DNA from: Williamsia muralis NBRC 105860
GTDB lineage: Bacteria > Actinomycetota > Actinomycetes > Mycobacteriales > Mycobacteriaceae
Direction of reading: 5' to 3'
Assembly: GCF_001598915.1 (NCBI RefSeq)
Contig: NZ_BDAP01000001.1
Location: forward strand, 868,001-932,000
Length of the DNA stretch: 64,000 bases
The notes under the pieces were generated by a model. The model made no database searches and was not told the DNA's origin. It worked only from the letters and a program-made list of their open reading frames with translations. The translations under genes and the position numbers were made by a program. Shown here in pieces: positions 1 through 64,000 of this stretch (its first letter is position 1; every line of letters starts with the position of its first letter).

Positions 1-2
1 GC

Positions 3-140
3 TGGGGTGGTACGGCCTACTCGGGCCCCTACGGCACCACGTGTTCGGGCAGCTTCGCCGCAGCGGTCGACACCTCGACCGGGCAGGCCTGCATCGGATC
101 CGGCGGCATCTGGCTCTCCACCCCGCGGCCGGCCTCTTAG
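3..140 (+). CDS. 3' end of an unknown gene (partial)
   Basis: Frame 3 is open from the window edge to TAG at 138-140, giving 45 residues that end in TPRPAS. The visible part is rich in Gly, Ser, Thr and Ala and has two cysteines, a composition that would suit the C-terminus of an exported protein, but no family is recognisable. A strong hairpin lies just after the stop, which supports this being the real end of a gene rather than a chance frame. The function cannot be told from this fragment. Confidence 0.45.
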   Translation, partial: WGGTAYSGPYGTTCSGSFAAAVDTSTGQACIGSGGIWLSTPRPAS

Positions 141-149
141 AACCCACAC

Positions 150-175
150 TGCGGGGGCAGAAATCAACCCCCGCA
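150..175 (+). terminator. Hairpin terminator after the partial gene
   Basis: Arms TGCGGGGG and CCCCCGCA are perfect complements around a 10-base loop. The hairpin starts 10 bases after the TAG stop. There is no long T-run, as is common in GC-rich actinobacteria. The remaining bases up to the ppk2 promoter hold nothing else that I can identify. Confidence 0.6.
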
Positions 176-323
176 CCTCCATGCGAAGGGCGGCGCCGAT
201 CACGGTGTCGCCCTTTGCCCTGTCTGGATGCCGCGTCCGGCCCGTGACGACCGTGACCGCTGGATCACCGCCAGTTCACCCTTCGGCCATGTAACAGCGG
301 TGCGTCCGGTTTAGTTTGGAGAG

Positions 324-1292
324 GTGAATGAAATTCTGCGCCTCTCGGATTTCGGGCCCGACCACCCCGACGTCGGTCCCGACTTCAGCGTCGTCGCCGG
401 CCGCGAGGCCCTCCAAAAGATCGTCGACCTCGCCGACACCACCCAGTTCCTCGTCGACGACCGCGATGATGACGATCCCCGCCTCCTGACCCTTCCCGGG
501 CGCAACGTCATCGACACCTGGCGTGAGGATTACCCGTACGACGAGCGCATGAGTCGCGACGAGTACGAGCTGGAGAAGCGGCTGCTGCAGATCGAGTTGC
601 TGAAGTTCCAGAAGTGGAGCAAGCGCACGAGCAGCCGGCACGTGTTCGTCTTCGAAGGGCGCGACGCGGCGGGCAAGGGCGGCACCATCAAACGTTTCAT
701 GGAGCATCTGAACCCGCGCGGTGCCCGGGTGGTCGCGCTGGAGAAGCCGTCCGAGCGTGAATCGACCCAGTGGTACTTCCAGCGATACGTGCAGCATCTG
801 CCCGCCGCCGGGGAGATCGTCATGTTCGACCGCTCCTGGTACAACCGCACCGGTGTGGAGCGGGTGATGGGGTTCTGCACCGACGAACAACACGCCCAGT
901 TCCTGCGGCAGGCACCGCTCTTCGAGGCCATGCTGATCGACGACGGTATGGATCTGGTGAAGTTCTGGTTCTCGGTGTCCCCGCTGGAACAGCGCACTCG
1001 CTTCGCGATTCGTCAGGTGGACCCGGTGCGTCAGTGGAAGTTGTCGCCGATGGACATCGCGTCGCTGGACAAGTGGGACAAGTACACCGCGGCCAAAGAA
1101 GAGATGTTCGCTGAGACCGACACCGAAGAAGCGCCGTGGATCGTGGTCAAGAGCAATGACAAGAAGCGGGCCCGCATCAACGCGATGCGGTACGTGCTCA
1201 ACCTGTTCGACTACGACGACAAGGACGCCAACATCGTCGGGGAGCCGGATCCGCTCATCGTCGGCCGGGCACGCGATCTGCTGGGGGAGTAG
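324..1292 (+). CDS. ppk2: Polyphosphate kinase 2
   Basis: A cytosolic PPK2-family kinase that moves phosphate between polyphosphate and nucleoside diphosphates; the family favours NTP formation from polyP. The 322-residue product has the Walker A stretch EGRDAAGKGGTIKRF, then FDRSWYNRTGVERVMGFC (Walker B and lid) and a basic polyP-contact segment around KWDKYTAAKEEMF. A single kinase domain fills about residues 70-300, as in class I enzymes. The start is GTG 324: GGAGAG lies directly before it, and TAGTTT at 312-317 would also fit a -10 box for a leaderless transcript. It stands alone, ending 84 bases before the next gene. Whether it works mainly in the NTP- or polyP-forming direction cannot be read from sequence. 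Confidence 0.93.
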   Translation: MNEILRLSDFGPDHPDVGPDFSVVAGREALQKIVDLADTTQFLVDDRDDDDPRLLTLPGRNVIDTWREDYPYDERMSRDEYELEKRLLQIELLKFQKWSKRTSSRHVFVFEGRDAAGKGGTIKRFMEHLNPRGARVVALEKPSERESTQWYFQRYVQHLPAAGEIVMFDRSWYNRTGVERVMGFCTDEQHAQFLRQAPLFEAMLIDDGMDLVKFWFSVSPLEQRTRFAIRQVDPVRQWKLSPMDIASLDKWDKYTAAKEEMFAETDTEEAPWIVVKSNDKKRARINAMRYVLNLFDYDDKDANIVGEPDPLIVGRARDLLGE

Positions 1293-1376
1293 ACGCCGAT
1301 GGCACTCGCGAGTGGTCGTATGACGGTCATGGCCTGCCTACCGCGGTTCACGCCGCCCGATCTGTAACCTGAGCCG

Positions 1377-2201
1377 GTGCGTTCCTTCCTTGCCGCAGTG
1401 CTGTGCCTGGTCGCCATCGTCGCGGCCGCCGTCGCCGTGCCCGCCTACTTCGTGAACGAGCGGGTTGTCGATCGTGACGGATTCCGGGAGACCGTGGCGC
1501 CGCTGGCCGACAACACGACCGTGCAGCAGTACATCGCCGACGAGATCACCGCCCAGGTGTCGTCGCAGGCGCCCCTGGTACCCGATGGCCTGATCGCCCC
1601 GCTCGCCGACACCTATACCAAGAGCGACAACTTCGAGCAGGACTTCGCCGACGCGATGATCCAGCAGCACGATTGGCTGTTCAAGGAGGCCACGCCCGAA
1701 AGCGAGGGCGAGGTGATGTCCCTCGACCTGACGGCGATGGTCAACCGTGTCATCGCGGACGTGGGTTTCGGTGGCATCGAGATCAAGGGGCCGATCCTGG
1801 TGCCGCTGAGCGATTCTGCCCAGTCGGGACTCGAGGCGGGTCGGTACCACAATCTGGGCAACCAGATCGGTCTGCTCGCGATCAGCTCGTTGGTCATCGC
1901 GGTGGTCGCCACGGTGCTCGCCCTCGTGGTCGCACGACGGCGGGGCTTTGTGCTCTTGGCCGTGGGCTTCGGGGTGATCCTCGGCGGAATCGCGACGTGG
2001 CTCCTCGGGGAGGGCGTGCAACGACGGGCCCTCGACGAGGTCTCCGGCGCCGATGACTCGGCCCGGGAGGTCGGCGACATCATCGTCGACAAGGTCGTCG
2101 GTGACATGCAGGAGGTGGGTCTGATCGCCGTCGGCGCCGGCGTCGCCCTCGGTGCGGTGGGCCTGCTGATCTCGGTTGCGCTGGAGCGTCGCCGCTACTG
2201 A
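1377..2201 (+). CDS. Membrane protein of unknown function, actinobacterial type
   Basis: The 274-residue protein has an N-terminal hydrophobic helix (residues 3-24), an extracytoplasmic region of about 130 residues, and three further hydrophobic stretches near 160-182, 190-212 and 245-266. The external part contains NERVVDRDGF, a pattern I associate with uncharacterised actinobacterial membrane proteins. I recognise no enzymatic motif. GTG 1377 is preferred because TAACCT at 1365-1370 ends six bases before it, consistent with leaderless transcription. The gene lies between ppk2 and dinB on the same strand but appears to have its own promoter. Confidence 0.75.
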   Translation: MRSFLAAVLCLVAIVAAAVAVPAYFVNERVVDRDGFRETVAPLADNTTVQQYIADEITAQVSSQAPLVPDGLIAPLADTYTKSDNFEQDFADAMIQQHDWLFKEATPESEGEVMSLDLTAMVNRVIADVGFGGIEIKGPILVPLSDSAQSGLEAGRYHNLGNQIGLLAISSLVIAVVATVLALVVARRRGFVLLAVGFGVILGGIATWLLGEGVQRRALDEVSGADDSAREVGDIIVDKVVGDMQEVGLIAVGAGVALGAVGLLISVALERRRY

Positions 2202-2232
2202 CCCTCGCGTCCCGGCACGCACTCCACCAGTG

Positions 2233-2262
2233 GTGTCAGACCGGCATGCGAACATGTGTTCG
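2233..2262 (+). promoter_or_regulatory. DNA-damage promoter of dinB: RecA-independent element plus LexA-type box
   Basis: GTGTCAGAC at 2233-2241, eight bases, then GAACAT at 2250-2255 match the spacing of the mycobacterial RecA-independent (PafBC) promoter, consensus TTGTCRGTG-N8-TANNNT. CGAAC-ATGT-GTTCG at 2249-2262 is a near-perfect SOS (LexA) box of the actinobacterial GAAC-N4-GTTC form and covers the -10 hexamer. The hexamer ends six bases before GTG 2262. Both element identities are inferred from consensus. Confidence 0.6.
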
Positions 2263-3467
2263 TGTCCGAAGAGCCGCGGGAGCTGGCCAGCATCCTGCAC
2301 GCCGACCTCGACTCCTTCTATGCCGCGGTCGAGCAGCGCGACCACCCCGAGCTGCGCGGCCGTCCGGTCATCGTGGGCGGTGGGGGCGTGGTCCTCGCGG
2401 CAAGCTACGAGGCCAAGGCCCGCGGGGTGCGCACTCCGATGAACGGCCGCGAGGCGGTCGCCCTGTGCCCGGACGCCGTGGTGATGCGGCCTCGTTTCGA
2501 CAGCTACGTCGAGGCAAGCCAGGCAGTATTCGACATCTTCCGGGACACCACGCCTCTGGTGGAGGGCATCTCGATCGACGAGGCGTTCCTCGATGTCGGC
2601 GGTCTCTACCGGGTGAGTGGGTCACCGGCCGAGATCGGCGCCCGATTGCGCGAGCGGGTGAGGATCGAGGTCGGGCTGCCGATCACTGTCGGCATCGCGC
2701 GCACCAAGTTCCTTGCGAAGGTCGCCAGTGCGGTGGGAAAGCCGGACGGGCTGCTCGAGGTGCCGCCGGGTGGTGAACTCGAGTTCCTTCACCCGTTGCC
2801 GGTGGAACGGCTCTGGGGTGTCGGGGCGGTGACGTCACGCAAGCTGCGCGATGCGGGCCTGTCCACCGTGGGCGACCTGGCGGCCGTTGGTCAGCCGACT
2901 CTCGCGTCGCTGCTCGGGCGCGGCGCCGGTTCGCACCTGTATGCGCTGGCGATGGCGCGCGATCCACGCCGGGTGGAGGTCGGGCGTCGTCGCCGGTCGA
3001 TCGGGTCACAACGGGCGATGGGGCGGCGACCCAAAACCCAGGAGGATCTCGAGGCATCCATGGTGGGCATCGTCGATCGGCTCGGTAAACGCCTACGTAA
3101 AGCAGAACGCGTGTGTCGCACTGTGATCCTCCGATTGCGGTTCGACGACTTCACCCGGGTGACGCGTTCACGAACTCTGTACGAACCCACCGACGGCACG
3201 CAGGTACTCATGACGGCCGCGCGTGCCCTGCTCGACGAAGCCATGCCGATGATCCGGGACAAGGGCTGCACGCTGATCGGGTTGTCGTTGACGAACCTCG
3301 ACAGCAACGACTCCATCCAGCTCGCGCTGCCGTTCGACGAGCATCACCAGGAGAAACTGGACATCACCATCGACGGGCTCAGAGACCGTTTCGGTGCCGG
3401 GGCAGTGACGCGGGCAGTTCTCATCGGACGCGATCAGGGCATGGCCGCGCCGATGCTCCCCGACTGA
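2262..3467 (+). CDS. dinB: DNA polymerase IV (Y-family translesion polymerase)
   Basis: A Y-family polymerase for translesion synthesis past damaged bases. The catalytic acidic residues are visible in HADLDSFYAAVE near the N-terminus and SIDEAFLDVGG around residue 108. The helix-hairpin-helix thumb region (ERLWGVGAVTSRKL) and a little-finger domain (about 240-350) follow. The 401-residue length fits the family. GTG 2262 is chosen over GTG 2256 because 2256 lies inside the LexA-type box, while 2262 sits six bases after the -10 hexamer. No beta-clamp motif is obvious at the C-terminus (ends AAPMLPD). The damage-type promoter suggests it is induced by DNA damage, unlike several mycobacterial dinB genes. 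Confidence 0.93.
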   Translation: MSEEPRELASILHADLDSFYAAVEQRDHPELRGRPVIVGGGGVVLAASYEAKARGVRTPMNGREAVALCPDAVVMRPRFDSYVEASQAVFDIFRDTTPLVEGISIDEAFLDVGGLYRVSGSPAEIGARLRERVRIEVGLPITVGIARTKFLAKVASAVGKPDGLLEVPPGGELEFLHPLPVERLWGVGAVTSRKLRDAGLSTVGDLAAVGQPTLASLLGRGAGSHLYALAMARDPRRVEVGRRRRSIGSQRAMGRRPKTQEDLEASMVGIVDRLGKRLRKAERVCRTVILRLRFDDFTRVTRSRTLYEPTDGTQVLMTAARALLDEAMPMIRDKGCTLIGLSLTNLDSNDSIQLALPFDEHHQEKLDITIDGLRDRFGAGAVTRAVLIGRDQGMAAPMLPD

Positions 3468-3544
3468 CACCCGCAAGGCGGGAGAGCTCGAATCGGGGTC
3501 GGGACCGTCAGCGCAAACACAGAATCTCGGGTTACGGTTGCTGA

Positions 3545-3571
3545 ATGTCTTGGCAGGCGACCCATGGATGA
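3545..3571 (+). CDS. Putative leaderless 8-codon upstream ORF
   Basis: ATG 3545 encodes MSWQATHG and stops at TGA 3569-3571. TACGGT at 3533-3538 ends six bases before this ATG, the leaderless layout seen repeatedly in this window. Its stop overlaps the start region of the DUF2079 gene (ATG 3564), so ribosomes ending here could re-initiate downstream. Short leaderless upstream ORFs are known to be common in mycobacteria. The alternative is that the ATG is fortuitous and transcription begins elsewhere. Confidence 0.4.
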   Translation: MSWQATHG

Positions 3572-5084
3572 GGTGACCGAGGTCCGCGCAACCGGCACTG
3601 CGACAGACGTGTCGTCGCGGCAGCCGGACGGACCGGCTCCCGATTCGTCGACCTCCACCGTGGCGAGTGGTTCGGCGCGGACGCGAGTCGCCGACATACT
3701 GATCGCGGTCCGCACCCCGCCGTGGATCTTGGCGCTCGCCACGTTCGCCGTGTTGGCGACGATCTACTGCCTGTATTCGATCCAGCGCCACGAGCGTTTC
3801 GGCTCCACCGGGTGGGACCTGGGAATCTTCACGCAGGCAGTGAAGGCCTACGGGCACTTCCGCGCCCCCGTCGTGCCGCTCGAAGGCACCGACGTCAACC
3901 TCCTCGGTGATCATTTCCAGCCATGGATCGCTGTGATCGGACCGCTGTATCGGCTGTTCCCGACGCCGGTCACCTTGCTGGTCGTGCAGGGGCTGCTGTT
4001 CGCGCTCGCGGCGATACCGATCGTGCGGCTGGCCGCCACACGACTCGGCATGGTGGTCGGGGTCTTCATCGCGATCGCCTACGGGCTGGCATGGGGGATC
4101 GCCCAGGCACTGGCGTTCGACTTCCACGAGATCGCGCTCGCGGTGCCCCTGCTGGCGTTCAGCCTCGTCGCCGTGGTGGAGGAGCGTTGGCGGGCTGCCC
4201 TGCTGTACGCCCTGCCACTCGTCTTCTGCAAAGAGGATCTCGGCGTCACGGTTGTGGTGATCGCTGCCGTCGTCGCGCTGCGATTCGGCCGCGTGTCCTA
4301 TCGATGGGCCATCGGCACCGCGATCTGGGGCGCCGCCTGGACGCTGATCGCGGCCAAGGTGATCATCCCGGCGATGGGGAGCGGCGACTACGCCTACGAA
4401 TCGAAGTTCGCCGACTCGCCCGCCGAGGGTGTGCGCGGATTCATCATCGGGGTGTCGCAGGGTGACACGCGTGCCTCCACCGCATTTCTCCTGCTGGTGA
4501 TCACGCTGTTCTTGGCCGTTCGCTCACCGATCATCCTGGTGGCAGTGCCGACCCTGACCTGGCGTTTCCTGAGCGTGAACCATCTGTACTGGGGCTTCGG
4601 TTTCCACTACAACGCGACGTTGATGCCCATCATGATCGTCGCGATGCTCGACGCCTTGATCAGATTGCGGGGGCGGTCGATGTCGCAACGCACTGTTGTC
4701 GGCTTCGCTGCAGCGGCTGCGGCGATCGCGGTGGTGTTGGCCTGGGCCGGGCCCTTGGACCGGCTGACCGAACGCGACTTCTATTCACGCGGCGACCAGG
4801 CGCAGGCCGTCGACGAGTTCGGCGCGATGATCCCCGACGGCCAATCCGTGGCCACCACCAACAACCTGGCTCCGCATCTCGTCGCCGATCACGAGGTGAC
4901 CCTGTTCCCGAAGCAGAAGCGTGATCGTTCCACTGCGCAGTGGATCATGGTGGACACCAACATCTCCGGCCTTTTCCCGGCCAACAAGGCCGACACCAAC
5001 AAGGCGCTCGAGAAGATCGAGGACAGCGGGCAGTACGTGCGCGTGGCGGCCGACGACGGTGTGGTGTTGCTCAGACTCCGCTGA
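3564..5084 (+). CDS. DUF2079 polytopic membrane protein
   Basis: The 506-residue protein begins with about 50 hydrophilic, disordered-looking residues, then has roughly ten hydrophobic segments from residue 55 to 395, and ends in a soluble C-terminal region of about 110 residues. The segments GWDLGIFTQ and NLLGDHFQPW are typical of DUF2079, a family related to membrane glycosyltransferases of the GT-C type; substrate and reaction are unknown. ATG 3564 follows a short upstream ORF whose stop overlaps it, so translational coupling is likely. The gene is single and is followed 14 bases later by a convergent peptidase gene. Confidence 0.82.
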   Translation: MDEVTEVRATGTATDVSSRQPDGPAPDSSTSTVASGSARTRVADILIAVRTPPWILALATFAVLATIYCLYSIQRHERFGSTGWDLGIFTQAVKAYGHFRAPVVPLEGTDVNLLGDHFQPWIAVIGPLYRLFPTPVTLLVVQGLLFALAAIPIVRLAATRLGMVVGVFIAIAYGLAWGIAQALAFDFHEIALAVPLLAFSLVAVVEERWRAALLYALPLVFCKEDLGVTVVVIAAVVALRFGRVSYRWAIGTAIWGAAWTLIAAKVIIPAMGSGDYAYESKFADSPAEGVRGFIIGVSQGDTRASTAFLLLVITLFLAVRSPIILVAVPTLTWRFLSVNHLYWGFGFHYNATLMPIMIVAMLDALIRLRGRSMSQRTVVGFAAAAAAIAVVLAWAGPLDRLTERDFYSRGDQAQAVDEFGAMIPDGQSVATTNNLAPHLVADHEVTLFPKQKRDRSTAQWIMVDTNISGLFPANKADTNKALEKIEDSGQYVRVAADDGVVLLRLR

Positions 5085-5098
5085 CCGGCCGGCCTGAC

Positions 5099-7159
5099 TC
5101 ATCCGCCCAGTTTCTCCCACAGGAACTCGTAGGCGAGGGCTGACTTGAACGCGGCCTGCTTGTTGTCGGCGGCGCCGCCGTGCCCGCCTTCGATGTTCTC
5201 GTAGTAGCTCACCGAATGGCCGAGCTCCTCCATGCGTGCGACGAACTTACGTGCGTGGCCCGGATGCACTCGGTCGTCACGGGTGGAGGTGGTCATCAGA
5301 AGCGCCGGGTACGTCGCATCGGCCCGCAACAACTGGTAGGGCGAGTACTTGGAGATGAACTCCCACTGCTCGGGGTCGTCGGGGTCTCCGTACTCGGCCA
5401 CCCACGACGCTCCTGCCAACAGTAGGTGGTAGCGCCGCATGTCGAGCAGCGGAACCTGGCAGACCAAGGCGCCGAACAGTTCTGGGTAACTGGTGAGCAT
5501 CACGCCCATCAGCAGCCCGCCGTTGGAACCGCCCTGTGCCGCGAGCTTGTCCGCGGTGGTGAGTCCCCGGTCGACGAGATCCCTTGCCACAGAAGCGAAA
5601 TCCTCGTACACCAGATGCCTGCCTGCGAGCTGGGCCTGAGTGTGCCACGTGGGACCGTATTCGCCGCCGCCGCGAATGTTCGCGATCACGTAGACACCGC
5701 CGCGGGCGATCCAGTTCCGACCCGAAATCGCGCCGTACGCGGGTGTCATCGAGTTCTCGAAACCGCCGTATCCGTACAGCAGGGTGGGGCCCTGCGACAC
5801 ATCGTCCCGTTTGATCACGAAATAGGGGATCCGCGTGCCGTCGTCCGACGTCGCGAAGTGTTGCGATGCGGACACCGTGGACGCGTCGAACAACTCGGGC
5901 GATTGCTTGATGGGGGCCACTCCGTCGGTGCTCGACCCGTGCAGCAGGCTCGGTGGGGTGGTGAAACTGCTTGCCGACAAGAACAATTCGTCGCTGTGGT
6001 CGGGGTCGGTGTCGAGTACGGAGATGGTGGCCAGTTCAGGCAGCCCGGACAGCTCGGACACCGACCAATCGGTAACGCTCAGCAAACGGAGTTCGGTCTG
6101 CACATCGCGCAGGGTCACCAGGACCAGATGCGCGGAGGTGAAGGAGAAGTTCTGCAGGCTGGTGTGGTCGTCGGGTGCAAAGAGCACTGTCCCTGTGCGG
6201 TCGCCCGCAAGGTACGACGGGTAGTCGAACACCACCAAGGTGCCGGTGGCGTAGGTCGATTCGCGCTGGTCCTGGGTGTCGTTCCCGGATTCCGCGAGGT
6301 TCCACGGTGATCGGGTGAACACGAGCAACCAGTTGCGGTGCACACTGGTGTGCGCATCGGTCGGGACGTCGATCAGGGTGGGCTCTCCGTCGGCGAGCTC
6401 GTAGAACTCCTGATTGAAGAAGTCGGTGGACCTGATCAGGAAATGTCGTTCGAACCCGATCGTGTCGTCGTACATCGCTTGTACCGCAACATCACTCGTT
6501 GCGCCCGTGTACACCGTCTCGGCTTCCTCGAGTGAGGTGCCGCGTGACCAGCGCTTCACCACCCGCGGATATCCCGAGTTGGTCAGGGACGACTCGCCGT
6601 CGGGCTGATCGCCGAAGTCCGTGCCGACATAGACGGTGTCGTCGTCGATCCAGCTGATGTCGGATTTGTTCTCCGGGAGCTCGAAACCACCGTGATCGGC
6701 GGTGATCCAGGTGCGCGTTCGCAGATCGAACTCGCGGACGACCGACGCGTCGGCGCCCCCTCTGGACAGCAGGATCAAGGCCCGGCGATGGTCCGGCCGT
6801 AGGACGAGAGCGCCCTTCCACACCCAGTTCTCGCCCTCGTCGGCGGCGACCGTGTCGAGGTCGATGAGCACGTCCCACTCGGGTGAGTCGGTGCGGTATT
6901 CCTCGAGGGTCGTCCGGCGCCACAGCCCCCTCGGATTCGTCGCATCACGCCAAAAGTTGTAGAGGTGCTCGCCGCGGCGGCGTACGTAGGCGATGCGGTC
7001 GTCGGTGTCGAGCACCTCCAGCGCGGCGGCCTCCAGGTCGGCGAACCGACTGCTGGTGGTGAGGGCCTCGATCGTGGGCTGATTGTGCTCGCGCACCCAC
7101 GTCAGAGCGTTCTCGCCGGTTACGTCTTCGAGCCATAGATAGGGATCGGTGTCGCTCAC
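5099..7159 (-). CDS. Prolyl oligopeptidase family serine peptidase (S9A)
   Basis: Hydrolyses short peptides after proline in this family. The 686-residue product starts SDTDPYLWLEDVTGE, the usual N-terminus. It continues with a beta-propeller region and ends with an alpha/beta-hydrolase domain carrying the nucleophile motif GGSNGGLLMG, the acid in STRDDRVHPGHARKF and the histidine in EGGHGG. GTG 7159 is chosen because it gives the conserved N-terminus; an ATG lies 21 bases further up at 7180, and longer versions would overlap the divergent YCII gene. No signal peptide is visible, so it is probably cytosolic. Confidence 0.9.
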   Translation of the reverse strand: MSDTDPYLWLEDVTGENALTWVREHNQPTIEALTTSSRFADLEAAALEVLDTDDRIAYVRRRGEHLYNFWRDATNPRGLWRRTTLEEYRTDSPEWDVLIDLDTVAADEGENWVWKGALVLRPDHRRALILLSRGGADASVVREFDLRTRTWITADHGGFELPENKSDISWIDDDTVYVGTDFGDQPDGESSLTNSGYPRVVKRWSRGTSLEEAETVYTGATSDVAVQAMYDDTIGFERHFLIRSTDFFNQEFYELADGEPTLIDVPTDAHTSVHRNWLLVFTRSPWNLAESGNDTQDQRESTYATGTLVVFDYPSYLAGDRTGTVLFAPDDHTSLQNFSFTSAHLVLVTLRDVQTELRLLSVTDWSVSELSGLPELATISVLDTDPDHSDELFLSASSFTTPPSLLHGSSTDGVAPIKQSPELFDASTVSASQHFATSDDGTRIPYFVIKRDDVSQGPTLLYGYGGFENSMTPAYGAISGRNWIARGGVYVIANIRGGGEYGPTWHTQAQLAGRHLVYEDFASVARDLVDRGLTTADKLAAQGGSNGGLLMGVMLTSYPELFGALVCQVPLLDMRRYHLLLAGASWVAEYGDPDDPEQWEFISKYSPYQLLRADATYPALLMTTSTRDDRVHPGHARKFVARMEELGHSVSYYENIEGGHGGAADNKQAAFKSALAYEFLWEKLGG

Positions 7160-7290
7160 CGGACCCAGTCTGCCGCACATGCGGTCCGTGCCCCGCAACT
7201 GATCTGTCGATTCAGCCCCATCTCGATCGTCATCGCTGTGCACGACCGCCCGATCCACCACACTGAGACTGCAGAACACAAGGAGATCCC

Positions 7291-7659
7291 ATGCGTTACT
7301 CGCTACTGATGAACTACGCCGAGCCGAACCCGGGGGAGGTGTCGGAGGAGAACATCGCCGACGCCCAGCGGGCCTTCGGGGTGTACGCCCGTGCCCTCGA
7401 ATCCGCAGGGGTGCTGATCGCCGCCGAAGTGCTCGCCTCCACGGCCGCGACGACAACGCTCACTCTCAGAGACGGCGGTCTGCAGATCCAGGACGGACCG
7501 TTCGCCGACACCAAGGAAGCTCTTGCCGGTGTGTTCGTCATCGACGTCCCCGACCTCGACGCTGCGCTTGCCTGGGCGGAGAAATGCCCGGGCGCACAGT
7601 TCGGGGTGATCGAGATCCGCCCTGCCGCCACATCTTTCGTCGACGGTTCGTGGACCTGA
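7291..7659 (+). CDS. YCII-related (DGPF) protein, partner of ECF sigma factor
   Basis: A 122-residue single YCII-type domain with the diagnostic QIQDGPFADTKE segment that gives DGPF proteins their name. In actinobacteria these proteins are encoded directly beside ECF42 sigma factors, as here: its stop overlaps the start region of the sigma gene by 10 bases. No catalytic role is established for the DGPF partner. The ribosome site AAGGAG lies seven bases before ATG 7291, so unlike many neighbours this gene is clearly leadered. The pair is divergent from the prolyl oligopeptidase. Confidence 0.88.
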   Translation: MRYSLLMNYAEPNPGEVSEENIADAQRAFGVYARALESAGVLIAAEVLASTAATTTLTLRDGGLQIQDGPFADTKEALAGVFVIDVPDLDAALAWAEKCPGAQFGVIEIRPAATSFVDGSWT

Positions 7660-8885
7660 GCACTGAACCGGCGAAGGTGCGAGCGGCAGAGGCCGCCCGC
7701 ACCTCATACGGTCGCCTGGTCGCGCTACTGGCCGCTGCCGATGGGGATGTTCCCGCTGCCGAAGACGCGCTCGCCGACGCATTCGAGCGAGCCCTGACGC
7801 GCTGGCCCGTCGATGGCGTGCCGGCCAATCCCGATGCGTGGCTGCTCACCGTCGCCCGCAACCGCAGAAGGGACCGGTGGAGGTCGGCCGCCGAACGGTC
7901 CACCACCACCCTCGATCCGATTCGCGACGCCCCGGTCCACATCGACCACATCGATCCCGACGAGATCGAAGACCGCAGGCTGGCCCTGATGATGGTGTGC
8001 GCCCATCCGGCGATCAACACCGCCATGCACACACCACTCATGCTCAACACGGTGCTCGGCTTCACCGCCGATCAGATCGGTCGCGCGTTCTCCGTGCCGA
8101 CCACCGCGATGGCGGCCCGACTGGTACGTGCCAAACGGCGAATCAAAGCGGCGCGGATTCCTTTTGCCGTACCTGATGCGGCAGCACTGCCGTCACGGAT
8201 GGCGGCGGTCCTCGAAGCCGTCTACGGCGCGTTCGCCATCGACTGGCACAGCGGGGGCACGGCCACACGCGACTCGCTGACCGCCGAAGCGCTCCACCTC
8301 GCCGAGACCCTCAGCGCACTGGCGCCCGACGATGCCGAGGCCCACGGCCTCGCGGCGCTGATCACCCTGTCGAATGCCCGGTCGCCGGCCAGGTTCGACG
8401 TCGGTCGGCTGGTCCCGCTGGCCGAGCAGGACACGACCCGGTGGGACCAGCACCTGATCGATCGCGGGATGTCGCATCTCCACGCGGCGCACCGCATCGG
8501 AGAGCTCGGACGTTTCCAGCTGGAAGCGGCGATCAGCTCACTGCACTGCGCGCGCAGGGTCACCGGGGCGACGGATTGGGCGGCCATCCGGGATCTGTAC
8601 CTCGTCTTGGGTGCCGTGGCGCCGACCCTCGGGGGTGCCGTCGCGTTGGCCGCGGTCACGGCCGAGGTCGATGGCGCGCAGGCCGCCCTGACCATGCTCG
8701 ACGACCTCGGCGACAAGACCGGACACTTTCAGCCGGCCTGGTCCACCCGGGCCCACCTGCTCGAAGAACTCGGGCGCTCAAGAGAGTCGGTGGCCGCCTA
8801 CGACAAGGCGATCTCTCTGACAACCGACCCGGCTGAACGCGCATATCTGCAGACCCGGCTCGCCCGGCTCGCCCGGCTCACATGA
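7650..8885 (+). CDS. ECF42-type RNA polymerase sigma factor with C-terminal extension
   Basis: The first 170 residues contain sigma region 2 (AEDALADAFERAL, then AWLLTVARNRRRDRWR) and a region 4 helix-turn-helix near FTADQIGRAFSVPTTAMAARL. The remaining 240 residues are helical, with repeated short helix pairs like a TPR-type domain, as known for ECF42 factors, where the extension is needed for activity and no classical anti-sigma factor is present. GTG 7650 gives the expected 411 residues; a longer frame back to 7584 lies inside the YCII gene and lacks conservation. It ends three bases from the convergent Old Yellow Enzyme gene. Target promoters are unknown. Confidence 0.88.
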   Translation: MDLSTEPAKVRAAEAARTSYGRLVALLAAADGDVPAAEDALADAFERALTRWPVDGVPANPDAWLLTVARNRRRDRWRSAAERSTTTLDPIRDAPVHIDHIDPDEIEDRRLALMMVCAHPAINTAMHTPLMLNTVLGFTADQIGRAFSVPTTAMAARLVRAKRRIKAARIPFAVPDAAALPSRMAAVLEAVYGAFAIDWHSGGTATRDSLTAEALHLAETLSALAPDDAEAHGLAALITLSNARSPARFDVGRLVPLAEQDTTRWDQHLIDRGMSHLHAAHRIGELGRFQLEAAISSLHCARRVTGATDWAAIRDLYLVLGAVAPTLGGAVALAAVTAEVDGAQAALTMLDDLGDKTGHFQPAWSTRAHLLEELGRSRESVAAYDKAISLTTDPAERAYLQTRLARLARLT

Positions 8886-8888
8886 CGA

Positions 8889-10091
8889 TCAGGCCGGTGC
8901 CACGACATTGCCGTGCGCAACCCGCTCACCGGTGCGGATGGGGCATCGGGTGTGGGAGTAGATGGTCGGCATACACAGATTGCAGTGGATGCACTGCGAC
9001 ACCGTCGACGGGTCGGCTTCGATGCGCAGTGGCAGATCGGGTTCGCGGAGCAGCGCGCGCCCCATCGCCACGAACTCGAAGCCTTCCGCCATGGCCGTGT
9101 CCATCGAAGCGCGGTCGGTGATGCCGCCGAGCAGGATCAGCGGCATGGAGACGGCCTCACGCAGCTGTCGGGAGAGCGGCAGGAGATAGCCGGGGTGGTA
9201 GTCGTACTCCTTGAGGAAGAAGGGGCCGACGGCCTTGAGCCCCCACCGCATCACGCCCTTGAACGAAGCAGCGAACTCCTTGCGGGGAGCATCGCCGTGG
9301 AACAGATACATCGGATTGAGAAGTGAACTGCCCGCGGTCGGTTCGAGGGCGTCGAGGTGCCCGTCGCTTTCGAGGAGTCTGCCGACCTGGCAGGCCTCAT
9401 CGACCTGCAGACTCCCGGGAAAGCCGTCGTACATGCTGAGTTTCGCCCACACCGCGGCCTCATCGCCGACCTCATCGCGTACCGCCTCGGCGATCTCGCG
9501 GCAGAATCTGGCGCGGTTCACCAGGGATCCGCCGTATTCGTCGTGGCGGCGGTTGAGAAGTGGGCTGAGAAAACTGCTGGCCAGGTAGTTGTGGCCGAAG
9601 TGGATCTCGAGGCCGTCGAAACCGCTGTCCACGGCGATACGGGCCGCGCGGCGGAACTTCACGAGCATCGATGCGATGTCGTCGGTGGTGACCTTGCGGC
9701 ACAGGGTCATGCCCATCGGCGCGGGAATCCGCGACGGTGCCAGGGCCTTGGCCTGATTGGAGATGGGGTTGGCAACTGGTCCCGCGTGACCCAATTGAGC
9801 TGCGGCGAGGGCACCTTCGGCGTGGATCGCGTCGGTCAGTTTCTGTAGCCCGGGTATCGCCTCCGGTCGCATCCAGATCTGGTGGCGGTCGGTTCGGCCC
9901 TCGGGCGACACGGCGCAATAGGCGACCGTTGTCATCGCCACCCCGCCGGCTGCCACTTCCCGGTGGAACTCGATCAACTCGGGCGTGACCAGCGCCTCGG
10001 GCGTGGCGCCCTCGAAGGTGGCGCATTTGATCAGGCGATTCTTCAATCGCAGTGGACCTAGCGAGGCTGGTTCGAACGGTGTGGGCTGCAC
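8889..10091 (-). CDS. NADH:flavin oxidoreductase, Old Yellow Enzyme family
   Basis: An FMN-dependent TIM-barrel ene-reductase or dienoyl-CoA-reductase-like enzyme. Family marks are LKNRLIKCATFEG near the N-terminus, the substrate motif HFGHNYLASSFLSP, NRRHDEYGGS, and the phosphate-binding MGRALLREPDL. Cysteines near the C-terminus (CIHCNLC) resemble the iron-sulfur ligands of 2,4-dienoyl-CoA reductase, though the later FMN/FAD domain is absent, so this is a barrel-only member of about 400 residues. GTG 10091 is preferred to GTG 10133 because the latter falls inside a KstR-like operator. That site suggests control with sterol catabolism. Confidence 0.85.
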   Translation of the reverse strand: MQPTPFEPASLGPLRLKNRLIKCATFEGATPEALVTPELIEFHREVAAGGVAMTTVAYCAVSPEGRTDRHQIWMRPEAIPGLQKLTDAIHAEGALAAAQLGHAGPVANPISNQAKALAPSRIPAPMGMTLCRKVTTDDIASMLVKFRRAARIAVDSGFDGLEIHFGHNYLASSFLSPLLNRRHDEYGGSLVNRARFCREIAEAVRDEVGDEAAVWAKLSMYDGFPGSLQVDEACQVGRLLESDGHLDALEPTAGSSLLNPMYLFHGDAPRKEFAASFKGVMRWGLKAVGPFFLKEYDYHPGYLLPLSRQLREAVSMPLILLGGITDRASMDTAMAEGFEFVAMGRALLREPDLPLRIEADPSTVSQCIHCNLCMPTIYSHTRCPIRTGERVAHGNVVAPA

Positions 10092-10125
10092 CCCTGGGAC
10101 CGTAGCGCGGTTTGGGATCGCAAAC

Positions 10126-10139
10126 AAGAACACGTTCTA
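10126..10139 (-). promoter_or_regulatory. KstR-like operator upstream of the Old Yellow Enzyme gene
   Basis: On the minus strand the site reads TAGAACGTGTTCTT, one base off the KstR consensus TNNAACNNGTTNNA. It lies 35 bases before GTG 10091 and overlaps the alternative GTG 10133. KstR is the TetR-family repressor of cholesterol catabolism genes in mycobacteria and rhodococci. No kstR gene is in this window. The assignment is by consensus only. Confidence 0.55.
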
Positions 10140-10271
10140 GTTGGTTTGCCCGCTGAATCAATCCGTGTGCGGCCGCGCACCGAACCTTATGGTGAGACGA
10201 TTTCGTGGTGTCGGCGAATGGCCGTGAACACAGGGCGATGTGCCGCACGCGCACCCAGCAGGAGCATGCAG

Positions 10272-10445
10272 ATGAGTTCACAGCGAGATCGAGGGCAGCA
10301 CGGGCAGGACGGTCGGGACGACGAGCCACGCCGGTCGGTGACCGATCTCCCGTTCGACCCCGGTATCGACGACGCGGTCGCGGACACCGACGACGCCGAC
10401 ATGCCCAAGCGTCCTGACCGTTGGCTGTGGATCCCGACGTGCTGA
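10272..10445 (+). CDS. Small acidic protein of unknown function (57 aa)
   Basis: ATG 10272 has AGGAG seven bases upstream and opens a 57-residue frame rich in Asp, Arg and Gln that ends KRPDRWLWIPTC. The hydrophilic body and Trp-rich C-terminus are unlike random translation of GC-rich DNA. It has no recognisable domain. It sits 98 bases before lpd on the same strand, but lpd appears to have its own leaderless promoter. The alternative is a non-coding leader. Confidence 0.45.
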   Translation: MSSQRDRGQHGQDGRDDEPRRSVTDLPFDPGIDDAVADTDDADMPKRPDRWLWIPTC

Positions 10446-10543
10446 ACGCCCGCTGTGGCCGGACTTGTTCGCTCTGAACGAAGACTGCTCCCACTAGGGG
10501 TATCCGTCAGCGCCCGCAGGTGCGGCGACGTAGGGTGGACGTC

Positions 10544-11929
10544 GTGGCTGAACACTTTGACACAGTTGTCCTCGGCGGAGGTCCGGGAGGTTACGTCGCC
10601 GCGATCCGGCTGGCGCAACTCGGACAGAAAACCGCAGTAATCGAAGAGAAATATTGGGGCGGGGTGTGCCTCAACGTCGGATGCATCCCATCCAAGGCGT
10701 TGCTGCGTAACGCAGAACTCGCGCACGTCTTCAATCATCAGGCCAAGACCTTCGGGATCTCCGGCGACGTCACCTTCGATTTCGGTGCTGCGTTCGACCG
10801 CAGCCGCCAGGTCGCGGACAAGATGGTCAAGGGCGTTCACTTCTTGATGAAGAAGAACAAGATCACCGAGATCGACGGCTTCGGCGAGTTCACCGACGCT
10901 AAGACAATCAAGGTCGGCGACCGTGAGATCACGTTCGACAATGTGATCATCTCGGTGGGCGCCACCGTGAAACTCCTTCCCGGCGTCGAGCTGTCGGAGA
11001 ACGTGGTCACCTACGAAGACCAGATCCTCACCCGTGAGCTGCCCGACTCGATCGTCATCGTCGGCGCCGGCGCCATCGGCATGGAGTTCGGCTACGTTCT
11101 GGCGAACTACGGGGTCGACGTCACCATCGTCGAGTTCCTCGACCGTGTCCTGCCGAACGAGGACAAGGACTCGTCGAAGGAACTCGCGAAGGCGTACAAG
11201 AAGCTCGGTGTCAAGATCCTGACCTCCACCCGGGTGCAGTCGATCGACGACCAGGGATCGCAGGTGGTCGTCAAGTACACCGACTCCAAGGACAAAGACG
11301 GGGAGCTCACCGTCGACAAGGTGCTGATGTCGGTGGGCTTCGCGCCGCGCGTCGACGGCTACGGCCTGGACAAGACCGGTGTCGAGGTGACCGACCGCGG
11401 AGCGATCGCGATCGACGATTACATGCGCACCAACGTCGACGGCATCTTCGCCATCGGTGACGTGACCGGGAAGCTGATGCTGGCCCACGTCGCCGAAGCG
11501 CAGGGTGTGGTGGCTGCAGAGACCATCGGCGGTGCCGAGACCATGATCATCGACGACTACCGGATGATGCCGCGCGCCACCTTCTGCCAACCGCAGGTCG
11601 CCTCGTTTGGACTGACCGAGGACCAGGCGAAAGAAGAAGGCTACGACGTCAAGGTGTCCACCTTCCCGTTCACCGCGAACGGCAAGGCGCAGGGGCTCGG
11701 CGAGCCGACCGGCTTCGTCAAGCTCATCACCGACAACACCCACGGTGAGCTGATCGGCGGGCACCTCGTGGGCGACAACGTCTCGGAGATGCTGCCGGAG
11801 CTCACACTGGCCCAGAAGTGGGATCTGACGGCGACCGAGCTGGCGCGCAACGTGCACACCCACCCGACGATGTCCGAGGCGATGCAGGAAACCTTCCACG
11901 GTGCCATCGGGCACATGATCAACCTCTAG
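10544..11929 (+). CDS. lpd: Dihydrolipoamide dehydrogenase (E3)
   Basis: A flavoprotein that reoxidises dihydrolipoamide with NAD+ for pyruvate dehydrogenase and related complexes; in mycobacteria it also serves the peroxynitrite reductase complex. The 461-residue sequence shows the FAD motif [20 protein letters not shown], the redox disulfide in [16 protein letters not shown], the NAD motif [11 protein letters not shown], a second FAD motif IFAIGDVTG, and the catalytic [12 protein letters not shown] near the C-terminus. It is closely similar throughout to M. tuberculosis LpdC as I remember it. GTG 10544 is chosen because TAGGGT at 10531-10536 ends seven bases earlier. A hairpin terminator follows. 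Confidence 0.96.
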
Positions 11930-11948
11930 ACCTCTCATGTCGATCGTT

Positions 11949-11974
11949 GGGCCCGGCGAGATCTCGCCGGGCCC
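11949..11974 (+). terminator. Terminator hairpin of lpd
   Basis: A perfect 26-base palindrome with 13-base arms (left arm GGGCCCGGCGAGA) begins 19 bases after the lpd stop. It lies inside the longest possible reading frame of the next gene, which argues that the next gene starts further downstream. No long T-run follows. Confidence 0.75.
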
Positions 11975-11981
11975 CACGCAT

Positions 11982-12845
11982 TTGTCCCGCGAGTGGATTC
12001 CGCAGGGGCCGTTGAACATTCGTGCGACCTTGAGTCTGCATCGTCGTGGCAGCGGTGATCCGTCGTTCAAGTACGCGCCGAACGGGTCGATCTGGCGGGC
12101 GATTCACACCCCCGACGGGCCCGGCACACTGGCCGTGTCGCGGCCGGGTGAGACGGTGGTCGGCAGGGCGTGGGGGCCCGGCGCAGGGTGGTTGCTCGAC
12201 CAGATGCCCCGCATGCTGGGCAGCGACGACAACGCCGACGAGTTCGTCGCGCATCACGATGTGATCGCCGGGCTGGCACATCAGGGTCAGGGGCTGCGCA
12301 TCGGCCGCACCGACCGGGTGTGGGAGGCGCTTGCGGCAGCCGTCCTGGAGCAGAAGGTGACCGGCCGCGAAGCCTGGCGGGCCTGGCGGTACATCGTGCG
12401 CAAGTACGGCGAACCCGCGCCCGGCTCGCCGAGCATGAAGGTACCGCCGCCGCAGCAGGTGTGGCGCGAGATCCCGCAGTGGGAGTGGCACGCCAGCGGT
12501 GCCGAACCGGCCCGGCGCAAGACCATCGTCCGGGCCGCGGGTTACGACGTCGAACGCAAGGCCGACAAACTCCACCTGCTCCGAGGGGTCGGGCCGTGGA
12601 CGGCCGCCGAAACGAGGGTTCGCGCGGTCGGTGACGCAGACGCGGTACCGGTCGGGGACTATCACATCCCCTCCCAGGTGGGCCATACGCTGATCGGTGA
12701 TGCGATCGACGACGACCGCATGCTGGAACTACTCGAACCTTATGCGGGACATCGCTATCGGGTGATCCGGCTCATCGAGCTGTACATGCCGATGCCCGCC
12801 CGCCGCGGTCCACGGATGTACACACGCGACTATCGCAACATGTGA
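11982..12845 (+). CDS. DNA-3-methyladenine glycosylase 2 family protein (AlkA type)
   Basis: A helix-hairpin-helix GPD-superfamily base-excision glycosylase that removes alkylated bases. The HhH segment is LHLLRGVGPWTAAETRVRAVGDADAVPVGDYH, with the catalytic aspartate at the end (PVGDYH). Upstream, VWEALAAAVLEQKVT matches the conserved helix before it. TTG 11982 gives SREWIPQGPLNIRATL, a typical N-terminus, and 287 residues; ATG 11937 would place the lpd terminator inside the coding region. The protein has no methyltransferase or regulatory domain of Ada type. I see no damage-type promoter element next to it. Confidence 0.8.
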   Translation: MSREWIPQGPLNIRATLSLHRRGSGDPSFKYAPNGSIWRAIHTPDGPGTLAVSRPGETVVGRAWGPGAGWLLDQMPRMLGSDDNADEFVAHHDVIAGLAHQGQGLRIGRTDRVWEALAAAVLEQKVTGREAWRAWRYIVRKYGEPAPGSPSMKVPPPQQVWREIPQWEWHASGAEPARRKTIVRAAGYDVERKADKLHLLRGVGPWTAAETRVRAVGDADAVPVGDYHIPSQVGHTLIGDAIDDDRMLELLEPYAGHRYRVIRLIELYMPMPARRGPRMYTRDYRNM

Positions 12846-12977
12846 TCCGGCGCTCGGGGTTCTGGGGTTTGCTCGGTCTGTAGTGCGAGCGCGGGCGAGC
12901 TGGGTGAGCGGCCGCGGAGCTCTGGTGCGGCACGGCACCACCGCAGTTCCGCGGCGAGCGTTCCACCGATGGAGACG

Positions 12978-13000
12978 TTGTCGTAGAAGCAGGGCACGAT
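12978..13000 (+). promoter_or_regulatory. RecA-independent (PafBC-type) promoter of the recQ-like gene
   Basis: TTGTCGTAG at 12978-12986, eight bases, then CACGAT at 12995-13000 reproduce the TTGTCRGTG-N8-TANNNT layout, matching seven of nine bases in the upstream element. The hexamer ends six bases before ATG 13007. Spacing is identical to the dinB promoter. Rated by consensus only; the -10 has C instead of T at its first base. Confidence 0.5.
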
Positions 13001-13006
13001 GGGGCA

Positions 13007-15115
13007 ATGACCACGGGAACCGGAACCACAGCCACGCGTGCGCAGGCCCAGGAGATCCTCGAGCAACTGGCAGGCCCGGCCGCCACGTTGCGCGACGATC
13101 AGTGGACGGCGATCGAGGCGCTGGTCGTGCAGCGGCGACGCGCGCTGGTGGTGCAACGCACGGGCTGGGGAAAGTCTGCCGTCTACTTCATCGCGGCCAA
13201 ACTCCTGCGTGCCGAGGGCCGCGGCGCCACGGTCATCGTCTCGCCGCTGCTGGCCCTGATGCGCAACCAGGTTGCCTCGGCCGAGCGGGCCGGCGTCAAG
13301 GCCGCGACCATCAACTCGGGCAATGTCACCGAATGGGACGACATCCACCAGCGGGTGGCCGAAGGTGACCTCGACGTCCTCCTCGTCAGTCCGGAGCGCT
13401 TGAACAACCCGGACTTCCGCGACAACGTCCTCCCGTCTCTCGCCGCCGACGCCGGGCTCGTGGTGGTGGACGAGGCGCATTGTGTGTCGGACTGGGGCCA
13501 CGACTTCCGGCCTGACTACCGGCGGATCCGCACACTGGTTGCCGAACTGGGTACGGACGTGCCGGTGCTCGCCACCACCGCGACCGCCAACGACCGGGTG
13601 GTCGACGACGTGGCCGCCCAGCTCGGGGTGGGTGGCGGTGACACGCTGGTGCTGCGTGGTGGCCTCGACCGCGAGTCGCTGCACCTGTCGGTGGTGAAGG
13701 TCGCGACCTCGGCCGAGCGGGTGGCTTGGCTTGCCGCACACATCGGTTCGATCGAAGGATCGGGCATCATCTACACGCTCACCGTCTCGGCGGCCCGCGA
13801 TGTGGCAACACTGCTCACCGACATGGGCCATCAGGTCGCGGCCTACACGGGATCCACCGACGCGGCCGAGCGCGAACAGCTCGAGGCCGACCTCCTCGCC
13901 AATCGGGTGAAGGCCTTGGTGGCCACCTCGGCCCTCGGCATGGGATTCGACAAGCCGGACCTCGGCTTTGTCGTCCACCTCGGCGCGCCGTCGTCGCCGA
14001 TCGCCTACTACCAGCAGGTCGGCCGCGCGGGCCGCTCCACGGCGAGCGCCGAGGTGATCCTGCTGCCGGGCAGCGAAGACCAGGAGATCTGGCGCTACTT
14101 CGCGTCGGTGGCCTTTCCCCCGGAAGCGTTGGTGCGCAGGGTCATCGAGGCGCTCGACACCGAGCGACCACAATCGACACCGGCGTTGGAGCCGCTGGTC
14201 GACCTCGGGCGGTCGCGGCTGGAGATGGTGCTCAAGGTGCTCGACGTCGACGGGGCGGTTCGGCGGGTCAAGGGCGGCTGGCTGGGTACGGGCCAGCCCT
14301 GGACGTACGACGAGGCGCGGTACGAGAAGCTCGAGCAGGCACGTCGCCGCGAACAGCAGGCGATGCTCGACTACCAGGACACCGACGGGTGCCGGATGGC
14401 GTTCCTGCGGGAACAATTGGACGACCCCGAACTGGAGTCGGGCAGCAGGTGCGGACGGTGTGACAACTGTGCCGGACAACGCTATTCGGCCGACGTCGAC
14501 CGGGCAGCACTGGATGCGGCCCGCGACCAGTTGCAACGGCCGGGCGTCGAACTGGCCCCACGCAAGCAGTGGCCGTCGGGAATGAAGAAGCTCGGTGTGG
14601 AGCTGTCCGGCAAGATCAAAGACGGTCCCGAGATGGGCCGGGTCATCGGCCGTCTCACCGACCTGGGCTGGGGCGCGCGCCTGCGCCGGCTGCTCGACGA
14701 GCCGGACGCCCCGGCCCCGGACGAGGTGATCAAGGCAGCTGTCGCAGTTCTGGCAGCCTGGCCGTGGCAGAACCGGCCCACGGCCATCATGGGGCTCGAC
14801 TCTGACACCCACCCGATCCTGATCGGTTCGGTCACCGACCGCTTGTCGGAACTGGGCCGACTGACCAATCTCGGCACGCTGCGGTACGCGCCCGACCGTC
14901 GGCCGGTGACTGCCGCCAACTCCGCATATCGCGTTGCCGCACTTGCCGAGTCGTGGGTCGATCCAGACCCGGCAGTACTCTCCGAAGTGGCGGGGCCGGT
15001 GCTGCTGGTCGACGACATCGCCGACACCGGATGGACCTTGACGATGGCCGCACGCCAGGTACGCAGGGCCGGTGCGAGCGAGGTGCTGCCGTTCGCGCTG
15101 GCAAGTGTGAGCTAG
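13007..15115 (+). CDS. RecQ-like DNA helicase fused to a phosphoribosyltransferase-type domain
   Basis: A superfamily 2 helicase for unwinding DNA during repair. Motif I is RTGWGKSAVYF, the DEAH box is VVVDEAHCVSDWGHDFRPDYRRI, motif VI is QQVGRAGRS, and a zinc site CRM...RCGRCDNCAG follows at about residues 455-490. Instead of an HRDC domain, the last 200 residues carry a type I phosphoribosyltransferase fold ending in the PRPP-loop-like LLVDDIADTGWTLTMAAR. The 702-residue architecture is found in actinobacteria; the role of the fused domain is not established to my knowledge. The damage-type promoter supports a repair role. Confidence 0.9.
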   Translation: MTTGTGTTATRAQAQEILEQLAGPAATLRDDQWTAIEALVVQRRRALVVQRTGWGKSAVYFIAAKLLRAEGRGATVIVSPLLALMRNQVASAERAGVKAATINSGNVTEWDDIHQRVAEGDLDVLLVSPERLNNPDFRDNVLPSLAADAGLVVVDEAHCVSDWGHDFRPDYRRIRTLVAELGTDVPVLATTATANDRVVDDVAAQLGVGGGDTLVLRGGLDRESLHLSVVKVATSAERVAWLAAHIGSIEGSGIIYTLTVSAARDVATLLTDMGHQVAAYTGSTDAAEREQLEADLLANRVKALVATSALGMGFDKPDLGFVVHLGAPSSPIAYYQQVGRAGRSTASAEVILLPGSEDQEIWRYFASVAFPPEALVRRVIEALDTERPQSTPALEPLVDLGRSRLEMVLKVLDVDGAVRRVKGGWLGTGQPWTYDEARYEKLEQARRREQQAMLDYQDTDGCRMAFLREQLDDPELESGSRCGRCDNCAGQRYSADVDRAALDAARDQLQRPGVELAPRKQWPSGMKKLGVELSGKIKDGPEMGRVIGRLTDLGWGARLRRLLDEPDAPAPDEVIKAAVAVLAAWPWQNRPTAIMGLDSDTHPILIGSVTDRLSELGRLTNLGTLRYAPDRRPVTAANSAYRVAALAESWVDPDPAVLSEVAGPVLLVDDIADTGWTLTMAARQVRRAGASEVLPFALASVS

Positions 15116-15139
15116 TCGCCCTCGGGTTGCTGAGGTGGC

Positions 15140-16570
15140 TCAGCCGGTTGCCTGCACCTGGTCCTGGATACGGGCAAAGGGACGCGCTGCCTCGAGCTCG
15201 AACGCCAACTCCAGCAGGGTTCGTTCGTCACCATGTGCCGCCGAGAAGTGCACGCCGATGGGCAGGCCGCCGGTGGTGCGACCCAGCGGTAGTGACATGG
15301 CCGGTCCACCGGCGGCGTTGTTCAACGGGGTGAAACTCACGTAGTTGACCAAGCGCGGGAACATTACGTCGAATCCGGCTGCGGGGGAGAGGTATCCGAG
15401 CTCCGGGGTGGTGTGCCCGAGAACCGGCGACAGCACGATGTCGAGGTCGGTGAATGTCTCGCGGTACTGGCGCTCGCTTCTCTTGAGGCCACGGATCGAC
15501 AACGGCGTCAGCCATGGCCGGCGAACGAATTGCCGCGCCAGGCCTTTGGTCAGCGAGTCCGTCTTCGACTTGTCGAACGGAGAACCCGTCACCCGACCGC
15601 CGAAATGCTGGGTGGAGAAGGCCATCAGAGCCCAGTAGTGGATGAAGTCGCGGACAAAGGTCTGATCGGTGGGAATCGTGATGTCGCGGACGTCGTGACC
15701 CAGAGATGCCAGCAGCGCTGCCGTGTCGTCGACGGCCGACTTGGTCTCTGCGTCGGTGGGTTCGCCTGCGATGGAATCGGTGATCAATCCGATCCGCAGA
15801 CGTCGCTCGGATGGGCCTTCCACCTTGCCCACGCGGGGCAACTTCGCGGCGGGCCGGAACTGTTCGATTGCTGCGACGAACGCAGCGGTGTCGCGCACGG
15901 TACGGGTCACCGCGTTGTTCGACACGATGTCGACCGGCATCTGCTTGCCCTGCAACGACTGCACCTCGCGGCCTCGCGTCAACTTGAGGCCGACCAATCC
16001 GCATGCGGCAGCCGGGATACGGATCGACCCGCCGCCGTCGTTGGCGTGAGCGATCGGCACCACCCCTGCAGCGACCAGCGCGGCCGACCCGCCGGATGAG
16101 GCACCGGCGGAATACGCGGTGTTCCACGGATTTCGGGTGGGCGGCAGGTGCTGGAATTCGGTGGTCGCGTTGAAGCCGAACTCGGGCAGGGTGGTCTTGC
16201 CCAGCATCGTCATGCCTGAGGCGAGGTACTGCTCGGCGTACGGCTCCGTGGTGGCCTTGACCTTCGGGTGAACGGCTTCGGAGCCGTGGCCCGTGGGCAG
16301 GCCGGCGATATCGGTGTTGTCCTTGATGAAGGTCGGGACCCCAGCGAACACCCCGTCGGCCGGCCGCTCGGAGGCAGTGCGGGCGCGGTCGTAGTCCGTC
16401 ACCACGATCGCGTTGAGTTCGGGATTCACCTTCTCCGCGCGGGCGATGGCGGAGTCGGCTGCCTCGCGCGCGCTGATCTCACCTGCGGCGATCGCTGCGG
16501 CCAGTGACGTGGCGTCGTGTTCGCCGAGCGCGTCGTCGGTGAACGCGTGGACGTGGGTTCGGTCGGTCAT
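15140..16570 (-). CDS. Amidase signature family hydrolase
   Basis: Hydrolyses carboxylic amides by a Ser-cisSer-Lys triad. The residues are visible as Lys83 (FIKDN), Ser158 (SAGASSGGSAA) and Ser182 (GGGSIRIPAA); the 75- and 24-residue spacings equal those of fatty acid amide hydrolase. At 476 residues it is a normal single-domain member. The substrate is not predictable; it does not look like GatA, since no gatB/gatC neighbours exist. ATG 16570 faces the GntR gene across a 72-base gap that contains a FadR-type palindrome, so both may answer to that regulator. Confidence 0.88.
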   Translation of the reverse strand: MTDRTHVHAFTDDALGEHDATSLAAAIAAGEISAREAADSAIARAEKVNPELNAIVVTDYDRARTASERPADGVFAGVPTFIKDNTDIAGLPTGHGSEAVHPKVKATTEPYAEQYLASGMTMLGKTTLPEFGFNATTEFQHLPPTRNPWNTAYSAGASSGGSAALVAAGVVPIAHANDGGGSIRIPAAACGLVGLKLTRGREVQSLQGKQMPVDIVSNNAVTRTVRDTAAFVAAIEQFRPAAKLPRVGKVEGPSERRLRIGLITDSIAGEPTDAETKSAVDDTAALLASLGHDVRDITIPTDQTFVRDFIHYWALMAFSTQHFGGRVTGSPFDKSKTDSLTKGLARQFVRRPWLTPLSIRGLKRSERQYRETFTDLDIVLSPVLGHTTPELGYLSPAAGFDVMFPRLVNYVSFTPLNNAAGGPAMSLPLGRTTGGLPIGVHFSAAHGDERTLLELAFELEAARPFARIQDQVQATG

Positions 16571-16594
16571 GGACTCACGCTAGCCCTCCGATAT

Positions 16595-16636
16595 TGGTAA
16601 GACCACTTGACCTATGGCCAGGGTCGCTTCTATCGT
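16595..16636 (+). promoter_or_regulatory. FadR-type operator and promoter of the GntR gene
   Basis: TGGT-AAG-ACCA at 16595-16605 is a perfect palindrome of the TGGTNNNACCA form bound by FadR-subfamily regulators. It abuts a -35 TTGACC at 16607-16612 and a -10 TATCGT at 16631-16636 with an 18-base spacer. The -10 ends six bases before ATG 16643, so transcription is probably leaderless. The site sits in the divergent gap and could repress both genes. Confidence 0.6.
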
Positions 16637-16642
16637 CGGGTC

Positions 16643-17404
16643 ATGCCGTTCGAACCGATCAGACATCGCAGCGTGCCCGAAGACGTGTTCGAGCAGATCG
16701 TCGACGGAGTGCTCAGCGGGGACCTGCCCGCAGGCCAGAACCTGCCCAGCGAGCGGGAGTTGGCCCGAGTGCTGGGTGTGTCGAGACCGGCCATTCGTGA
16801 GGCCATGAAGCGTGTGGCCGCGGCAGGTTTGGTCAGCATCAAGCAGGGTGGGGGCACCACAGTCCAGGACGTCAGAAGGTTCGGCGGGCTCGATCTGCTT
16901 CCTCGACTGCTGTTTCGAGGAGGCGAACTCGATGTGTCCGTGGCCCGCTCGGTGGTGGAGGCCAGGGCGCACATCGGACCCAAGGTGGCCGAACTGGCTG
17001 CGCAGCGTGCAAACGCTACTCAGATAGCCGCGGCGCGGTCGGCGGCGCAGAAGCTCGCCGACACTGCAGAGCCTGTGGCGCAACAGGTTGCCGCGCTCGA
17101 TTTCTGGGACGCGGTGGTCGATGGTGCCGACTCGATCACTTTCCGGCTCTTGTACAACACCATGCGGGCCGCTTACGAGCCGGCGTTGTCAGCGTTCGCG
17201 GTGGCGCTGGCTGACGAAGTCGGCAACGCCGACGGTTACCGCGCGATCGTCGAGGCGATCGCCGATCGCGATCCTGCGGCGGCCACCAAGGCGGCCGCCA
17301 GCCTGCTCGAACCCGCCACATCGATCTTGATGTCGGCGTTCGGAGACATGGAGACCTTGCTGCGCGAGGGGACAGTCGATACGGAGGACACCGATGACAT
17401 CTGA
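16643..17404 (+). CDS. GntR family regulator, FadR subfamily (FCD domain)
   Basis: Residues 10-75 form the winged helix-turn-helix (LPSERELARVLGVSRPAIREAMKRV), followed by an all-helical FCD ligand domain of about 150 residues. The 253-residue length fits the subfamily, whose ligands are acyl-CoAs or organic acids. ATG 16643 follows a leaderless-type promoter. The gene overlaps the next one, a fatty acid hydroxylase, by 11 bases, and a FadR-like palindrome lies just upstream; together these suggest lipid-responsive control of itself, the hydroxylase and perhaps the amidase. The ligand is inferred only. Confidence 0.88.
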   Translation: MPFEPIRHRSVPEDVFEQIVDGVLSGDLPAGQNLPSERELARVLGVSRPAIREAMKRVAAAGLVSIKQGGGTTVQDVRRFGGLDLLPRLLFRGGELDVSVARSVVEARAHIGPKVAELAAQRANATQIAAARSAAQKLADTAEPVAQQVAALDFWDAVVDGADSITFRLLYNTMRAAYEPALSAFAVALADEVGNADGYRAIVEAIADRDPAAATKAAASLLEPATSILMSAFGDMETLLREGTVDTEDTDDI

Positions 17405-18095
17405 CCGTCGAGCCCATGACCGGGTTCGTAAAGACGAGCAGGGGCGATCGAGCACTCGCCGTGGACTGACCCTCGGGGCCGCGTTCGGCGAGTTCGTGCG
17501 ACATCCCACACCGTGGATGATCGCGGTGCTGCTGGCCGGGGCCGGTACAGCTCGCGTCGTGGTGGCCGATTGGCACTGGACCGACGCGGTGGTACCGGCG
17601 GTGATGATCGCGTCGTTCCCGCTGGCGGAGTGGATCATTCACGTCGGTGTTCTCCACTGGCGCCCGAGATCTGTCGGTTCGCTGAAGGTCGATTCACTGC
17701 TCTCGCGCAAACATCGTGAACACCACCGGGATCCGCGGAACATACCGCTGATCTTCATCCCGTGGCAGGTGCTCTGCGTCGTGATCCCGGTCGCAGTCCT
17801 GATCGGCGTCTTCGCGTTCGGACCGCTCGGGCTGGGACTGACATTCCTGACCACTCTGGGTGCGCTGGGGCTGGTCTACGAGTGGACGCACTATCTGATC
17901 CATACCGACTACAAGCCGAAAAGCCGTCTGTACAAGGCGACGTGGCGCAACCACCGGTTTCATCACTACAAGAGCGAGCACTATTGGTTCACCGTGACCA
18001 CCTCCGGTACGGCCGATCGGCTGCTGGGGACGGACCCTGATCCCGAGTCGGTCGAGAAGTCACCGACGGCGAAAAACCTTCACGCCCTGAGTTGA
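17394..18095 (+). CDS. Fatty acid hydroxylase / sterol desaturase family membrane protein
   Basis: A membrane diiron oxygenase in which histidine clusters bind the metal: EWIIHVGVLH, KHREHHRD, EWTHYLIHTD and NHRFHHYKSEHYWF are all present. Hydrophobic segments lie at about 45-60, 65-85, 120-140 and 145-165 of 233 residues. The family hydroxylates or desaturates lipid acyl chains or sterols; the exact substrate is unknown. The start overlaps the regulator by 11 bases, so the two are translationally linked and the regulator probably controls this enzyme. Confidence 0.87.
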   Translation: MTSDRRAHDRVRKDEQGRSSTRRGLTLGAAFGEFVRHPTPWMIAVLLAGAGTARVVVADWHWTDAVVPAVMIASFPLAEWIIHVGVLHWRPRSVGSLKVDSLLSRKHREHHRDPRNIPLIFIPWQVLCVVIPVAVLIGVFAFGPLGLGLTFLTTLGALGLVYEWTHYLIHTDYKPKSRLYKATWRNHRFHHYKSEHYWFTVTTSGTADRLLGTDPDPESVEKSPTAKNLHALS

Positions 18096-18121
18096 CCCCG
18101 TTGTCCCGGCGCTCGAGGTGT

Positions 18122-18871
18122 TCAGCCGGGTTTGCGGGCAGTGACGTACTGGGCCTGGCCGGTGACGGTCTGTTCGATGTCGACAAGACCGGCTGCCCGC
18201 AGTCGGTCGGTCACCTCGTTCCCCTCGAAGAGGTGGTAGCCGCTCCGGCCGGCGACCAACGACACACCCGGAAGCGATGTGAGTGGGGTGCGCAGGGAGG
18301 TGAAGACCGCGACCTCGCCCTGCGGCGCCGTCACCCTGGCGAGCTCATCGAGCACCACGCCGGGGTCGGGAACGAGGTAAAGAGCGGCCAGGCAGCAGAC
18401 GGTGTCGAAAGTGCCGTCGGGAAAAGGTATCTCGTGCGCGTCGGCGCGTATGTATGCCACTCGCGGACCGCTGTTGGTGCGCACCGCCCGTTCGATCATC
18501 GGAACCGAGAAGTCCAGACCCACGCACACTCCCTTCCCGGTCAGCTGATCGGACAGTGTGCGGGTGTAATTGCCGGGGCCGCATGCCACATCGAGGATGG
18601 TGCGGTCGCCGGCGCGGCCCAGACGCGCAACCAGTTGCCGGTCGAACTCTTTTGTGGACGTGCCGCCCAGGCTGAACAGTCGGGTGAACACCGGCCGCCA
18701 TGCCCGCTCATAGATGGTGGCGAACACCGGGTTCTGCATGATCGACAAGCTGGTGCTCGCAGCGGGCTCGGGTGGTCCCAGGAGGTCGAGGTAACCGCGG
18801 CTGTCGTCGATGGGCCCGGGCACCCGCTCCGGGTCGAGCATGTCGCGAACCTTGTCGGTGGCGGCGCTCAA
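18122..18871 (-). CDS. Class I SAM-dependent methyltransferase
   Basis: A 249-residue methyltransferase of the UbiE/MenG-like type. Motif I is ILDVACGPGNYTRTL, the acidic adenosine-binding end of strand 2 is VGLDFS, and AHEIPFPDGTFDTVCCLAALYLVPD matches motifs II and III. About 75 residues precede the Rossmann domain. The start overlaps the stop of the upstream peroxidase-like gene by four bases (ATGA), so they form a two-gene operon. The acceptor is not predictable; quinones or small aromatic lipids are possible. Confidence 0.85.
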   Translation of the reverse strand: MSAATDKVRDMLDPERVPGPIDDSRGYLDLLGPPEPAASTSLSIMQNPVFATIYERAWRPVFTRLFSLGGTSTKEFDRQLVARLGRAGDRTILDVACGPGNYTRTLSDQLTGKGVCVGLDFSVPMIERAVRTNSGPRVAYIRADAHEIPFPDGTFDTVCCLAALYLVPDPGVVLDELARVTAPQGEVAVFTSLRTPLTSLPGVSLVAGRSGYHLFEGNEVTDRLRAAGLVDIEQTVTGQAQYVTARKPG

Positions 18872-19401
18872 TGGTCACGCTCGATGCGCAACGTTCCGAT
18901 CGTGGTGGCCAGCGAATCGTATTGACCGACGAGCAGGACGAACTCGATGAGTCGGCGGTCGTCGAGATGCGCCGACAGCTCTTTCCACGTCACGTCGCTC
19001 AGATCCTTGGTACCCACCAGCTCGTCGACCGCGCGCAGCAGCGCCAGTTCTTTGCCCGACCATCCCGCGTCCGGCCCCTGGAGGATCCGCGAGAACTCCG
19101 CCTCGTCGATGCCTGCTCGCTTGCCGAGACGCTTGTGATGGTCGAGTTCGTACTCGCAGGTGCGTAGATGGGCGGTTCTGATGATCACCAGTTCGGTGTC
19201 GTGCCGAGCGAGTGAGCCGAACGGCATCATCTTCGCCGAATAGTGCAGCCATCCACGAAAGAGGCCCTTGCCGCGGCCCAGCGTGGAGAACAGGTGCATG
19301 TCCGACAGGCCGAGGGTGCGCGCGGCACCCTTGCTGATCACCCAGTTGAACGGTCCGAGTTGACGAAGGTTTCCGGGGTCGATCCGTTGTGAACTCACCA
19401 A
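18868..19401 (-). CDS. Carboxymuconolactone decarboxylase / AhpD-like protein
   Basis: A 177-residue all-helical protein of the CMD family. The core RHDTELVIIRTAHLRTCEYELDHHKRLGKRAGI matches the AhpD-like signature, but the usual CXXC pair is reduced to one cysteine (CEYE), so a disulfide-relay peroxidase reaction is unlikely; many such single-cysteine members have unknown roles. It is the first gene of an operon with the methyltransferase. The gap to the ABC transporter genes is divergent. Confidence 0.82.
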   Translation of the reverse strand: MVSSQRIDPGNLRQLGPFNWVISKGAARTLGLSDMHLFSTLGRGKGLFRGWLHYSAKMMPFGSLARHDTELVIIRTAHLRTCEYELDHHKRLGKRAGIDEAEFSRILQGPDAGWSGKELALLRAVDELVGTKDLSDVTWKELSAHLDDRRLIEFVLLVGQYDSLATTIGTLRIERDH

Positions 19402-19558
19402 GCCAACCTATCGGAGTGGCGCCGACCCGGAGTCGCACACAATCATTTGAGATCCTGAAAAAGCGCCGTCGGCATTCGGTGCGCCTGAGTGGTCGCCGAG
19501 CGGGGCATTCGGGCAGAGTTGATCGGGGCGGCTTGATGATCGAGGAGTGGAGCGACTC

Positions 19559-21019
19559 GTGCGTCGGATACTGATCGTGGTCGGGGCCGCGCTTGCGGCC
19601 ATGGCCGTTCTTGCCGGGTGCGGCGGTAGCGATGTCGGTGGTTTTGCCGAACTCGAGAAATCAGGTGTGCTGCGGGTGGGGACAGAGGGCACGTATCCGC
19701 CCTTCAGCTACCACGACTCCCAGACCGGCGAACTGGTCGGCTACGACGTCGACGTCGCAAAGGCCGTGGGCGACAAGCTCGGTCTGCGGGTGGAGTTCGT
19801 CGAGGTGCCCTTCGACTCGATCTTCGCCGCCCTCGAGGCCGACCGCTTCGATGTGGTGGCCAATCAGGTCACCATCACCGACGAGCGCAAGGCGAAATAC
19901 GACCTGTCGGAGCCCTACGCGATCGGAGAGGGCGTGATCGTCACCCAGGCCGACGACACGTCCATCACGTCGCTGGCCGACCTCCGGGGCAAGACCACCG
20001 CGCAGACGGAGACCAGCAACTGGGCCGGGGTGGCACGAGACGCCGGGGCAACCGTCGAGTCGGTGGACGGTTTCACCCCCGCGATCAAACTGCTCAACCA
20101 GGGCCGTGTGCAGGCCACGGTCAACGACAGTCTCTCGGTGCTCGCCTATCAGGCCACCACCGGCGACACCAGCATCAAGATCGCCGCGAACATCGGGGAG
20201 CGCTCTGAGCAGGCGTTTGCCGCCCGCAAGGACAGCGGACTGCTCGACAACATCAACGGCGCGCTGGACGAGCTCCGGGCGGACGGAACCCTGGAAGAGA
20301 TCTCGCAGACCTACCTCGACGCCAACGCAGCCGGCACGGCCGAGGAGAAGACAGCACCGAGCACGTGGGGACTCATCGCCGACAACCTCTGGCCGATGGC
20401 CAAGGCCACCATCACCGTCACCATCCCGCTGACGGCGATCAGCTTCTTCTTCGGACTGGTCATCGCGCTCGGCGTGGCACTGGCGAGGATGTCGAGGAAC
20501 CGGGCCATCTCCTCGGTGGCCCGGATCTACATATCCCTGATCCGAGGCACCCCGTTGCTGGTGCAGCTCTTCATCATCTTCTACGCACTGCCCGAATTGA
20601 ACATCCTCATCAATCCGTTCCCCGCCGCAGCAATCGCGTTCAGCCTCAACGTCGGTGGCTACGCTGCCGAGATCATCAGGGCGGCCATCGGCAGCATTCC
20701 CAAGGGTCAGTGGGAGGCCGCGGAGACGATCGGGATGGGCTACACCACCGCCCTTCGGCGCATCATCCTGCCTCAGGCTCTGCGCACGGCTGTTCCGCCG
20801 CTGTCGAACACCCTGATCTCATTGGTGAAAGACACATCGCTGGCCTCCACGATCCTGGTGACCGAGCTTCTACGGACCGCACAGATCGCGGCAGCCCCCG
20901 CCTTCGAGTACTTCGCCCTCTACGGCACCGCCGCCCTGTATTACTGGATTGTGTGCCTTGCGCTGTCCTTTGCGCAGGGACGCCTCGAGTTCCGACTGGA
21001 CAGGTTTGTGGCCAAATGA
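19559..21019 (+). CDS. Amino-acid ABC transporter: fused substrate-binding lipoprotein and permease
   Basis: The first 250 residues are a lipoprotein-type solute-binding protein (lipobox LAGC at residue ~21, then GTEGTYPPFSYHD and YDVDVAKAVGDKLG), and residues 270-486 are a His/Glu/Gln-family permease (EAA loop with GMGYTTALRRIILPQALRTAVPP). The fusion keeps binding protein and channel in one polypeptide, as in GlnP-type systems. GTG 19559 has GGAG six bases upstream and starts right at the signal helix; GTG 19547 is less likely. The family imports polar or sulfur amino acids such as glutamine or cystine. The ATPase gene overlaps its end. Confidence 0.9.
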   Translation: MRRILIVVGAALAAMAVLAGCGGSDVGGFAELEKSGVLRVGTEGTYPPFSYHDSQTGELVGYDVDVAKAVGDKLGLRVEFVEVPFDSIFAALEADRFDVVANQVTITDERKAKYDLSEPYAIGEGVIVTQADDTSITSLADLRGKTTAQTETSNWAGVARDAGATVESVDGFTPAIKLLNQGRVQATVNDSLSVLAYQATTGDTSIKIAANIGERSEQAFAARKDSGLLDNINGALDELRADGTLEEISQTYLDANAAGTAEEKTAPSTWGLIADNLWPMAKATITVTIPLTAISFFFGLVIALGVALARMSRNRAISSVARIYISLIRGTPLLVQLFIIFYALPELNILINPFPAAAIAFSLNVGGYAAEIIRAAIGSIPKGQWEAAETIGMGYTTALRRIILPQALRTAVPPLSNTLISLVKDTSLASTILVTELLRTAQIAAAPAFEYFALYGTAALYYWIVCLALSFAQGRLEFRLDRFVAK

Positions 21020-21795
21020 CCGATCTCCGTAAATCCCAGCCCACCGGCGACCTGGTCACCGTCACCGGTCTCTCCAAATCATTCGGCGACAACCACGTGC
21101 TCCGGGGCATCGACTTCACCGTTGCAACCGGATCGGTCACCACGCTGATCGGCCCTTCCGGATCAGGCAAGACGACCATCCTGCGCTCGCTCAACGCACT
21201 CGACATCCCCGACGGCGGCCAGGTCTCCATCGCCGACGTCGCCGTCGACTTCGACGCACCGGTCGCAAAGCCGCTGCTGGCCCGGTACCGGGCGCAGTCG
21301 GGCATGGTGTTCCAGGGACACAATCTGTTTCCGCACAAGACGGTGCTGGAGAACATCATCGAAGGCCCGACGATCGTGCAGAAGCGCCCGCGCGACGAGG
21401 TCATCACCGAGGCCAACGCATTGCTCGAGCAAGTCGGCCTGACCGACAAGCGCGACCAGTACCCGCATCAGCTGTCCGGTGGTCAGCAGCAGCGCGTGGG
21501 AATCGCCCGAGCGCTCGCACTCAAGCCCAAACTGATGCTGTTCGACGAGCCCACGTCAGCTTTGGACCCCGAGCTGGTGGGGGAGGTGCTCGGGGTGATG
21601 AAAGACCTTGCCGCACAAGGTTGGACGATGATCGTGGTGACCCATGAGATCCACTTCGCGCAGAAGGTCGCCGACCAGGTGCTGTTCGCCGACGGCGGGG
21701 TGGTGTTGGAGAAGGGGCCACCTGCCGAGGTGATCGGCGCACCGAAACACCAACGGACCAAGCAGTTCCTGCGGCGTATCCTCGATCCGGTCTAG
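21016..21795 (+). CDS. Amino-acid ABC transporter ATP-binding protein
   Basis: A 259-residue polar amino-acid-type ATPase with Walker A GPSGSGKTT, Q-loop FQGHNLFPH, signature LSGGQQQR, Walker B LMLFDEPTSALDPE and switch histidine VTHE. ATG 21016 overlaps the stop of the fused permease by four bases, so the two genes form a complete importer. A longer in-frame extension upstream is only a shadow of the permease. I see no separate substrate-binding gene, as expected from the fusion. Confidence 0.94.
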   Translation: MTDLRKSQPTGDLVTVTGLSKSFGDNHVLRGIDFTVATGSVTTLIGPSGSGKTTILRSLNALDIPDGGQVSIADVAVDFDAPVAKPLLARYRAQSGMVFQGHNLFPHKTVLENIIEGPTIVQKRPRDEVITEANALLEQVGLTDKRDQYPHQLSGGQQQRVGIARALALKPKLMLFDEPTSALDPELVGEVLGVMKDLAAQGWTMIVVTHEIHFAQKVADQVLFADGGVVLEKGPPAEVIGAPKHQRTKQFLRRILDPV

Positions 21796-21812
21796 GTCCT
21801 GGCGGCTCGGGT

Positions 21813-23222
21813 TCAGCGCACCAGGTACGGCGATACGGTGCTGCGGTGTTCGTCGATGTCGAGCTTGACGCCGAGCGCAGGGAAGGCTCGCTGCGGGCAA
21901 TTGACCCGTTCACAGACCCGGCACCCGGCACCGATCGGGGTCACGTTGGCCTGCGGACCGATCTCGAGACCGTCGGAGTACACGAGCCGCGCCGCATGAC
22001 GTTGCTCGCAACCCAGCCCGATGGCAAAAGTCTTGCCGGGCTGGCCGAACCGCGCCGCCCGCCGCTCGACGGTGCGCGCCACCCAGAGGTAGTTGCGACC
22101 GTCGGGCATCTGGGCGATCTGGATCTGGATCTTGCCGGGCGAGCCGAACGTCTCGTACACGTTCCACAGCGGGCACGTGCCGCCGCTGTTCGAGAAGTGA
22201 AAACCGGTGGCGGACTGCCGTTTCGACATGTTGCCGGCGCGGTCGACGCGCACGAACGTGAACGGCACACCGCGAAGGTTGGGGCGCTGCAGAGTGGACA
22301 GCCGATGGCAGATCGTCTCGTACGACACCGAGAAGAACGCCGAGAGCCGCTCGATGTCGTAGCGATAATCCTCTGCGGCACCGTGGAATTGGGAATAGGG
22401 CAGCACCGCGGCGGCGGCGTAGTAGTTCGCCATCCCGAGCAGGGCCAGCCGCCGGGCTTCGTCCGAGGTGAAGTTGCCCTCGTCGACCATCTGACGCATG
22501 AGGTCGCCGCACTCGAGGTGCCCGAGTTCGGCTGCCAGCTTGAACACCCGCTGTCCCTGGGAGAGGTGCCCCGAGATCTCCAGACGTCGTGTGACCGGGT
22601 CGAATCGGTGCAGCACGGTGTCGCCCAGGTCGACGCGTCGCACGATCTGTACCCCGTGCACCGTCTGCAGTCTGTCGGTGATCTCGTGCCGAACGTCGCC
22701 GGAGTGCATCCGCATGCGGGTGGTGAGCTCCTCGGCGGCGGTGTCGAGCTCGTGGAGGTAGTTGTGACGCTGATAGAAGTAGTCGCGCACCTCTTCGTGC
22801 GGTGCGCTGATCGAACCGCGCATGCTGCCGTCGCCCCGGTCGTCGGTTGCGGCTGCGAGTTGATCGGTGGCGATCCGATATCTGCGGTGCAGGTTCACCA
22901 TGGCCTTGGCGAGTTCGGGATGGCTGGCAACCAGATCGGTGATCTCCTGAGCGTCGGCGCGCGCGCCCACGTCCTCGTCCATCACCACCTCACGCACCTC
23001 GGCGATCAGCCGCGCATTGTCCTGAGAATCGAAGAACGAGGTGTCGACGCCGAACACCTCGCTGATCTTGAGCAATACGGGAGCGGTCAGAGGTCGTGCG
23101 TCGTGCTCGATCTGGTTGAGATACGACGGGGAGATGTCCAGTGACTGCGCCAGGGCAACCTGGGAGATGCCGCGCTCGGAGCGCAGCTGTCGCAGTCGGG
23201 CGCCGACGTAGGTCTTGGGCAT
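21813..23222 (-). CDS. ramB: RamB-type transcriptional regulator of acetate metabolism
   Basis: The 469-residue protein has an XRE helix-turn-helix at residues 8-62 (LRQLRSERGISQVALAQSLDISPSYLNQIE), a central domain of the short-chain acyl regulator type, and a cysteine-rich C-terminus (CRVCERVNCPQRAFP). It is very like M. tuberculosis RamB (Rv0465c) in length and layout. RamB regulates isocitrate lyase and related acetate genes; the icl gene lies 1.3 kb away and carries a matching operator. The central ELGHLE replaces the HEXXH of metalloprotease relatives, so no peptidase activity is expected. Confidence 0.93.
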   Translation of the reverse strand: MPKTYVGARLRQLRSERGISQVALAQSLDISPSYLNQIEHDARPLTAPVLLKISEVFGVDTSFFDSQDNARLIAEVREVVMDEDVGARADAQEITDLVASHPELAKAMVNLHRRYRIATDQLAAATDDRGDGSMRGSISAPHEEVRDYFYQRHNYLHELDTAAEELTTRMRMHSGDVRHEITDRLQTVHGVQIVRRVDLGDTVLHRFDPVTRRLEISGHLSQGQRVFKLAAELGHLECGDLMRQMVDEGNFTSDEARRLALLGMANYYAAAAVLPYSQFHGAAEDYRYDIERLSAFFSVSYETICHRLSTLQRPNLRGVPFTFVRVDRAGNMSKRQSATGFHFSNSGGTCPLWNVYETFGSPGKIQIQIAQMPDGRNYLWVARTVERRAARFGQPGKTFAIGLGCEQRHAARLVYSDGLEIGPQANVTPIGAGCRVCERVNCPQRAFPALGVKLDIDEHRSTVSPYLVR

Positions 23223-23362
23223 CCTTCTAGCGTAGGCGGCTCGCGACCGACGCCAGGTGTGCCGGAACGAGGTCGACCAGCGAGTTGTCCGGATGGATGC
23301 GCTGCGGCGGCGGCGCTGACGTGGTCGCCGGTGGCACTGCCTGACCTGTCTAATCTGTGGGG

Positions 23363-24073
23363 GTGTTGCGCAGACGAGCGGGTGCAGGCGTCATCGTCCT
23401 GACGGTGCTGGGCCTGATCAGCGCCGGATGCGGCGACGATTCGACAGACGATGGGCCCGCATCGTCGTCGTCAGAGGAACCGACGAGTCTCGCGGAGAAG
23501 TTGCTGCCCGCCCGTGAGTTCCCGGACGGATACCAACCGACTGAGTTGGGGATCGTCGATCTCCGCGACCAGAATGCGGCCGCCCTGGCCGCGGCGCAGA
23601 CCGCCGTGTTCGAACCGGCGCAGTGCCGGCCCACCGCCGACGCCGATCTCAACGGACAACTCGATGCGGGCAACGCTGCCGTGTCGGCACGCCAGTCCCC
23701 GGTCGGGAACACGATCACCGAGCTCGTGACCACTGCGGTCCGAGACATCGACGCCGATGTCCGGACAAGCACCGGCGCGTGCGCCAGGGTCACCGTCACG
23801 ATCACGCAGGGGAGCACTGCGGGCACCACGGTGGCGACCGACAACCAGCGGCTGAGCCCGCCGCCGTTGCCGACGTCAGTGTCGTTGCTGGTGAAGTCGA
23901 CCGCGACGACGACGTATCCCGGTGGCCGTACCGACGTCCAGCAGACCTTGGCCGGCTATGCGGTCGTCGACGGGACCACGGTGCAGGTGGTGGCCATCTC
24001 GTCCGAGGGTGGGATGAGCGACCTCGGCTTCTCGGACCTGTTCAAGCGCGCGGTCCTTCGCGCTGCGGCCTGA
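23363..24073 (+). CDS. Putative lipoprotein of unknown function
   Basis: A 236-residue exported protein with a short basic start, hydrophobic helix and lipobox ISAGC at residue ~23, then a Ser/Asp/Glu-rich linker. The mature part of about 190 residues has two cysteines (EPAQC, GAC) that may form a disulfide, a layout similar to the extracellular sensor-like domains found in mycobacterial lipoproteins and PknH; this resemblance is tentative. GTG 23363 is preferred because TAATCT at 23351-23356 ends six bases earlier. It lies alone between ramB and icl. Confidence 0.75.
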   Translation: MLRRRAGAGVIVLTVLGLISAGCGDDSTDDGPASSSSEEPTSLAEKLLPAREFPDGYQPTELGIVDLRDQNAAALAAAQTAVFEPAQCRPTADADLNGQLDAGNAAVSARQSPVGNTITELVTTAVRDIDADVRTSTGACARVTVTITQGSTAGTTVATDNQRLSPPPLPTSVSLLVKSTATTTYPGGRTDVQQTLAGYAVVDGTTVQVVAISSEGGMSDLGFSDLFKRAVLRAAA

Positions 24074-24216
24074 CCCTTCGGCATCGGCTGGACACAGCTC
24101 GTGTCCGATTCTGGATGTGATTGTGGTCACCGCAAGTCCGTTGCTGCCGGTGGCCGACGCGGGTTGAGTGTTGCTCACGGTCACAGGAACCGAGCGAGAG
24201 GCCCCGCTGCAAAATC

Positions 24217-24245
24217 CCAGTACGCGCGTACTTTTTGCGTACTGG
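24217..24245 (+). promoter_or_regulatory. Three-copy AGTACGC repeat upstream of icl
   Basis: AGTACGC and its complement GCGTACT form a perfect 14-base palindrome at 24219-24232, and a third half-site GCGTACT follows at 24237-24243. The outer arms CCAGTACGC and GCGTACTGG are also perfect complements. Such clustered half-sites look like a cooperative operator. I do not know the cognate protein. The stretch 24074-24492 holds no gene: it contains this site, the RamB-type site, a leader hairpin and the icl ribosome site. Confidence 0.5.
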
Positions 24246-24283
24246 AGAGTAGTTAATTCAGGCCGGTTCACAGCCTGATCTTC

Positions 24284-24297
24284 GCAAAGTTTGCAAA
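24284..24297 (+). promoter_or_regulatory. RamB-type operator of icl
   Basis: GCAAAGTTTGC at 24284-24294 is a palindrome and AAAGTTTGCAAA at 24286-24297 matches the known RamB/PrpR-type core TTTGCAAA. It lies about 200 bases before the icl start and 1.1 kb from ramB itself. RamB acts on icl in corynebacteria and mycobacteria. PrpR, which binds a similar core, is an alternative ligand protein. Confidence 0.7.
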
Positions 24298-24431
24298 ACG
24301 GAGGGAAAAGCTGGCCCGAATTCACACAACACAACCTGTGGACCTGCGGATTTGTGTGTGGCACTCTCGGTTAAGGCACCGCCTCGCCAGGGTGAAGAAG
24401 TTGTTAATTTGCCCCGATCAGGTTCGGCTGG

Positions 24432-24450
24432 GCTCCGGACCCACCGGAGC
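24432..24450 (+). other. Hairpin in the long icl leader
   Basis: GCTCCGG and CCGGAGC pair perfectly around a five-base loop, 42 bases before the icl start. With transcription starting near the RamB site, the leader would be close to 200 bases, unusually long here. The hairpin could stabilise the mRNA or block read-through; no T-run follows and no riboswitch family is recognisable. Confidence 0.35.
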
Positions 24451-24492
24451 GGGCCACTACACCAGCAAGCTAACGAAAATGGAGTGCGAGAT

Positions 24493-25788
24493 ATGAGCAC
24501 CGTCGGAAAACCAAGGACTGCCGAAGAGATCCAGCAGGACTGGGACACCAATCCTCGTTGGAAGGGCATCACCCGCGACTACAGCGCAGAGTCGGTCGCG
24601 AACCTCCAGGGTTCTGTGGTCGAAGAGCAGACCCTCGCGCGCCGTGGCGCCGAGATCCTCTGGGAGGGTGTCACCCAGGGTGACGGCAGCTACATCAACG
24701 CACTCGGTGCCCTGACCGGTAACCAGGCTGTGCAGCAGGTTCGCGCCGGCCTCAAGGCCGTGTACCTCTCCGGCTGGCAGGTCGCCGGCGACGCCAACCT
24801 CTCGGGCCACACCTACCCGGACCAGTCGCTGTACCCCGCGAACTCGGTTCCCTCGGTCGTCCGTCGCATCAACAACGCTCTGCTGCGCGCCGACGAGATC
24901 GCCCGCGTCGAGGGTGACAACACCGTCGACAACTGGGTTGTCCCCATCGTCGCCGACGGTGAAGCCGGCTTCGGTGGCGCGCTGAACGTCTACGAGCTGC
25001 AGAAGGCCATGATCGCAGCAGGAGCCGCCGGCACCCACTGGGAAGACCAGCTGGCTTCGGAGAAGAAGTGCGGCCACCTCGGTGGCAAGGTGCTCATCCC
25101 GACCCAGCAGCACATCCGCACCCTGAGCGCGGCGCGCCTGGCTGCAGACGTCGCAAACGTCCCGACCGTGGTCATCGCCCGCACCGACGCCGAGGCCGCC
25201 ACGCTGATCACCTCCGACGTCGACGATCGGGACAAGAAGTTCGTCACCGGTGAGCGCACCGCCGAGGGCTACTACCACGTCAAGAACGGCATCGAGCCGT
25301 GCATCGAGCGCGCCAAGTCCTACGCGCCGTACGCCGACATGATCTGGATGGAGACCGGCACCCCCGATCTCGAGCTCGCTCGCAAGTTCGCCGAGTCCGT
25401 CAAGAGCGAGTTCCCGGACCAGCTGCTGTCCTACAACTGCAGCCCGTCGTTCAACTGGAGCAAGCACCTCGACGATTCCACGATCGCGAAGTTCCAGAAC
25501 GAGCTCGGCGCCATGGGATTCACGTTCCAGTTCATCACCCTGGCCGGCTTCCACTCGCTCAACTACGGCATGTTCGATCTCGCCTACGGTTACGCCCGCG
25601 AGCAGATGACGGCGTTCGTCGACCTGCAGAACCGCGAGTTCAAGGCCGCCGACGAGCGCGGCTTCACCGCCGTCAAGCACCAGCGTGAGGTCGGCGCCGG
25701 CTACTTCGACAACATCGCCACCACCGTCGATCCCACCAGCAGCACCACCGCGCTGGCAGGAAGCACCGAAGAAGGCCAATTCCACTGA
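24493..25788 (+). CDS. icl: Isocitrate lyase
   Basis: Splits isocitrate to glyoxylate and succinate in the glyoxylate shunt, and in mycobacteria also serves as methylisocitrate lyase. The 431-residue protein has the catalytic KKCGHLGGK loop near residue 193, the metal-binding [12 protein letters not shown] and the [13 protein letters not shown] segment. Length and sequence match M. tuberculosis Icl1 (about 428 residues). ATG 24493 starts the conserved MSTVGKP; the frame continues upstream only as non-conserved leader. GGAG lies eight bases before. It is probably controlled by RamB. Confidence 0.97.
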
Positions 25789-25819
25789 GCCGCCACCCCG
25801 GGACTCTAGCGAACTAGTC

Positions 25820-25852
25820 AGGCGGTCCGCAGCTTCACGTTGCGGGCCGCCT
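25820..25852 (+). terminator. Terminator of icl
   Basis: A 12-base stem (AGGCGGTCCGCA with TGCGGGCCGCCT, one U-G pair) and a nine-base loop start 32 bases after the icl stop, followed by GCTGGTTTTCC. It separates icl from fadB2. Confidence 0.75.
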
Positions 25853-25904
25853 GCTGGTTTTCCGGGTGAGTTCTGGGCGTGCCCCACAAGGGTTACCCTC
25901 CTCT

Positions 25905-25995
25905 CGCCTTTTGATGTCGGTTGTTTTGGTTCGAAGATCTCGGTTCCGATTTTCGGTTCAAAGATGTTGTGCTCGTTGTTTTTTAGGAGCTTGTT
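25905..25995 (+). promoter_or_regulatory. T-rich fadB2 leader with a direct repeat
   Basis: This stretch is markedly richer in T than its surroundings. GGTTCGAAGAT at 25928-25938 and GGTTCAAAGAT at 25955-25965 form an 11-base direct repeat with one mismatch, 27 bases apart. AGGAG at 25985-25989 is the ribosome site of fadB2. Repeat spacing near 2.5 helical turns could suit a regulator, or the T-rich leader may act as RNA. Confidence 0.35.
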
Positions 25996-26883
25996 GTGAG
26001 CGAGAAGATTTCGCGGGTCGGCGTGATCGGTGCCGGTCAGATGGGCGCAGGCATTGCCGAGGTCTGTGCCCGGGCGCACGCCGACGTGTTGGTGTACGAG
26101 ACGACCCGCGAGCTCGCAGCCGCCGGAAGATCCCGCATCCTGCGATCCCTTGATCGCGGTGTGAGCAGCGGAAAGCTCACCGAACGCGAACGGGAGCAGG
26201 CCTCCGCGCGGCTGCGGTTCACCACCGATCTGGGCGACTTCGCTGACCGGCAGATGGTGTGTGAGGCAGTGATCGAAGACGAATCGATCAAGACCGAGAT
26301 CTTCGAGCAGCTCGACAAAGTGGTCACCGACCCGAATGCCGTGCTCGCTTCCAACACCTCCTCGATCCCGATCATGAAGCTAGGCATGGCCACAGCCAAT
26401 GCGGACCGTGTGATCGGCATGCACTTCTTCAACCCGGTTCCGGTACTCCCACTCGTCGAGCTGGTGACCACGTTGATGACCTCGCCCGAGGTGACCACGC
26501 GCGCAGAGCAATTCGCCCGTGACATCCTGGGCAAAGAAGTGGTCCGATCGGCAGATCGCTCCGGGTTTGTTGTCAACGCACTCCTGGTTCCCTACCTTCT
26601 CTCCGCGATTCGCATGGTGGAGAGTGGATTTGCCACGGTGGAAGACATCGACAAGGCCATGGTGCTCGGCTGTGCCCACCCGATGGGCCCGCTCAAACTG
26701 AGTGACCTCGTCGGTCTCGACACGGTCAAGGCGATCGCCGACAAGATGTACGAAGAGTTCAAGGAACCGTTGTACGCCCCGCCCCCTGTGTTGCTGCGCA
26801 TGGTGGAGGCCGGCCGGCTCGGCAAGAAGTCCGGGCACGGGTTCTACAAGTACGAGTCCGCGAAAGCCGGCGTCAAGAACTGA
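25996..26883 (+). CDS. fadB2: 3-hydroxybutyryl-CoA dehydrogenase
   Basis: An NAD(P)-dependent 3-hydroxyacyl-CoA dehydrogenase acting between acetoacetyl-CoA and 3-hydroxybutyryl-CoA. The Rossmann motif VGVIGAGQMGAGIAEV is at residue 7, the catalytic histidine region is VIGMHFFNPVP, and the C-terminal domain holds GFVVNALLVPYL and GHGFYKY. The 295-residue protein corresponds to FadB2 (Rv0468), which also follows icl in mycobacteria. GTG 25996 has AGGAG six bases before it. Icl and FadB2 together support growth on fatty acids and acetate. Confidence 0.95.
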   Translation: MSEKISRVGVIGAGQMGAGIAEVCARAHADVLVYETTRELAAAGRSRILRSLDRGVSSGKLTEREREQASARLRFTTDLGDFADRQMVCEAVIEDESIKTEIFEQLDKVVTDPNAVLASNTSSIPIMKLGMATANADRVIGMHFFNPVPVLPLVELVTTLMTSPEVTTRAEQFARDILGKEVVRSADRSGFVVNALLVPYLLSAIRMVESGFATVEDIDKAMVLGCAHPMGPLKLSDLVGLDTVKAIADKMYEEFKEPLYAPPPVLLRMVEAGRLGKKSGHGFYKYESAKAGVKN

Positions 26884-26934
26884 CGGACTGGACGAGAGCC
26901 AACTGACTGCATCGGCGCACGCGCACGTGCGTAG

Positions 26935-26956
26935 CGCACCGATTCGAACCGGTGCG
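26935..26956 (+). terminator. Hairpin between fadB2 and the convergent SDR gene
   Basis: CGCACCG and CGGTGCG pair around an eight-base loop. It lies 51 bases after fadB2 and 24 bases from the end of the convergent gene, so it may terminate both. The GGTTCGAAT on its minus strand resembles a tRNA T-arm, but no tRNA body is present. Confidence 0.5.
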
Positions 26957-26979
26957 TCGTGCACGAATGCAGGCGTGGG

Positions 26980-27813
26980 TCAGGCGGGTGGGAACAGTGG
27001 TCCGCCACCGAACGGTTCGCGGTGTGATTTCGGTGGCGTCCCGTCGTTGTTCACCAACCCGTACTGCGCGCCGAGTTCCGCGGTCACCAGGGTGTGGCCG
27101 TTGCGCTCGGGCAACGAGGGGTCCTGCCACAGACGGTCGATGACGCGGCCGACGAACTGCGGATGTTCCGCCTCGTCGAGCCGGAAACCGGCGAACTCCT
27201 CGATGCCCAGCGACATCAGCAGCTCGGTCTGAATCAGGCCCAGCCACAACGAGATCGCGGCCACGCCGGTGCCGGAGAGTTCGTGGCCCATGTCGAAGGC
27301 CATCTTGTCGAGGGCGGCTTTGCTCATGCCGTACAGCACCGAATGCAGGTGGCCGCGGGTCCCGAACGACGAGATGTTGACCATCAGGCCGCTGCCCTGC
27401 GGAACCATGATCTTCGCGGCCTCCACGCAGGCGACGTAGTGTGCCCGCAAACCGACCGTGATCAGGGTGTCCCAATCACCGACCGGCCGCTCCCAGAACT
27501 TGTCGCTGAATCCGCCGAACCCCTTCGGGGCCGCCCAGACATTGTTGACCAGCAGGTCGAGTCGACCATGCTCGGCCGAGATCTGGTCGAACAAGGCGGA
27601 CACCGAGGCGTCGTCGGAGTGGTCACAGCTCACGCCGACCGCGGCGCCACCAGACGCGTTGATCTCCGACGCCGTCTGTCCCAGTGGCTCATCCGGCGTC
27701 ACACCACCGCGGGCGGTCACGTAGACGGTCCAGCCGCAGGCCCCCAATGCCGTTGCCACACCCTTGCCGACGCCACGGCTGGCGCCGGTCACCAACGCCA
27801 CGCGTTCGGTCAC
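26980..27813 (-). CDS. Short-chain dehydrogenase/reductase (DHRS1-like)
   Basis: A Rossmann-fold NAD(P) oxidoreductase of 277 residues with TGASRGVGKG, NNVW in place of NNAG, and the active-site Ser-Tyr-Lys in SSFGTRG...YGMSK. The NNVW variant and the long C-terminus resemble DHRS1-type reductases, for which steroid or aromatic ketone substrates have been suggested; this is family inference. Its start overlaps the stop of the DUF4873 gene by four bases, and the pair forms an operon. Confidence 0.86.
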   Translation of the reverse strand: MTERVALVTGASRGVGKGVATALGACGWTVYVTARGGVTPDEPLGQTASEINASGGAAVGVSCDHSDDASVSALFDQISAEHGRLDLLVNNVWAAPKGFGGFSDKFWERPVGDWDTLITVGLRAHYVACVEAAKIMVPQGSGLMVNISSFGTRGHLHSVLYGMSKAALDKMAFDMGHELSGTGVAAISLWLGLIQTELLMSLGIEEFAGFRLDEAEHPQFVGRVIDRLWQDPSLPERNGHTLVTAELGAQYGLVNNDGTPPKSHREPFGGGPLFPPA

Positions 27814-28184
27814 CGGATGTCCTCTCCGGTCGACGTCCCCGGGATGTGGATGTCGTCGCGATCGACGTCGTCGGGTAGCTGCGCGAACGGGGGAGCGGTG
27901 ACGCCTTCGATGGTGAAACCGCCGAACAGGTCCACCGCGGACAGCTCACCCTCGCCCGCCCCTTCCGGAGTCTCGACGATGGCCCGGGTTCCGGCGGCTA
28001 TCACCACGTCGGCGGGCAGTGCCGGCGCGAGCCCGCGGATGCGTCCGGCCCAGACGTAACGACCTGCCAGCGGGTCGAAATGCCCCGACAACTCCACCTG
28101 AACCTGCGCGGGCTCGTGCCCGTCGATCGTCACCGTCGCCGGACCTGAGTAGGACCCGGCCCCGTCGTCCTCGTGCTCAGCCAT
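27810..28184 (-). CDS. DUF4873 domain protein
   Basis: A 124-residue soluble beta-rich domain: YSGPATVTIDGHEPAQVQVELSGHFDPLAGRYVWAGRIRG matches DUF4873, a small domain otherwise fused to flavin-containing monooxygenases or found alone. No function has been assigned to the family to my knowledge. It is the first gene of an operon with the SDR gene (ATGA overlap), which suggests an accessory role in redox chemistry on a bulky substrate. Confidence 0.78.
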   Translation of the reverse strand: MAEHEDDGAGSYSGPATVTIDGHEPAQVQVELSGHFDPLAGRYVWAGRIRGLAPALPADVVIAAGTRAIVETPEGAGEGELSAVDLFGGFTIEGVTAPPFAQLPDDVDRDDIHIPGTSTGEDIR

Positions 28185-28238
28185 GCCGACAAACCTATCC
28201 CGCGGCCGTCGGCGCCCGACAACGATCGCCGACAGCGG

Positions 28239-29027
28239 TCACTCCGGAGCGCCAGGAGCCTTCGGGAGGGGATGGTCCAGGGAGTTGAAGTACTCGGCCG
28301 AGCCTCCGGCTGCGGTGATGCCGGCAATCGAGGACCACACCATCATCGTGAGGTAGTCGATCAGCTGTTCTTTGCCGAGCCGGTGCTCGACCATCCACCA
28401 ATGCACTGCGAGCTGGATGGCCCCGACGAGGCTGTAGGCCCAGGTCTCGACACCACCGGTTTGCGAGCCCTGCTCCACGAGTCGGTTGATCATGACAAAC
28501 GTGAGCATCTGGGCGATCAGCTTCTGGGAGTCCGCCACCACCTCCGAGCCCGATCCGCCCGACATCACAAACGAGTAGATCTGCGGTTCGTCGGCAACGG
28601 TCTGCACATAGACCGAGATGACCATCCGCGTCAGTTCGAACTCGCCGACGTCCTCGTTGATCGCACTGCCAAGGCGTGGCACCAGGACGGTCTCGATGAA
28701 ACGCATCATCGCGGCAGTGGTGAGGTCGCTCTTGTCGGTGAAGTACCGGTAGAGAACGGTCTTGGAAACGCCTATCTCCTGGGCGATCTCGTCCATCCCG
28801 GCATCGGCGCCGAGGGTGCGTACCGCAGCCAGGGTGCCGTCTACCAGTTCACTGCGCCGGGCTTCTTTGTGACTTTCCCACCGGCGTTTGCGGCCGTCGG
28901 GTTTGGCGTCGTCGGCGCCCACCTGGTGGCGGATCGCCTGAGGCAACGCAACACCTTTGCTGGCCGCGACAGCGGCGGCAGCCACGGCCGCGCGGGCGGC
29001 GGCGGCCGGGTTGGGACGTGGTGACAT
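28239..29027 (-). CDS. TetR family regulator, MadR-like by position
   Basis: The N-terminal 60 residues are Ala/Pro-rich; the TetR helix-turn-helix follows at about 75-125 (MDEIAQEIGVSKTVLYRYFTDKSDL), then an all-helical ligand domain. The gene is divergent from a DUF445 gene followed by an XRE gene and hbhA, the same order as Rv0472c-Rv0475. Rv0472c is MadR, which controls mycolic acid desaturases by sensing acyl-CoAs. The orthology is by synteny and fold, so I leave the symbol empty. ATG 29027 is the first start that avoids the promoter gap. Confidence 0.82.
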   Translation of the reverse strand: MSPRPNPAAAARAAVAAAAVAASKGVALPQAIRHQVGADDAKPDGRKRRWESHKEARRSELVDGTLAAVRTLGADAGMDEIAQEIGVSKTVLYRYFTDKSDLTTAAMMRFIETVLVPRLGSAINEDVGEFELTRMVISVYVQTVADEPQIYSFVMSGGSGSEVVADSQKLIAQMLTFVMINRLVEQGSQTGGVETWAYSLVGAIQLAVHWWMVEHRLGKEQLIDYLTMMVWSSIAGITAAGGSAEYFNSLDHPLPKAPGAPE

Positions 29028-29160
29028 CGGTGCGGAGTCGTTTCTGGTCGTGGGCGGTCGCGTCCAGCTTATGTTCCCTGGCACTGCGCAACACCCAAAG
29101 AGAGCCGAGTCACCTTCGCCGGCGCGATTCTGTGCCCCGACTTTGGGTAACACTGGATGA

Positions 29161-30549
29161 ATGAATCCGACTCAAGCGACGCCGCCGGCCATCGACTCGG
29201 GTGGACGCCACCGGCTGCCCGGTGAGCTGCCGTCCGGTCGGCCTTCGTCCTCGCCGTCCGGTGAGGCCCCGAAACGGACCATCGCCGGGCTCAGCGGAGC
29301 CGACGCCGAACGCAAGGTCGCGCTTCGCCGGATGAAGATGGTGGCCACCGGGTTCCTGCTGTTCGCCGCTGCCGTCTACTTCTTCTGTCGCTGGATCGAG
29401 GATCGGGACGGCGACAACGTCGCTGCCTGGGTGGGTTACGTGCGCGCGGCGTCCGAGGCCGGAATGGTGGGCGCGCTCGCCGACTGGTTCGCGGTGACGG
29501 CGCTGTTCAAACACCCACTGGGGATTCCGATTCCGCACACAGCGTTGATCCGGAAGAAGAAGGACCAGATCGGCGAACAGCTCGGCGACTTCATCGAGGA
29601 CAACTTCATGACCCCTGAGGTCATCGAAGACAAGGTGTCGCAACTGGCATTGCCCACCCGGGTCTCGTCGTGGCTCGCCGATCCGAAGAACGCACCCCGG
29701 GTGGGTGCCGAAGCGGCGCGGGGTATCGCTTTCGCTGCCGAGATGCTCGACGACGAGGACATCGAGCAGCTGATCATGGCGGGAATGCGCTGGGCCGCCG
29801 AACCTGAATGGGGACCGCCGGCCGGGCGGGTGCTCGAACAATTGATCGCGGAGAACCGGTTGGAGCCGGTGATCCAGATGGTCTGCGACCGGGCCCACGA
29901 CTTCGCTCTGGGCAGCCAGGATCTGATCGACCGGGTGATCGACAAGGACGGGCCCGCGTGGGCCCCGAAGTTCGTGAACTCCCTGGTCGGTGATCGTCTC
30001 TACCGTGAGCTGGTCGAGTTCACCTTCAAGGTGAGGTCGGATCCGGATCATCAGGTGCGCCAGGCGATGACCGCGATGCTCGTCCAACTCGCGACCGACC
30101 TGCAGAACGATCCGGCGACCATCGCGAGACTCGAGGCGATCAAGACCGAGATGCTCGAACGCGACGAGGTCACCGGTGCGGCGTCGACCGCCTGGAATGC
30201 GGGCAAGGCACTCATCGAGCAGTTGCTGGCCGACCCCAACGGGACACTGCGGGCCACGCTGACCGATTCGATCATCCAGGTGGCCGTCCGCATCCGCGAC
30301 GACGAGGTTCTGCAGAACAAGATGAACCAGTGGATGGTGCGCGTGGCACGGCACGTCTCGCAGAACTACTCGCAGGAGATCATCTCGGTGATCACCGAGA
30401 CGGTCCGTGGTTGGGACGCCGACGACACGAGCAAGAAGATCGAGTTGCAGGTGGGTCGCGATCTGCAGTTCATCAGGATCAACGGCACCGTGGTGGGATC
30501 GCTGGCCGGCCTCACCATCTACACCGTGTCCGTGCTGCTCTTCCACTAG
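29161..30549 (+). CDS. DUF445 membrane-associated protein
   Basis: A 462-residue protein: about 55 hydrophilic residues, a hydrophobic helix at ~60-80, a long helical soluble region, and a hydrophobic C-terminal helix (GSLAGLTIYTVSVLLF). SEAGMVGALADWFAVTALFKHPLGIPIPHTALI is the hallmark of DUF445 (YjiN/YheB type), whose function is unknown. It is homologous in place to Rv0473. ATG 29161 has AACACT ending six bases before it. The gap to madR-like holds ACCCAAAG and CTTTGGGT inverted arms at 29092-29099 and 29141-29148. Confidence 0.85.
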   Translation: MNPTQATPPAIDSGGRHRLPGELPSGRPSSSPSGEAPKRTIAGLSGADAERKVALRRMKMVATGFLLFAAAVYFFCRWIEDRDGDNVAAWVGYVRAASEAGMVGALADWFAVTALFKHPLGIPIPHTALIRKKKDQIGEQLGDFIEDNFMTPEVIEDKVSQLALPTRVSSWLADPKNAPRVGAEAARGIAFAAEMLDDEDIEQLIMAGMRWAAEPEWGPPAGRVLEQLIAENRLEPVIQMVCDRAHDFALGSQDLIDRVIDKDGPAWAPKFVNSLVGDRLYRELVEFTFKVRSDPDHQVRQAMTAMLVQLATDLQNDPATIARLEAIKTEMLERDEVTGAASTAWNAGKALIEQLLADPNGTLRATLTDSIIQVAVRIRDDEVLQNKMNQWMVRVARHVSQNYSQEIISVITETVRGWDADDTSKKIELQVGRDLQFIRINGTVVGSLAGLTIYTVSVLLFH

Positions 30550-30617
30550 GCGGGTGAGACGGGACAGCAGGCCAGCGCACCTCTGACCAGCCAACCGCTG
30601 TGGCTTTCATCACGAAT

Positions 30618-30656
30618 TAGCAGATTGCTTGCAATTGCTAGCAGACGTGGCAGTAT
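30618..30656 (+). promoter_or_regulatory. Promoter and repeat operator of the XRE-hbhA operon
   Basis: TAGCAGA occurs twice (30618-30624 and 30639-30645), flanking TTGCTTGCAATTGC. A -35 TTGCAA (30629-30634) and a -10 CAGTAT (30651-30656) are 16 bases apart, so the repeats cover the -35. Autorepression by the XRE protein encoded next is the simplest reading. The stretch is AT-rich compared with its neighbours. Confidence 0.45.
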
Positions 30657-30685
30657 GGGGAATCGAAGCCTGAAGGAGTAGCCGA

Positions 30686-31180
30686 ATGGTTCCCACACCA
30701 GCTGAATCCGAGGACGAACCGGTGACGGCGGTTGTCGCGAACGCGGCACAGGACATTGCCCAGGACATCGGTGCCAACGTTGCCACCGCTGCCCAGGACA
30801 TAGGCAGTTTCATCAGGTCTCAACGGATCGCCGCCGAGGTGTCATTGCGTCAGCTCGCCGAGCGCGCGGGGGTGAGCAATCCGTACCTCAGTCAAATCGA
30901 ACGAGGGTTGCGCAAACCTTCTGCAGACGTACTGGCCCAGATCGCAAAGGGGCTGCGTGTGTCTGCCGAAGTGCTGTACGTGCGGGCCGGAATCTTGGAA
31001 GAGCGGCCCGCGAGTCCGATGCGCGACGCGCTGATGGCCGACACCGCCATCAGTGAACGCCAGAAACAAGTGTTGCTCGAGATCTACGAGTCCTTCTGTA
31101 AAGAGAACCGGGCTGCGAGCGAAAGCGACACGGACACAACACAATCAGCACCAACCTCAGATACCGGAGACAACACATGA
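30686..31180 (+). CDS. XRE family transcriptional regulator upstream of hbhA
   Basis: A 164-residue regulator with the helix-turn-helix at about residues 37-95 (VSLRQLAERAGVSNPYLSQIERGLRKPSADVLAQIAKGL), preceded by an amphipathic stretch with repeated AQDI units. It corresponds in place to Rv0474, a regulator next to hbhA in M. tuberculosis. ATG 30686 has AAGGAG eight bases upstream. Its stop overlaps the hbhA start by four bases, so it is co-transcribed and probably controls both genes through the repeats in front of it. Confidence 0.9.
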   Translation: MVPTPAESEDEPVTAVVANAAQDIAQDIGANVATAAQDIGSFIRSQRIAAEVSLRQLAERAGVSNPYLSQIERGLRKPSADVLAQIAKGLRVSAEVLYVRAGILEERPASPMRDALMADTAISERQKQVLLEIYESFCKENRAASESDTDTTQSAPTSDTGDNT

Positions 31181-31929
31181 CCAAGTCAGACCGCAATCTC
31201 GCCAACCCGATCTACGCCGCTGTCGGCGCCGGAGACCTCGCCCTCAAGCAGGTCAACGAAGTGATCGCCCAGCTGCGCGAGCGCACCGAAACCGCCACCG
31301 AGCAGGCACAGGCGCGTTTCGAAGAGACCCGCACCACCGCGCAGAGCCGCATCGAGGAAACCCGCGAGCGCATCACGGCGCTGCCGGAAGAGGTTCCCTC
31401 GACCGTGGAAGAGCTGCGCACCAAGTTCACCCCTGAAGAGCTGCGCAAGGTCGCCGAGGCCTACATCGAGGTCGCGACCGGCATCTACAACTCGCTCGCC
31501 GAGCGCGGCGAAGAGACCGTCGAGCGCCTGCGCACCACTCCTGCTGTGGGAGAACAGATCTCGCGCGCCGAGAAGGTCTACAACGACGCGGTCGACCTGA
31601 CCGAGGACACCCTCGGCACCATCTCCTCGCAGACTCGGGCCGTCGGCCAGCGCGCCGCCAAGCTCGCGGGTCGCGCCTCGGCCAACATCGAAGAGGCCAT
31701 CGAGGAAGCCACCGACGAGGCGACCGACAAGATCAACGGCACCGCAGGCAAGGTCGAGATCAAGGCTCGCGCCTCGAAGAACTCGCCGGCCAAGAAGCTG
31801 GCCGAGGCCAAGGCTCCCGCCAAGAAGGCCCCGGCGAAGGCCGCCGCCACCCCTGCCACCGCAGCGAAGGCGCCCGCCAAGAAGGCTGCTCCGGCCAAGA
31901 AGGCTCCGGCCAAGAAGGCCACCTCCTAA
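31177..31929 (+). CDS. hbhA: Heparin-binding hemagglutinin-like surface protein
   Basis: A 250-residue coiled-coil protein. The N-terminus keeps IYAAVGAGDLALKQVNEVI, a long heptad-rich helix runs from about 25 to 190, and the last 50 residues are Lys/Ala/Pro repeats (KKAPAKKA type) that in mycobacteria bind heparan sulfate. HbhA is a mycobacterial adhesin also linked to lipid inclusion bodies; in non-pathogens the latter role is more plausible. The export route is unclear: no signal peptide is visible, as in the mycobacterial protein. The low-complexity tail is coding, not a DNA repeat. Confidence 0.92.
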   Translation: MTKSDRNLANPIYAAVGAGDLALKQVNEVIAQLRERTETATEQAQARFEETRTTAQSRIEETRERITALPEEVPSTVEELRTKFTPEELRKVAEAYIEVATGIYNSLAERGEETVERLRTTPAVGEQISRAEKVYNDAVDLTEDTLGTISSQTRAVGQRAAKLAGRASANIEEAIEEATDEATDKINGTAGKVEIKARASKNSPAKKLAEAKAPAKKAPAKAAATPATAAKAPAKKAAPAKKAPAKKATS

Positions 31930-32007
31930 AGACTCGGTCCCGAGTTTCCCGCCGCCGTTTCTCCGGCGCGGCCGCCATCACGGCGAACCGGACAGTAGGC
32001 TGCCACC

Positions 32008-32319
32008 GTGAACGTACTTTCCTTCATGGGTTACGCGCAGAGCCTCGTCTTGTTGCTGCTGACAGTGGTCGCCGGAGTTGCGGCGGCGGTGTCGTTGGTG
32101 CATGCCGCCCTCCAGCGGCCAGATGCCTTTCCGGCGGTCGACCGGCAGTCGAAAGTCATCTGGGTGAGCATCTTGGCGGCCGCCACGGCGTTCATCTGGC
32201 TGTTCGGCGCGATCTTCTTCATCAGCATCCTGGGCATCGTCGCGGTCATCGTCTACATCGTCGACGTGCGGCCCCGGGTCGACTCCATTCAGAACCAGTC
32301 CTGGTTCCGCAAACGATGA
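32008..32319 (+). CDS. DUF2516 small membrane protein
   Basis: A 103-residue protein with three hydrophobic segments (about 8-32, 48-65 and 66-85) and a basic tail ending SWFRKR. It matches DUF2516 and the position of Rv0476 after hbhA. No function is known. GTG 32008 is supported by TAGGCT at 31996-32001, six bases before it, pointing to leaderless transcription separate from the hbhA operon. Confidence 0.82.
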   Translation: MNVLSFMGYAQSLVLLLLTVVAGVAAAVSLVHAALQRPDAFPAVDRQSKVIWVSILAAATAFIWLFGAIFFISILGIVAVIVYIVDVRPRVDSIQNQSWFRKR

Positions 32320-32362
32320 CAACATTGATTGACGAATAACCTTGACAATGGGCGGTGTCGTA

Positions 32363-32378
32363 TAGGACTGTGGTCCTA
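32363..32378 (+). promoter_or_regulatory. Palindromic operator upstream of the diiron oxygenase gene
   Basis: TAGGAC-TGTG-GTCCTA is a perfect inverted repeat. TTGACA lies at 32342-32347 and TATAGG at 32361-32366, only 13 bases apart, so the promoter is poor or activated. The palindrome covers the likely -10 area 33 bases before the start codon. The binding protein could be the nearby MerR protein or an unlinked regulator. Confidence 0.5.
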
Positions 32379-32410
32379 AGCACACATCGTCCTTTGGAAG
32401 GGAGTCCGCG

Positions 32411-33328
32411 ATGACAATGACTGTCGAACCCGCGTCCAGACTCGACCGCGTGCACGACCGGCAGGACATCGCCAAGAGGTTGTTGAAGTCGGCCGCACGC
32501 AAGTCCTATGACCCGCTCATCGAGGTCGATTGGGATGCCGAAGTGGTCCCCGGTCTCTACGGCATGACCCCGGAGTGGTGCAGCCTCTACGGCACGGACC
32601 TGTGGGACCGGATGACCGAAGATCAGCGCATCACCCTCACCAACCACGAGGCCGCCAGCATCAGCGCCACGGGTATCTGGTTCGAGCTCATCCTCATGCA
32701 GATGCTCATCCGCGACGCCTACCGCCAGGACCCGGCGAGCCCGCACTTCCAGTTCGCGCTCACCGAGATCGCCGATGAGTGCCGCCACTCGACCATGTTC
32801 GCCAAGGCGGCAGAGGTCTTCGGTATCCCCAACTACGAGCGGCCCCGGTGGGTCAACTTCCTCTCGCGGCCCTTCAAGGCGCTGGCGTCGGGATCCCTGG
32901 CCTTCGGTGGCACCCTTGCCGCCGAGGAGATCCTCGACATGATGCAACGCGATTTCATGAAAGACGATCGCGTACAACCGGTCACACGCACGGTGAGCAA
33001 GATCCACGTGCTCGAGGAAGCCCGTCACATCCGCTTCGCCCGCGAAGAAACGGTGCGCATCGCGGCCGAGATGACCCCCATGCGTCGTCGCATGACCCAG
33101 CTCTCGCTGGCCGTCACCGTGTACCTGGTGATGTACAGCCTGGTGAACCCGAAGGTCTACGAGGCCGCGGGCCTCGACAAGCGCGAGGCCAAGCGGGCTG
33201 CGCGCAACAATGTGCACTACCGCGACCGCACCAGGGACGGCTTTGCCAAGACCATCCGCTTCCTCGACGAGTGCGGTTTGATCGGTGGCCCCGGCAAACT
33301 GCTGCTCAAGCGGGCCGCAATCATCTGA
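32411..33328 (+). CDS. AurF-like non-haem diiron oxygenase
   Basis: A 305-residue soluble, helical protein of the p-aminobenzoate N-oxygenase (AurF) family. Iron ligands appear in NHEAASISATG, EIADECRHSTMF, AAEEILDMM and EEARHIRFAREE, the four-helix-bundle pattern of paired E and EXXH motifs. AurF oxidises arylamines; mycobacterial and gordonial members have no assigned substrate. A strong ribosome site (GGAAGGGAG) precedes ATG 32411, unlike the leaderless neighbours. It is followed by a MerR regulator and two alpha/beta hydrolases, probably one functional unit. Confidence 0.85.
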   Translation: MTMTVEPASRLDRVHDRQDIAKRLLKSAARKSYDPLIEVDWDAEVVPGLYGMTPEWCSLYGTDLWDRMTEDQRITLTNHEAASISATGIWFELILMQMLIRDAYRQDPASPHFQFALTEIADECRHSTMFAKAAEVFGIPNYERPRWVNFLSRPFKALASGSLAFGGTLAAEEILDMMQRDFMKDDRVQPVTRTVSKIHVLEEARHIRFAREETVRIAAEMTPMRRRMTQLSLAVTVYLVMYSLVNPKVYEAAGLDKREAKRAARNNVHYRDRTRDGFAKTIRFLDECGLIGGPGKLLLKRAAII

Positions 33329-33392
33329 CGACAACCGGCGATACCGGCCCGCCTCCGCCGTCAAGCACCACGACCCGACCTAGAATGAGCGG

Positions 33393-34160
33393 ATGGCTGA
33401 ATACCGGATCAACGAACTCGCGGATGTCTCCGGCGTCAGCGTTCGCAACATCAGGGTCTATCAGGACCGTGGGTTGTTGCCGCCGCCAAAGATAAAGGGG
33501 CGCACGGGCTGGTACTCGGCCGAACATCTGAGCCGGCTCAAGGTGATCTCGCAGATGCTCGAGCGCGGGTACACCTTTGCCACGATCAGCGAATTGTTGA
33601 TGGCTGCCCGGTATGGGCTGAAGGTGGAACACGTCCTCGAGGGGGAGCCCAAACGCGGTAGCCGGTGGAAGAACTTCCGTCGGATGGCCACCATCACGAT
33701 CTCCGAACTCCGCAAAGGGCTCGGGGCCACCGACAGCAACATTGCGCTCGGCCAGCGTCTCGGACTGCTGGTCAAAGAGGGTGCGGGTTACGCCGTGACC
33801 AACCCCGAGGTGCTGGCCGGCGCCGAGGTCCTGGTGAAGGCGGGCATCGATCTGGACGTTTTGCTCACGCGATGGGAGCGGGTCCAGCAGGATCTGCAGG
33901 ACATCGCGGCAAGCTTCGTCTCGATCGTCACCGACAAGTACTTCGAGGACGGGTCGCCGCTCGAGCTCGAGGAGAGCGAAGTGATCCGGCTGGCCGAGCT
34001 CGTGCACACCGTGCGGCCCATGGCGCACGAGATCGTCGAGGTCGCGTTCAGCAAGGCGATGGACACCGAGATCTCCAAGGCGCTCGATCGCGGTGCCGAA
34101 CTGATGATGGCAACAGATGATGAGAAGGCCGGCGTCCAGGCGGAGTCCGGCTCCACATAG
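33393..34160 (+). CDS. MerR family transcriptional regulator
   Basis: A 255-residue regulator with the MerR winged helix at the N-terminus (YRINELADVSGVSVRNIRVYQDRGLLPPP, then GRTGWYSAEHLSRLKVI). The effector part of about 170 residues is helical and has no metal-binding cysteines, so it responds to an organic ligand or protein, not metal. ATG 33393 follows TAGAAT at 33381-33386 with six bases between, indicating leaderless transcription. It probably regulates the adjacent oxygenase or hydrolases; its own gap shows no copy of the 32363 palindrome. Confidence 0.87.
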   Translation: MAEYRINELADVSGVSVRNIRVYQDRGLLPPPKIKGRTGWYSAEHLSRLKVISQMLERGYTFATISELLMAARYGLKVEHVLEGEPKRGSRWKNFRRMATITISELRKGLGATDSNIALGQRLGLLVKEGAGYAVTNPEVLAGAEVLVKAGIDLDVLLTRWERVQQDLQDIAASFVSIVTDKYFEDGSPLELEESEVIRLAELVHTVRPMAHEIVEVAFSKAMDTEISKALDRGAELMMATDDEKAGVQAESGST

Positions 34161-34179
34161 AGATGGGTAGATCGGACAG

Positions 34180-35226
34180 ATGAACACACGATCAGTGGCT
34201 GTCGGCGGTGCCGCGGTAGGAGCAGGAGTGATCGCGGCCGGTGCGGCGATCACCGGCACTTTCCTCGGATCGATCGTGCGAGAGGCCCTGAAGGCACCTG
34301 ACCCGATCGAAGACGAGCCCGACCCGCTGCTCGCCACGCCGGCGCAGGACCCCGAGCACACCGAGGTGATCGCCGCTGACGGCACCCCGATCAACGTCGT
34401 CGCGTACGGTCCACCCGACGGAGAGCTGATGGTGCTGGTCCATGGCTGGACCTGCAACACCAAGTACTGGTATCCCCAGATCAACACCTTCTCCGACCGA
34501 TTCCGCGTGATCGCGTACGACCAGCGCGGGCACGGCGAATCGCCTCGTGGCAAGACAAAGCTCAGTACCGATCTACTCGGTCAGGATCTCCAGTCCGTCC
34601 TCACCTCCGTGGTGCCCGCGGGGCGCAAGGCATTGATCGCCGGACACAGCATGGGCGGGATGACCATCCTGTCCTGGGCGCAGCAGTTCCCCGACACCGT
34701 CTCGGACGTGGCGCGTGCGGTGGTACTCACCTCGACGTGTTCCAACCATCTGCTGCCCAACCTCGGCCTGATCCCGCTCGATCTCCCGAAAGCGCTCTCG
34801 CCGATGGAGTACCTGACGGGTCGGCTCGTCGCCGGTGCCACGATCCATCTGCCGCGGACGCAGATGTCGCGCAAGGTGACCCAGTACATCGCGCTGAACA
34901 CCACGTCGCGCAAATCCCATGTCGACTTCTGTGACGACATGGTGGCCTCGTGCCCAGGCCGCTCCCGCGGGAAATGGGGAAACGCGATGGTGGACCTGAA
35001 CGTGTCCGCCGGACTCGACGCCCTGGTGGTGCCCACGGTCGTTGTGGTCGGCTGCGACGACAAGCTCACTCCGCCGGTGCATTCGGAGCAGATGGCCAAG
35101 GTGCTACAGAGCCACGGCCACCTCGAAGAGCTGGTGATGTGGCCGGGCATCGGGCACATGAGCAGTATCGAGAACTCCGACGGGTACAACAAACTGCTCA
35201 CCGATCTGCTGCAACGCACCGCCTGA
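34180..35226 (+). CDS. Alpha/beta hydrolase (first of a pair)
   Basis: A 348-residue hydrolase. A hydrophobic N-terminal segment (GGAAVGAGVIAAGAAITGTFLG) suggests a membrane anchor or signal. The fold is marked by the oxyanion region LVHGWTCNTKYWYPQ, the nucleophile GHSMGGM, acid near VVGCDDKLTPP and histidine in GIGHMSSIE. The substrate is unknown; esters or lactones are usual. It follows the MerR gene by 20 bases and overlaps the second hydrolase by one base. Confidence 0.85.
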   Translation: MNTRSVAVGGAAVGAGVIAAGAAITGTFLGSIVREALKAPDPIEDEPDPLLATPAQDPEHTEVIAADGTPINVVAYGPPDGELMVLVHGWTCNTKYWYPQINTFSDRFRVIAYDQRGHGESPRGKTKLSTDLLGQDLQSVLTSVVPAGRKALIAGHSMGGMTILSWAQQFPDTVSDVARAVVLTSTCSNHLLPNLGLIPLDLPKALSPMEYLTGRLVAGATIHLPRTQMSRKVTQYIALNTTSRKSHVDFCDDMVASCPGRSRGKWGNAMVDLNVSAGLDALVVPTVVVVGCDDKLTPPVHSEQMAKVLQSHGHLEELVMWPGIGHMSSIENSDGYNKLLTDLLQRTA

Positions 35227-36158
35227 TGGCCACCCGCGGTCAGGCGGTCCTGCACGAGCCCCGACAACCGGTGGAACACCGGACCGTCGACAGGCCGGCA
35301 GGCGCCTCGATCGCGATCAGCAGTTACGGTCCCGCCAACGCTCCGGTGGTGGTGCTCGTCCACGGCTTCGCCGTCAACTCCAAATATTGGTATCCGCAGG
35401 TGAACGGGCTCGCAGACCGCTACCGGGTGGTCATCTACGACCAGCGTGGCCACGGGCGTTCGGCCCTCGGGTCCGACCCCACCGTGAACGACCATCTCGG
35501 CCAAGACCTGGACGCTGTCCTGCGCGCGGTGGTACCCGACGGTGAGAGAGCGGTGATCGTCGGGCACAGCATGGGCGGCATGTCGGTCATGAGCTGGGCT
35601 GCCCAGTTCCCCGCGAGCGTCCGAACGTACGCGCGGGCGATCATGCTCGCCGGGACCGCGGCCACGGCGCCGGTCACCAAAGCCGCCATGCGCTTCGGGG
35701 ATCCGGCCACCCTCGCACGCCGGGCCGAATACGAGTTCGCCTGGCTCGCATTTCGGGCGATCCACTGGCCTGGAGGTGACCTGATGATGCGATCCGGTAT
35801 GACGGCCGCCGGAGCGTTGTTTCCCGGGATCAGTCGCCCGCAGCTCAAGTTCCTCGACTCACTCTTACGTGAGACTGACTGGCGCACAAGGGCAAAGGTC
35901 GGCAGATCGCTGGAAGATCTGCACGTCGAGCGCGGGTTGGCGAACATGCCGGTGCCCGTCGCCGTGGTGGTGGGGGACCGGGACAGGCTGACCCCGCCCA
36001 GGCTGGCCGATCCGGTGGCCAATGCCCTGCGCTACACGGGCTCGCTCGAACGATTCGAAACCTGGCGCGGCGCAACGCATCTACTCAATTGGGAGCAGCC
36101 GGAGCGATTCAATCGGACGATCGAGGAGCTCTTCTCCGCCACGCCACGACCACGTTAG
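35226..36158 (+). CDS. Alpha/beta hydrolase (second of a pair)
   Basis: A 310-residue paralogue of the upstream gene: [25 protein letters not shown] and GHSMGGM align directly, with acid in [11 protein letters not shown] and histidine in ATHLLNWEQ. It lacks the N-terminal hydrophobic segment, so it is probably cytosolic while its partner is anchored. ATG 35226 overlaps the previous stop (TGATG). The pair looks like a tandem duplication that diverged in location. Its end overlaps the end of deoC by four bases. Confidence 0.86.
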
Positions 36159-36853
36159 TCGGGGAACCCGTCGAGCACTGCCCGGGACCCGGACAGGCCG
36201 AGCCGGGTGGCGCCGGCTGCGATCAGCTCGGCAGCGAACTCGGCGGTACGGATGCCTCCGCTGGCCTTGACACCCACCCCGGGGCCGACGGCAGCGGCCA
36301 TGAGGCGTACCGCCTCGACACTCGCACCTCCGGCAGGATGAAAACCGGTGGAGGTCTTCACCATTGACGCCCCACCCCGGACCGCGGCCTGGCACACCGC
36401 CGTGACGGTGTCGGGGCCGGCGAGCGACAACAGTGCTGCGGACTCGATGATGACCTTCAGTGTGATCGACGCACCGATTCCCTCGCGGACGGTGAGGACA
36501 TCGGCGAAGATCTCGTCGAACCTGCCGTCCACGGCAGCGCCGACGTCGATCACCATGTCGATCTCCTGCGCGCCGGAGTCAACCGCGAGCCGCGCTTCGG
36601 CCGCTTTGACCAACGAATGATGCTTGCCGGAGGGGAATCCGGCGACCACACAGCTCCGCTGGGCGCCGGTGTCGATGGGCAGCATCGACGGTGAGAGGCA
36701 GACGGCGAGCACACCCAGATCGGCGGCTTCGGCGACCGTTGCCTCGGCATCGGCACGGGTGGCCTCGGGTTTGAGAAGTGTGTGATCCACCATCGCGGCG
36801 ACCACACGCCGGGTGAGACTCGAACCGGTCGGGGCAGGCAAGGTATCGGACAT
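36155..36853 (-). CDS. deoC: Deoxyribose-phosphate aldolase
   Basis: Cleaves 2-deoxyribose 5-phosphate to glyceraldehyde 3-phosphate and acetaldehyde in deoxynucleoside salvage. The 232-residue class I aldolase has the Schiff-base lysine in [10 protein letters not shown], an essential lysine in [10 protein letters not shown] and the substrate motif [11 protein letters not shown] 36853 gives the usual length; the longer open frame runs into the divergent purU. Its position matches Rv0478. The gap to purU is only 27 bases. Confidence 0.95.
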
Positions 36854-36880
36854 GAACCGAGCTTGGCACACTGGTTGGTT

Positions 36881-37768
36881 GTGACCACACTCTCGCCGGT
36901 CGAATCCGCCGGCCACCGCTATGTGCTGACTCTCGGCTGCCCCGACACCACGGGCATCGTTGCCCGGATCTCGGGATTCTTGGCCGAGATCGGCGGCTGG
37001 ATCGTGGAGGCGGCCTACCACTCCGATCCCGACAACGGCTGGTTCTTCACCCGCCAGGCTGTGCGCGCCGACTCGGTGCAGATGGATGTCGACGAGCTGC
37101 GGGCACGGTTCGAGTCCGAGGTGGTCGCCGGGCTGGGCCCGGAAACCGAATGGCGCGTTAGCGATTCGGCCGTGCCGAAGAAGACCGTGCTGCTGGTGAG
37201 CAAAGAAGGCCACTGCCTCGGCGATCTCCTGGGCCGCTCCTACCGAGGCGAGCTGCCCGCCGAGATCAACGCGGTCATCGGCAACCACCGGACGCTCGAG
37301 GACTTCACCGCGCGTATGGGCGTGCCGTTCCACCACGTTCCGTTCGGCGAGGACAAGGCCGCGGCCTTCGAGGAACTACGCGAACTCGTCGACGTCCACA
37401 ACCCCGACGCGGTGGTGCTGGCGCGGTTCATGCAGATCCTGCCCGAGGAGTTGTGTGATCACTGGGCGCGCAAAGCACTCAACATCCACCACAGCTTCCT
37501 CCCGTCCTTTGTCGGGGCGCGGCCCTACCACCAGGCGTTCACCCGCGGGGTGAAGCTGATCGGGGCCACCTGCCACTACGTCACCAGCGAGCTGGACGCG
37601 GGTCCCATCATCGAACAGGACGTGATCCGCATCGACCACTCCGACTCGGTGGCCGACATGGTGCGCCAGGGCCGCGACATCGAGAAGCTGGTGCTCGCAC
37701 GCGGGCTCCGCTGGCATCTCGAGGACCGCGTGCTGGTGCACGGACGAAAGACCGTGGTCTTCAGCTGA
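36881..37768 (+). CDS. purU: Formyltetrahydrofolate deformylase
   Basis: Hydrolyses 10-formyl-THF to THF and formate, balancing one-carbon units for purine and methionine synthesis. Residues 10-90 are an ACT domain ([23 protein letters not shown]). The formyltransferase-like domain follows, with the catalytic asparagine and histidine in [11 protein letters not shown] and the aspartate in [11 protein letters not shown]. The 295-residue length fits PurU. GTG 36881 starts right at the ACT domain. It is divergent from deoC with a 27-base gap that must hold both promoters. Confidence 0.95.
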
Positions 37769-37810
37769 TCCCTCGCGGGTTCAGCCGGGCCCGGTTCAGC
37801 CGACCGGCAC

Positions 37811-39052
37811 TCAGACGACGCTGCAGGTGTCGCTCTCGCTGTTGTTGCTCGACTCGCTGCTCTGCGGGAGGGCGACGTCGGTTCCGGAGAACGCGAACTC
37901 GACTCCACGATCGGTGACCTTGAGCTGGTCGAAGCTCACCTGATCGAACATCGGCGGGAACAGGCCGGCACTGACCTGGTCGACCAGAAGCTGCGCCCAG
38001 GAGGTCGGGATGCCGAACGATGCCGCGCTGGCGTCGACGACCTCGAACGTCAGCTTGCCGTCCTTGGTGATCGGCTTGAGCTCCGCCTCGGCGGGCAGCG
38101 AGAACATCAGCAGCTGGAAGTTGCCGCCGATCGTGATGGTGCCCGCAGCTTCGTTTCCGGTGACCTTGTCCACCTTCAGCCCGCCGCCCATGGCCGACAG
38201 GAGACCACCGAGACCGCCGGAGCCCGGGTCGGACGTGTTCGGGTCCGTGGTGGTCGCCGGGTCCTGGGTCTGCTGGCTGAGCTCCATGATCCGGCTGAAG
38301 GGGACGTAGCCGTTGCCCTGTAGTTCGCCGACGGTGGCGTCTTTGTCGCCGCTGCTGATGTCGTCTGCGCGAGCATGCAGCTTCATGGCCGAGTCGCCCT
38401 CGTCGCTGGTGTCGACCTGGACGTACGGGATCTCTCCCGACATCCACTGCATCAACATCGGCTTTTTGCTGAGCGACACCGAGGTCGGTGCGCCGGTGAG
38501 TTCGCCGAAGGACTGTTCGAGGCAGTCCTTGGACTTGCTTCGCAGGTACAGCTCGCTGCCGACCCCGAGGATCACCAGCAGCAGCACCAGGCTGAGCGAC
38601 ACCATTCCGACGATCAAGCCACGCCTGCGCTTTGGTCGCTGGGGCGTGACGCCGCCGTCATCGGGCCCGCCTGGACCGTAGGGAGGTCCGGCCGGTGGGA
38701 TCGGGGGCTCTCCGGGTCCGTCATACGGCGCGAAACCGTCCGGCGGCACCTCGAGCTGAGTGGTGTCGTGGCGACCTTGCGACCACGCCGTGTCGGGCTG
38801 CTGGCCGGCCGCGACCGGCGCGAACTTGTCGGTGGGCGGGTTCGGATCATCCTGTGCATTGTCGGGCACGCCGTGCGTGCCTGCAGCATCAGTACCGGTT
38901 CCGTGACCTGGATCGGCCTGTGGGTTATGGCCGGAATCGGGTCGGGGCGTCTGGGGTGTGTCGGCGAGATCGTTTCCCTCGGCTCGGTCGGCGGCATTGG
39001 GGGAGGGCTGCCCGGCCTGGGTCGATTCGGCGTCGTCGCGTTGATTCATCAC
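37811..39052 (-). CDS. DUF2993 membrane-anchored protein
   Basis: A 413-residue protein: about 145 disordered Pro/Gly/Asp-rich residues, one transmembrane helix (GLIVGMVSLSLVLLLVILGVG) and an external DUF2993 domain (about 175-395) with the repeated LEVDKVTG and FQLLMFSLPAEA features. DUF2993 includes LmeA, a periplasmic factor for lipomannan elongation; a link to envelope glycolipids is possible but unproved. It corresponds in place to Rv0479c. ATG 39049 is an equally good start. Confidence 0.82.
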   Translation of the reverse strand: MMNQRDDAESTQAGQPSPNAADRAEGNDLADTPQTPRPDSGHNPQADPGHGTGTDAAGTHGVPDNAQDDPNPPTDKFAPVAAGQQPDTAWSQGRHDTTQLEVPPDGFAPYDGPGEPPIPPAGPPYGPGGPDDGGVTPQRPKRRRGLIVGMVSLSLVLLLVILGVGSELYLRSKSKDCLEQSFGELTGAPTSVSLSKKPMLMQWMSGEIPYVQVDTSDEGDSAMKLHARADDISSGDKDATVGELQGNGYVPFSRIMELSQQTQDPATTTDPNTSDPGSGGLGGLLSAMGGGLKVDKVTGNEAAGTITIGGNFQLLMFSLPAEAELKPITKDGKLTFEVVDASAASFGIPTSWAQLLVDQVSAGLFPPMFDQVSFDQLKVTDRGVEFAFSGTDVALPQSSESSNNSESDTCSVV

Positions 39053-39142
39053 GTCGATAATGCATGGTCAGAGGGCCAAACGGGGTAAGAGTTCGCTAAG
39101 TATCGCAATGCCGCAGGTCATGGCATGGAAATGGCACGGTGA

Positions 39143-39940
39143 TCATTCGATGGGACGGCGGTTCGCCAGCACCGCGATCGAGGCACGCGCACGGTCGACT
39201 TCGGTGAAGTCGAGGTCGATGACGGCCAACTCGGGGTCGTCGCCCAGTTCGGTGTGCACGTTCCCGAAGGGGCCCACCACAACGGAGTGTCCGATTCCGG
39301 TCGGCGCCGACGACCCCGCGACATCGGGGTCGTCGGGTACGGCCTGCCCCAGCGCGACCACAAAACAACCGCTGTCGAGGGCGCGGGCAGCGGCCAGGGT
39401 GCGCCACTGTTCGAGCTTGCCGTCACCCGCACCCCAGGACGCCGGCACCACGATCAGTTGGGCACCACGATCGGCGAGCGCGGTGAACAACGCGGGGAAG
39501 CGGATGTCGTAACAGGTCGCGACACCGACCGCTGTCTCGTCGATGTCGAAGGTGACCACATCGTCACCGGCCTGTACCGTCCGCGATTCCTTGAAACCGA
39601 ACGCGTCGTAGAGGTGGATCTTCTCGTAGCCGATGAGGTCGCCGTCCGGGTCGGCGATCACCAGCGTGTTCCGCACCCGGCCCTCGTCACCGGGGGTGAA
39701 CATGCCGGCCACCACGGTGATCCCGTGGTCCCGTGCGACATCGCCGACCCCGCGCCCCCACGGGCCGTCCAGTGGTTCGGCCACCGGACCCAGCGGAACT
39801 CCGAAACGGCACATGGTGGCCTCGGGGAAGATCACCAGTTCGGCGCCGGCGTCCGCGGCCGCGGCGCTCTGCTCGGCCACCAGGGCCAGATTCGCGGACG
39901 GGTCGGTGCCGCTGGTGATCTGGGCCAGGGCGATACGCAT
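39143..39940 (-). CDS. Carbon-nitrogen hydrolase (nitrilase superfamily)
   Basis: A 265-residue cytosolic amidohydrolase with the Glu-Lys-Cys triad: glutamate in VIFPEATMCRF, lysine in GYEKIHLYDAF, cysteine in GVATCYDIRFP. Sequence and size are closest to the Nit/omega-amidase-like branch, members of which repair deaminated glutathione or act on omega-amides. It corresponds to Rv0480c. ATG 39940 begins MRIALAQI, the usual N-terminus. Confidence 0.88.
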   Translation of the reverse strand: MRIALAQITSGTDPSANLALVAEQSAAAADAGAELVIFPEATMCRFGVPLGPVAEPLDGPWGRGVGDVARDHGITVVAGMFTPGDEGRVRNTLVIADPDGDLIGYEKIHLYDAFGFKESRTVQAGDDVVTFDIDETAVGVATCYDIRFPALFTALADRGAQLIVVPASWGAGDGKLEQWRTLAAARALDSGCFVVALGQAVPDDPDVAGSSAPTGIGHSVVVGPFGNVHTELGDDPELAVIDLDFTEVDRARASIAVLANRRPIE

Positions 39941-40008
39941 GCGACCTACCCTACGACCGCCCGATGCCGGTCGCGGACGACGGGGTGAGGGCACGGTAGG
40001 CGGGTGGG

Positions 40009-40722
40009 CTAGGTGGCGGGGGCGACGACATCCCAGGGGACCGTGACGACATTGTCGCGATGACGACGGCGATCGGGCAGGGGGTCGATCCCGTTGTCGG
40101 ACAGCAACTCCAGGGTGCGACGCCAGCGCTGGCGAGGACCGAACGGGGCCATCGGAGCGGCAACATCCCAGCATCGGTCGAGAACGGTGAGCAGATGATG
40201 GATCCGCTCGCCGGGGACGTTGCGATGGATCAGAGCCTTGGGCAGGCGCTCGGCGAGATCGGACGGCCGGTCGCTGTGCGCCGGGTCCCAGGACAGGGTG
40301 AACGTCAACGGCCTCGTGTTGTCCAGCAGAATCCAGCAACACCGCCTGCCGAGTTCGTCGCACGTTCCCTCGACGATGTATCCGCCGGGTGCGAGCCCCC
40401 GCTGCATCCTCGACCAGGCCGCAGCGACCTCTGATTCGTCGTATTGCCGCAATACGTTGAAGACCCGCACGAGATGGGGTCGCAGCCCGGCGAGTTCGAA
40501 TCCGCCGACCGCGAATCGAACGCCGTCCCGGGCCGGGACCACCCGTCCGGGGTCGATCTCGAGACCGACGAGTTGGGTGCCCGCGACGACGGTGCGCAGT
40601 CGGGCTGCGAGTTCGAGAGCGGTGTCGGGACGTGCGCCGTAGCCGAGATCGACTGCCAGGGGACTGTCGGCCGAGGCCAGGGCCTCGATGATCAGGTCGT
40701 GATGGACAATCCAGCGGTCCAC
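40009..40722 (-). CDS. SAM-dependent methyltransferase-like protein
   Basis: A 237-residue protein with a degenerate motif I (AVDLGYGARPDTALELAARL) and VGLEIDPGRV at strand 2; later it keeps VFNVLRQYDESEV and GGYIVEGTCDELGRR. Because motif I lacks the GXGXG glycines, catalytic activity is uncertain. The frame stays open about 20 codons upstream of GTG 40722, encoding TRGTTGINRLRRV, which looks conserved-type sequence, so the true start may be a rare codon nearer the DUF2505 gene. The acceptor is unknown. Confidence 0.75.
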   Translation of the reverse strand: MDRWIVHHDLIIEALASADSPLAVDLGYGARPDTALELAARLRTVVAGTQLVGLEIDPGRVVPARDGVRFAVGGFELAGLRPHLVRVFNVLRQYDESEVAAAWSRMQRGLAPGGYIVEGTCDELGRRCCWILLDNTRPLTFTLSWDPAHSDRPSDLAERLPKALIHRNVPGERIHHLLTVLDRCWDVAAPMAPFGPRQRWRRTLELLSDNGIDPLPDRRRHRDNVVTVPWDVVAPAT

Positions 40723-40780
40723 CCGCCGCAGCCGGTTGATCCCGGTGGTGCCCCTGGTGATGGCGCCGTCGGGTTTGGGG

Positions 40781-41290
40781 CTAGAGGTTGGCGTCGATCC
40801 ATCCCGACGTGAATTCCGCTTCGCCGCGGAAGAGGTCCACCAGGTTCACCAGCATGAGCTGCTCGAGTTTGCCGTTGATGAACGGGATGTAGACCTTGAC
40901 CTCGGTGGTCTTGCGGATGGTGCTGCCGGTGTCGGTGGGGAACAGTTCCTGCCAGCCCGTCAGGCTGCCGGGCCCGGCGGGGATCGAGGCGTCGTAGGTG
41001 CCCTTGGTGTTCTCCGGGTCGAACGGACCGAGGAACTCCTTGCGGGTGATGATCATGTCTTTTTTCATCACGGTCTGGGCGATCGCCGGGAGTTCGCTGC
41101 GGGGAAGGACCTGCTTGAGGACCAGATCCACACCGTTGTCGTCCACCGTGAGGGACTCGATGTCGGATTGTGGCGTCAGCTTGCGGAACTCTTCCATCTG
41201 CGCGTCCCAGAACTCCCGGGAGGAGAGCGCCTCGTACACCGTTTTTGCAGGGTGGTGGTACCGGGCGGAGTAGGAGAGACGTCGTGCCAT
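40781..41290 (-). CDS. DUF2505 protein, SRPBCC fold (copy 1)
   Basis: A 169-residue START/SRPBCC-like domain (RRLSYSARYHHPAKTVYEALSSREFW, ending SGWIDANL) that belongs to DUF2505, a mycobacterial-type family with a hydrophobic ligand pocket and no known function. It lies 20 bases downstream of a second, related gene; both end in a similar amphipathic helix. Rv0481c is the single mycobacterial equivalent in this position. ATG 41290 removes a spurious N-terminal extension. Confidence 0.83.
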   Translation of the reverse strand: MARRLSYSARYHHPAKTVYEALSSREFWDAQMEEFRKLTPQSDIESLTVDDNGVDLVLKQVLPRSELPAIAQTVMKKDMIITRKEFLGPFDPENTKGTYDASIPAGPGSLTGWQELFPTDTGSTIRKTTEVKVYIPFINGKLEQLMLVNLVDLFRGEAEFTSGWIDANL

Positions 41291-41310
41291 GAGGGAGAGC
41301 GTAACGCCGG

Positions 41311-41805
41311 TCAGTGAGTGTTGATCCATTCGGTGGTGTATTCGTGCTCGGCCTCGATGAGCTGCACCACGTTCTCGGCGATGGCCTTCTCTACCTTTCC
41401 GCCGACAAACGGAATGGACACCTCGACCGAACCATCGAACGAGATCTCGCACCCGGTCGACGTCGCGATCAGCCTCTGCGACCCCTTGACCTTGGCCGGC
41501 GCGCACGAGACGACTGCGCTGAAAGCTCCTTCGGCGGCCTCGCCTTTGGACCACACCACGGTGCGGGTGATCTCCAGATCGCCCGGCCGGATCTTGGTCA
41601 CCATCGACGGGAGGTTCTTCTCGGGGACCCGCTGTCGCAGCACGACGGTGACCTTGTCGCCCTCGTCGGTGAACGAATCGAGGTCGGAGAGGTCGGCGGC
41701 GACATTGGCCACCAGATCTTTCCAGTACTGCTCATCGGCCACTGCCGCAGCGAACTGAGCCGGGGGACAGGGGAAGTCGATGGAATGGTGCAACTTGGTC
41801 GCCAT
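41311..41805 (-). CDS. DUF2505 protein, SRPBCC fold (copy 2)
   Basis: A 164-residue DUF2505 domain (TKLHHSIDFPCPPAQFAAAVADEQYW, ending TTEWINTH). It resembles copy 1 along its whole length but at low identity, so the duplication is old. It is the promoter-proximal gene of the pair. Its ATG is nearly coincident, on the opposite strand, with a possible murB ATG at 41804; this favours GTG 41828 as the murB start. The bound ligand is unknown. Confidence 0.83.
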   Translation of the reverse strand: MATKLHHSIDFPCPPAQFAAAVADEQYWKDLVANVAADLSDLDSFTDEGDKVTVVLRQRVPEKNLPSMVTKIRPGDLEITRTVVWSKGEAAEGAFSAVVSCAPAKVKGSQRLIATSTGCEISFDGSVEVSIPFVGGKVEKAIAENVVQLIEAEHEYTTEWINTH

Positions 41806-41827
41806 GAGTGCAGGCTACCGTTGCTGG

Positions 41828-42886
41828 GTGGCCACACAAACCGACAACCGTGTCCCTCTGGCAAAGATGACCACACTGCGTGTGGGCGGGCCGGCCAGTG
41901 AGGTGATCACCTGCCCCGACGCCGACTCGCTGATCGACACCGTCCGCGACCTCGACGAGGCCGGCATCCCGGTGCTGCTGGTGGGCGGCGGATCCAACCT
42001 GGTGGTCGGCGACGACGGGTTCGACGGCACGGTGGTGCGCATCGCCGGTACCGATCTGGACTGGGGTGACGATCAGGTGACCGCCGATGCCGGGGTCGAC
42101 TGGGATGCGCTGGTGGCACAGAGCGTCGAGCGGGGGTTCGGTGGCCTCGAGTGTTTGTCGGGGATTCCAGGGTCCGTCGGTGCGACCCCGGTGCAGAATG
42201 TCGGCGCGTACGGGGTGGAGGTGGGGTCGCTGATGCGTTCGGTGCAGCTTCTCGACCGCCATACGGGTGCGGTGAACTGGGTGGACCCCGGCGACCTCGA
42301 ACTGGCGTACCGCAGCAGCCGCCTCAAGCGTCGAAGCGACGAGGTGGTGATCCGGGTGTCATTCCGGCTGAACGCAGATGGACTCAGTCAGCCGATCCGG
42401 TACGGCGAACTGGCCCGGACGTTGGGAGTCGAGGAAGGCGAGCGGGCACCCGCCGCCGATGTGCGGGCGGCGGTGCTCGCGCTACGGGCGAGCAAGGGGA
42501 TGGTTCTCGATCCAGACGACCACGACACCTGGAGCGTCGGGTCGTTCTTCACCAATCCCATCGTTCCGCAGGAGCACCTCCCGACAGTTCTGACGAGGAT
42601 CGTCGACGAACTCGGCGACGATGCGAGGGTGCCTCAGTTCCCGGCTGAGGGTGGCGTCAAGATGTCGGCCGGATGGCTCATCGAACGGGCCGGTTTCGGA
42701 CGGGGTTTCCCCGGGACGGACGCGCCGGCCCGACTGTCGACAAAGCATTCGCTGGCGGTGACGAACCGGGGAAACGCGCGGACGTCGGACATCATCGACC
42801 TCGCACGCCAGGTACGTGACGGAGTTCACGCCAGGTTCGGCCTCTGGCTCGAACCCGAGCCTGTCCTGGTTGGTTGCAGCCTTTGA
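41828..42886 (+). CDS. murB: UDP-N-acetylmuramate dehydrogenase
   Basis: Reduces UDP-GlcNAc enolpyruvate to UDP-MurNAc with NADPH and FAD, an essential early step of peptidoglycan synthesis. Marks are TTLRVGGPA, LVGGGSNLVV, the FAD-binding GLECLSGIPGSVGATPVQNVGAYG, the serine of SVGSFFTNP and the C-terminal AGWLIERAGFGRG. The 352-residue type I layout matches Rv0482. GTG 41828 is chosen because TACCGT at 41816-41821 ends six bases before it. It faces away from the DUF2505 pair and precedes lprQ. Confidence 0.95.
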   Translation: MATQTDNRVPLAKMTTLRVGGPASEVITCPDADSLIDTVRDLDEAGIPVLLVGGGSNLVVGDDGFDGTVVRIAGTDLDWGDDQVTADAGVDWDALVAQSVERGFGGLECLSGIPGSVGATPVQNVGAYGVEVGSLMRSVQLLDRHTGAVNWVDPGDLELAYRSSRLKRRSDEVVIRVSFRLNADGLSQPIRYGELARTLGVEEGERAPAADVRAAVLALRASKGMVLDPDDHDTWSVGSFFTNPIVPQEHLPTVLTRIVDELGDDARVPQFPAEGGVKMSAGWLIERAGFGRGFPGTDAPARLSTKHSLAVTNRGNARTSDIIDLARQVRDGVHARFGLWLEPEPVLVGCSL

Positions 42887-42965
42887 ATGACATCTGCCCT
42901 GGCCCGGGACGCTGACCAGGCCTGGTCGTCGTTTGGGATCGTTGCCTGCAGGTAATGTCTGACGC

Positions 42966-44273
42966 ATGACCGAACCCCGTGACCGCATGCTGCTCACCAG
43001 GCGCTCGGCTCTCACCGCACTTGCCGTCGGCGTCGCCGGCGTGACCGCCGCAGCCTGCTCGTCCGACGACAAATCGGGCAGCTCTGCCTCCGGCGAGAAG
43101 GGCCCTGCAGAGCCTGTCGCCGAGGTGTCGTACAGCCCTGCGCTCGACTCCACGGACGCCTCCCCGGTCGGCGAGATCGCGGTGACCGTGAAAGACGGCG
43201 TGCTGAACCCCGACGTCCAGCTCACCAACGCAAACGGGCGTGTGGTGGCGGGCACCATGTCCGAGGACCGCAAGACGTTCTCCATCTCCGAGCCCCTGGG
43301 CTACGGCGGCCAGTACACGTGGGCGGGCTCGGCAACCGGCAACGACCGCCAGACGGTTCCCGTGGCCGGCACCTTCACCACCGTCACGCCGCAGAACCAG
43401 ATCGGCGTGGTCATCAATATCGCCGACGGCCAGGAAGTGGGTGTCGCCGCGCCTCTCATCATCAAGTTCGATGAGGTGGTGACCGACAAGAAGGCGGTCG
43501 AGCAGGCGCTGAAGGTCACCACCACACCAGAGACCGAGGGCAGCTGGGGCTGGCTCGGCGAAGACGGTGGGTCGCGGGTGCATTGGCGTACCAAGGACTA
43601 CTACCAGCCCGGCACCAAGGTCTCGATGGTCGGAAAGCTCTACGGCCTCGACCACGGTGACGGCTACTACGGCGAGGCCGACGTCACCAGTGACTTCGTG
43701 ATCGGGCGCAACCAGGTGGTGCTCGCGGACGCCGACTCGCATCAGATCGTCGTCCAGAACGACGGCAACACGTTGATGACGTTGCCCTGCAGCTACGGCG
43801 AGGGCGACCTCGACCGCAACGTGACCCGATCGGGCATCCACGTGGTCAGCGAGAAGCACGAAGACTTCTACATGAGCAACCCGGCGGCCGGGTACTTCAA
43901 CGTCCGCGAACGATTTGCCGTACGAATCTCGAACAACGGTGAGTTCATCCACGCCAACCCCGACACCGTCGGAGTGCAGGGCTCGTCCAACGTCACCAAC
44001 GGGTGCATCAATCTGTCGCTGGCGAACGCGGAGCAGTACTTCAACACCGCGATGTACGGAGACCCGGTGGAGGTCACCAACACCCGAATCCCGTTGTCCG
44101 AGGCCGACGGTGACATCTACGACTGGATCTACGACTGGCAGACCTGGAAGTCGATGTCGGCTCTCGGCGGGGATCCCGAGGTCAAGAACGCCCCGGCCAC
44201 ACCCACCGACGCCCCCGACGTCTCCGGCATCCCGCCGACCCCGCAGAACACCGGCACACCTCCCGCCGGCTGA
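42966..44273 (+). CDS. lprQ: L,D-transpeptidase lipoprotein, LprQ type
   Basis: Makes 3-3 cross-links in peptidoglycan. The 435-residue protein begins with a twin-arginine-like, lipobox-bearing signal (LLTRRSAL...TAAACSS), then two immunoglobulin-like domains (about 50-260) and a YkuD catalytic domain. The nucleophile is Cys347 in NVTNGCINLS and a conserved histidine is His329 in GEFIHAN. It corresponds to Rv0483 (LprQ/LdtMt5). TAATGT at 42953-42958 ends seven bases before ATG 42966, so it probably has its own leaderless promoter after murB. Confidence 0.93.
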   Translation: MTEPRDRMLLTRRSALTALAVGVAGVTAAACSSDDKSGSSASGEKGPAEPVAEVSYSPALDSTDASPVGEIAVTVKDGVLNPDVQLTNANGRVVAGTMSEDRKTFSISEPLGYGGQYTWAGSATGNDRQTVPVAGTFTTVTPQNQIGVVINIADGQEVGVAAPLIIKFDEVVTDKKAVEQALKVTTTPETEGSWGWLGEDGGSRVHWRTKDYYQPGTKVSMVGKLYGLDHGDGYYGEADVTSDFVIGRNQVVLADADSHQIVVQNDGNTLMTLPCSYGEGDLDRNVTRSGIHVVSEKHEDFYMSNPAAGYFNVRERFAVRISNNGEFIHANPDTVGVQGSSNVTNGCINLSLANAEQYFNTAMYGDPVEVTNTRIPLSEADGDIYDWIYDWQTWKSMSALGGDPEVKNAPATPTDAPDVSGIPPTPQNTGTPPAG

Positions 44274-44285
44274 ACGGACAAAGAT

Positions 44286-45053
44286 CTAGCCGGTCTTGAT
44301 GTTCCGGCGTGCGGATGCCTGATCCCGCGGTTTGAGCAGGATCGTGTCGAGGTTGACGTGCGGGGGACGGCTCGCCACGAAACCGACCACCTCGGCGACG
44401 TCGTCGGCGGTCAGCGGTGTGAGCCCCTCGTAAACGGAGTCGGCCTTGGCCTGGTCGCCGTCGAATCGGACCAGTGAGAACTCGGTCTCGACCATGCCGG
44501 GCTGGATCTCGGTCAGACGAACCGGCTTACCCAGCAGCTCCGGGCGAAGCGTTCGATGCAGGAGGGCCTGGGCGTGCTTGGCCGAGGTGTATCCGGCACC
44601 GTTGTCGTAGGCCTCGATCGCTGCGATGGACGTGATGGTGACGATGAGTCCGTCGCCCGATTCGATCAGTTTGGGCAGCAGCGCCTTGGTGATCCGCAGG
44701 GTGCCCAGCACGTTGGTCTCCCACATCCAGCGCCAGTCGTCGAGGTCTGCGTCGGCGACGGTGGCGAGCCCCTTGGCCCCACCGGCGTTGTTCACCAGAA
44801 TCTCGACCGCGGGCACCTGGTCACAGAACTCCTGGACGGATGTGTCGTCGGTGACGTCGAGGGCGATGGCGGTTCCGCCGATCTCGGCGGCGAGGGCATC
44901 GATGCGGTCCACCCTGCGGGCGCCGACGACCACGTGATAGCCCTGAGCGGCAAGAACTCTGGCCGTTGCCTCCCCGATGCCTGAACTGGCGCCGGTTACT
45001 ACGGCGACCTTGCGTTCGCCAGGTTTGGACTCTGGGCTGCCTGCAATTGTCAT
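44286..45053 (-). CDS. Short-chain dehydrogenase/reductase
   Basis: A 255-residue classical SDR: VAVVTGASSGIGEATA, ILVNNAGGAKGL, the catalytic Ser of ITSIAAIEAYDNGAGYTSAKHA with YXXXK. It is most like NADP-dependent 3-hydroxy acid dehydrogenases (YdfG type) and corresponds to Rv0484c. ATG 45053 gives the usual N-terminus; a longer open frame upstream is the shadow of the divergent ROK gene. Its substrate is not defined. Confidence 0.88.
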   Translation of the reverse strand: MTIAGSPESKPGERKVAVVTGASSGIGEATARVLAAQGYHVVVGARRVDRIDALAAEIGGTAIALDVTDDTSVQEFCDQVPAVEILVNNAGGAKGLATVADADLDDWRWMWETNVLGTLRITKALLPKLIESGDGLIVTITSIAAIEAYDNGAGYTSAKHAQALLHRTLRPELLGKPVRLTEIQPGMVETEFSLVRFDGDQAKADSVYEGLTPLTADDVAEVVGFVASRPPHVNLDTILLKPRDQASARRNIKTG

Positions 45054-45122
45054 GGCCGCCAGTCTAAAGCTGTGGTGCCCGGTAGATTTCTCCAGCATGG
45101 GACCAGGACGCGGTAGTCGACT

Positions 45123-46238
45123 GTGAACACCCGATCCCGAACCACGCGGACCGTGTCGTTCGAGCGCGGCGACGGCGCGGCGGCGGTGGTCCTGCGTGCG
45201 GTGCGCACCCAAGGCCCGGTGACGCGTGACCGTCTGCCTTCGGCGACGGGGCTTTCGGCAGCCACCGTCAACCGGCAGCTGCAGGCGCTCGAGCGGCTCG
45301 GACTGGTACGCGAACGACCGGATCTGATCGCGGCCGGGGCCATCGGCCGACCGAAGATCCCGCTGACCATCGACCGAGATCGGTTCTGTGTGATCGCCAT
45401 TCACATCGGTGCCCGGTCCACGCTCCTGGTGGTCGCCGATCTCGGTGGCCGACTGCTGCAGACCGCCGCGATGTCGACACCCACCGGGCCCGTCGGGCCG
45501 GCCCTCGCGTTGATCGCCCGCCGGGCTGCGCTGGAGGCGGCGTCGTTCACCCACCGGGTTCCGCTCTGGGCCGGTGCTGCCGTCGGCGGTGAGGTCTATG
45601 ACGACGGCAGCGTCGACCACGCGCAGCTCGGATGGAGACGGGCCCCGGTGGGGCAGGTGCTCTCCGACGAGCTGGGTCTCCCGGTGTCGGTCAGCCCCCA
45701 CGTGCAGGCCATGGCCGCGGCCGAGTTGCTCCTGGCCGGGTCAGGCGACAGTTCGGGCGTGGACCTGCTGTTCTACGTGCGTGAGACGGTGGGACTGGCC
45801 ACCACGATCGACGGCCGGGTGCAGCGGCGGCCTGGCAATATCGGCCACCTTCCGGTGGTGGCGCCGCTGCTGTCGGGTTCTGCGGACGCGAAGTTGCAGG
45901 ATGTGGTGGGTCGCAAGGTCTTCGACCAGGCTGTCGCGGCGGGGGCAAACGTGAACGACGTCCTCGATGAGCGCGCACGGGTGTTGGGCGAAGCGGTCGC
46001 ACTGGTGCGAGACCTGATCAATCCCGACCGGGTGGTTCTCGCGGGCCAGGTGTTCGCCGAACACCCGCACGGGCTGGCCCCGGTGCAGGCCGCTTTCGAC
46101 GCTGCGAGCACGTTGCCGCCGATGGAGTTGTCGCCGCCGCGGTTCGGTGCGCGCGTGCAGGAGGGTGCCGCGATGGTGGTGTCGCTCGGTGCGATCTACG
46201 CTGATCCCATCGGAGCCTTGCAGGACGCGAGGGTATGA
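45123..46238 (+). CDS. ROK family transcriptional regulator
   Basis: A 371-residue protein with an N-terminal winged helix (VTRDRLPSATGLSAATVNRQLQALERLGLV) and a sugar-kinase-like ROK fold. The ATP-binding and catalytic residues of ROK kinases are poorly kept (NIGHLPVV replaces the usual GEXGH), so it is a sensor rather than a kinase. It corresponds to Rv0485, reported to control the pe13/ppe18 pair in M. tuberculosis, genes not seen here. The gap to the divergent SDR is 69 bases. Confidence 0.86.
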   Translation: MNTRSRTTRTVSFERGDGAAAVVLRAVRTQGPVTRDRLPSATGLSAATVNRQLQALERLGLVRERPDLIAAGAIGRPKIPLTIDRDRFCVIAIHIGARSTLLVVADLGGRLLQTAAMSTPTGPVGPALALIARRAALEAASFTHRVPLWAGAAVGGEVYDDGSVDHAQLGWRRAPVGQVLSDELGLPVSVSPHVQAMAAAELLLAGSGDSSGVDLLFYVRETVGLATTIDGRVQRRPGNIGHLPVVAPLLSGSADAKLQDVVGRKVFDQAVAAGANVNDVLDERARVLGEAVALVRDLINPDRVVLAGQVFAEHPHGLAPVQAAFDAASTLPPMELSPPRFGARVQEGAAMVVSLGAIYADPIGALQDARV

Positions 46239-46268
46239 CGCGACTCCCGGAAGGACCCTCCACCGCAC

Positions 46269-47093
46269 ATGGCCGACCTTGATCCCCAAGCCCAGCGCGA
46301 TGTATCGATGTACCTCGACGTCGCCGTGAACGCCGCCACCGAGATAGAGCTACAAGTCGCGGTCGCCCGGATGCCCGGGCTGGATTTCTCCGACGAGTTG
46401 TCGATCACGCTGAACGGCAACACCATTGTTCCCGACGAGATCATCAGCGACAGCGGGAACCGGATTCACTGGATCCATGCCGAGCCGGGCAATCTCTACG
46501 TCCAGTACCGCGCCCGCGTGCACGGGCAGGCTGATCCTGCTGGGGTCGGCCGCTTCGATCCGTCGCTGTACCTGCGGCCCAGTCGCTATGCGGAGGCGGA
46601 CAAGTTCTTCGGCTTCGCGGCCGGGCAGTTCGACACCACCGCCTCGCCGGCTGATCAGCTGGTCGCGGTGACCGACTTCGTGCGACAACGCATTTCGTAC
46701 ATCTTCGGCGCCAGCGACCCGATCGACGGCGCTGCCGACACCCTGATGTCGGGGGCGGGTGTGTGTCGCGACTTCGCGCATCTCGTGGTCGCACTGTTGC
46801 GCGCCTTGGGAATTCCGGCCCGGCTGGTCGCGGTGTACGCACCGGGCCTGTCGCCGATGGACTTTCACGCGGTCGCCGAGGCGCTCATCGACGACCGCTG
46901 GGTGGTGGTGGACGCCACCGGACTGGCGCCCCGGCAGTCGCTGGTGCGCATCGCGACCGGTCGCGACGCCGCCGACACGGCGTTCCTCGACAATCACGGG
47001 GGAGACGTCGTGCTGAACAGCTACCAGGTCAGCGCGGTCGTCTCGGGCGATCTGCCCCTCGACGACCATGCCGAGCAGGTTCAGTTGCGCTGA
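46269..47093 (+). CDS. Transglutaminase-like protein
   Basis: A 274-residue protein: a beta-rich N-terminal domain of about 130 residues and a papain-like transglutaminase core. The triad is Cys166 (GAGVCRDFAHL), His200 (MDFHAVAEA) and an aspartate near 216 (VVVDATG). Such bacterial proteins act as peptidases, amidases or cross-linkers; no signal peptide is visible, so a cytosolic role is likely. It begins 30 bases after the ROK gene and may be co-transcribed. The following 255 bases contain only a shared hairpin. Confidence 0.85.
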   Translation: MADLDPQAQRDVSMYLDVAVNAATEIELQVAVARMPGLDFSDELSITLNGNTIVPDEIISDSGNRIHWIHAEPGNLYVQYRARVHGQADPAGVGRFDPSLYLRPSRYAEADKFFGFAAGQFDTTASPADQLVAVTDFVRQRISYIFGASDPIDGAADTLMSGAGVCRDFAHLVVALLRALGIPARLVAVYAPGLSPMDFHAVAEALIDDRWVVVDATGLAPRQSLVRIATGRDAADTAFLDNHGGDVVLNSYQVSAVVSGDLPLDDHAEQVQLR

Positions 47094-47323
47094 TCGCTGC
47101 CTATGCCGTCGATCACCGGGAGCGTGGTCTGACGTACGACCGCCACGACGGTGAGGTGCATCGGGTGAGGTGGCCCATGGGCGGCGTCGCCGACCCCGGG
47201 TTCTCCGGTGCCGGCGACGATGCCGGACAAGCCAGTGGGAATCGTCTGGTGTGCCGCGGTGCGTAGCTCATGCGACAACAGTGCGCGGCGGTGCTTGGTG
47301 ATCACTTGGAACCGACTTGGCGC

Positions 47324-47344
47324 CGCCGACGCCGGAGGTCGGCG
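47324..47344. terminator. Bidirectional hairpin between convergent genes
   Basis: CGCCGAC and GTCGGCG pair around a seven-base loop, immediately before the stop of the trehalose gene on the minus strand. It could end transcripts from both sides. No T-run is present on the plus side. Confidence 0.45.
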
Positions 47345-47348
47345 CTTG

Positions 47349-49907
47349 TCAGACCCCGAGCAGCCTCGCGCAACGAAGTAACCCGATGTGGCTGTAGGCC
47401 TGCGGATGATTACCGAGGGACCGTTCCGCGACCGGGTCGTACTCTTCGGACAGCAATCCCGTCGGACCGGCGGCCTTGACCATCTGATCGAACAGCGCCT
47501 CGGCATCGTTGCGACGGTCGATCAGCAGGTAGGACTCGATCAGCCAGGCGGCACACAGGTGGAAGCCGCCCTCGCCGCCGGGCAGGCCGTCGTCGTGGTG
47601 GTAGCGGTACACCGTTGAGCCGCTGCGCAGTTCGGCCTCCGTCGCGTTCACCGTTGCGGTGAATCGCGGATCGGACGGATCGATCAGACCCGACAGCCCG
47701 ATGTGCAGTGTCGCGGCGTCGAGATCGATGCCGTCATAGGCCGCGGTGTACGAGCGCGCGGTGTCGTTCCAGCCTTCGCGCAGTACCTGGCGTGCAATGG
47801 TGTCACGCAGGACGGGCCATCCGAGTTGCACCTGACGGCCGAACTCGTCGCCGAGCTTGAGAGCCCGGTCCACGGTCATCCAGCACATCACCTTGGAATA
47901 GACGTGATGTCGCGGATTGCCGCGGATCTCCCAGATGCCGTGGTCTGGTTCGGTCCACCGGCGTTCGACGGCATAGACCATGTCGCGCACCAGATCCCAG
48001 TCCTCGTCCCTGAGGGGTTTCGGATCACCGGCTGCCTTGCGTGCGTGCGAGAGGGTGGAGATCAAATCGACGATCGGGCCGAACACATCGAGCTGCACCT
48101 GCTGGTTGGCAGCGTTGCCGACGCGGACGGGACGCGACCCGGCGTATCCGGGCAGGGAGTCGATCACGGCCTCGGGGGGAAGGCCGGTGCCGGCCAGTGT
48201 GTAGAGCGGGTGGAGCCACTCGGGGCCGGTGACCGTCCCGAGCACCTGGTGCAGCCAGCCGAGGTAGTCCTCGGCCTCGGTGTACGAACCGACCGAGACC
48301 AGCGCGGACGCGGTCAATGCGGCATCACGAAGCCAGCAGTAGCGGTAGTCCCAGTTGCGGACTCCACCGATCTCCTCGGGCAATGACGTGGTGGCCGCCG
48401 CCATGATCGAGCCGGTGTCGGCGTGCACCAGCCCACGCAGGGTGAGCGCCGAACGCTTCATCAGGTCGCGTTTGACGTTGGGCAGGTCCAGGGTCTTTGC
48501 CCAGTCGCTCCAGTAACTCTCGGCCGCGGCGCGACGCTCGGCTTCTGGCAGCGGATGGGCGTCGAGATCTTCGGTGCCGCAGCGCAATTCGAGGACGATC
48601 TCACCGCCGGACGGATCGATCACCGCAGTGGCCGTCTGGTGGTTCTTCTCGCTCTCGATCTCCCAGGTGACCCCGGGGGACCGGAGGACCAGTGGCTCGT
48701 TGGAGCCGAGCACACGCAGACCCTCGTCGGACGTCTCGATCCGCACGGCCGCCTGCCCGAACTCGGGCCGGGGCGCGAACCGCACATGGACGGGAACGTC
48801 ACCGCGGATGACCCGGGTCAGATCGGTGCGGCCGACCGGCACGTCGTGGGGCAGATAGTCGGTGACCTCGAGCCCGGCCCATCGGGTGCGGACGGTCATG
48901 GTGCTGTCGATGTAGCGCTGGCTCAGTGGCAAGGGTGCTGCCTTGCCGGGCTCGATGGGCGGCCCGACCGCGAACTCGCCGGCCTCGTCGGTGCCCAGGA
49001 GACTGCCGAACAGTGCGGCGGAGTCGGGTTCGGGGTGGCACATCCAGCAGACCTTGGCGTCGGGCGTGACGAGCGCGACGGTGCGCGGTGACGCGAGCAT
49101 GGTGAGTCGCTCGATGGGGACCGCATTGCCACCGCGAAGCCAGGTGCGTCGCTCCTCGACGAGGAAGGCCAGGGCTGTGGCGACCTGTTCGGTGTCGTCC
49201 ACGCGGTACGCGGCCAGCGAGTCGCCCTCACCGACCTTGACCCCCAGATCTGGTCCGTGCAGTCGCAGGAACGCCTTCTCGTCGGTGACGTCGTCGCCGA
49301 AGAAGACCGCGGCACTGGCCCCGGCCTCGTGACGCAAGATGTCGAGCGCCTGGCCTTTGTCGGTGATGATCACGGCCAGTTCGATGACCGACTTGCCCTC
49401 GGTGACCTGTACCCCGTCCCAGGTGGCCGGTCCGGTGCGGGCACGATGCAGCGCGGCGTCGGCGTCGGTCTTGGAGGCGTTGCGCACATGCAGAGCGGTG
49501 CTGGCGGGCTTGGCCTCCACCGTGACGCCCTCGTAGTCGGCCGCGATCGCACGGAACTCGACGACGAGGGTGTCGAGCAGTTCGTGGGCGGCCGGGGTGA
49601 TCTCGTGTACGAAGCCGATGTCGAACTCGCTGCCGTGACTACCGACCAGGTGCACCTCGGCAGGCAACCGCGACAGGGTCGCCAGATCGCGGAGGGCACG
49701 GCCGGAGATCACGGCTGCGGTGGTGCTGTCGAGCTCGGCCAGCGCACGCATGGCGCGCACCGAGTCGGTGTTGGGGCGGGCGTCCTCAGGCCTGGAGACG
49801 ATCGGGGCCATGCAGCCGTCGTAGTCCGAGGCGACCAGCAGCCGGGGCATACGTGCGATGGTTTTGAGGGCGCGACGCAGTTCCGGGTCGAGGTCTTGTG
49901 CACTCAC
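47349..49907 (-). CDS. Trehalose-6-phosphate phosphatase fused to GH15 trehalase-like domain
   Basis: The first 255 residues are an OtsB-type HAD phosphatase: DYDGCMAPI holds the nucleophile aspartates, SGRALRDL and GDDVTDEKAF the later motifs. Residues 260-852 form a GH15 glucoamylase/trehalase-like domain with GVRNWDYRYCWLRDAALT and LLSEEYDP. One half would make trehalose from trehalose 6-phosphate and the other could hydrolyse it, or act on another alpha-glucan. It is the last gene of a trehalose operon with otsA, 73 bases downstream of it. Related actinobacterial fusions exist; the balance of activities is unknown. Confidence 0.87.
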   Translation of the reverse strand: MSAQDLDPELRRALKTIARMPRLLVASDYDGCMAPIVSRPEDARPNTDSVRAMRALAELDSTTAAVISGRALRDLATLSRLPAEVHLVGSHGSEFDIGFVHEITPAAHELLDTLVVEFRAIAADYEGVTVEAKPASTALHVRNASKTDADAALHRARTGPATWDGVQVTEGKSVIELAVIITDKGQALDILRHEAGASAAVFFGDDVTDEKAFLRLHGPDLGVKVGEGDSLAAYRVDDTEQVATALAFLVEERRTWLRGGNAVPIERLTMLASPRTVALVTPDAKVCWMCHPEPDSAALFGSLLGTDEAGEFAVGPPIEPGKAAPLPLSQRYIDSTMTVRTRWAGLEVTDYLPHDVPVGRTDLTRVIRGDVPVHVRFAPRPEFGQAAVRIETSDEGLRVLGSNEPLVLRSPGVTWEIESEKNHQTATAVIDPSGGEIVLELRCGTEDLDAHPLPEAERRAAAESYWSDWAKTLDLPNVKRDLMKRSALTLRGLVHADTGSIMAAATTSLPEEIGGVRNWDYRYCWLRDAALTASALVSVGSYTEAEDYLGWLHQVLGTVTGPEWLHPLYTLAGTGLPPEAVIDSLPGYAGSRPVRVGNAANQQVQLDVFGPIVDLISTLSHARKAAGDPKPLRDEDWDLVRDMVYAVERRWTEPDHGIWEIRGNPRHHVYSKVMCWMTVDRALKLGDEFGRQVQLGWPVLRDTIARQVLREGWNDTARSYTAAYDGIDLDAATLHIGLSGLIDPSDPRFTATVNATEAELRSGSTVYRYHHDDGLPGGEGGFHLCAAWLIESYLLIDRRNDAEALFDQMVKAAGPTGLLSEEYDPVAERSLGNHPQAYSHIGLLRCARLLGV

Positions 49908-49980
49908 TCAGCGAGTCTAAGACCGTCGACCCCTGTGGCGTCCAATCCGTCCTGCCCTGGACCGATAAATGCTGCGTTCG

Positions 49981-51468
49981 TCACACTTCTTCGACCAGAT
50001 CGATGCGGCGGTCGCCGCTCGACATGGTCTCGGGGTCGGCACCGAGTGCTCCGAGGAAACTCTCGGCCCACCGCTGCACGTCATGTGCGAGCACCTGCCT
50101 GCGCAGCGCCCGCATCCGACGCCGACCCTCGTCGGGGTCTTGCTCGAGGGCTGCGACGATCGCGTTCTTGACACCTTCGGTGTCGTACGGGTTGGCCTGG
50201 AACGCCTGACGCAATTCGGCTGCCGCGCCGGTGAACTCACTGAGCACCAGCGCCCCGCCGAGGTCGCTGCGGCAGGCGACGTACTCCTTGGCGACCAGGT
50301 TCATGCCGTCGCGCAGCGGCGTGATCAACATGACGTCGGCGGCCACGAAGAAGGCGATCAGGTCTTCGCGGGGAACGGGCTGGTGCAGATACTGGATGAC
50401 CGGGTGCCCCACACGTCCGTAGGTGCCGTTGATGTTGCCCACCAACTGTTCGATCTCGCCGCGCATCTTGATGTAGCTGTCGACCCGCTCGCGGCTGGGC
50501 GTCGCCAGCTGCAACATGGTGACCTCGTTGGGGTCGACCCGGCCTTCTTCGAACAGTTCGGACAGCGCCTGCAGCCGGACGTCGATGCCCTTGGTGTAGT
50601 CGAGGCGGTCGACACCGAGCAGCACCTTCTTCGGGCTGCCCAGCTCCTCCCGGATCTCGACGGCGCGTTTGCGGATCTCTTTGGTCTTGGCCTGGGTGTC
50701 GAGTTCGCCGGAGTCGATCGAGATGGGGAATGCACCCACCCGGACCGTGCGGAATCCGACTTGGACCACGCCGAACTTGGAGCGGACGCCGACCTGGCCC
50801 TTGGATGTCGCCTGTCCGGCCAGCCGCCGGGCGAGGTACAGGAAGTTCTGTGCGCCGCCGGGAAGGTGGAAGCCGATCAGGTCGGCGCCGAGCAGACCCT
50901 CGATGATCTCGGTGCGCCACGGCATCTGCATGAACAGTTCCACCGGCGGGAACGGGATGTGCAGGAAGAACCCGATCCGGAGATCGGGACGCAGCATGCG
51001 CAGCATCTTCGGCACCAGTTGCAACTGGTAGTCCTGGATCCAGACCAACGCACCTTCGGCGGCCGCCTCGGACGCTGCCTCGGCGAACCTGCGGTTGATG
51101 GCCACATAGCTGTTCCACCACGTGCGGTTGTACTCGGGTTTGACGATGACGTCGTGGTACAGCGGCCAGAGGGTGGCGTTGGAGAAGCCCTCGTAGTAGT
51201 CGGCGATCTCCTGCGCGCTCATTGATACGGCGTAGAGCTGGAGTCCTTCGACCTCAGGGTGTTCTGCGGCGTCGGGGACACCCGACCAACCGACCCACGC
51301 ACCCGTCTGCGACCGCAGGATCGGTTCCAGGGCGGTGACCAGACCACCCGGACTGCGCTTCCAGCGCACGGTGCCATCCGCGAGCGTCTCTTTGTCTACC
51401 GGCAGGCGATTCGCGACTACGACGAAATCGGCGCGGGTATCGGACTCATTCGATCGCTGCGGAGTCAC
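49981..51468 (-). CDS. otsA: Alpha,alpha-trehalose-phosphate synthase
   Basis: Joins glucose from a nucleotide sugar to glucose 6-phosphate. The 495-residue GT20 enzyme has the N-terminal glucose-6-phosphate loop ([18 protein letters not shown]), [32 protein letters not shown] and the nucleotide-sugar site [17 protein letters not shown] 51468 starts four bases after the stop of a 55-residue gene, so the two are coupled. Trehalose is both a protectant and the carrier for mycolates in these bacteria. Confidence 0.95.
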
Positions 51469-51471
51469 GAA

Positions 51472-51639
51472 TCAGGCTTCGCCCGGCGCGATTCCGAGCA
51501 TCCCGAACAGCATTCGGCATTCATCGGCATCGGTGGCGTAAGCGGCAACCACTCGGCGGGCAGAATTGGCGGTCTCGTCGGCCACGGGTTCCAGATCCTC
51601 GTCCGCGAGGTCAGTCTTATCGCTGGTCTTGGCAGGCAT
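51472..51639 (-). CDS. Small protein coupled to otsA (55 aa)
   Basis: ATG 51639 opens a 55-residue frame: an acidic start (PAKTSDKTDLADEDLEPVADE) followed by a helix-forming C-terminus (RRVVAAYATDADECRMLFGMLGI). It ends three bases before the otsA start and begins 17 bases after the ThrE stop on the same strand, so it fits tightly in the operon. It was below the size cut-off of routine ORF calling. A small gene next to otsA also occurs in mycobacteria as far as I recall. A regulator or partner of OtsA is possible but untested. Confidence 0.7.
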   Translation of the reverse strand: MPAKTSDKTDLADEDLEPVADETANSARRVVAAYATDADECRMLFGMLGIAPGEA

Positions 51640-51656
51640 GGCGCCATAATACCTGT

Positions 51657-53174
51657 TCAGTTTTGTCCTTCGGTCACGCCGGGGCGCGCCTGGATCTGAT
51701 GCATCGGCTCGGTGGCCGCGTCGGGATCGGACTCGGGTTCTTCGGTCAGACGACCGGGCCGAATGGCCGAGCGGGCGGTCAACAGAACCCGTGTCGGTTT
51801 GGTGGGGATACGAGGCCGTCGCAGGGTGCGTGCGATGAACTCGCCGAGCGTCACACCGGCCGCCAGACTCACGCCCGTACCCACCGCGGCAGCCAAGGCC
51901 GTGAAGCCGTCCACGGTCTGGTCGCCCAGGATTCCGTAGAGGCCGCGGTAGATCGCCAGACCCGGGAGCAGCGGCGTGATGCCCGCGACCGCGACCACAA
52001 GCGGCGGCGTCACCGCCCGGCGGGCCAGCAGACCACCGACCAGCCCGACCAGGGCCGCGGCGAATCCGGCGGAGATCACCGAGCCGATGCTGAAGTGTTC
52101 GGCGGCAGCGACCACCGCGGCGCCGAGGGCACCACCGAAGAAGGCGGTGGAGAGTGCGCGGCGCTCGGCGTAACTGGCGAGCGCGAATGCGGCCGCGGCC
52201 AGACCGCCCGCGACGACCCGCGTCGGAGTGGTGGCCAGGTCGAACGACGTCGAGGTGGTGATGGTCGGCAGATAGATGCCCGTCCCTTCGAGGGCGCGGA
52301 TCGCGATACCGACACCGCTGATGATGCCGCCGGTCATGATCATCAGTTCGAAGAACCGGGCGGCGCCGGTGATGGGTGCGCCCGTGATGGCGTCCTGCAC
52401 CGAACCGACCAACGACAGACCGGACAGCAGCACGATGACGCCCGCAGCGATGACCTGTGACGGAGCGATGTCGACGCCGAGGGTGTCCTGATACTGGAAC
52501 ACCAGCGCGGCGGGGATCACCGCGATGAATCCGCCGGTGACCTGCTGGAAGAACAGCGGCGTGCCGATCTTGTTGAGCAGCCGATTGGTTCGGTCGATCA
52601 CGGCCGTGGTGATGAAGGCGACCACGGCAACGAGCCAGCCACCTCCCAGGAGCACCGACAGCGACGCCGCCATCGATGACCAGGCCAGTGTGGCTATCCA
52701 GCGACGGTACGGGTGCGGCGCGGCGATGATCGAGTCGATGACCTCGTGCGCTTCGCCGGGGTCGATGGCGCGACTGCGGATCTTGCGGACCAGGCGGTCG
52801 ACCGCGGCCAGCCGGGTGAAGTCGAGTGAGCGGTAGTGCACCGTCCTCATCGCGGTCACGGGCGGCATCGATGCGCCGCGACGGGCACTGACCCAGATGG
52901 TGTTGTACGTGACGTCCACTTCGCAGTTCTCGACGCCGTACATGCTCGCCACAAATCGCACCTGGGTCTGGGTGTCGATCGCGCCGGTTCCGGAGTCGAG
53001 TAGCACCGCACCGACCTTGATCGCCAGATCCAGGACTTCGGTGACCGCGGCATCGTCGGTGAGGTCGATCGGCCGACGTGGGGACACCGCCGGTTCGAAC
53101 GGTTCGATGGTGTCGATCGTCGCTCGGTGGTTCCCGACGAGGCGGCCCGCAAGAGTCGCGATATACTCGCGCAC
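51657..53174 (-). CDS. Threonine/serine exporter (ThrE family)
   Basis: A 505-residue membrane transporter. About 140 N-terminal residues are soluble (DUF1212-type: VLLDSGTGAIDTQTQVRFVASMYGVENCEVDVTYNTIWVS), then about ten transmembrane helices from residue 160 to 440, then a hydrophilic tail. ThrE exports threonine and serine in Corynebacterium glutamicum with proton-motive force. GTG 53174 lies eight bases from the 5' end of the divergent tRNA-Thr gene, so transcription must start inside or beyond the tRNA region, or the true start is internal. A threonine exporter next to a threonine tRNA is probably coincidence. Confidence 0.88.
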   Translation of the reverse strand: MREYIATLAGRLVGNHRATIDTIEPFEPAVSPRRPIDLTDDAAVTEVLDLAIKVGAVLLDSGTGAIDTQTQVRFVASMYGVENCEVDVTYNTIWVSARRGASMPPVTAMRTVHYRSLDFTRLAAVDRLVRKIRSRAIDPGEAHEVIDSIIAAPHPYRRWIATLAWSSMAASLSVLLGGGWLVAVVAFITTAVIDRTNRLLNKIGTPLFFQQVTGGFIAVIPAALVFQYQDTLGVDIAPSQVIAAGVIVLLSGLSLVGSVQDAITGAPITGAARFFELMIMTGGIISGVGIAIRALEGTGIYLPTITTSTSFDLATTPTRVVAGGLAAAAFALASYAERRALSTAFFGGALGAAVVAAAEHFSIGSVISAGFAAALVGLVGGLLARRAVTPPLVVAVAGITPLLPGLAIYRGLYGILGDQTVDGFTALAAAVGTGVSLAAGVTLGEFIARTLRRPRIPTKPTRVLLTARSAIRPGRLTEEPESDPDAATEPMHQIQARPGVTEGQN

Positions 53175-53181
53175 GCAGTTT

Positions 53182-53256
53182 GCCTCCTTAGCTCAGTGGT
53201 AGAGCACTCGCCTTGTAAGCGAGCGGTCGTCAGTTCAATCCTGACAGGGGGCTCCA
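53182..53256 (+). tRNA. tRNA-Thr (anticodon TGT)
   Basis: A complete cloverleaf: acceptor GCCTCCT pairs with AGGGGGC (one G-U), D stem GCTC/GAGC, anticodon stem CTCGC/GCGAG with loop CTTGTAA giving anticodon TGT (codon ACA), T stem GTCAG/CTGAC with loop TTCAATC. The discriminator is T and CCA is encoded (53254-53256). A terminator hairpin follows two bases later. Confidence 0.95.
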
Positions 53257-53257
53257 C

Positions 53258-53287
53258 CGATGCGGTTGCCCCGACGGGGGCGCATCG
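53258..53287 (+). terminator. Terminator of tRNA-Thr
   Basis: Outer arms CGATGCG and CGCATCG and inner CCCC/GGGG form a long hairpin right after the tRNA. The remaining bases to 53478 hold no gene that I can support. Confidence 0.7.
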
Positions 53288-53478
53288 ACCTCCCGGAGAC
53301 AGGGTAGGGCGACCACCTGAGGACCACCAAAGTCGCCAGATCTCCCGGTCCGACGATGTAGGTGAGAGTGGTCCGGGTCACCCGAAATATGGCTTGTACG
53401 AAGAGGTTTCCCATGGACCATGTCTTCCGCGTCGTGGGCTGAGCTTGCGTCACATATGAAGGCGCCGCGGTTCTGGCC

Positions 53479-54141
53479 TCATCTGCGACGAACCGCTGCG
53501 ACCACCACGTCGTGGAGCTGAACATCTCGCCCGTCGGGCCCGGTCATCGACCGGTGGGTTTCGCGGGCGGTCGAGATCTCCCATTCGGTCGGGTCCAGCT
53601 GGGCAGTGATGTCGGCGGCGCGCACGGAGGCCGACTCTGGCGGCTGACCATCTGTGTCGTGATGGCCGTGGCCGGCATCGTGCGAGGCGGCCCCGCCGTG
53701 GTGGTCGTGGTGGAGGTGCCCGACTATGAACAGCATGCCGCCGGGAGCCACCCAGTCGGCGATGCGGCGATAGAAGTCGAGCTGCGGTATCGCGGGGTGT
53801 GCGTAGTGCGTGGTGACCAGGTCGTAGCGGGCTTCGGGTTCCCACGTGGACAGGTCGGCCTCGACCCATCGCACCTGATCGGCAACTCCCGCCTGCGCCG
53901 CCCTGTCGGCAGCGCGGGCCAGGGCCTCGGCGGCGATGTCGGCGCCCGTCACCTGCCAGCCACGTGTTGCCAGCCACACTGCTTCGGTGCCGCCGCCGCA
54001 TCCCGCGTCGAGGGCGGTCCCGGGCGTCAGGCCCGCGACCTCGTGGGTCAGGTGTGGGTTGGGCGCGCCGGCCGCCATCGCCGTGGCGCGGTCGCCGTGC
54101 CAGATCTCATCCCAGTACTTCTTGTCGAACGAGTGCGTCAT
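53479..54141 (-). CDS. SAM-dependent methyltransferase with a histidine-rich insert
   Basis: A 220-residue class I methyltransferase: YWDEIWHGDRATAMAAGAPN at the start, motif I ALDAGCGGGTEAVWL, VTGADIAAEAL and FYRRIADWVAPGG. After strand 5 there is an insert with nine histidines (GHLHHDHHGG...GHGHHDTDG) that looks like a metal-binding loop. The fold resembles tellurite/thiopurine-type (TehB/TPMT-like) methyltransferases, so a metalloid or thiol substrate is possible. It is divergent from an XRE-cupin regulator with a palindromic operator in between. Confidence 0.85.
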   Translation of the reverse strand: MTHSFDKKYWDEIWHGDRATAMAAGAPNPHLTHEVAGLTPGTALDAGCGGGTEAVWLATRGWQVTGADIAAEALARAADRAAQAGVADQVRWVEADLSTWEPEARYDLVTTHYAHPAIPQLDFYRRIADWVAPGGMLFIVGHLHHDHHGGAASHDAGHGHHDTDGQPPESASVRAADITAQLDPTEWEISTARETHRSMTGPDGRDVQLHDVVVAAVRRR

Positions 54142-54231
54142 TGTGCTCTTTTCTCGGGTTGCCGGCTCCGGCTGCTCGGTGGCACCGGATTGCTTGATGG
54201 TGCGATGGAGACGTTGGAATCGCAAGGTTCG

Positions 54232-54245
54232 TTGCCAAATGGCAA
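54232..54245 (+). promoter_or_regulatory. Palindromic operator of the XRE-cupin gene
   Basis: TTGCCA-AA-TGGCAA is a perfect inverted repeat covering the probable -10 CAAAGT (54243-54248), which ends six bases before ATG 54255. It lies in the divergent gap to the methyltransferase and is the natural binding site for the XRE protein. Confidence 0.6.
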
Positions 54246-54254
54246 AGTGCATGC

Positions 54255-54857
54255 ATGGACGCTTCAACCGATCGCACTCTCGACGCCGTGGGGCCGCGGC
54301 TCAAGCAGCTTCGGCAGCACCGCGACCTCACCCTGATCGATCTCGCAGAGGAGACGGGAATTTCGACGAGCACTCTGTCCAGACTCGAGGCCGGCCTGCG
54401 GCGACCGACACTGGAGCAGCTGTTGCCGCTGGCCCGGGCGTACGGGGTCACGTTGGATGAGCTCGTCGACGCGCCACCGACCGGAGACCCGCGAGTCAAC
54501 ATGCGCCCGATCCCTACAGGCGACGGTTCCACCGTGGTTCCTCTGACCCGCCGGCCAGGGGGCATCCAGGCGTACAAGTTCGTCTTGCCCGCCGGACGCG
54601 ACGACGTCGAACCGGATCTGCGGAGCCACGAGGGTTACGACTGGGCCTTTGTTCTCAACGGACGTCTCCGGCTGATACTCGGCGAGCACGACCTCATCCT
54701 CGAACCCGGAGAGGCTGCCGAGTTCGACACCCGCACCCCGCATTGGTTCGGTGCGACGAGCTCCGGCCCGGTGGAGTTCCTCAGCCTGGTCGGCAAACAG
54801 GGGGAACGTGCGCACGTGCGTGCTGCGCCCAGACGCCAGGAACCCGACCGGGCGTGA
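54255..54857 (+). CDS. XRE-cupin transcriptional regulator
   Basis: A 200-residue protein: helix-turn-helix at residues 14-70 (LKQLRQHRDLTLIDLAEETGISTSTLSRLEAGLRRPTLEQLLPLARAYGV) and a C-terminal cupin barrel (YDWAFVLNGRLRLILGEHDLILEPGEAAEFDTRTPHWF) that senses a small ligand. Metal ligands of the cupin are only partly kept (one His), so it is a binding module. It faces the His-rich methyltransferase across a 14-base palindrome and probably represses both. Confidence 0.9.
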   Translation: MDASTDRTLDAVGPRLKQLRQHRDLTLIDLAEETGISTSTLSRLEAGLRRPTLEQLLPLARAYGVTLDELVDAPPTGDPRVNMRPIPTGDGSTVVPLTRRPGGIQAYKFVLPAGRDDVEPDLRSHEGYDWAFVLNGRLRLILGEHDLILEPGEAAEFDTRTPHWFGATSSGPVEFLSLVGKQGERAHVRAAPRRQEPDRA

Positions 54858-54908
54858 ACAGCCCGTGTGGGCGCTGTGATCCCGACGTCGAGCCGGGTGG
54901 TGCCGCGC

Positions 54909-54955
54909 GTCAACCTGTGTTGACTCCTCGGAGCGAGGTCAACTAAGGTTGACCT
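54909..54955 (+). promoter_or_regulatory. Two equal palindromic operators before the small HTH gene
   Basis: GTCAAC-CTGT-GTTGAC at 54909-54924 and AGGTCAAC-TAAG-GTTGACCT at 54936-54955 share the same core GTCAAC-N4-GTTGAC; their centres are 29 bases apart, nearly three helical turns. The second site contains the likely -10 TAAGGT (54944-54949), seven bases before GTG 54957. This is the layout of a cooperative autorepressor. Confidence 0.65.
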
Positions 54956-54956
54956 T

Positions 54957-55193
54957 GTGGCAGGGAATCGAATCGTGGAGTTGGCCAACGCAATCGACAC
55001 CGACGATCCTGTCTCGGGATTGGCGGCAACGGTCCGCCTGCGAGCAGAACTCGAACGAACCGAGAGTGTCCTGGTGCGCAGGGCGCGTGTCAACGGCGTC
55101 ACCTGGGCGCAGATCGCGACGCTCTTGGGCGTGTCCAAACAGGCGGTTCACAAGAAGTACAGCGCTCGGAGTCTCCTGGGAAGGCGCACATGA
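54957..55193 (+). CDS. Small helix-turn-helix protein (78 aa)
   Basis: A helical N-terminal half (VRLRAELERTESVLVRRARVNG) is followed by a clear helix-turn-helix (VTWAQIATLLGVSKQAVHKKYSA). This type of small DNA-binding protein is frequent in actinobacteria, often in operons with enzymes, with no named family that I can place. Its ATGA-type overlap (55190-55193) with the class C-like hydrolase gene and the twin palindromes in front make it the probable regulator of the cluster. Confidence 0.8.
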   Translation: MAGNRIVELANAIDTDDPVSGLAATVRLRAELERTESVLVRRARVNGVTWAQIATLLGVSKQAVHKKYSARSLLGRRT

Positions 55194-56182
55194 CCGCGAT
55201 GGATGGCGACGCCGCGCTGGGTTCGAACATTCGCCGGCGTCTGGGTGGGCGTCATCCGATCGTGGCGGTGGCTTCGGTTGGTCTCGACGGGCTGTCACTG
55301 GCGACCACGGGGACCACCACCACAGCCGACCTGGAGATCGGCTCGATCTCCAAAGCGCTCACCGGACTGCTGTACGCAGATGCATGCTCGCGCGGAGAAG
55401 TGACACCCGAGACAACGTTGGGAACGCTGCTTCCGTTGCCGGACAAGGAGATCGGTGCGATCACACTCGGATCGCTGAGTACACACCGATCTGGACTGCC
55501 GCGGCTGCCCGCGGGCATGAACCCGCTCCGTCGTACCGTGCAGATGTGGACGCACGGTGCCTCGCCGTACGGTGAGACCCTCGAGGAACTCCTCGCGCAG
55601 GTACGCAGCACGAAGCTGAGGTCGCCGAAGGTGAGATACTCCAATCTCGGGTTTCAGCTACTCGGGCATGCGGTGGCACAGGCCGCCGGCCAGAGTTTTC
55701 AGACGTTGTTGGGTGATCGTCTTACGCGGCCGCTCGGACTCGAGAACACCTACGCCCCATACACACCGGCTGAATTGACCTCGGACGCCGTGGTCGGCCG
55801 AAGCCGGTTCGGCCGGGTTCAGCAGCCCTGGACGGGGGAGGCCATCGCACCCGCGGGCGGCGTCCGTGCGTCCATCGCGGACATGGGTCGCCTCGTCTGC
55901 GCTCTGCTCGACGAATCTTCCCCCGGCATGGCAGCTCTCGACCCGGTTGCCAAGCTGATGGGTCCTGCGCGCATCGGTGCCGGCTGGATGACCCTTGACG
56001 TGAAGGGCCGAAAGATCACCTGGCACAACGGAGCAACGGGCGGATTCGCCAGCTGGATCGGGGTGGACCGTGCCGCCGGGACAGGCCTGGTGATCTTGTC
56101 CGCAACTGCGGCGTCGGTAGACAAGCACGGGTTCGCCTTGCTCCGAGAACTCACCGACGATTCACCGCGTCGCCCGGACTGA
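55190..56182 (+). CDS. Serine hydrolase, class C beta-lactamase fold
   Basis: A 330-residue penicillin-recognising hydrolase: S52-I-S-K55 as the SXXK motif, Y150-S-N as the YXN motif, and H279-N-G in place of KTG, the pattern of esterase, peptidase and class C-like members. No signal peptide is visible, so action would be in the cytosol, unlike a true secreted AmpC. Substrates could be D-amino-acid peptides, esters or beta-lactams that enter. It is coupled to the small HTH gene and followed 21 bases later by a LysR gene. Confidence 0.85.
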   Translation: MTAMDGDAALGSNIRRRLGGRHPIVAVASVGLDGLSLATTGTTTTADLEIGSISKALTGLLYADACSRGEVTPETTLGTLLPLPDKEIGAITLGSLSTHRSGLPRLPAGMNPLRRTVQMWTHGASPYGETLEELLAQVRSTKLRSPKVRYSNLGFQLLGHAVAQAAGQSFQTLLGDRLTRPLGLENTYAPYTPAELTSDAVVGRSRFGRVQQPWTGEAIAPAGGVRASIADMGRLVCALLDESSPGMAALDPVAKLMGPARIGAGWMTLDVKGRKITWHNGATGGFASWIGVDRAAGTGLVILSATAASVDKHGFALLRELTDDSPRRPD

Positions 56183-56203
56183 TCAACGTGTCACAGTGGT
56201 GAC

Positions 56204-57073
56204 GTGGATCTTGTCAGGCATCTCAGGTTCTTTGTCGCCGTCGCCGAGGAGGGTCATTTCGGGCACGCTGCCGCGCGCCTGCAGATGACCCAGCCTCCCG
56301 TGTCGCAGGGCCTGCGTCGCCTGGAGAAGGAACTCGGGGTGGAGCTGATCCGCCGGAGCACCCAGGGCGCCGAGCTGACCAGCGCGGGCCGGGATCTGCT
56401 GCCGCGGGCGCGTGTCCTGGTTGATGACGCCGAACGGTTCGTCGGCGAGGCCCGTCGACTTCGGGGGCACCACGATGTCCTGAGATGCGGGTTGCCGAGC
56501 GACCTCGACCCTGCGATCGCGGCCGCGTGCGCTGTCTCCCTCAGCCGCCTGCGCCCCGACCATCACTTCCGGATGACCACCGCGTCCATCATCGACCTCG
56601 TCAAGGATGTCCGCGCCGGTCTCCTCGATTGCGCAGTGGTGGAACACCCGTCCGTGGTCGAAGGTCTTGATGCGGGACCGGCCGCCCGGATACCCCGCTC
56701 CTTTCTGGTGCCCGCGGATCACCCGGTGGCCAAGGCAAAGAAACCGACGGTGCGGATGCTCGACGGGCTGGCCTGTGCCCATGCGCCGCGGGCCACCAAC
56801 CCACCGGCCTTCGACCTGCTGATCGACACGCTGCACGTGCGCGGTCTCGATCCGGTTGTGCTGCCCACGCATTCGGCAGGTGAACTGGTGGCAGCAGTTG
56901 CCTGTGGGGAGGCCTTCGCTCTGGCAACGGGTACCGCACAGGTCCGCGGCGTCAAGCGCGTGGCGATGATCCCGGACGACGTGGCGTTGCGCCTGCGTAC
57001 AGTTCGCCGGCCGGGCACGGCCCAGCCCGCGGTCGACGCAATCGAATCGGCTCTCTGGAAGCTCGCGCGGTGA
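56204..57073 (+). CDS. LysR family transcriptional regulator
   Basis: A 289-residue LysR protein: N-terminal winged helix (RHLRFFVAVAEEGHFGHAAARLQMTQPPVSQGLRRLEKELG) and a periplasmic-binding-like effector domain from about residue 90. GTG 56204 is the start; CACAGT at 56192-56197 ends six bases earlier. It overlaps the following class A-like gene by four bases (GTGA). Gene pairs of LysR and beta-lactamase are classical (AmpR-AmpC), but here the regulator is co-directional, not divergent. Confidence 0.9.
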   Translation: MDLVRHLRFFVAVAEEGHFGHAAARLQMTQPPVSQGLRRLEKELGVELIRRSTQGAELTSAGRDLLPRARVLVDDAERFVGEARRLRGHHDVLRCGLPSDLDPAIAAACAVSLSRLRPDHHFRMTTASIIDLVKDVRAGLLDCAVVEHPSVVEGLDAGPAARIPRSFLVPADHPVAKAKKPTVRMLDGLACAHAPRATNPPAFDLLIDTLHVRGLDPVVLPTHSAGELVAAVACGEAFALATGTAQVRGVKRVAMIPDDVALRLRTVRRPGTAQPAVDAIESALWKLAR

Positions 57074-57981
57074 GCGGACCGGCTCAGGATGCGGACGCGT
57101 CGAGGCAGATGACCGAGGTCTTCGCTGATGCCGGATGCGCCGGATGGGTACATGCCAGGACGATCGGCCGGGGGGTCGAACGGGAATTCGGCTGGGCGGC
57201 AGATGATCCCGTCGTGATGGCATCGGTCTACAAGCTGCCGCTCCTGCTTGCGATGTGTGACCTGGCTGAGATCGGGCAGATCGACCTGACTGCCACGGTG
57301 ATTGTCGACCCGGCGGATTGGGCGGTGGGGCCCACGGGTATCGCGACGTTGCACGACCCGGTGACATTGAGCTGGCGTGATCTGGCCGTACAGATGATGG
57401 TGATCTCCGACAATGCGGCAGCCGACGTGATCCTCGACCGGGTGGGACTACCGCGGGTGCAGGACAAACTCGATGCGCTCGGCCTGACCGAGACCAGAGT
57501 GGTCGGTGGCATGGCAGAACTGCAACAACAATTGGTCCGGGAAACGGGCACCGACACTGTGGTGGAGGCGTTCTCGGTGCTCGCCGACGCAGACCGGACG
57601 ATGACCGTCACGGCCTACGACCCGGCGCTTGCCAGCGCGACGACGCCCCGCGACGCCACACGTCTGTTGCAACTCATCTGGACCGATCAGGCGGTGTCGG
57701 CACAGATGAGCGAATTCGTTCGGTCAACGATGCGTAAACAGGCCTGGCAACAACGTCTTTCGTCGGGGTTCCCGTTGGGCGTGGCAACCATCGCGGGTAA
57801 GACCGGCACACTCGGCGCCATCCGCAACGAGATCGCTGTTGTCGAATATCCCGGCGAACACCCGATCGCGGTTGCCGTCTTCACGCTGGCAGCCAGAGCC
57901 GAACTGTCGCTGCCGACGGTGGAGGCAGCCGTCGGGCGAGCTGCGCGAATCGCGGTCACAGCAGTGCGGAGCCCGCTCTGA
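57070..57981 (+). CDS. Serine hydrolase, class A beta-lactamase fold
   Basis: A 303-residue protein with S52-V-Y-K55 (SXXK), S113-D-N115 (SDN) and K244-T-G246 (KTG), the three class A motifs. The omega-loop glutamate motif EXXXN is missing: the region before SATTPRDATRLL reads VTAYDPALA. Without that glutamate deacylation should be slow, so it may bind penicillin or act as an esterase/peptidase instead of a lactamase. No signal peptide is visible. It is coupled to the LysR gene. Confidence 0.85.
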   Translation: MSGPAQDADASRQMTEVFADAGCAGWVHARTIGRGVEREFGWAADDPVVMASVYKLPLLLAMCDLAEIGQIDLTATVIVDPADWAVGPTGIATLHDPVTLSWRDLAVQMMVISDNAAADVILDRVGLPRVQDKLDALGLTETRVVGGMAELQQQLVRETGTDTVVEAFSVLADADRTMTVTAYDPALASATTPRDATRLLQLIWTDQAVSAQMSEFVRSTMRKQAWQQRLSSGFPLGVATIAGKTGTLGAIRNEIAVVEYPGEHPIAVAVFTLAARAELSLPTVEAAVGRAARIAVTAVRSPL

Positions 57982-58010
57982 CACGGTGATCGTCACGGCT
58001 TCTGCCACGC

Positions 58011-58031
58011 CCGATAGCGATTCGCTATCGG
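58011..58031 (+). promoter_or_regulatory. Palindrome before the penicillin-binding protein gene
   Basis: Arms CCGATAGCGA and TCGCTATCGG are perfect complements around one base. It lies 30 bases after the class A-like gene and 55 bases before the penicillin-binding protein start. The almost absent loop favours a protein-binding site over a terminator. The regulator is unknown. Confidence 0.5.
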
Positions 58032-58085
58032 CTGCGGAGGCGATGCGACATTGCCGGGCCGCGGCCCGCCTGCTTGAGTCGGGGC

Positions 58086-59882
58086 GTGGACGAAAAACAC
58101 CGGTCGCCCTACTTGCGTCGAATCATTCCGTTGATCCTGTGTGCTCTTGTCGGTTCGAGCTGTTCATGGCTGAGTGACGACCCCGAAGACACCTTTGGCG
58201 ATTTCGCCTCAGCCCTCAGTGGGCGGCACGTCGACGACGCCGCCGAACTGACCACCGATCCTGCCGCGGCAGCCACGGCGATCAACGACATGTTCGAGGG
58301 GCTCGGCGATGGGGCGGAGGTGGTGGTCAGCGCGGACGACGTGGAGTCCGATGGGGGCGACGGGCGCCTGACCATGGCATGGAACTTCGGTCCGGGGAAG
58401 GATCTTCGGTACGAGACAAGCGGCAGGACAGTCGAATCCGATGGCGACCGGAAGCTGGTCTGGGATCCGACGCTGCTGCACGACAACCTGCTTCCCGGTT
58501 CGACATTCCGGTATTCGGACGACAAAGATCTGATGACACCGGTGGTGGACCGCAGTGGAGCGGCGCTCCTCGAGTGGCAGACGGTCGGAGTGATCACGGT
58601 GCGGCGCGATGCCGTTGATGCAGCATCGACCGCGTTGGCCAGGGCGCTGCGCCGGTTCGATGCGTCCATCACTGAGATGTCGATCCGAACGGCTGCGGAG
58701 CAGCAGCAGGGCGATGCCGTCACCGTCATCACGCTCCGGGAAGATGACGTCGAGGCCGTTCGTGCGCAGCTCGAACCGATCGAGGGCGTCACGATCGTGG
58801 TCCAGGGAAAGTTGTTGACCACCGACCGCGCCTTGCGGTCACCGGTTCTGGGCGACATCGAACGCACCTGGAACGACGTGATCACCGACCGCGCCGGATG
58901 GTCGGTGTCGTTGGTGGATGCCGAGGGCAACGCCATCGATCAGCTCACGGCGGTGCCACCCCGAGCGTCCGAGCCGCTACAGCTGTCCATCGATCGACGT
59001 CTGCAGCTGCTCGCGCAACGGGCTGTGGCCACCCGATCCGAACCGACTGCGCTGGTGGCCATTTCGACAAACGCCGGAGGAATTCTCGCGGTCGCACAGA
59101 ACGCCGCGGCGGATCGGGAAGGCGCGATCGCGCTCAGCGGACTGTATCCACCGGGTTCGACGTTCAAGACGGTGACCACGGCGGCAGCGTTGTCCGAGGG
59201 AATCGCGACACCGCAGACACCGCTGCCGTGCCCGGGACGGGCCACCATCGAAGGCCGGACCATTCCGAACGAGGACGACTTCGATCTCGGGACGGTGCCC
59301 TTGACCACTGCATTCGCCCGGTCCTGCAACACCACCATGGCGGGGCTCTCGAATCGCCTCGGGGCCGACGCGCTCCCGGCAACCGCCACCCGGTTCGGCA
59401 TCGGCGTGGACTTCGTGGTCCCTGGGATCACCACGGTCACCGGCACGGTGCCACGTGCCGACAGCGCTGCTCTGCGGGTGGAGAACGGTATCGGTCAGGG
59501 CAAGGTCACCGCCTCGCCGTTCGGCATGGCGGTCGCCGAAGCGAGTCTCGGACATGGATCGATGGTTCTTCCGACCCTCATCTCCGGTCGATCGACAACG
59601 GCCAGCGTGAAGCCGGAGCCACTGGATCCCGAGGTTGTCGAAGCCTTACGGGCGATGATGCGCCAGACCGTGGCGACGGGTACTGCCTCCGAGCTCAGCG
59701 ACATCGACGGGTTGGGGGGCAAGACCGGTACCGCGGAGTACGGCGACAACACCCGTTCTCACGGGTGGTTCGCCGGGATCGTCGGCGACATCGCCTTTGC
59801 GTCACTTGTTGTCGGTGGGAACAGCTCTGCCCCGGCCGTGGCGGTTGCCGGCGAATTCCTCCGACCTGCGACCGGTCGGTGA
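58086..59882 (+). CDS. Penicillin-binding lipoprotein with transpeptidase domain
   Basis: A 598-residue class B-like penicillin-binding protein. A lipobox (VGSSC, Cys26) follows a short hydrophobic helix, then an NTF2-like domain (about 35-150, MecA N-terminal type), a linker domain, and the transpeptidase domain with S358-T-F-K361, an SCN motif and K546-T-G. The layout matches Rv2864c (a probable penicillin-binding lipoprotein of M. tuberculosis). GTG 58086 is chosen as the first start with a sensible signal peptide. NTF2-like proteins of this type often have low beta-lactam affinity. Confidence 0.88.
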   Translation: MDEKHRSPYLRRIIPLILCALVGSSCSWLSDDPEDTFGDFASALSGRHVDDAAELTTDPAAAATAINDMFEGLGDGAEVVVSADDVESDGGDGRLTMAWNFGPGKDLRYETSGRTVESDGDRKLVWDPTLLHDNLLPGSTFRYSDDKDLMTPVVDRSGAALLEWQTVGVITVRRDAVDAASTALARALRRFDASITEMSIRTAAEQQQGDAVTVITLREDDVEAVRAQLEPIEGVTIVVQGKLLTTDRALRSPVLGDIERTWNDVITDRAGWSVSLVDAEGNAIDQLTAVPPRASEPLQLSIDRRLQLLAQRAVATRSEPTALVAISTNAGGILAVAQNAAADREGAIALSGLYPPGSTFKTVTTAAALSEGIATPQTPLPCPGRATIEGRTIPNEDDFDLGTVPLTTAFARSCNTTMAGLSNRLGADALPATATRFGIGVDFVVPGITTVTGTVPRADSAALRVENGIGQGKVTASPFGMAVAEASLGHGSMVLPTLISGRSTTASVKPEPLDPEVVEALRAMMRQTVATGTASELSDIDGLGGKTGTAEYGDNTRSHGWFAGIVGDIAFASLVVGGNSSAPAVAVAGEFLRPATGR

Positions 59883-59896
59883 CGAACCGACCGGTC

Positions 59897-60310
59897 CTAG
59901 TCCAGGAATCTCGCGCGTACTTCCGGTGAGGGGAGCGGACAGGTGTCAAGCTTTCCGAACACTCGGTACCGGATGGCCGCGAAGCCGTCATAGAGCCGGT
60001 CGCGCACGGGGCGGGGGATCGCCCGGGCGACCTTCAGCCACCGCCAGGGCCGATCGGCATGGGTGATCACACGCAGTGCGGCGTCGGACCGCACCGACAC
60101 GCGCTCGTCCTCCGTGCCCGGGTTTTCCACGTAGACAACCGAATCCACCCCTGCCAGTTCCGGATGCCGTTCGATGACACCGCGCGCGAAGTCACCTTCC
60201 AGGGCAGCGAAACGTAATTCCCCTCGACGGTCGACGCGGAGGAGGAATTGCACTGCGTGGTTACAGAATCCGCAGACCCCGTCGTACAGGACCACTGGCT
60301 GCTCAGGCAT
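59897..60310 (-). CDS. Thiol-disulfide oxidoreductase-like DCC family protein
   Basis: A 137-residue thioredoxin-fold protein with the namesake motif YDGVCGFCNHAVQFLL at the N-terminus (DXXCXXC). The family (YuxK type) has no firm function; some members are fused to lipid desaturases. ATG 60310 is the natural start. It converges on the penicillin-binding protein gene with 14 bases between stops and has no partner of its own. Confidence 0.85.
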   Translation of the reverse strand: MPEQPVVLYDGVCGFCNHAVQFLLRVDRRGELRFAALEGDFARGVIERHPELAGVDSVVYVENPGTEDERVSVRSDAALRVITHADRPWRWLKVARAIPRPVRDRLYDGFAAIRYRVFGKLDTCPLPSPEVRARFLD

Positions 60311-60379
60311 CGAGCCCTCCTTCGAGACGACACAGTCCGGCAGGGTCGACCCTACTGAATCGTCGCCGGGACTCTCGCC

Positions 60380-62893
60380 TCAGTACAGGTTGCACTTCTC
60401 CGCGGCGTCGTTTGCCTGGTGCATGGTCGGTCCGAAGTAGCGGGGGCTCATGAAGTCGTAGAGATTGATGCCCAGCTGGTCTCGACCGGTACCGAACATG
60501 GTGTTGGCAGTGTCGGGTCCGATGAAGTCCGGGGTCCAGTTGCTTCTGTCGGTGGTCGGTCGCTCCCGGGTGAAGAACATATTCCATCGCATCGGCCCGT
60601 TGCCGTCGAAACTCCACGTGGCCTGCATCTGTGCGATGCGCGGCATCGAACTCCATGGGCGGTGTTGCTCCATGGTCACACCCCAGTCCGTGTAGTTGCC
60701 ACAGCTCAGGCCGTTCACGTCACCGGGACCGACCGGTGGGGGTGTGCCACGGATCAGCCACGGATAAGTGGTTGCCAGGAGTGTGGTCGCAAACCAGGTG
60801 CGCAGGCCGCGGGTCAAGTCGCTCAGCAACTGCCCCGGCTGGGTCGGCGCAACCCAGCGTTCTTCGATGATCTCTGTGTTGGCGGCTTGGAGTTTGCCGT
60901 AATCGGAAGCCATGATGAGGGCAACAGTGCTGAATGCGTAGGTTGCCGCGGACAGAGAATCCTCGACCTGGAGTCCCAATTGGTCGGCACGGACCCGTGT
61001 CTTGTTGGCCAGTGAATTGGCGTTCGCATTCGCCTCGCCTTCACCGCTCACGTAGGCGCCGAGTCCGAGGAGAGTCGAAATCGGTCCCCAGACGGCCTTC
61101 AATTCCGGTGCGACCAGCGTGACCACGTTCATGATGACGTTGATCAGTTTCAGGCCGTCCGCCAAAGCTGTACTCGCGGGAGGCGGTGACACCTCTCGGA
61201 TGATGTCATTGCCGATTTTGGTGACGTTCAGTTTCGCGTCACCGCGGACAAGTCCCATCGACGACTGCAGATTGTCGTAATAGGTTTTGACTGCAACAAA
61301 TGACGTGACTTCTTTGCGTAGCTGCGTGAGAGCTGCGTTGAATTCTGCGGCAGTGAAGCCTGCCGGGTCGGTGGGCATGGTGACCGAGGTCGCGAGCTCC
61401 TGTTTGATCGATGTCCAGGCCGCGTTGTAGTTGGTGCGGTACTTCTCCCGGATGTTGCAGGTGCTGGCAGTCGGTGATGTGCATCCGGGGACATTCGCTT
61501 TCCACCCGATGTACGTCTCCGCAGCAGCGTTGATGGACGGGAAATTCGGGGATCTGTCCGAGCCGCCCTGGTAGGCCGGTTGGTACATGATGGCGTTCTG
61601 TTTGAGGTCCACGCCGCCGAGCGGGCCCGACTGCAGAGGCAGAAACGAAGAGTCATGGCCGCGGGAGATCAAACCTGTTGCGGGACCCGGCTTCCCGAGA
61701 ATCGTGCCCATCTCCACCGCGGATGATCCGACGGCTGCTCCACCGACGAGGGTGTAGTCGCTCGTACCGCCCAGGCCGAGGAATGACAGTCGCGATCCGC
61801 CCAGCCGAACGATGGCCTCGGCGCCGTCCTGCCACGCTCCGGTCGGCTTGGGGCGGCCGAAACTCTGGACGATCACAAGAAGCGGACGTCCACCGGCATC
61901 GACTTCGGCAGCCGCCGCAACGAGTTTGGTACTCAGTTCCCGATTGCCCGCCTCGCTGGTGGTGACCACGGTGGCATCGTATGAGGATTTGAGGGTTTGG
62001 CTGTCGAAGCCGCGGATGACGAAACCGTCTGGGCCGCTCGGTGTCGACGTGTAGGTGGCTGCGCCGACCGTCATGGTCACGGTGGATCCACCGTCGGCTT
62101 CCTGCCGGGTGGTGAAGGGTATCGGCGCCGGTGGCGTGAAGTCGTAACGCTGTCCCAAGGCACTCCATCGGAGCAGTCCGGTGATGTTGGCACCCGCACG
62201 GTCGCCCACGTCTGCGCCGACGCGTGTGAAGGCTGTGCCGTCGGGAGCTCCGGTCTTGCCGAGAATGGAGAAAGGCGCACCGGTTTCCATCCGATTCAGG
62301 TCGCCGCGGCTGATGGACGAGGCCCCCAGAGCTCGTAGGAGATCGGCGACGGCCGGTTCGCGACCGGCATTGTTAATCCCGCGGTGGCCGCTGACGACAA
62401 CAATCGTGTCATTGCGGTTCCGGTAGCTCTCGGTGATCGACGTGAGCACTCGGACGCCGTCGGCGTTGTTGGGTGCTGTCCCCGAATTGAGCCGGGCGTG
62501 GGTGCGGGCATCCAGGACGGCCAGGAGGAGGTTCTGGCGATCGGAGGCGGCGGGCATGCCCTCGCCGTTGACGATGATGGAGGCCGCCGGATTGTCCGAA
62601 AGCGTTTCGATCGGGACCCCGAGCACTGGTTCACCGGCGTTCGGGGACAACAGTTGCAACCCGCCTGTCCCAGGTGTGTTCGGCTCAGGTGTGGGGTCGT
62701 CTGGTCCGGTCGATCCCGACGACCCGGTGTCCGCCGGTGCGCCATCCGATGATCCGGCTCCGGGGAGGTCGAAGGGAAATGTGGGTTCCGCGCCCGCCAC
62801 CCCTGCGTTGAGGAGGGTTGCGACAGTGACGGCCGAGACGAGCAACACCGTGCCCGCTCTGAACCGGGCTGTGCTGCTGCGGCGTGGAAACAA
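60380..62893 (-). CDS. Large secreted protein of unknown function
   Basis: An 837-residue protein starting at TTG 62893, eight bases after AAAAGGAG. The signal peptide is clear (basic start, hydrophobic LLVSAVTVATLL, cleavage after AGVAGA). Residues 40-75 are a Pro/Ser/Gly-rich linker. The next 300 residues look like an alternating alpha/beta fold (IVVVSGHRGINNAG, LLVIVQSFGRPKPTG), followed by a helical middle and a C-terminal part with Trp-rich segments. I recognise no family. It lies divergent from a second secreted protein, suggesting a shared envelope or extracellular role. Confidence 0.75.
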   Translation of the reverse strand: MFPRRSSTARFRAGTVLLVSAVTVATLLNAGVAGAEPTFPFDLPGAGSSDGAPADTGSSGSTGPDDPTPEPNTPGTGGLQLLSPNAGEPVLGVPIETLSDNPAASIIVNGEGMPAASDRQNLLLAVLDARTHARLNSGTAPNNADGVRVLTSITESYRNRNDTIVVVSGHRGINNAGREPAVADLLRALGASSISRGDLNRMETGAPFSILGKTGAPDGTAFTRVGADVGDRAGANITGLLRWSALGQRYDFTPPAPIPFTTRQEADGGSTVTMTVGAATYTSTPSGPDGFVIRGFDSQTLKSSYDATVVTTSEAGNRELSTKLVAAAAEVDAGGRPLLVIVQSFGRPKPTGAWQDGAEAIVRLGGSRLSFLGLGGTSDYTLVGGAAVGSSAVEMGTILGKPGPATGLISRGHDSSFLPLQSGPLGGVDLKQNAIMYQPAYQGGSDRSPNFPSINAAAETYIGWKANVPGCTSPTASTCNIREKYRTNYNAAWTSIKQELATSVTMPTDPAGFTAAEFNAALTQLRKEVTSFVAVKTYYDNLQSSMGLVRGDAKLNVTKIGNDIIREVSPPPASTALADGLKLINVIMNVVTLVAPELKAVWGPISTLLGLGAYVSGEGEANANANSLANKTRVRADQLGLQVEDSLSAATYAFSTVALIMASDYGKLQAANTEIIEERWVAPTQPGQLLSDLTRGLRTWFATTLLATTYPWLIRGTPPPVGPGDVNGLSCGNYTDWGVTMEQHRPWSSMPRIAQMQATWSFDGNGPMRWNMFFTRERPTTDRSNWTPDFIGPDTANTMFGTGRDQLGINLYDFMSPRYFGPTMHQANDAAEKCNLY

Positions 62894-63109
62894 TTCGGTG
62901 GCTCCTTTTACACAGGCAGGAATGGCTGCGGCCACACCCGCATCGCAACCTAGGGGTCGAATGCATATTTTTTGCAACGCAAAGAACCCCGAACCGTATG
63001 GACGACGACGGGGAACGATTGCAAAAACCATGCGGCGCAGGTGAAGAGTAAGTGTGTCGGTCTCTGGGCCGAGGTAGTACATCGTGTCGCAACCGTAAGG
63101 ACTTGCTCC

Positions 63110-63718
63110 ATGCTCTCTCGCTTCGGACGATTCGCCGCCATCCTTGTGGTGGGCGCAGCACTTTCGGCCGGGGTGCTCGTGCCATCCGGGTCAGCGTCGG
63201 CGCAGCCTGTTGCGCCGGGAGCTCAGTTCAAATACTTCAATATCCATATGCGCTCACCTGACGGAGGCGCAGGTGACGCGCACTGCGTCAGGACTCAACC
63301 CTTCGGACGCGAAGACACCCGATGTGATGCGACCGGATATTACGATGACAGCCAGGCTGCGGGTTTCGTGAACTCCCCTGGAGGAGTGGTCTACAGCCCC
63401 GACGGCCACGGCAACACGTACCTCAAGTTCTATACCAGGGCCGGCGAAGTGATCGAGGGAACCATCCCGTCCCGCGGTTCCGCCGACTTCACGATCTCGA
63501 GTTTCAGATCTCCGGCGTTCGGCGTCTTGGCCCGCACCGGCCAGAAGTTGTATCTGGATGTGAGAACCACTGACCACGGCCAGACCACCGGTGACCGTTG
63601 GTACGACTTCTATCTTCATGGCGACCTCGTGATCAACACCCCGGTGGGCGGCGGTTATCTCGAGGGTCTTTTCGATGACTTCCTGGAAGGCGTCAGCGGC
63701 GCATTCGGTAGCAGCTGA
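63110..63718 (+). CDS. Small secreted protein of unknown function
   Basis: A 202-residue protein with a signal peptide (RFGRFAAILVVGAALSAGVLV, cleavage near ASA-QP) and a mature beta-rich domain of about 170 residues. It has two cysteines (AHCVRT and TRCDA) likely to form a disulfide. No family is recognisable. ATG 63110 follows AAGGA at 63096-63100. It is divergent from the large secreted protein; the 216-base gap between the two starts holds both promoters and nothing else that I can support. Confidence 0.7.
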   Translation: MLSRFGRFAAILVVGAALSAGVLVPSGSASAQPVAPGAQFKYFNIHMRSPDGGAGDAHCVRTQPFGREDTRCDATGYYDDSQAAGFVNSPGGVVYSPDGHGNTYLKFYTRAGEVIEGTIPSRGSADFTISSFRSPAFGVLARTGQKLYLDVRTTDHGQTTGDRWYDFYLHGDLVINTPVGGGYLEGLFDDFLEGVSGAFGSS

Positions 63719-63786
63719 GCGCGGCCCGGGGCGTCGGCTCTGCGGTCGAGTGTCCGACCAGACCAATCGTCCAGCCGGGACCGGCC

Positions 63787-64000
63787 TCAAAAGTCGAGGA
63801 CGACCAGCGCCACCAGGACGTTGACCAGGGTTGCCGACACTGCGAATGCGATCGCCCCGGGCCTGGCCGGGCGGAATCGTGCCGCGACGGCGCCGGCCAC
63901 CGCGAGCGTGGCGACCACGGACACCGCGAGTGCAACTGCGCCGGATTCGATCGGAAGACCTTGCAGCAGCGCCGTGACGGCGATCGGGCCGAGGATCAGT
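63787..64000 (-). CDS. C-terminal part of an integral membrane protein (partial)
   Basis: The minus-strand frame is open from the window edge to TGA at 63787-63789, about 71 residues. Three hydrophobic stretches are visible, broken by short polar turns (LQGLPIES, RFRPARPG), and the protein ends LVVLDF. The family cannot be named from this fragment. Its start lies outside the window. Confidence 0.6.
   Translation of the reverse strand, partial: LILGPIAVTALLQGLPIESGAVALAVSVVATLAVAGAVAARFRPARPGAIAFAVSATLVNVLVALVVLDF

What the first reader, a model, noticed from the sequence alone, without database searches (positions are those of the whole stretch)
54909..59882. Possible undescribed penicillin-recognising gene cluster under a small autorepressor
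Five adjacent co-directional genes: small HTH protein, class C-like hydrolase, LysR regulator, class A-like hydrolase, penicillin-binding lipoprotein, the first four coupled by overlaps or short gaps. Both hydrolases lack signal peptides; one has HNG instead of KTG, the other lacks the omega-loop glutamate. Two identical palindromes (GTCAAC-N4-GTTGAC) 29 bases apart guard the first gene. A set of three different penicillin-fold proteins with two regulators is unusual and may form a sensing/turnover system for muropeptides or beta-lactams.
Basis: partly seen in the sequence, partly recalled or inferred. Interest (0 to 1): 0.75.

Follow-up and report, generated by a model that had tools for sequence, protein, structure and literature searches.

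The report
Stand-alone ClpC2-type repressor with hydrolase
A tiny DNA-binding protein appears to switch off its own two-gene unit, which also encodes a penicillin-fold hydrolase, by sitting on two matching DNA sites that double as the promoter; it looks like a stripped-down relative of a known antibiotic-responsive repressor, beside an unrelated penicillin-sensing gene set.

Summary
Module 1 (54909-56182): two GTCAAC-N4-GTTGAC palindromes forming the promoter, a 78-residue HTH protein, and a class C-like hydrolase overlapping it by 4 bp. The pair, with tandem sites, recurs in 14 of 80 named HTH loci (8 genera). In an operator-first scan of 396 genomes of the phylum, 30 of 30 fetched loci (of 46 places) carry this HTH. 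The HTH is homologous to the N-terminal domain of ClpC2, a published autorepressor released by cyclomarin A, whose operator has the same half-sites with an N5 spacer: N5 pairs precede fused HTH-Clp_N genes in 20 of 23 loci, N4 pairs in 0 of 30. Three close relatives lost the HTH but keep the hydrolase under purifying selection, so it is hardly a toxin. Module 2 (56204-59882): a LysR plus BlaB-like pair, known from Streptomyces cacaoi beta-lactamase control, here followed by an accessory penicillin-binding lipoprotein; it is mostly found without module 1. Stand-alone N4 repressors with swappable partners and the one-base spacer rule were not found in the papers searched. Ligand and substrate are unknown.

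The parts
54909..54924 (.). operator site 1, GTCAAC-CTGT-GTTGAC; its right arm supplies the -35-like TTGACT (54920-54925)
   Evidence: exact pattern at 2 places only in the genome; tandem N4 pair conserved
54938..54953 (.). operator site 2, GTCAAC-TAAG-GTTGAC, 29 bp after site 1; the -10-like TAAGGT (54944-54949) lies in it, 18 bp after TTGACT
   Evidence: geometry measured in 61 of 78 relatives; a strict sigma-70 scan reports no promoter here
54957..55193 (+). 78-residue HTH protein, predicted autorepressor, GTG start 3 nt after site 2 (predicted leaderless mRNA)
55190..56182 (+). class C-like serine hydrolase, 330 aa, no signal peptide by eye; S52xxK55, Y150-S-N152, H279-N-G281; ATGA overlap with the HTH gene
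56204..57073 (+). LysR-type regulator, start of the second module
57070..57981 (+). BlaB-like class A-fold protein, 303 aa, no signal peptide by eye; SVYK, SDN, KTG kept, omega-loop Glu absent
58074..59882 (+). accessory penicillin-binding lipoprotein (class B transpeptidase; lipobox by eye), second PBP-lipo-like paralogue of the genome

Best explanation
Module 1 is a self-contained, autorepressed two-gene cassette. The 78-residue HTH protein is a stand-alone member of the ClpC2 N-terminal-domain family. As a dimer it binds two GTCAAC-N4-GTTGAC sites one after the other; the sites carry the -35 and -10 elements of a leaderless promoter, so binding shuts off its own mRNA. [HTH homology, operator link and geometry: shown by comparison. 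Binding and repression: inferred from ClpC2, for which they are published.] The overlapping class C-like hydrolase is made only when repression is lifted. [inferred] The signal is probably a small molecule, most likely an antibiotic or cell-wall-derived compound, because other genes found under this repressor family are Clp_N proteins (the cyclomarin-binding domain of ClpC2) and ABC exporters. [inferred, weak] The hydrolase most likely inactivates that compound in the cytoplasm. [inferred, weak] Module 2 (LysR, BlaB-like protein, accessory PBP) is a separate unit in which LysR and the penicillin-fold sensor probably control the accessory PBP, as LysR and BlaB control beta-lactamase in S. cacaoi. 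[inferred from homology and neighbourhood]
For: HTH-class C pair with tandem N4 sites: 14 of 80 named HTH loci, 8 genera, plus 4 unnamed loci of the order, L159-L162 (HTH of L160 weak, E 2e-6). Hydrolase start at the HTH stop minus 3 in 12 of 14 (the script picked the start nearest the window's). Operator-first: 46 places in 44 of 396 genomes, reversed control 0; HTH at 30 of 30 fetched. Spacer: of 80 named HTH loci 39 have an N4 pair, 0 have N2, N3, N5, N6 or N7, 41 have none. Fused HTH-Clp_N at 0 of 30 N4 and 20 of 23 N5 loci; 9 of 9 fetched fused genes found by protein have exact N5 pairs. hhalign of the HTH family with the ClpC2 N-domain: P 97.3, E 2e-11; RelI 3.6e-8, Rv2667 0.021. Geometry in 61 of 78: hexamer spacing 16-18 in 58, start codon 2-3 nt after site 2 in 55. 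G003, G005, G008 lost the HTH and the intact sites but kept class C; dN/dS 0.17 between two HTH-less copies. ClpC2 autorepression, tandem operator over -35/-10 and leaderless start: PMC10030653, passages. Partners Clp_N and ABC. Module 2: BlaB 2WUQ E 7.5e-17 over residues 12-293; LysR upstream within 360 bp in 47 of 50.
Against: No binding, transcription or ligand data here. A strict promoter scan finds nothing in the region. 41 of 80 named HTH relatives, mostly Nonomuraea, have no tandem pair. The published ClpC2 study places DNA contacts in the Clp_N domain (R185/R189), which the stand-alone HTH lacks. Loss of the HTH with an intact hydrolase shows that the repressor is dispensable; in G005 and G008 one deletion took sites and HTH together, so only G003 is a separate sign that sites decay with the HTH. 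Partner unresolved in 14 of 39 named and 2 of 30 operator-first loci. The profiles were trained partly on loci or genomes of the sets they scored. Start codons were chosen as the most upstream one after site 2, which favours short distances, and 17 of 78 loci were dropped because no pair lay wholly upstream of that start. Foldseek gave no significant hit for the HTH model (best E 0.69); a repeat protein (8VD6) ranks just above RelI.
Confidence: 0.78

Rival explanations
1. One reading: all five genes form one sensing/turnover operon for muropeptides or beta-lactams under the small repressor.
For: Same strand, overlaps or short gaps for the first four; no terminator-like site reported in the region; class C lies directly before LysR also in G005 and G008.
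Against: HTH-class C has no conserved neighbours in 14 loci and occurs there without LysR/class A/PBP relatives. 44 of 50 loci have LysR-class A without class C. G003 has a 2.2-kb insert between class C and LysR.
Confidence: 0.12
2. Toxin-antitoxin pair: the HTH is a RelI-like antitoxin and the hydrolase its toxin.
For: RelI (PDB 9SDC) is the best single-stretch solved relative of the HTH profile; 4-bp overlap and an autoregulated promoter are TA-like.
Against: Three close relatives keep an intact, constrained hydrolase after losing the HTH. The partner is a PF00144 enzyme with catalytic residues. The same HTH family pairs with Clp_N and ABC exporters.
Confidence: 0.05
3. Split sensor: the hydrolase itself is the ligand sensor; acylated or ligand-bound hydrolase pulls the HTH off DNA, as the Clp_N domain does in fused ClpC2.
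For: The HTH has no ligand domain; coupled 4-bp overlap suggests matched amounts; in fused ClpC2 sensor and HTH are one protein; published CymA release.
Against: Hydrolase survives without the HTH; catalytic residues conserved, which sensing alone would not need; no interaction data.
Confidence: 0.25
4. The HTH, which scores weakly as sigma region 4, activates rather than represses.
For: Best Pfam hit, below cut-off, and most NCBIfam hits are sigma factors.
Against: Sites cover the -35 and -10 themselves; homologue ClpC2 is a published repressor at the same arrangement; HTH-less relatives keep the hydrolase.
Confidence: 0.06

Closest known systems
ClpC2 (Rv2667) autorepressor and its operator, Taylor et al. 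2023, PMC10030653 (passages read)
   Same: homologous HTH domain; same half-sites in tandem over -35/-10; leaderless start; autorepression (published for ClpC2)
   Different: HTH stands alone, without Clp_N; operator spacer N4, not N5; second gene is a class C-like hydrolase
RelS-RelI toxin-antitoxin, PMC13284704 (passages read), PDB 9SDC
   Same: RelI is a short actinobacterial HTH protein of a ClpC2-related family
   Different: partner is a PF00144 enzyme that is kept without the HTH
LysR + BlaB regulators of S. cacaoi beta-lactamase (PDB 2WUQ; Raskin 2003 as cited in PMC3610667, passage read; original not held)
   Same: LysR gene next to an unexported class A-fold protein, similarity to BlaB over nearly the full length, omega-loop Glu absent
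   Different: neighbour here is an accessory PBP lipoprotein, not a beta-lactamase; no class A beta-lactamase over the NCBIfam cut-off in this genome
MecA/PBP2a-type inducible accessory PBPs (PBP2' and PBP5 among the PDB hits)
   Same: class B transpeptidase, weak MecA_N-like N-terminus (E 0.016), placed beside a putative penicillin-sensing regulator pair
   Different: regulators are LysR/BlaB-like, not MecR1/MecI (recalled); low affinity and induction untested
AmpC/AmpH-type class C penicillin-recognising enzymes
   Same: fold (Foldseek E 1.5e-21 to AmpC) and SxxK, YSN motifs
   Different: no signal peptide, HNG in place of KTG, far below the NCBIfam class C cut-off (59.7 vs 415 bits)

Membership tests
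ClpC2-type repressor | HTH domain homologous to the ClpC2 N-terminal domain | tested here: met
   hhalign P 97.3, E 2e-11; PDB 8ADA only 0.021
ClpC2-type repressor | tandem GTCAAC/GTTGAC sites over a leaderless promoter | tested here: met
   sites and spacing; no 5' end data, and one search reports no sigma-70 site
ClpC2-type repressor | N5 spacer in each site | tested here: not met
   N4
ClpC2-type repressor | fused C-terminal Clp_N, ligand-binding domain | tested here: not met
   78-aa ORF ends at 55193
ClpC2-type repressor | represses its own transcription, released by ligand | not testable with these tools
   needs EMSA and reporter
RelS-RelI toxin-antitoxin | RelI-like HTH protein | tested here: met
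   profile E 3.6e-8 to 9SDC
RelS-RelI toxin-antitoxin | adjacent RelS/BrnT-like toxin | tested here: not met
   adjacent genes are PF00144 and an XRE-cupin gene; no separate RelS search was run
RelS-RelI toxin-antitoxin | partner cannot be kept without the HTH | tested here: not met
   3 relatives keep it
S. cacaoi LysR-BlaB regulator pair | LysR gene adjacent to the BlaB-like gene | tested here: met
   4-bp overlap; upstream within 360 bp in 47 of 50 other loci
S. cacaoi LysR-BlaB regulator pair | BlaB similarity over the length, no omega-loop Glu | tested here: met
   Met at that position in both (by eye)
S. cacaoi LysR-BlaB regulator pair | beta-lactamase target gene nearby | tested here: not met
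   none over the NF033103 cut-off in the genome; divergent class A-type gene in 6 of 50 other loci
S. cacaoi LysR-BlaB regulator pair | BlaB binds penicillin and is needed for induction | not testable with these tools
   needs labelled-penicillin assay and deletions
class C beta-lactamase | NCBIfam bla_class_C cut-off, KTG, signal peptide | tested here: not met
   59.7 of 415 bits; HNG; no hydrophobic N-terminus (by eye)
class A beta-lactamase | NCBIfam bla_class_A cut-off and Glu166 | tested here: not met
   91.5 of 200 bits; GGMAELQ
MecA-type accessory PBP | MecA_N (NTF2-like) domain plus transpeptidase | tested here: inconclusive
   transpeptidase E 8e-37; MecA_N E 0.016, 15.9 of 22 bits

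The most novel reading that the evidence does not exclude
Actinomycetota share a widespread family of stand-alone ClpC2-type repressors read out through a one-base code: same half-sites, N4 for stand-alone HTH proteins, N5 for fused HTH-Clp_N. Each stand-alone repressor drives its own leaderless promoter and an interchangeable defence gene: a Clp_N antibiotic sponge, an ABC exporter or, here, a cytoplasmic class C-like hydrolase. The two classes are kept apart within one cell by the spacer. It follows that the HTH, not Clp_N, is the part of ClpC2 that reads the operator. Next to it lies a LysR-BlaB pair that has exchanged its beta-lactamase target for an accessory PBP, a mecA-like logic with other parts.
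Probability: 0.4. Interest if true: 0.72.

Novelty: new variant of a known kind. Interest (0 to 1): 0.55.

Why it matters
If right, one operator grammar, recognisable from DNA alone, marks a set of small-molecule-inducible defence cassettes across Actinomycetota, including ABC exporters and uncharacterised hydrolases, and gives a direct handle (promoter reporter, compound screen) to find their ligands. The stand-alone family also bears on an open mechanistic point for ClpC2: proteins with only the HTH keep the same half-sites, which argues that the HTH reads DNA. The second module suggests that a beta-lactam-sensing regulator pair known from beta-lactamase control has been rewired to an accessory penicillin-binding protein.

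Tried and rejected
Five-gene operon: rejected on conservation. Toxin-antitoxin: rejected because the hydrolase survives without the HTH. HTH fused to the hydrolase in one polypeptide: not seen among the 14 class C-coupled loci; not searched more widely. Anti-phage system: no PADLOC match for the HTH, class C and class A-like proteins. A LysR operator from the GTCAC-N4-GTGAC repeat before LysR: by pattern in 3 of 47 loci, all three the closest relatives, with a near match in L155 by eye; not pursued. Fold search of the HTH model: no significant match. BlaB literature: original paper not held; PMC9146315 (passages) uses BlaB1 for a class B enzyme; PMC10235803 (passages) adds only a mention and a reference. 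Paper searches for the operator or for a stand-alone family; only open-licence PMC papers are covered, so 'new' means not found there. Conserved genes around the HTH-class C pair: up to two predicted genes a side in 14 loci, one weak match between two loci, Nudix-like by eye.
Full report
WHAT IS THERE. The exact palindrome GTCAAC-N4-GTTGAC occurs at two places only in the 5.54-Mb genome, 54909 and 54938, with none for the reversed pattern. With two mismatches allowed, the window count is what chance gives (3 found, shuffle mean 3.25), so everything rests on the exact copies and on comparison.

MODULE 1, CONSERVATION FROM THE PROTEIN SIDE. In 14 of these 80 a class C-like relative of the window's hydrolase follows the HTH, 12 at 54-59% and 2 at 34-36% identity. 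They are in Streptomyces, Saccharopolyspora, Phytoactinopolyspora, Actinomadura, Actinotalea, Glycomyces, Nocardioides and Microbacterium. All 14 have a tandem N4 pair before the HTH. The hydrolase start sits at the HTH stop minus 3 in 12 of 14 (the start nearest the window's was picked). A search of 298 genomes of the order with the hydrolase matched 27 genomes; 8 of these loci were examined with flanks: L159-L162 (57% identity or more) have the HTH (weak in L160, E 2e-6) and two exact sites, L163-L166 (40-46%) have neither. Flanking genes are not conserved in the 14 named loci. The pair is therefore the whole unit. In a tree of 48 HTH proteins the window falls with 12 others, 11 of them class C-coupled, at support 97/82; the 14 Clp_N-coupled ones form one side of a branch, 99/96 (few columns for so many rows).

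MODULE 1, CONSERVATION FROM THE DNA SIDE. The tandem N4 pattern (C/T allowed at the inner half-site position) was sought in 396 genomes of the phylum (Actinomycetota, inferred from the named relatives): 46 places in 44 genomes, reversed control 0. Of these, 30 places became loci, and 30 of 30 have the HTH next to the sites; one is the window, and the profile was trained on loci and on the genus copies. Behind the HTH are a separate Clp_N ORF in 24, an ABC exporter in 3, the window's class C in 1, unresolved in 2 (the Clp_N profile was built partly from three of these loci). Among the 39 named loci with the pair: class C 14, ABC exporter 8, AAA ATPase 1, alpha/beta hydrolase 1, DUF308 protein 127 bp away 1, unresolved 14. 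The ABC proteins match multidrug and MsbA models only below their cut-offs.

THE ONE-BASE SPACER RULE. ClpC2 of mycobacteria and relatives is a published autorepressor. Its operator is given as CGTCAAC-n5-GTTGACG, often repeated, overlapping -35 and -10, with a leaderless start suggested; cyclomarin A lifts repression (PMC10030653, passages). Of the fused HTH-Clp_N genes that a protein profile found in 12 genomes, nine were fetched: none has an N4 site, all nine have exact N5 pairs. The N5 pattern in the same 396 genomes hit 25 places in 23 genomes; of 23 loci fetched, 20 are fused HTH-Clp_N, 1 is a stand-alone HTH, 2 have no HTH. N4 loci are fused in 0 of 30. Among 80 named stand-alone HTH loci no pair with spacer 2, 3, 5, 6 or 7 was found. 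G058, G102, G029 and G054 hold both kinds, so the spacer may keep the two circuits apart (inference; the stand-alone copy of G058 shows one site, those of the other three have sites with 1-2 changes).

HOMOLOGY OF THE HTH. The profile of 48 stand-alone HTH proteins aligns with the ClpC2 N-terminal domain at P 97.3, E 2e-11, with RelI (9SDC) at 3.6e-8 and with Rv2667 (8ADA) at 0.021; a repeat protein (8VD6) scores 3.2e-8 by summing five short repeats. The model is all-helical, mean pLDDT 86.6, with helices 50-57 and 61-69 as the HTH. The published ClpC2 work calls this domain the dimerisation domain and puts DNA contacts in Clp_N (R185/R189); its R57A mutant in the N-domain raised expression 4.6-fold, the Clp_N double mutant 2.0-fold. 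The RelI paper notes the HTH in ClpC2. Stand-alone proteins that keep the half-sites without any Clp_N argue that the HTH reads the operator. This is inference; the published mutants could also act indirectly.

PROMOTER. In 61 of 78 loci with a pair wholly upstream of the chosen start, the right arm of site 1 gives TTGAC (partly by construction), a hexamer in site 2, mostly T-A-n-n-n-T, lies 16-18 bp further in 58, and the start codon comes 2-3 nt after site 2 in 55. The script took the most upstream start after site 2, which favours short distances; 17 loci were dropped. In the window: TTGACT, 18 bp, TAAGGT, 7 nt, GTG. A strict sigma-70 scan does not report it; TAAGGT matches half of TATAAT.

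A NATURAL EXPERIMENT. In the genus (9 genomes) class C at 93-96% identity is present beside or near LysR in G003, G005 and G008, but the HTH is deleted: in G003 its body is gone and the two sites are degraded, in G005 and G008 one deletion takes sites and most of the HTH. G002, G004, G006 and G007 have only a 42-45% homologue on another contig, G001 none, and the only HTH found in all eight is the Clp_N-linked copy. The hydrolase keeps its catalytic motifs, and dN/dS between the two copies that share one deletion is 0.17 (window comparisons 0.16-0.32). The enzyme is useful by itself and hardly a toxin.

THE HYDROLASE. AmpC fold (Foldseek E 1.5e-21, TM 0.77), far below curated class C cut-offs, SxxK, YSN and H[N/T]G conserved, no signal peptide by eye in the members aligned. 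It is probably an active cytoplasmic serine hydrolase; the substrate is unknown. An antibiotic-like substrate is suggested only by the company the repressor family keeps.

MODULE 2. The class A-like protein's best solved match is BlaB, the S. cacaoi beta-lactamase regulator 2WUQ, E 7.5e-17 over residues 12-293. A LysR-type activator and the PBP BlaB control BlaL there (statement and reference in PMC3610667, passage; the original was not held). The class A-like gene is in 51 of 151 family genomes at E 1e-20. In the 50 loci other than the window, LysR lies upstream on the same strand within 360 bp in 47, a PBP-lipo relative follows in 19 and is divergent in 5, and a second class A-type gene stands divergent to LysR in 6; 20 have neither. 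Those six have an omega loop RLDRWEPELN, EPALN or ETGLN and an exported look by eye; five keep STFK, in L215 that motif is altered. In the class A-like protein itself Ser/Lys, SDN and KTG are kept in 50 of 50; in the 14 omega-loop variants printed (34 of 50 loci) none has Glu at the position where the window has Met. The window's PBP is a second PBP-lipo-like paralogue, 39% identical to another full-length copy; G001 lacks both it and the class A-like gene. No class A beta-lactamase over the NCBIfam cut-off was found in the genome. I infer that LysR-BlaB here controls the accessory PBP. LysR and class A-like dN/dS against the three relatives are 0.03-0.17.

VERDICT. Observation confirmed; interpretation partly supported. 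The first half is a new variant of the ClpC2-type autorepressor, the second half a relative of LysR-BlaB regulation with a PBP as neighbour. Binding, repression, ligand and substrate remain to be shown.

Noticed in passing
L274 1501-1546, 1567-2811 (+), 1079-1498 (-): A tandem N5 operator without HTH lies between a FAD-binding monooxygenase-like gene (tetracycline-destructase model matched far below cut-off) and a divergent PEP-utiliser mobile-domain gene: a possible ClpC2 regulon member outside clpC2. A second N5 place of G029 (C105) was not fetched.
   Followed up: partly
L004-L012 (genus copies), G000:C2:1131833-1132012: The genus has a second stand-alone HTH before a Clp_N-like gene with a Gly/Arg-rich linker; its sites are degenerate (GTCAA[G/T]AAATGTTGAC and GTCAGG[A/G]TAACTTGAC, 27 bp apart), missed by the exact pattern.
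   Followed up: partly
L151 4680-6937: In G003 a 2.2-kb insert between class C and LysR reads like a TetR-type regulator and a cytochrome P450 (by eye).
   Followed up: no
L205, L207, L215, L216, L168, L233: Class A-type beta-lactamase genes divergent to the LysR-BlaB pair in other genomes of the family, the arrangement expected of inducible beta-lactamase control; in L215 the active-site SxxK motif is altered.
   Followed up: partly
L253: A stand-alone HTH of G028 has sites with changed outer bases (ATCAAC...GTTGAC / ATCAAC...GTTGAT), perhaps a shifted specificity.
   Followed up: no
L280 1501-1542, L260 1501-1546: Exceptions to the spacer rule: L280 has an N5 pair with no HTH, L260 an N5 pair before a stand-alone 123-aa HTH protein.
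   Followed up: no
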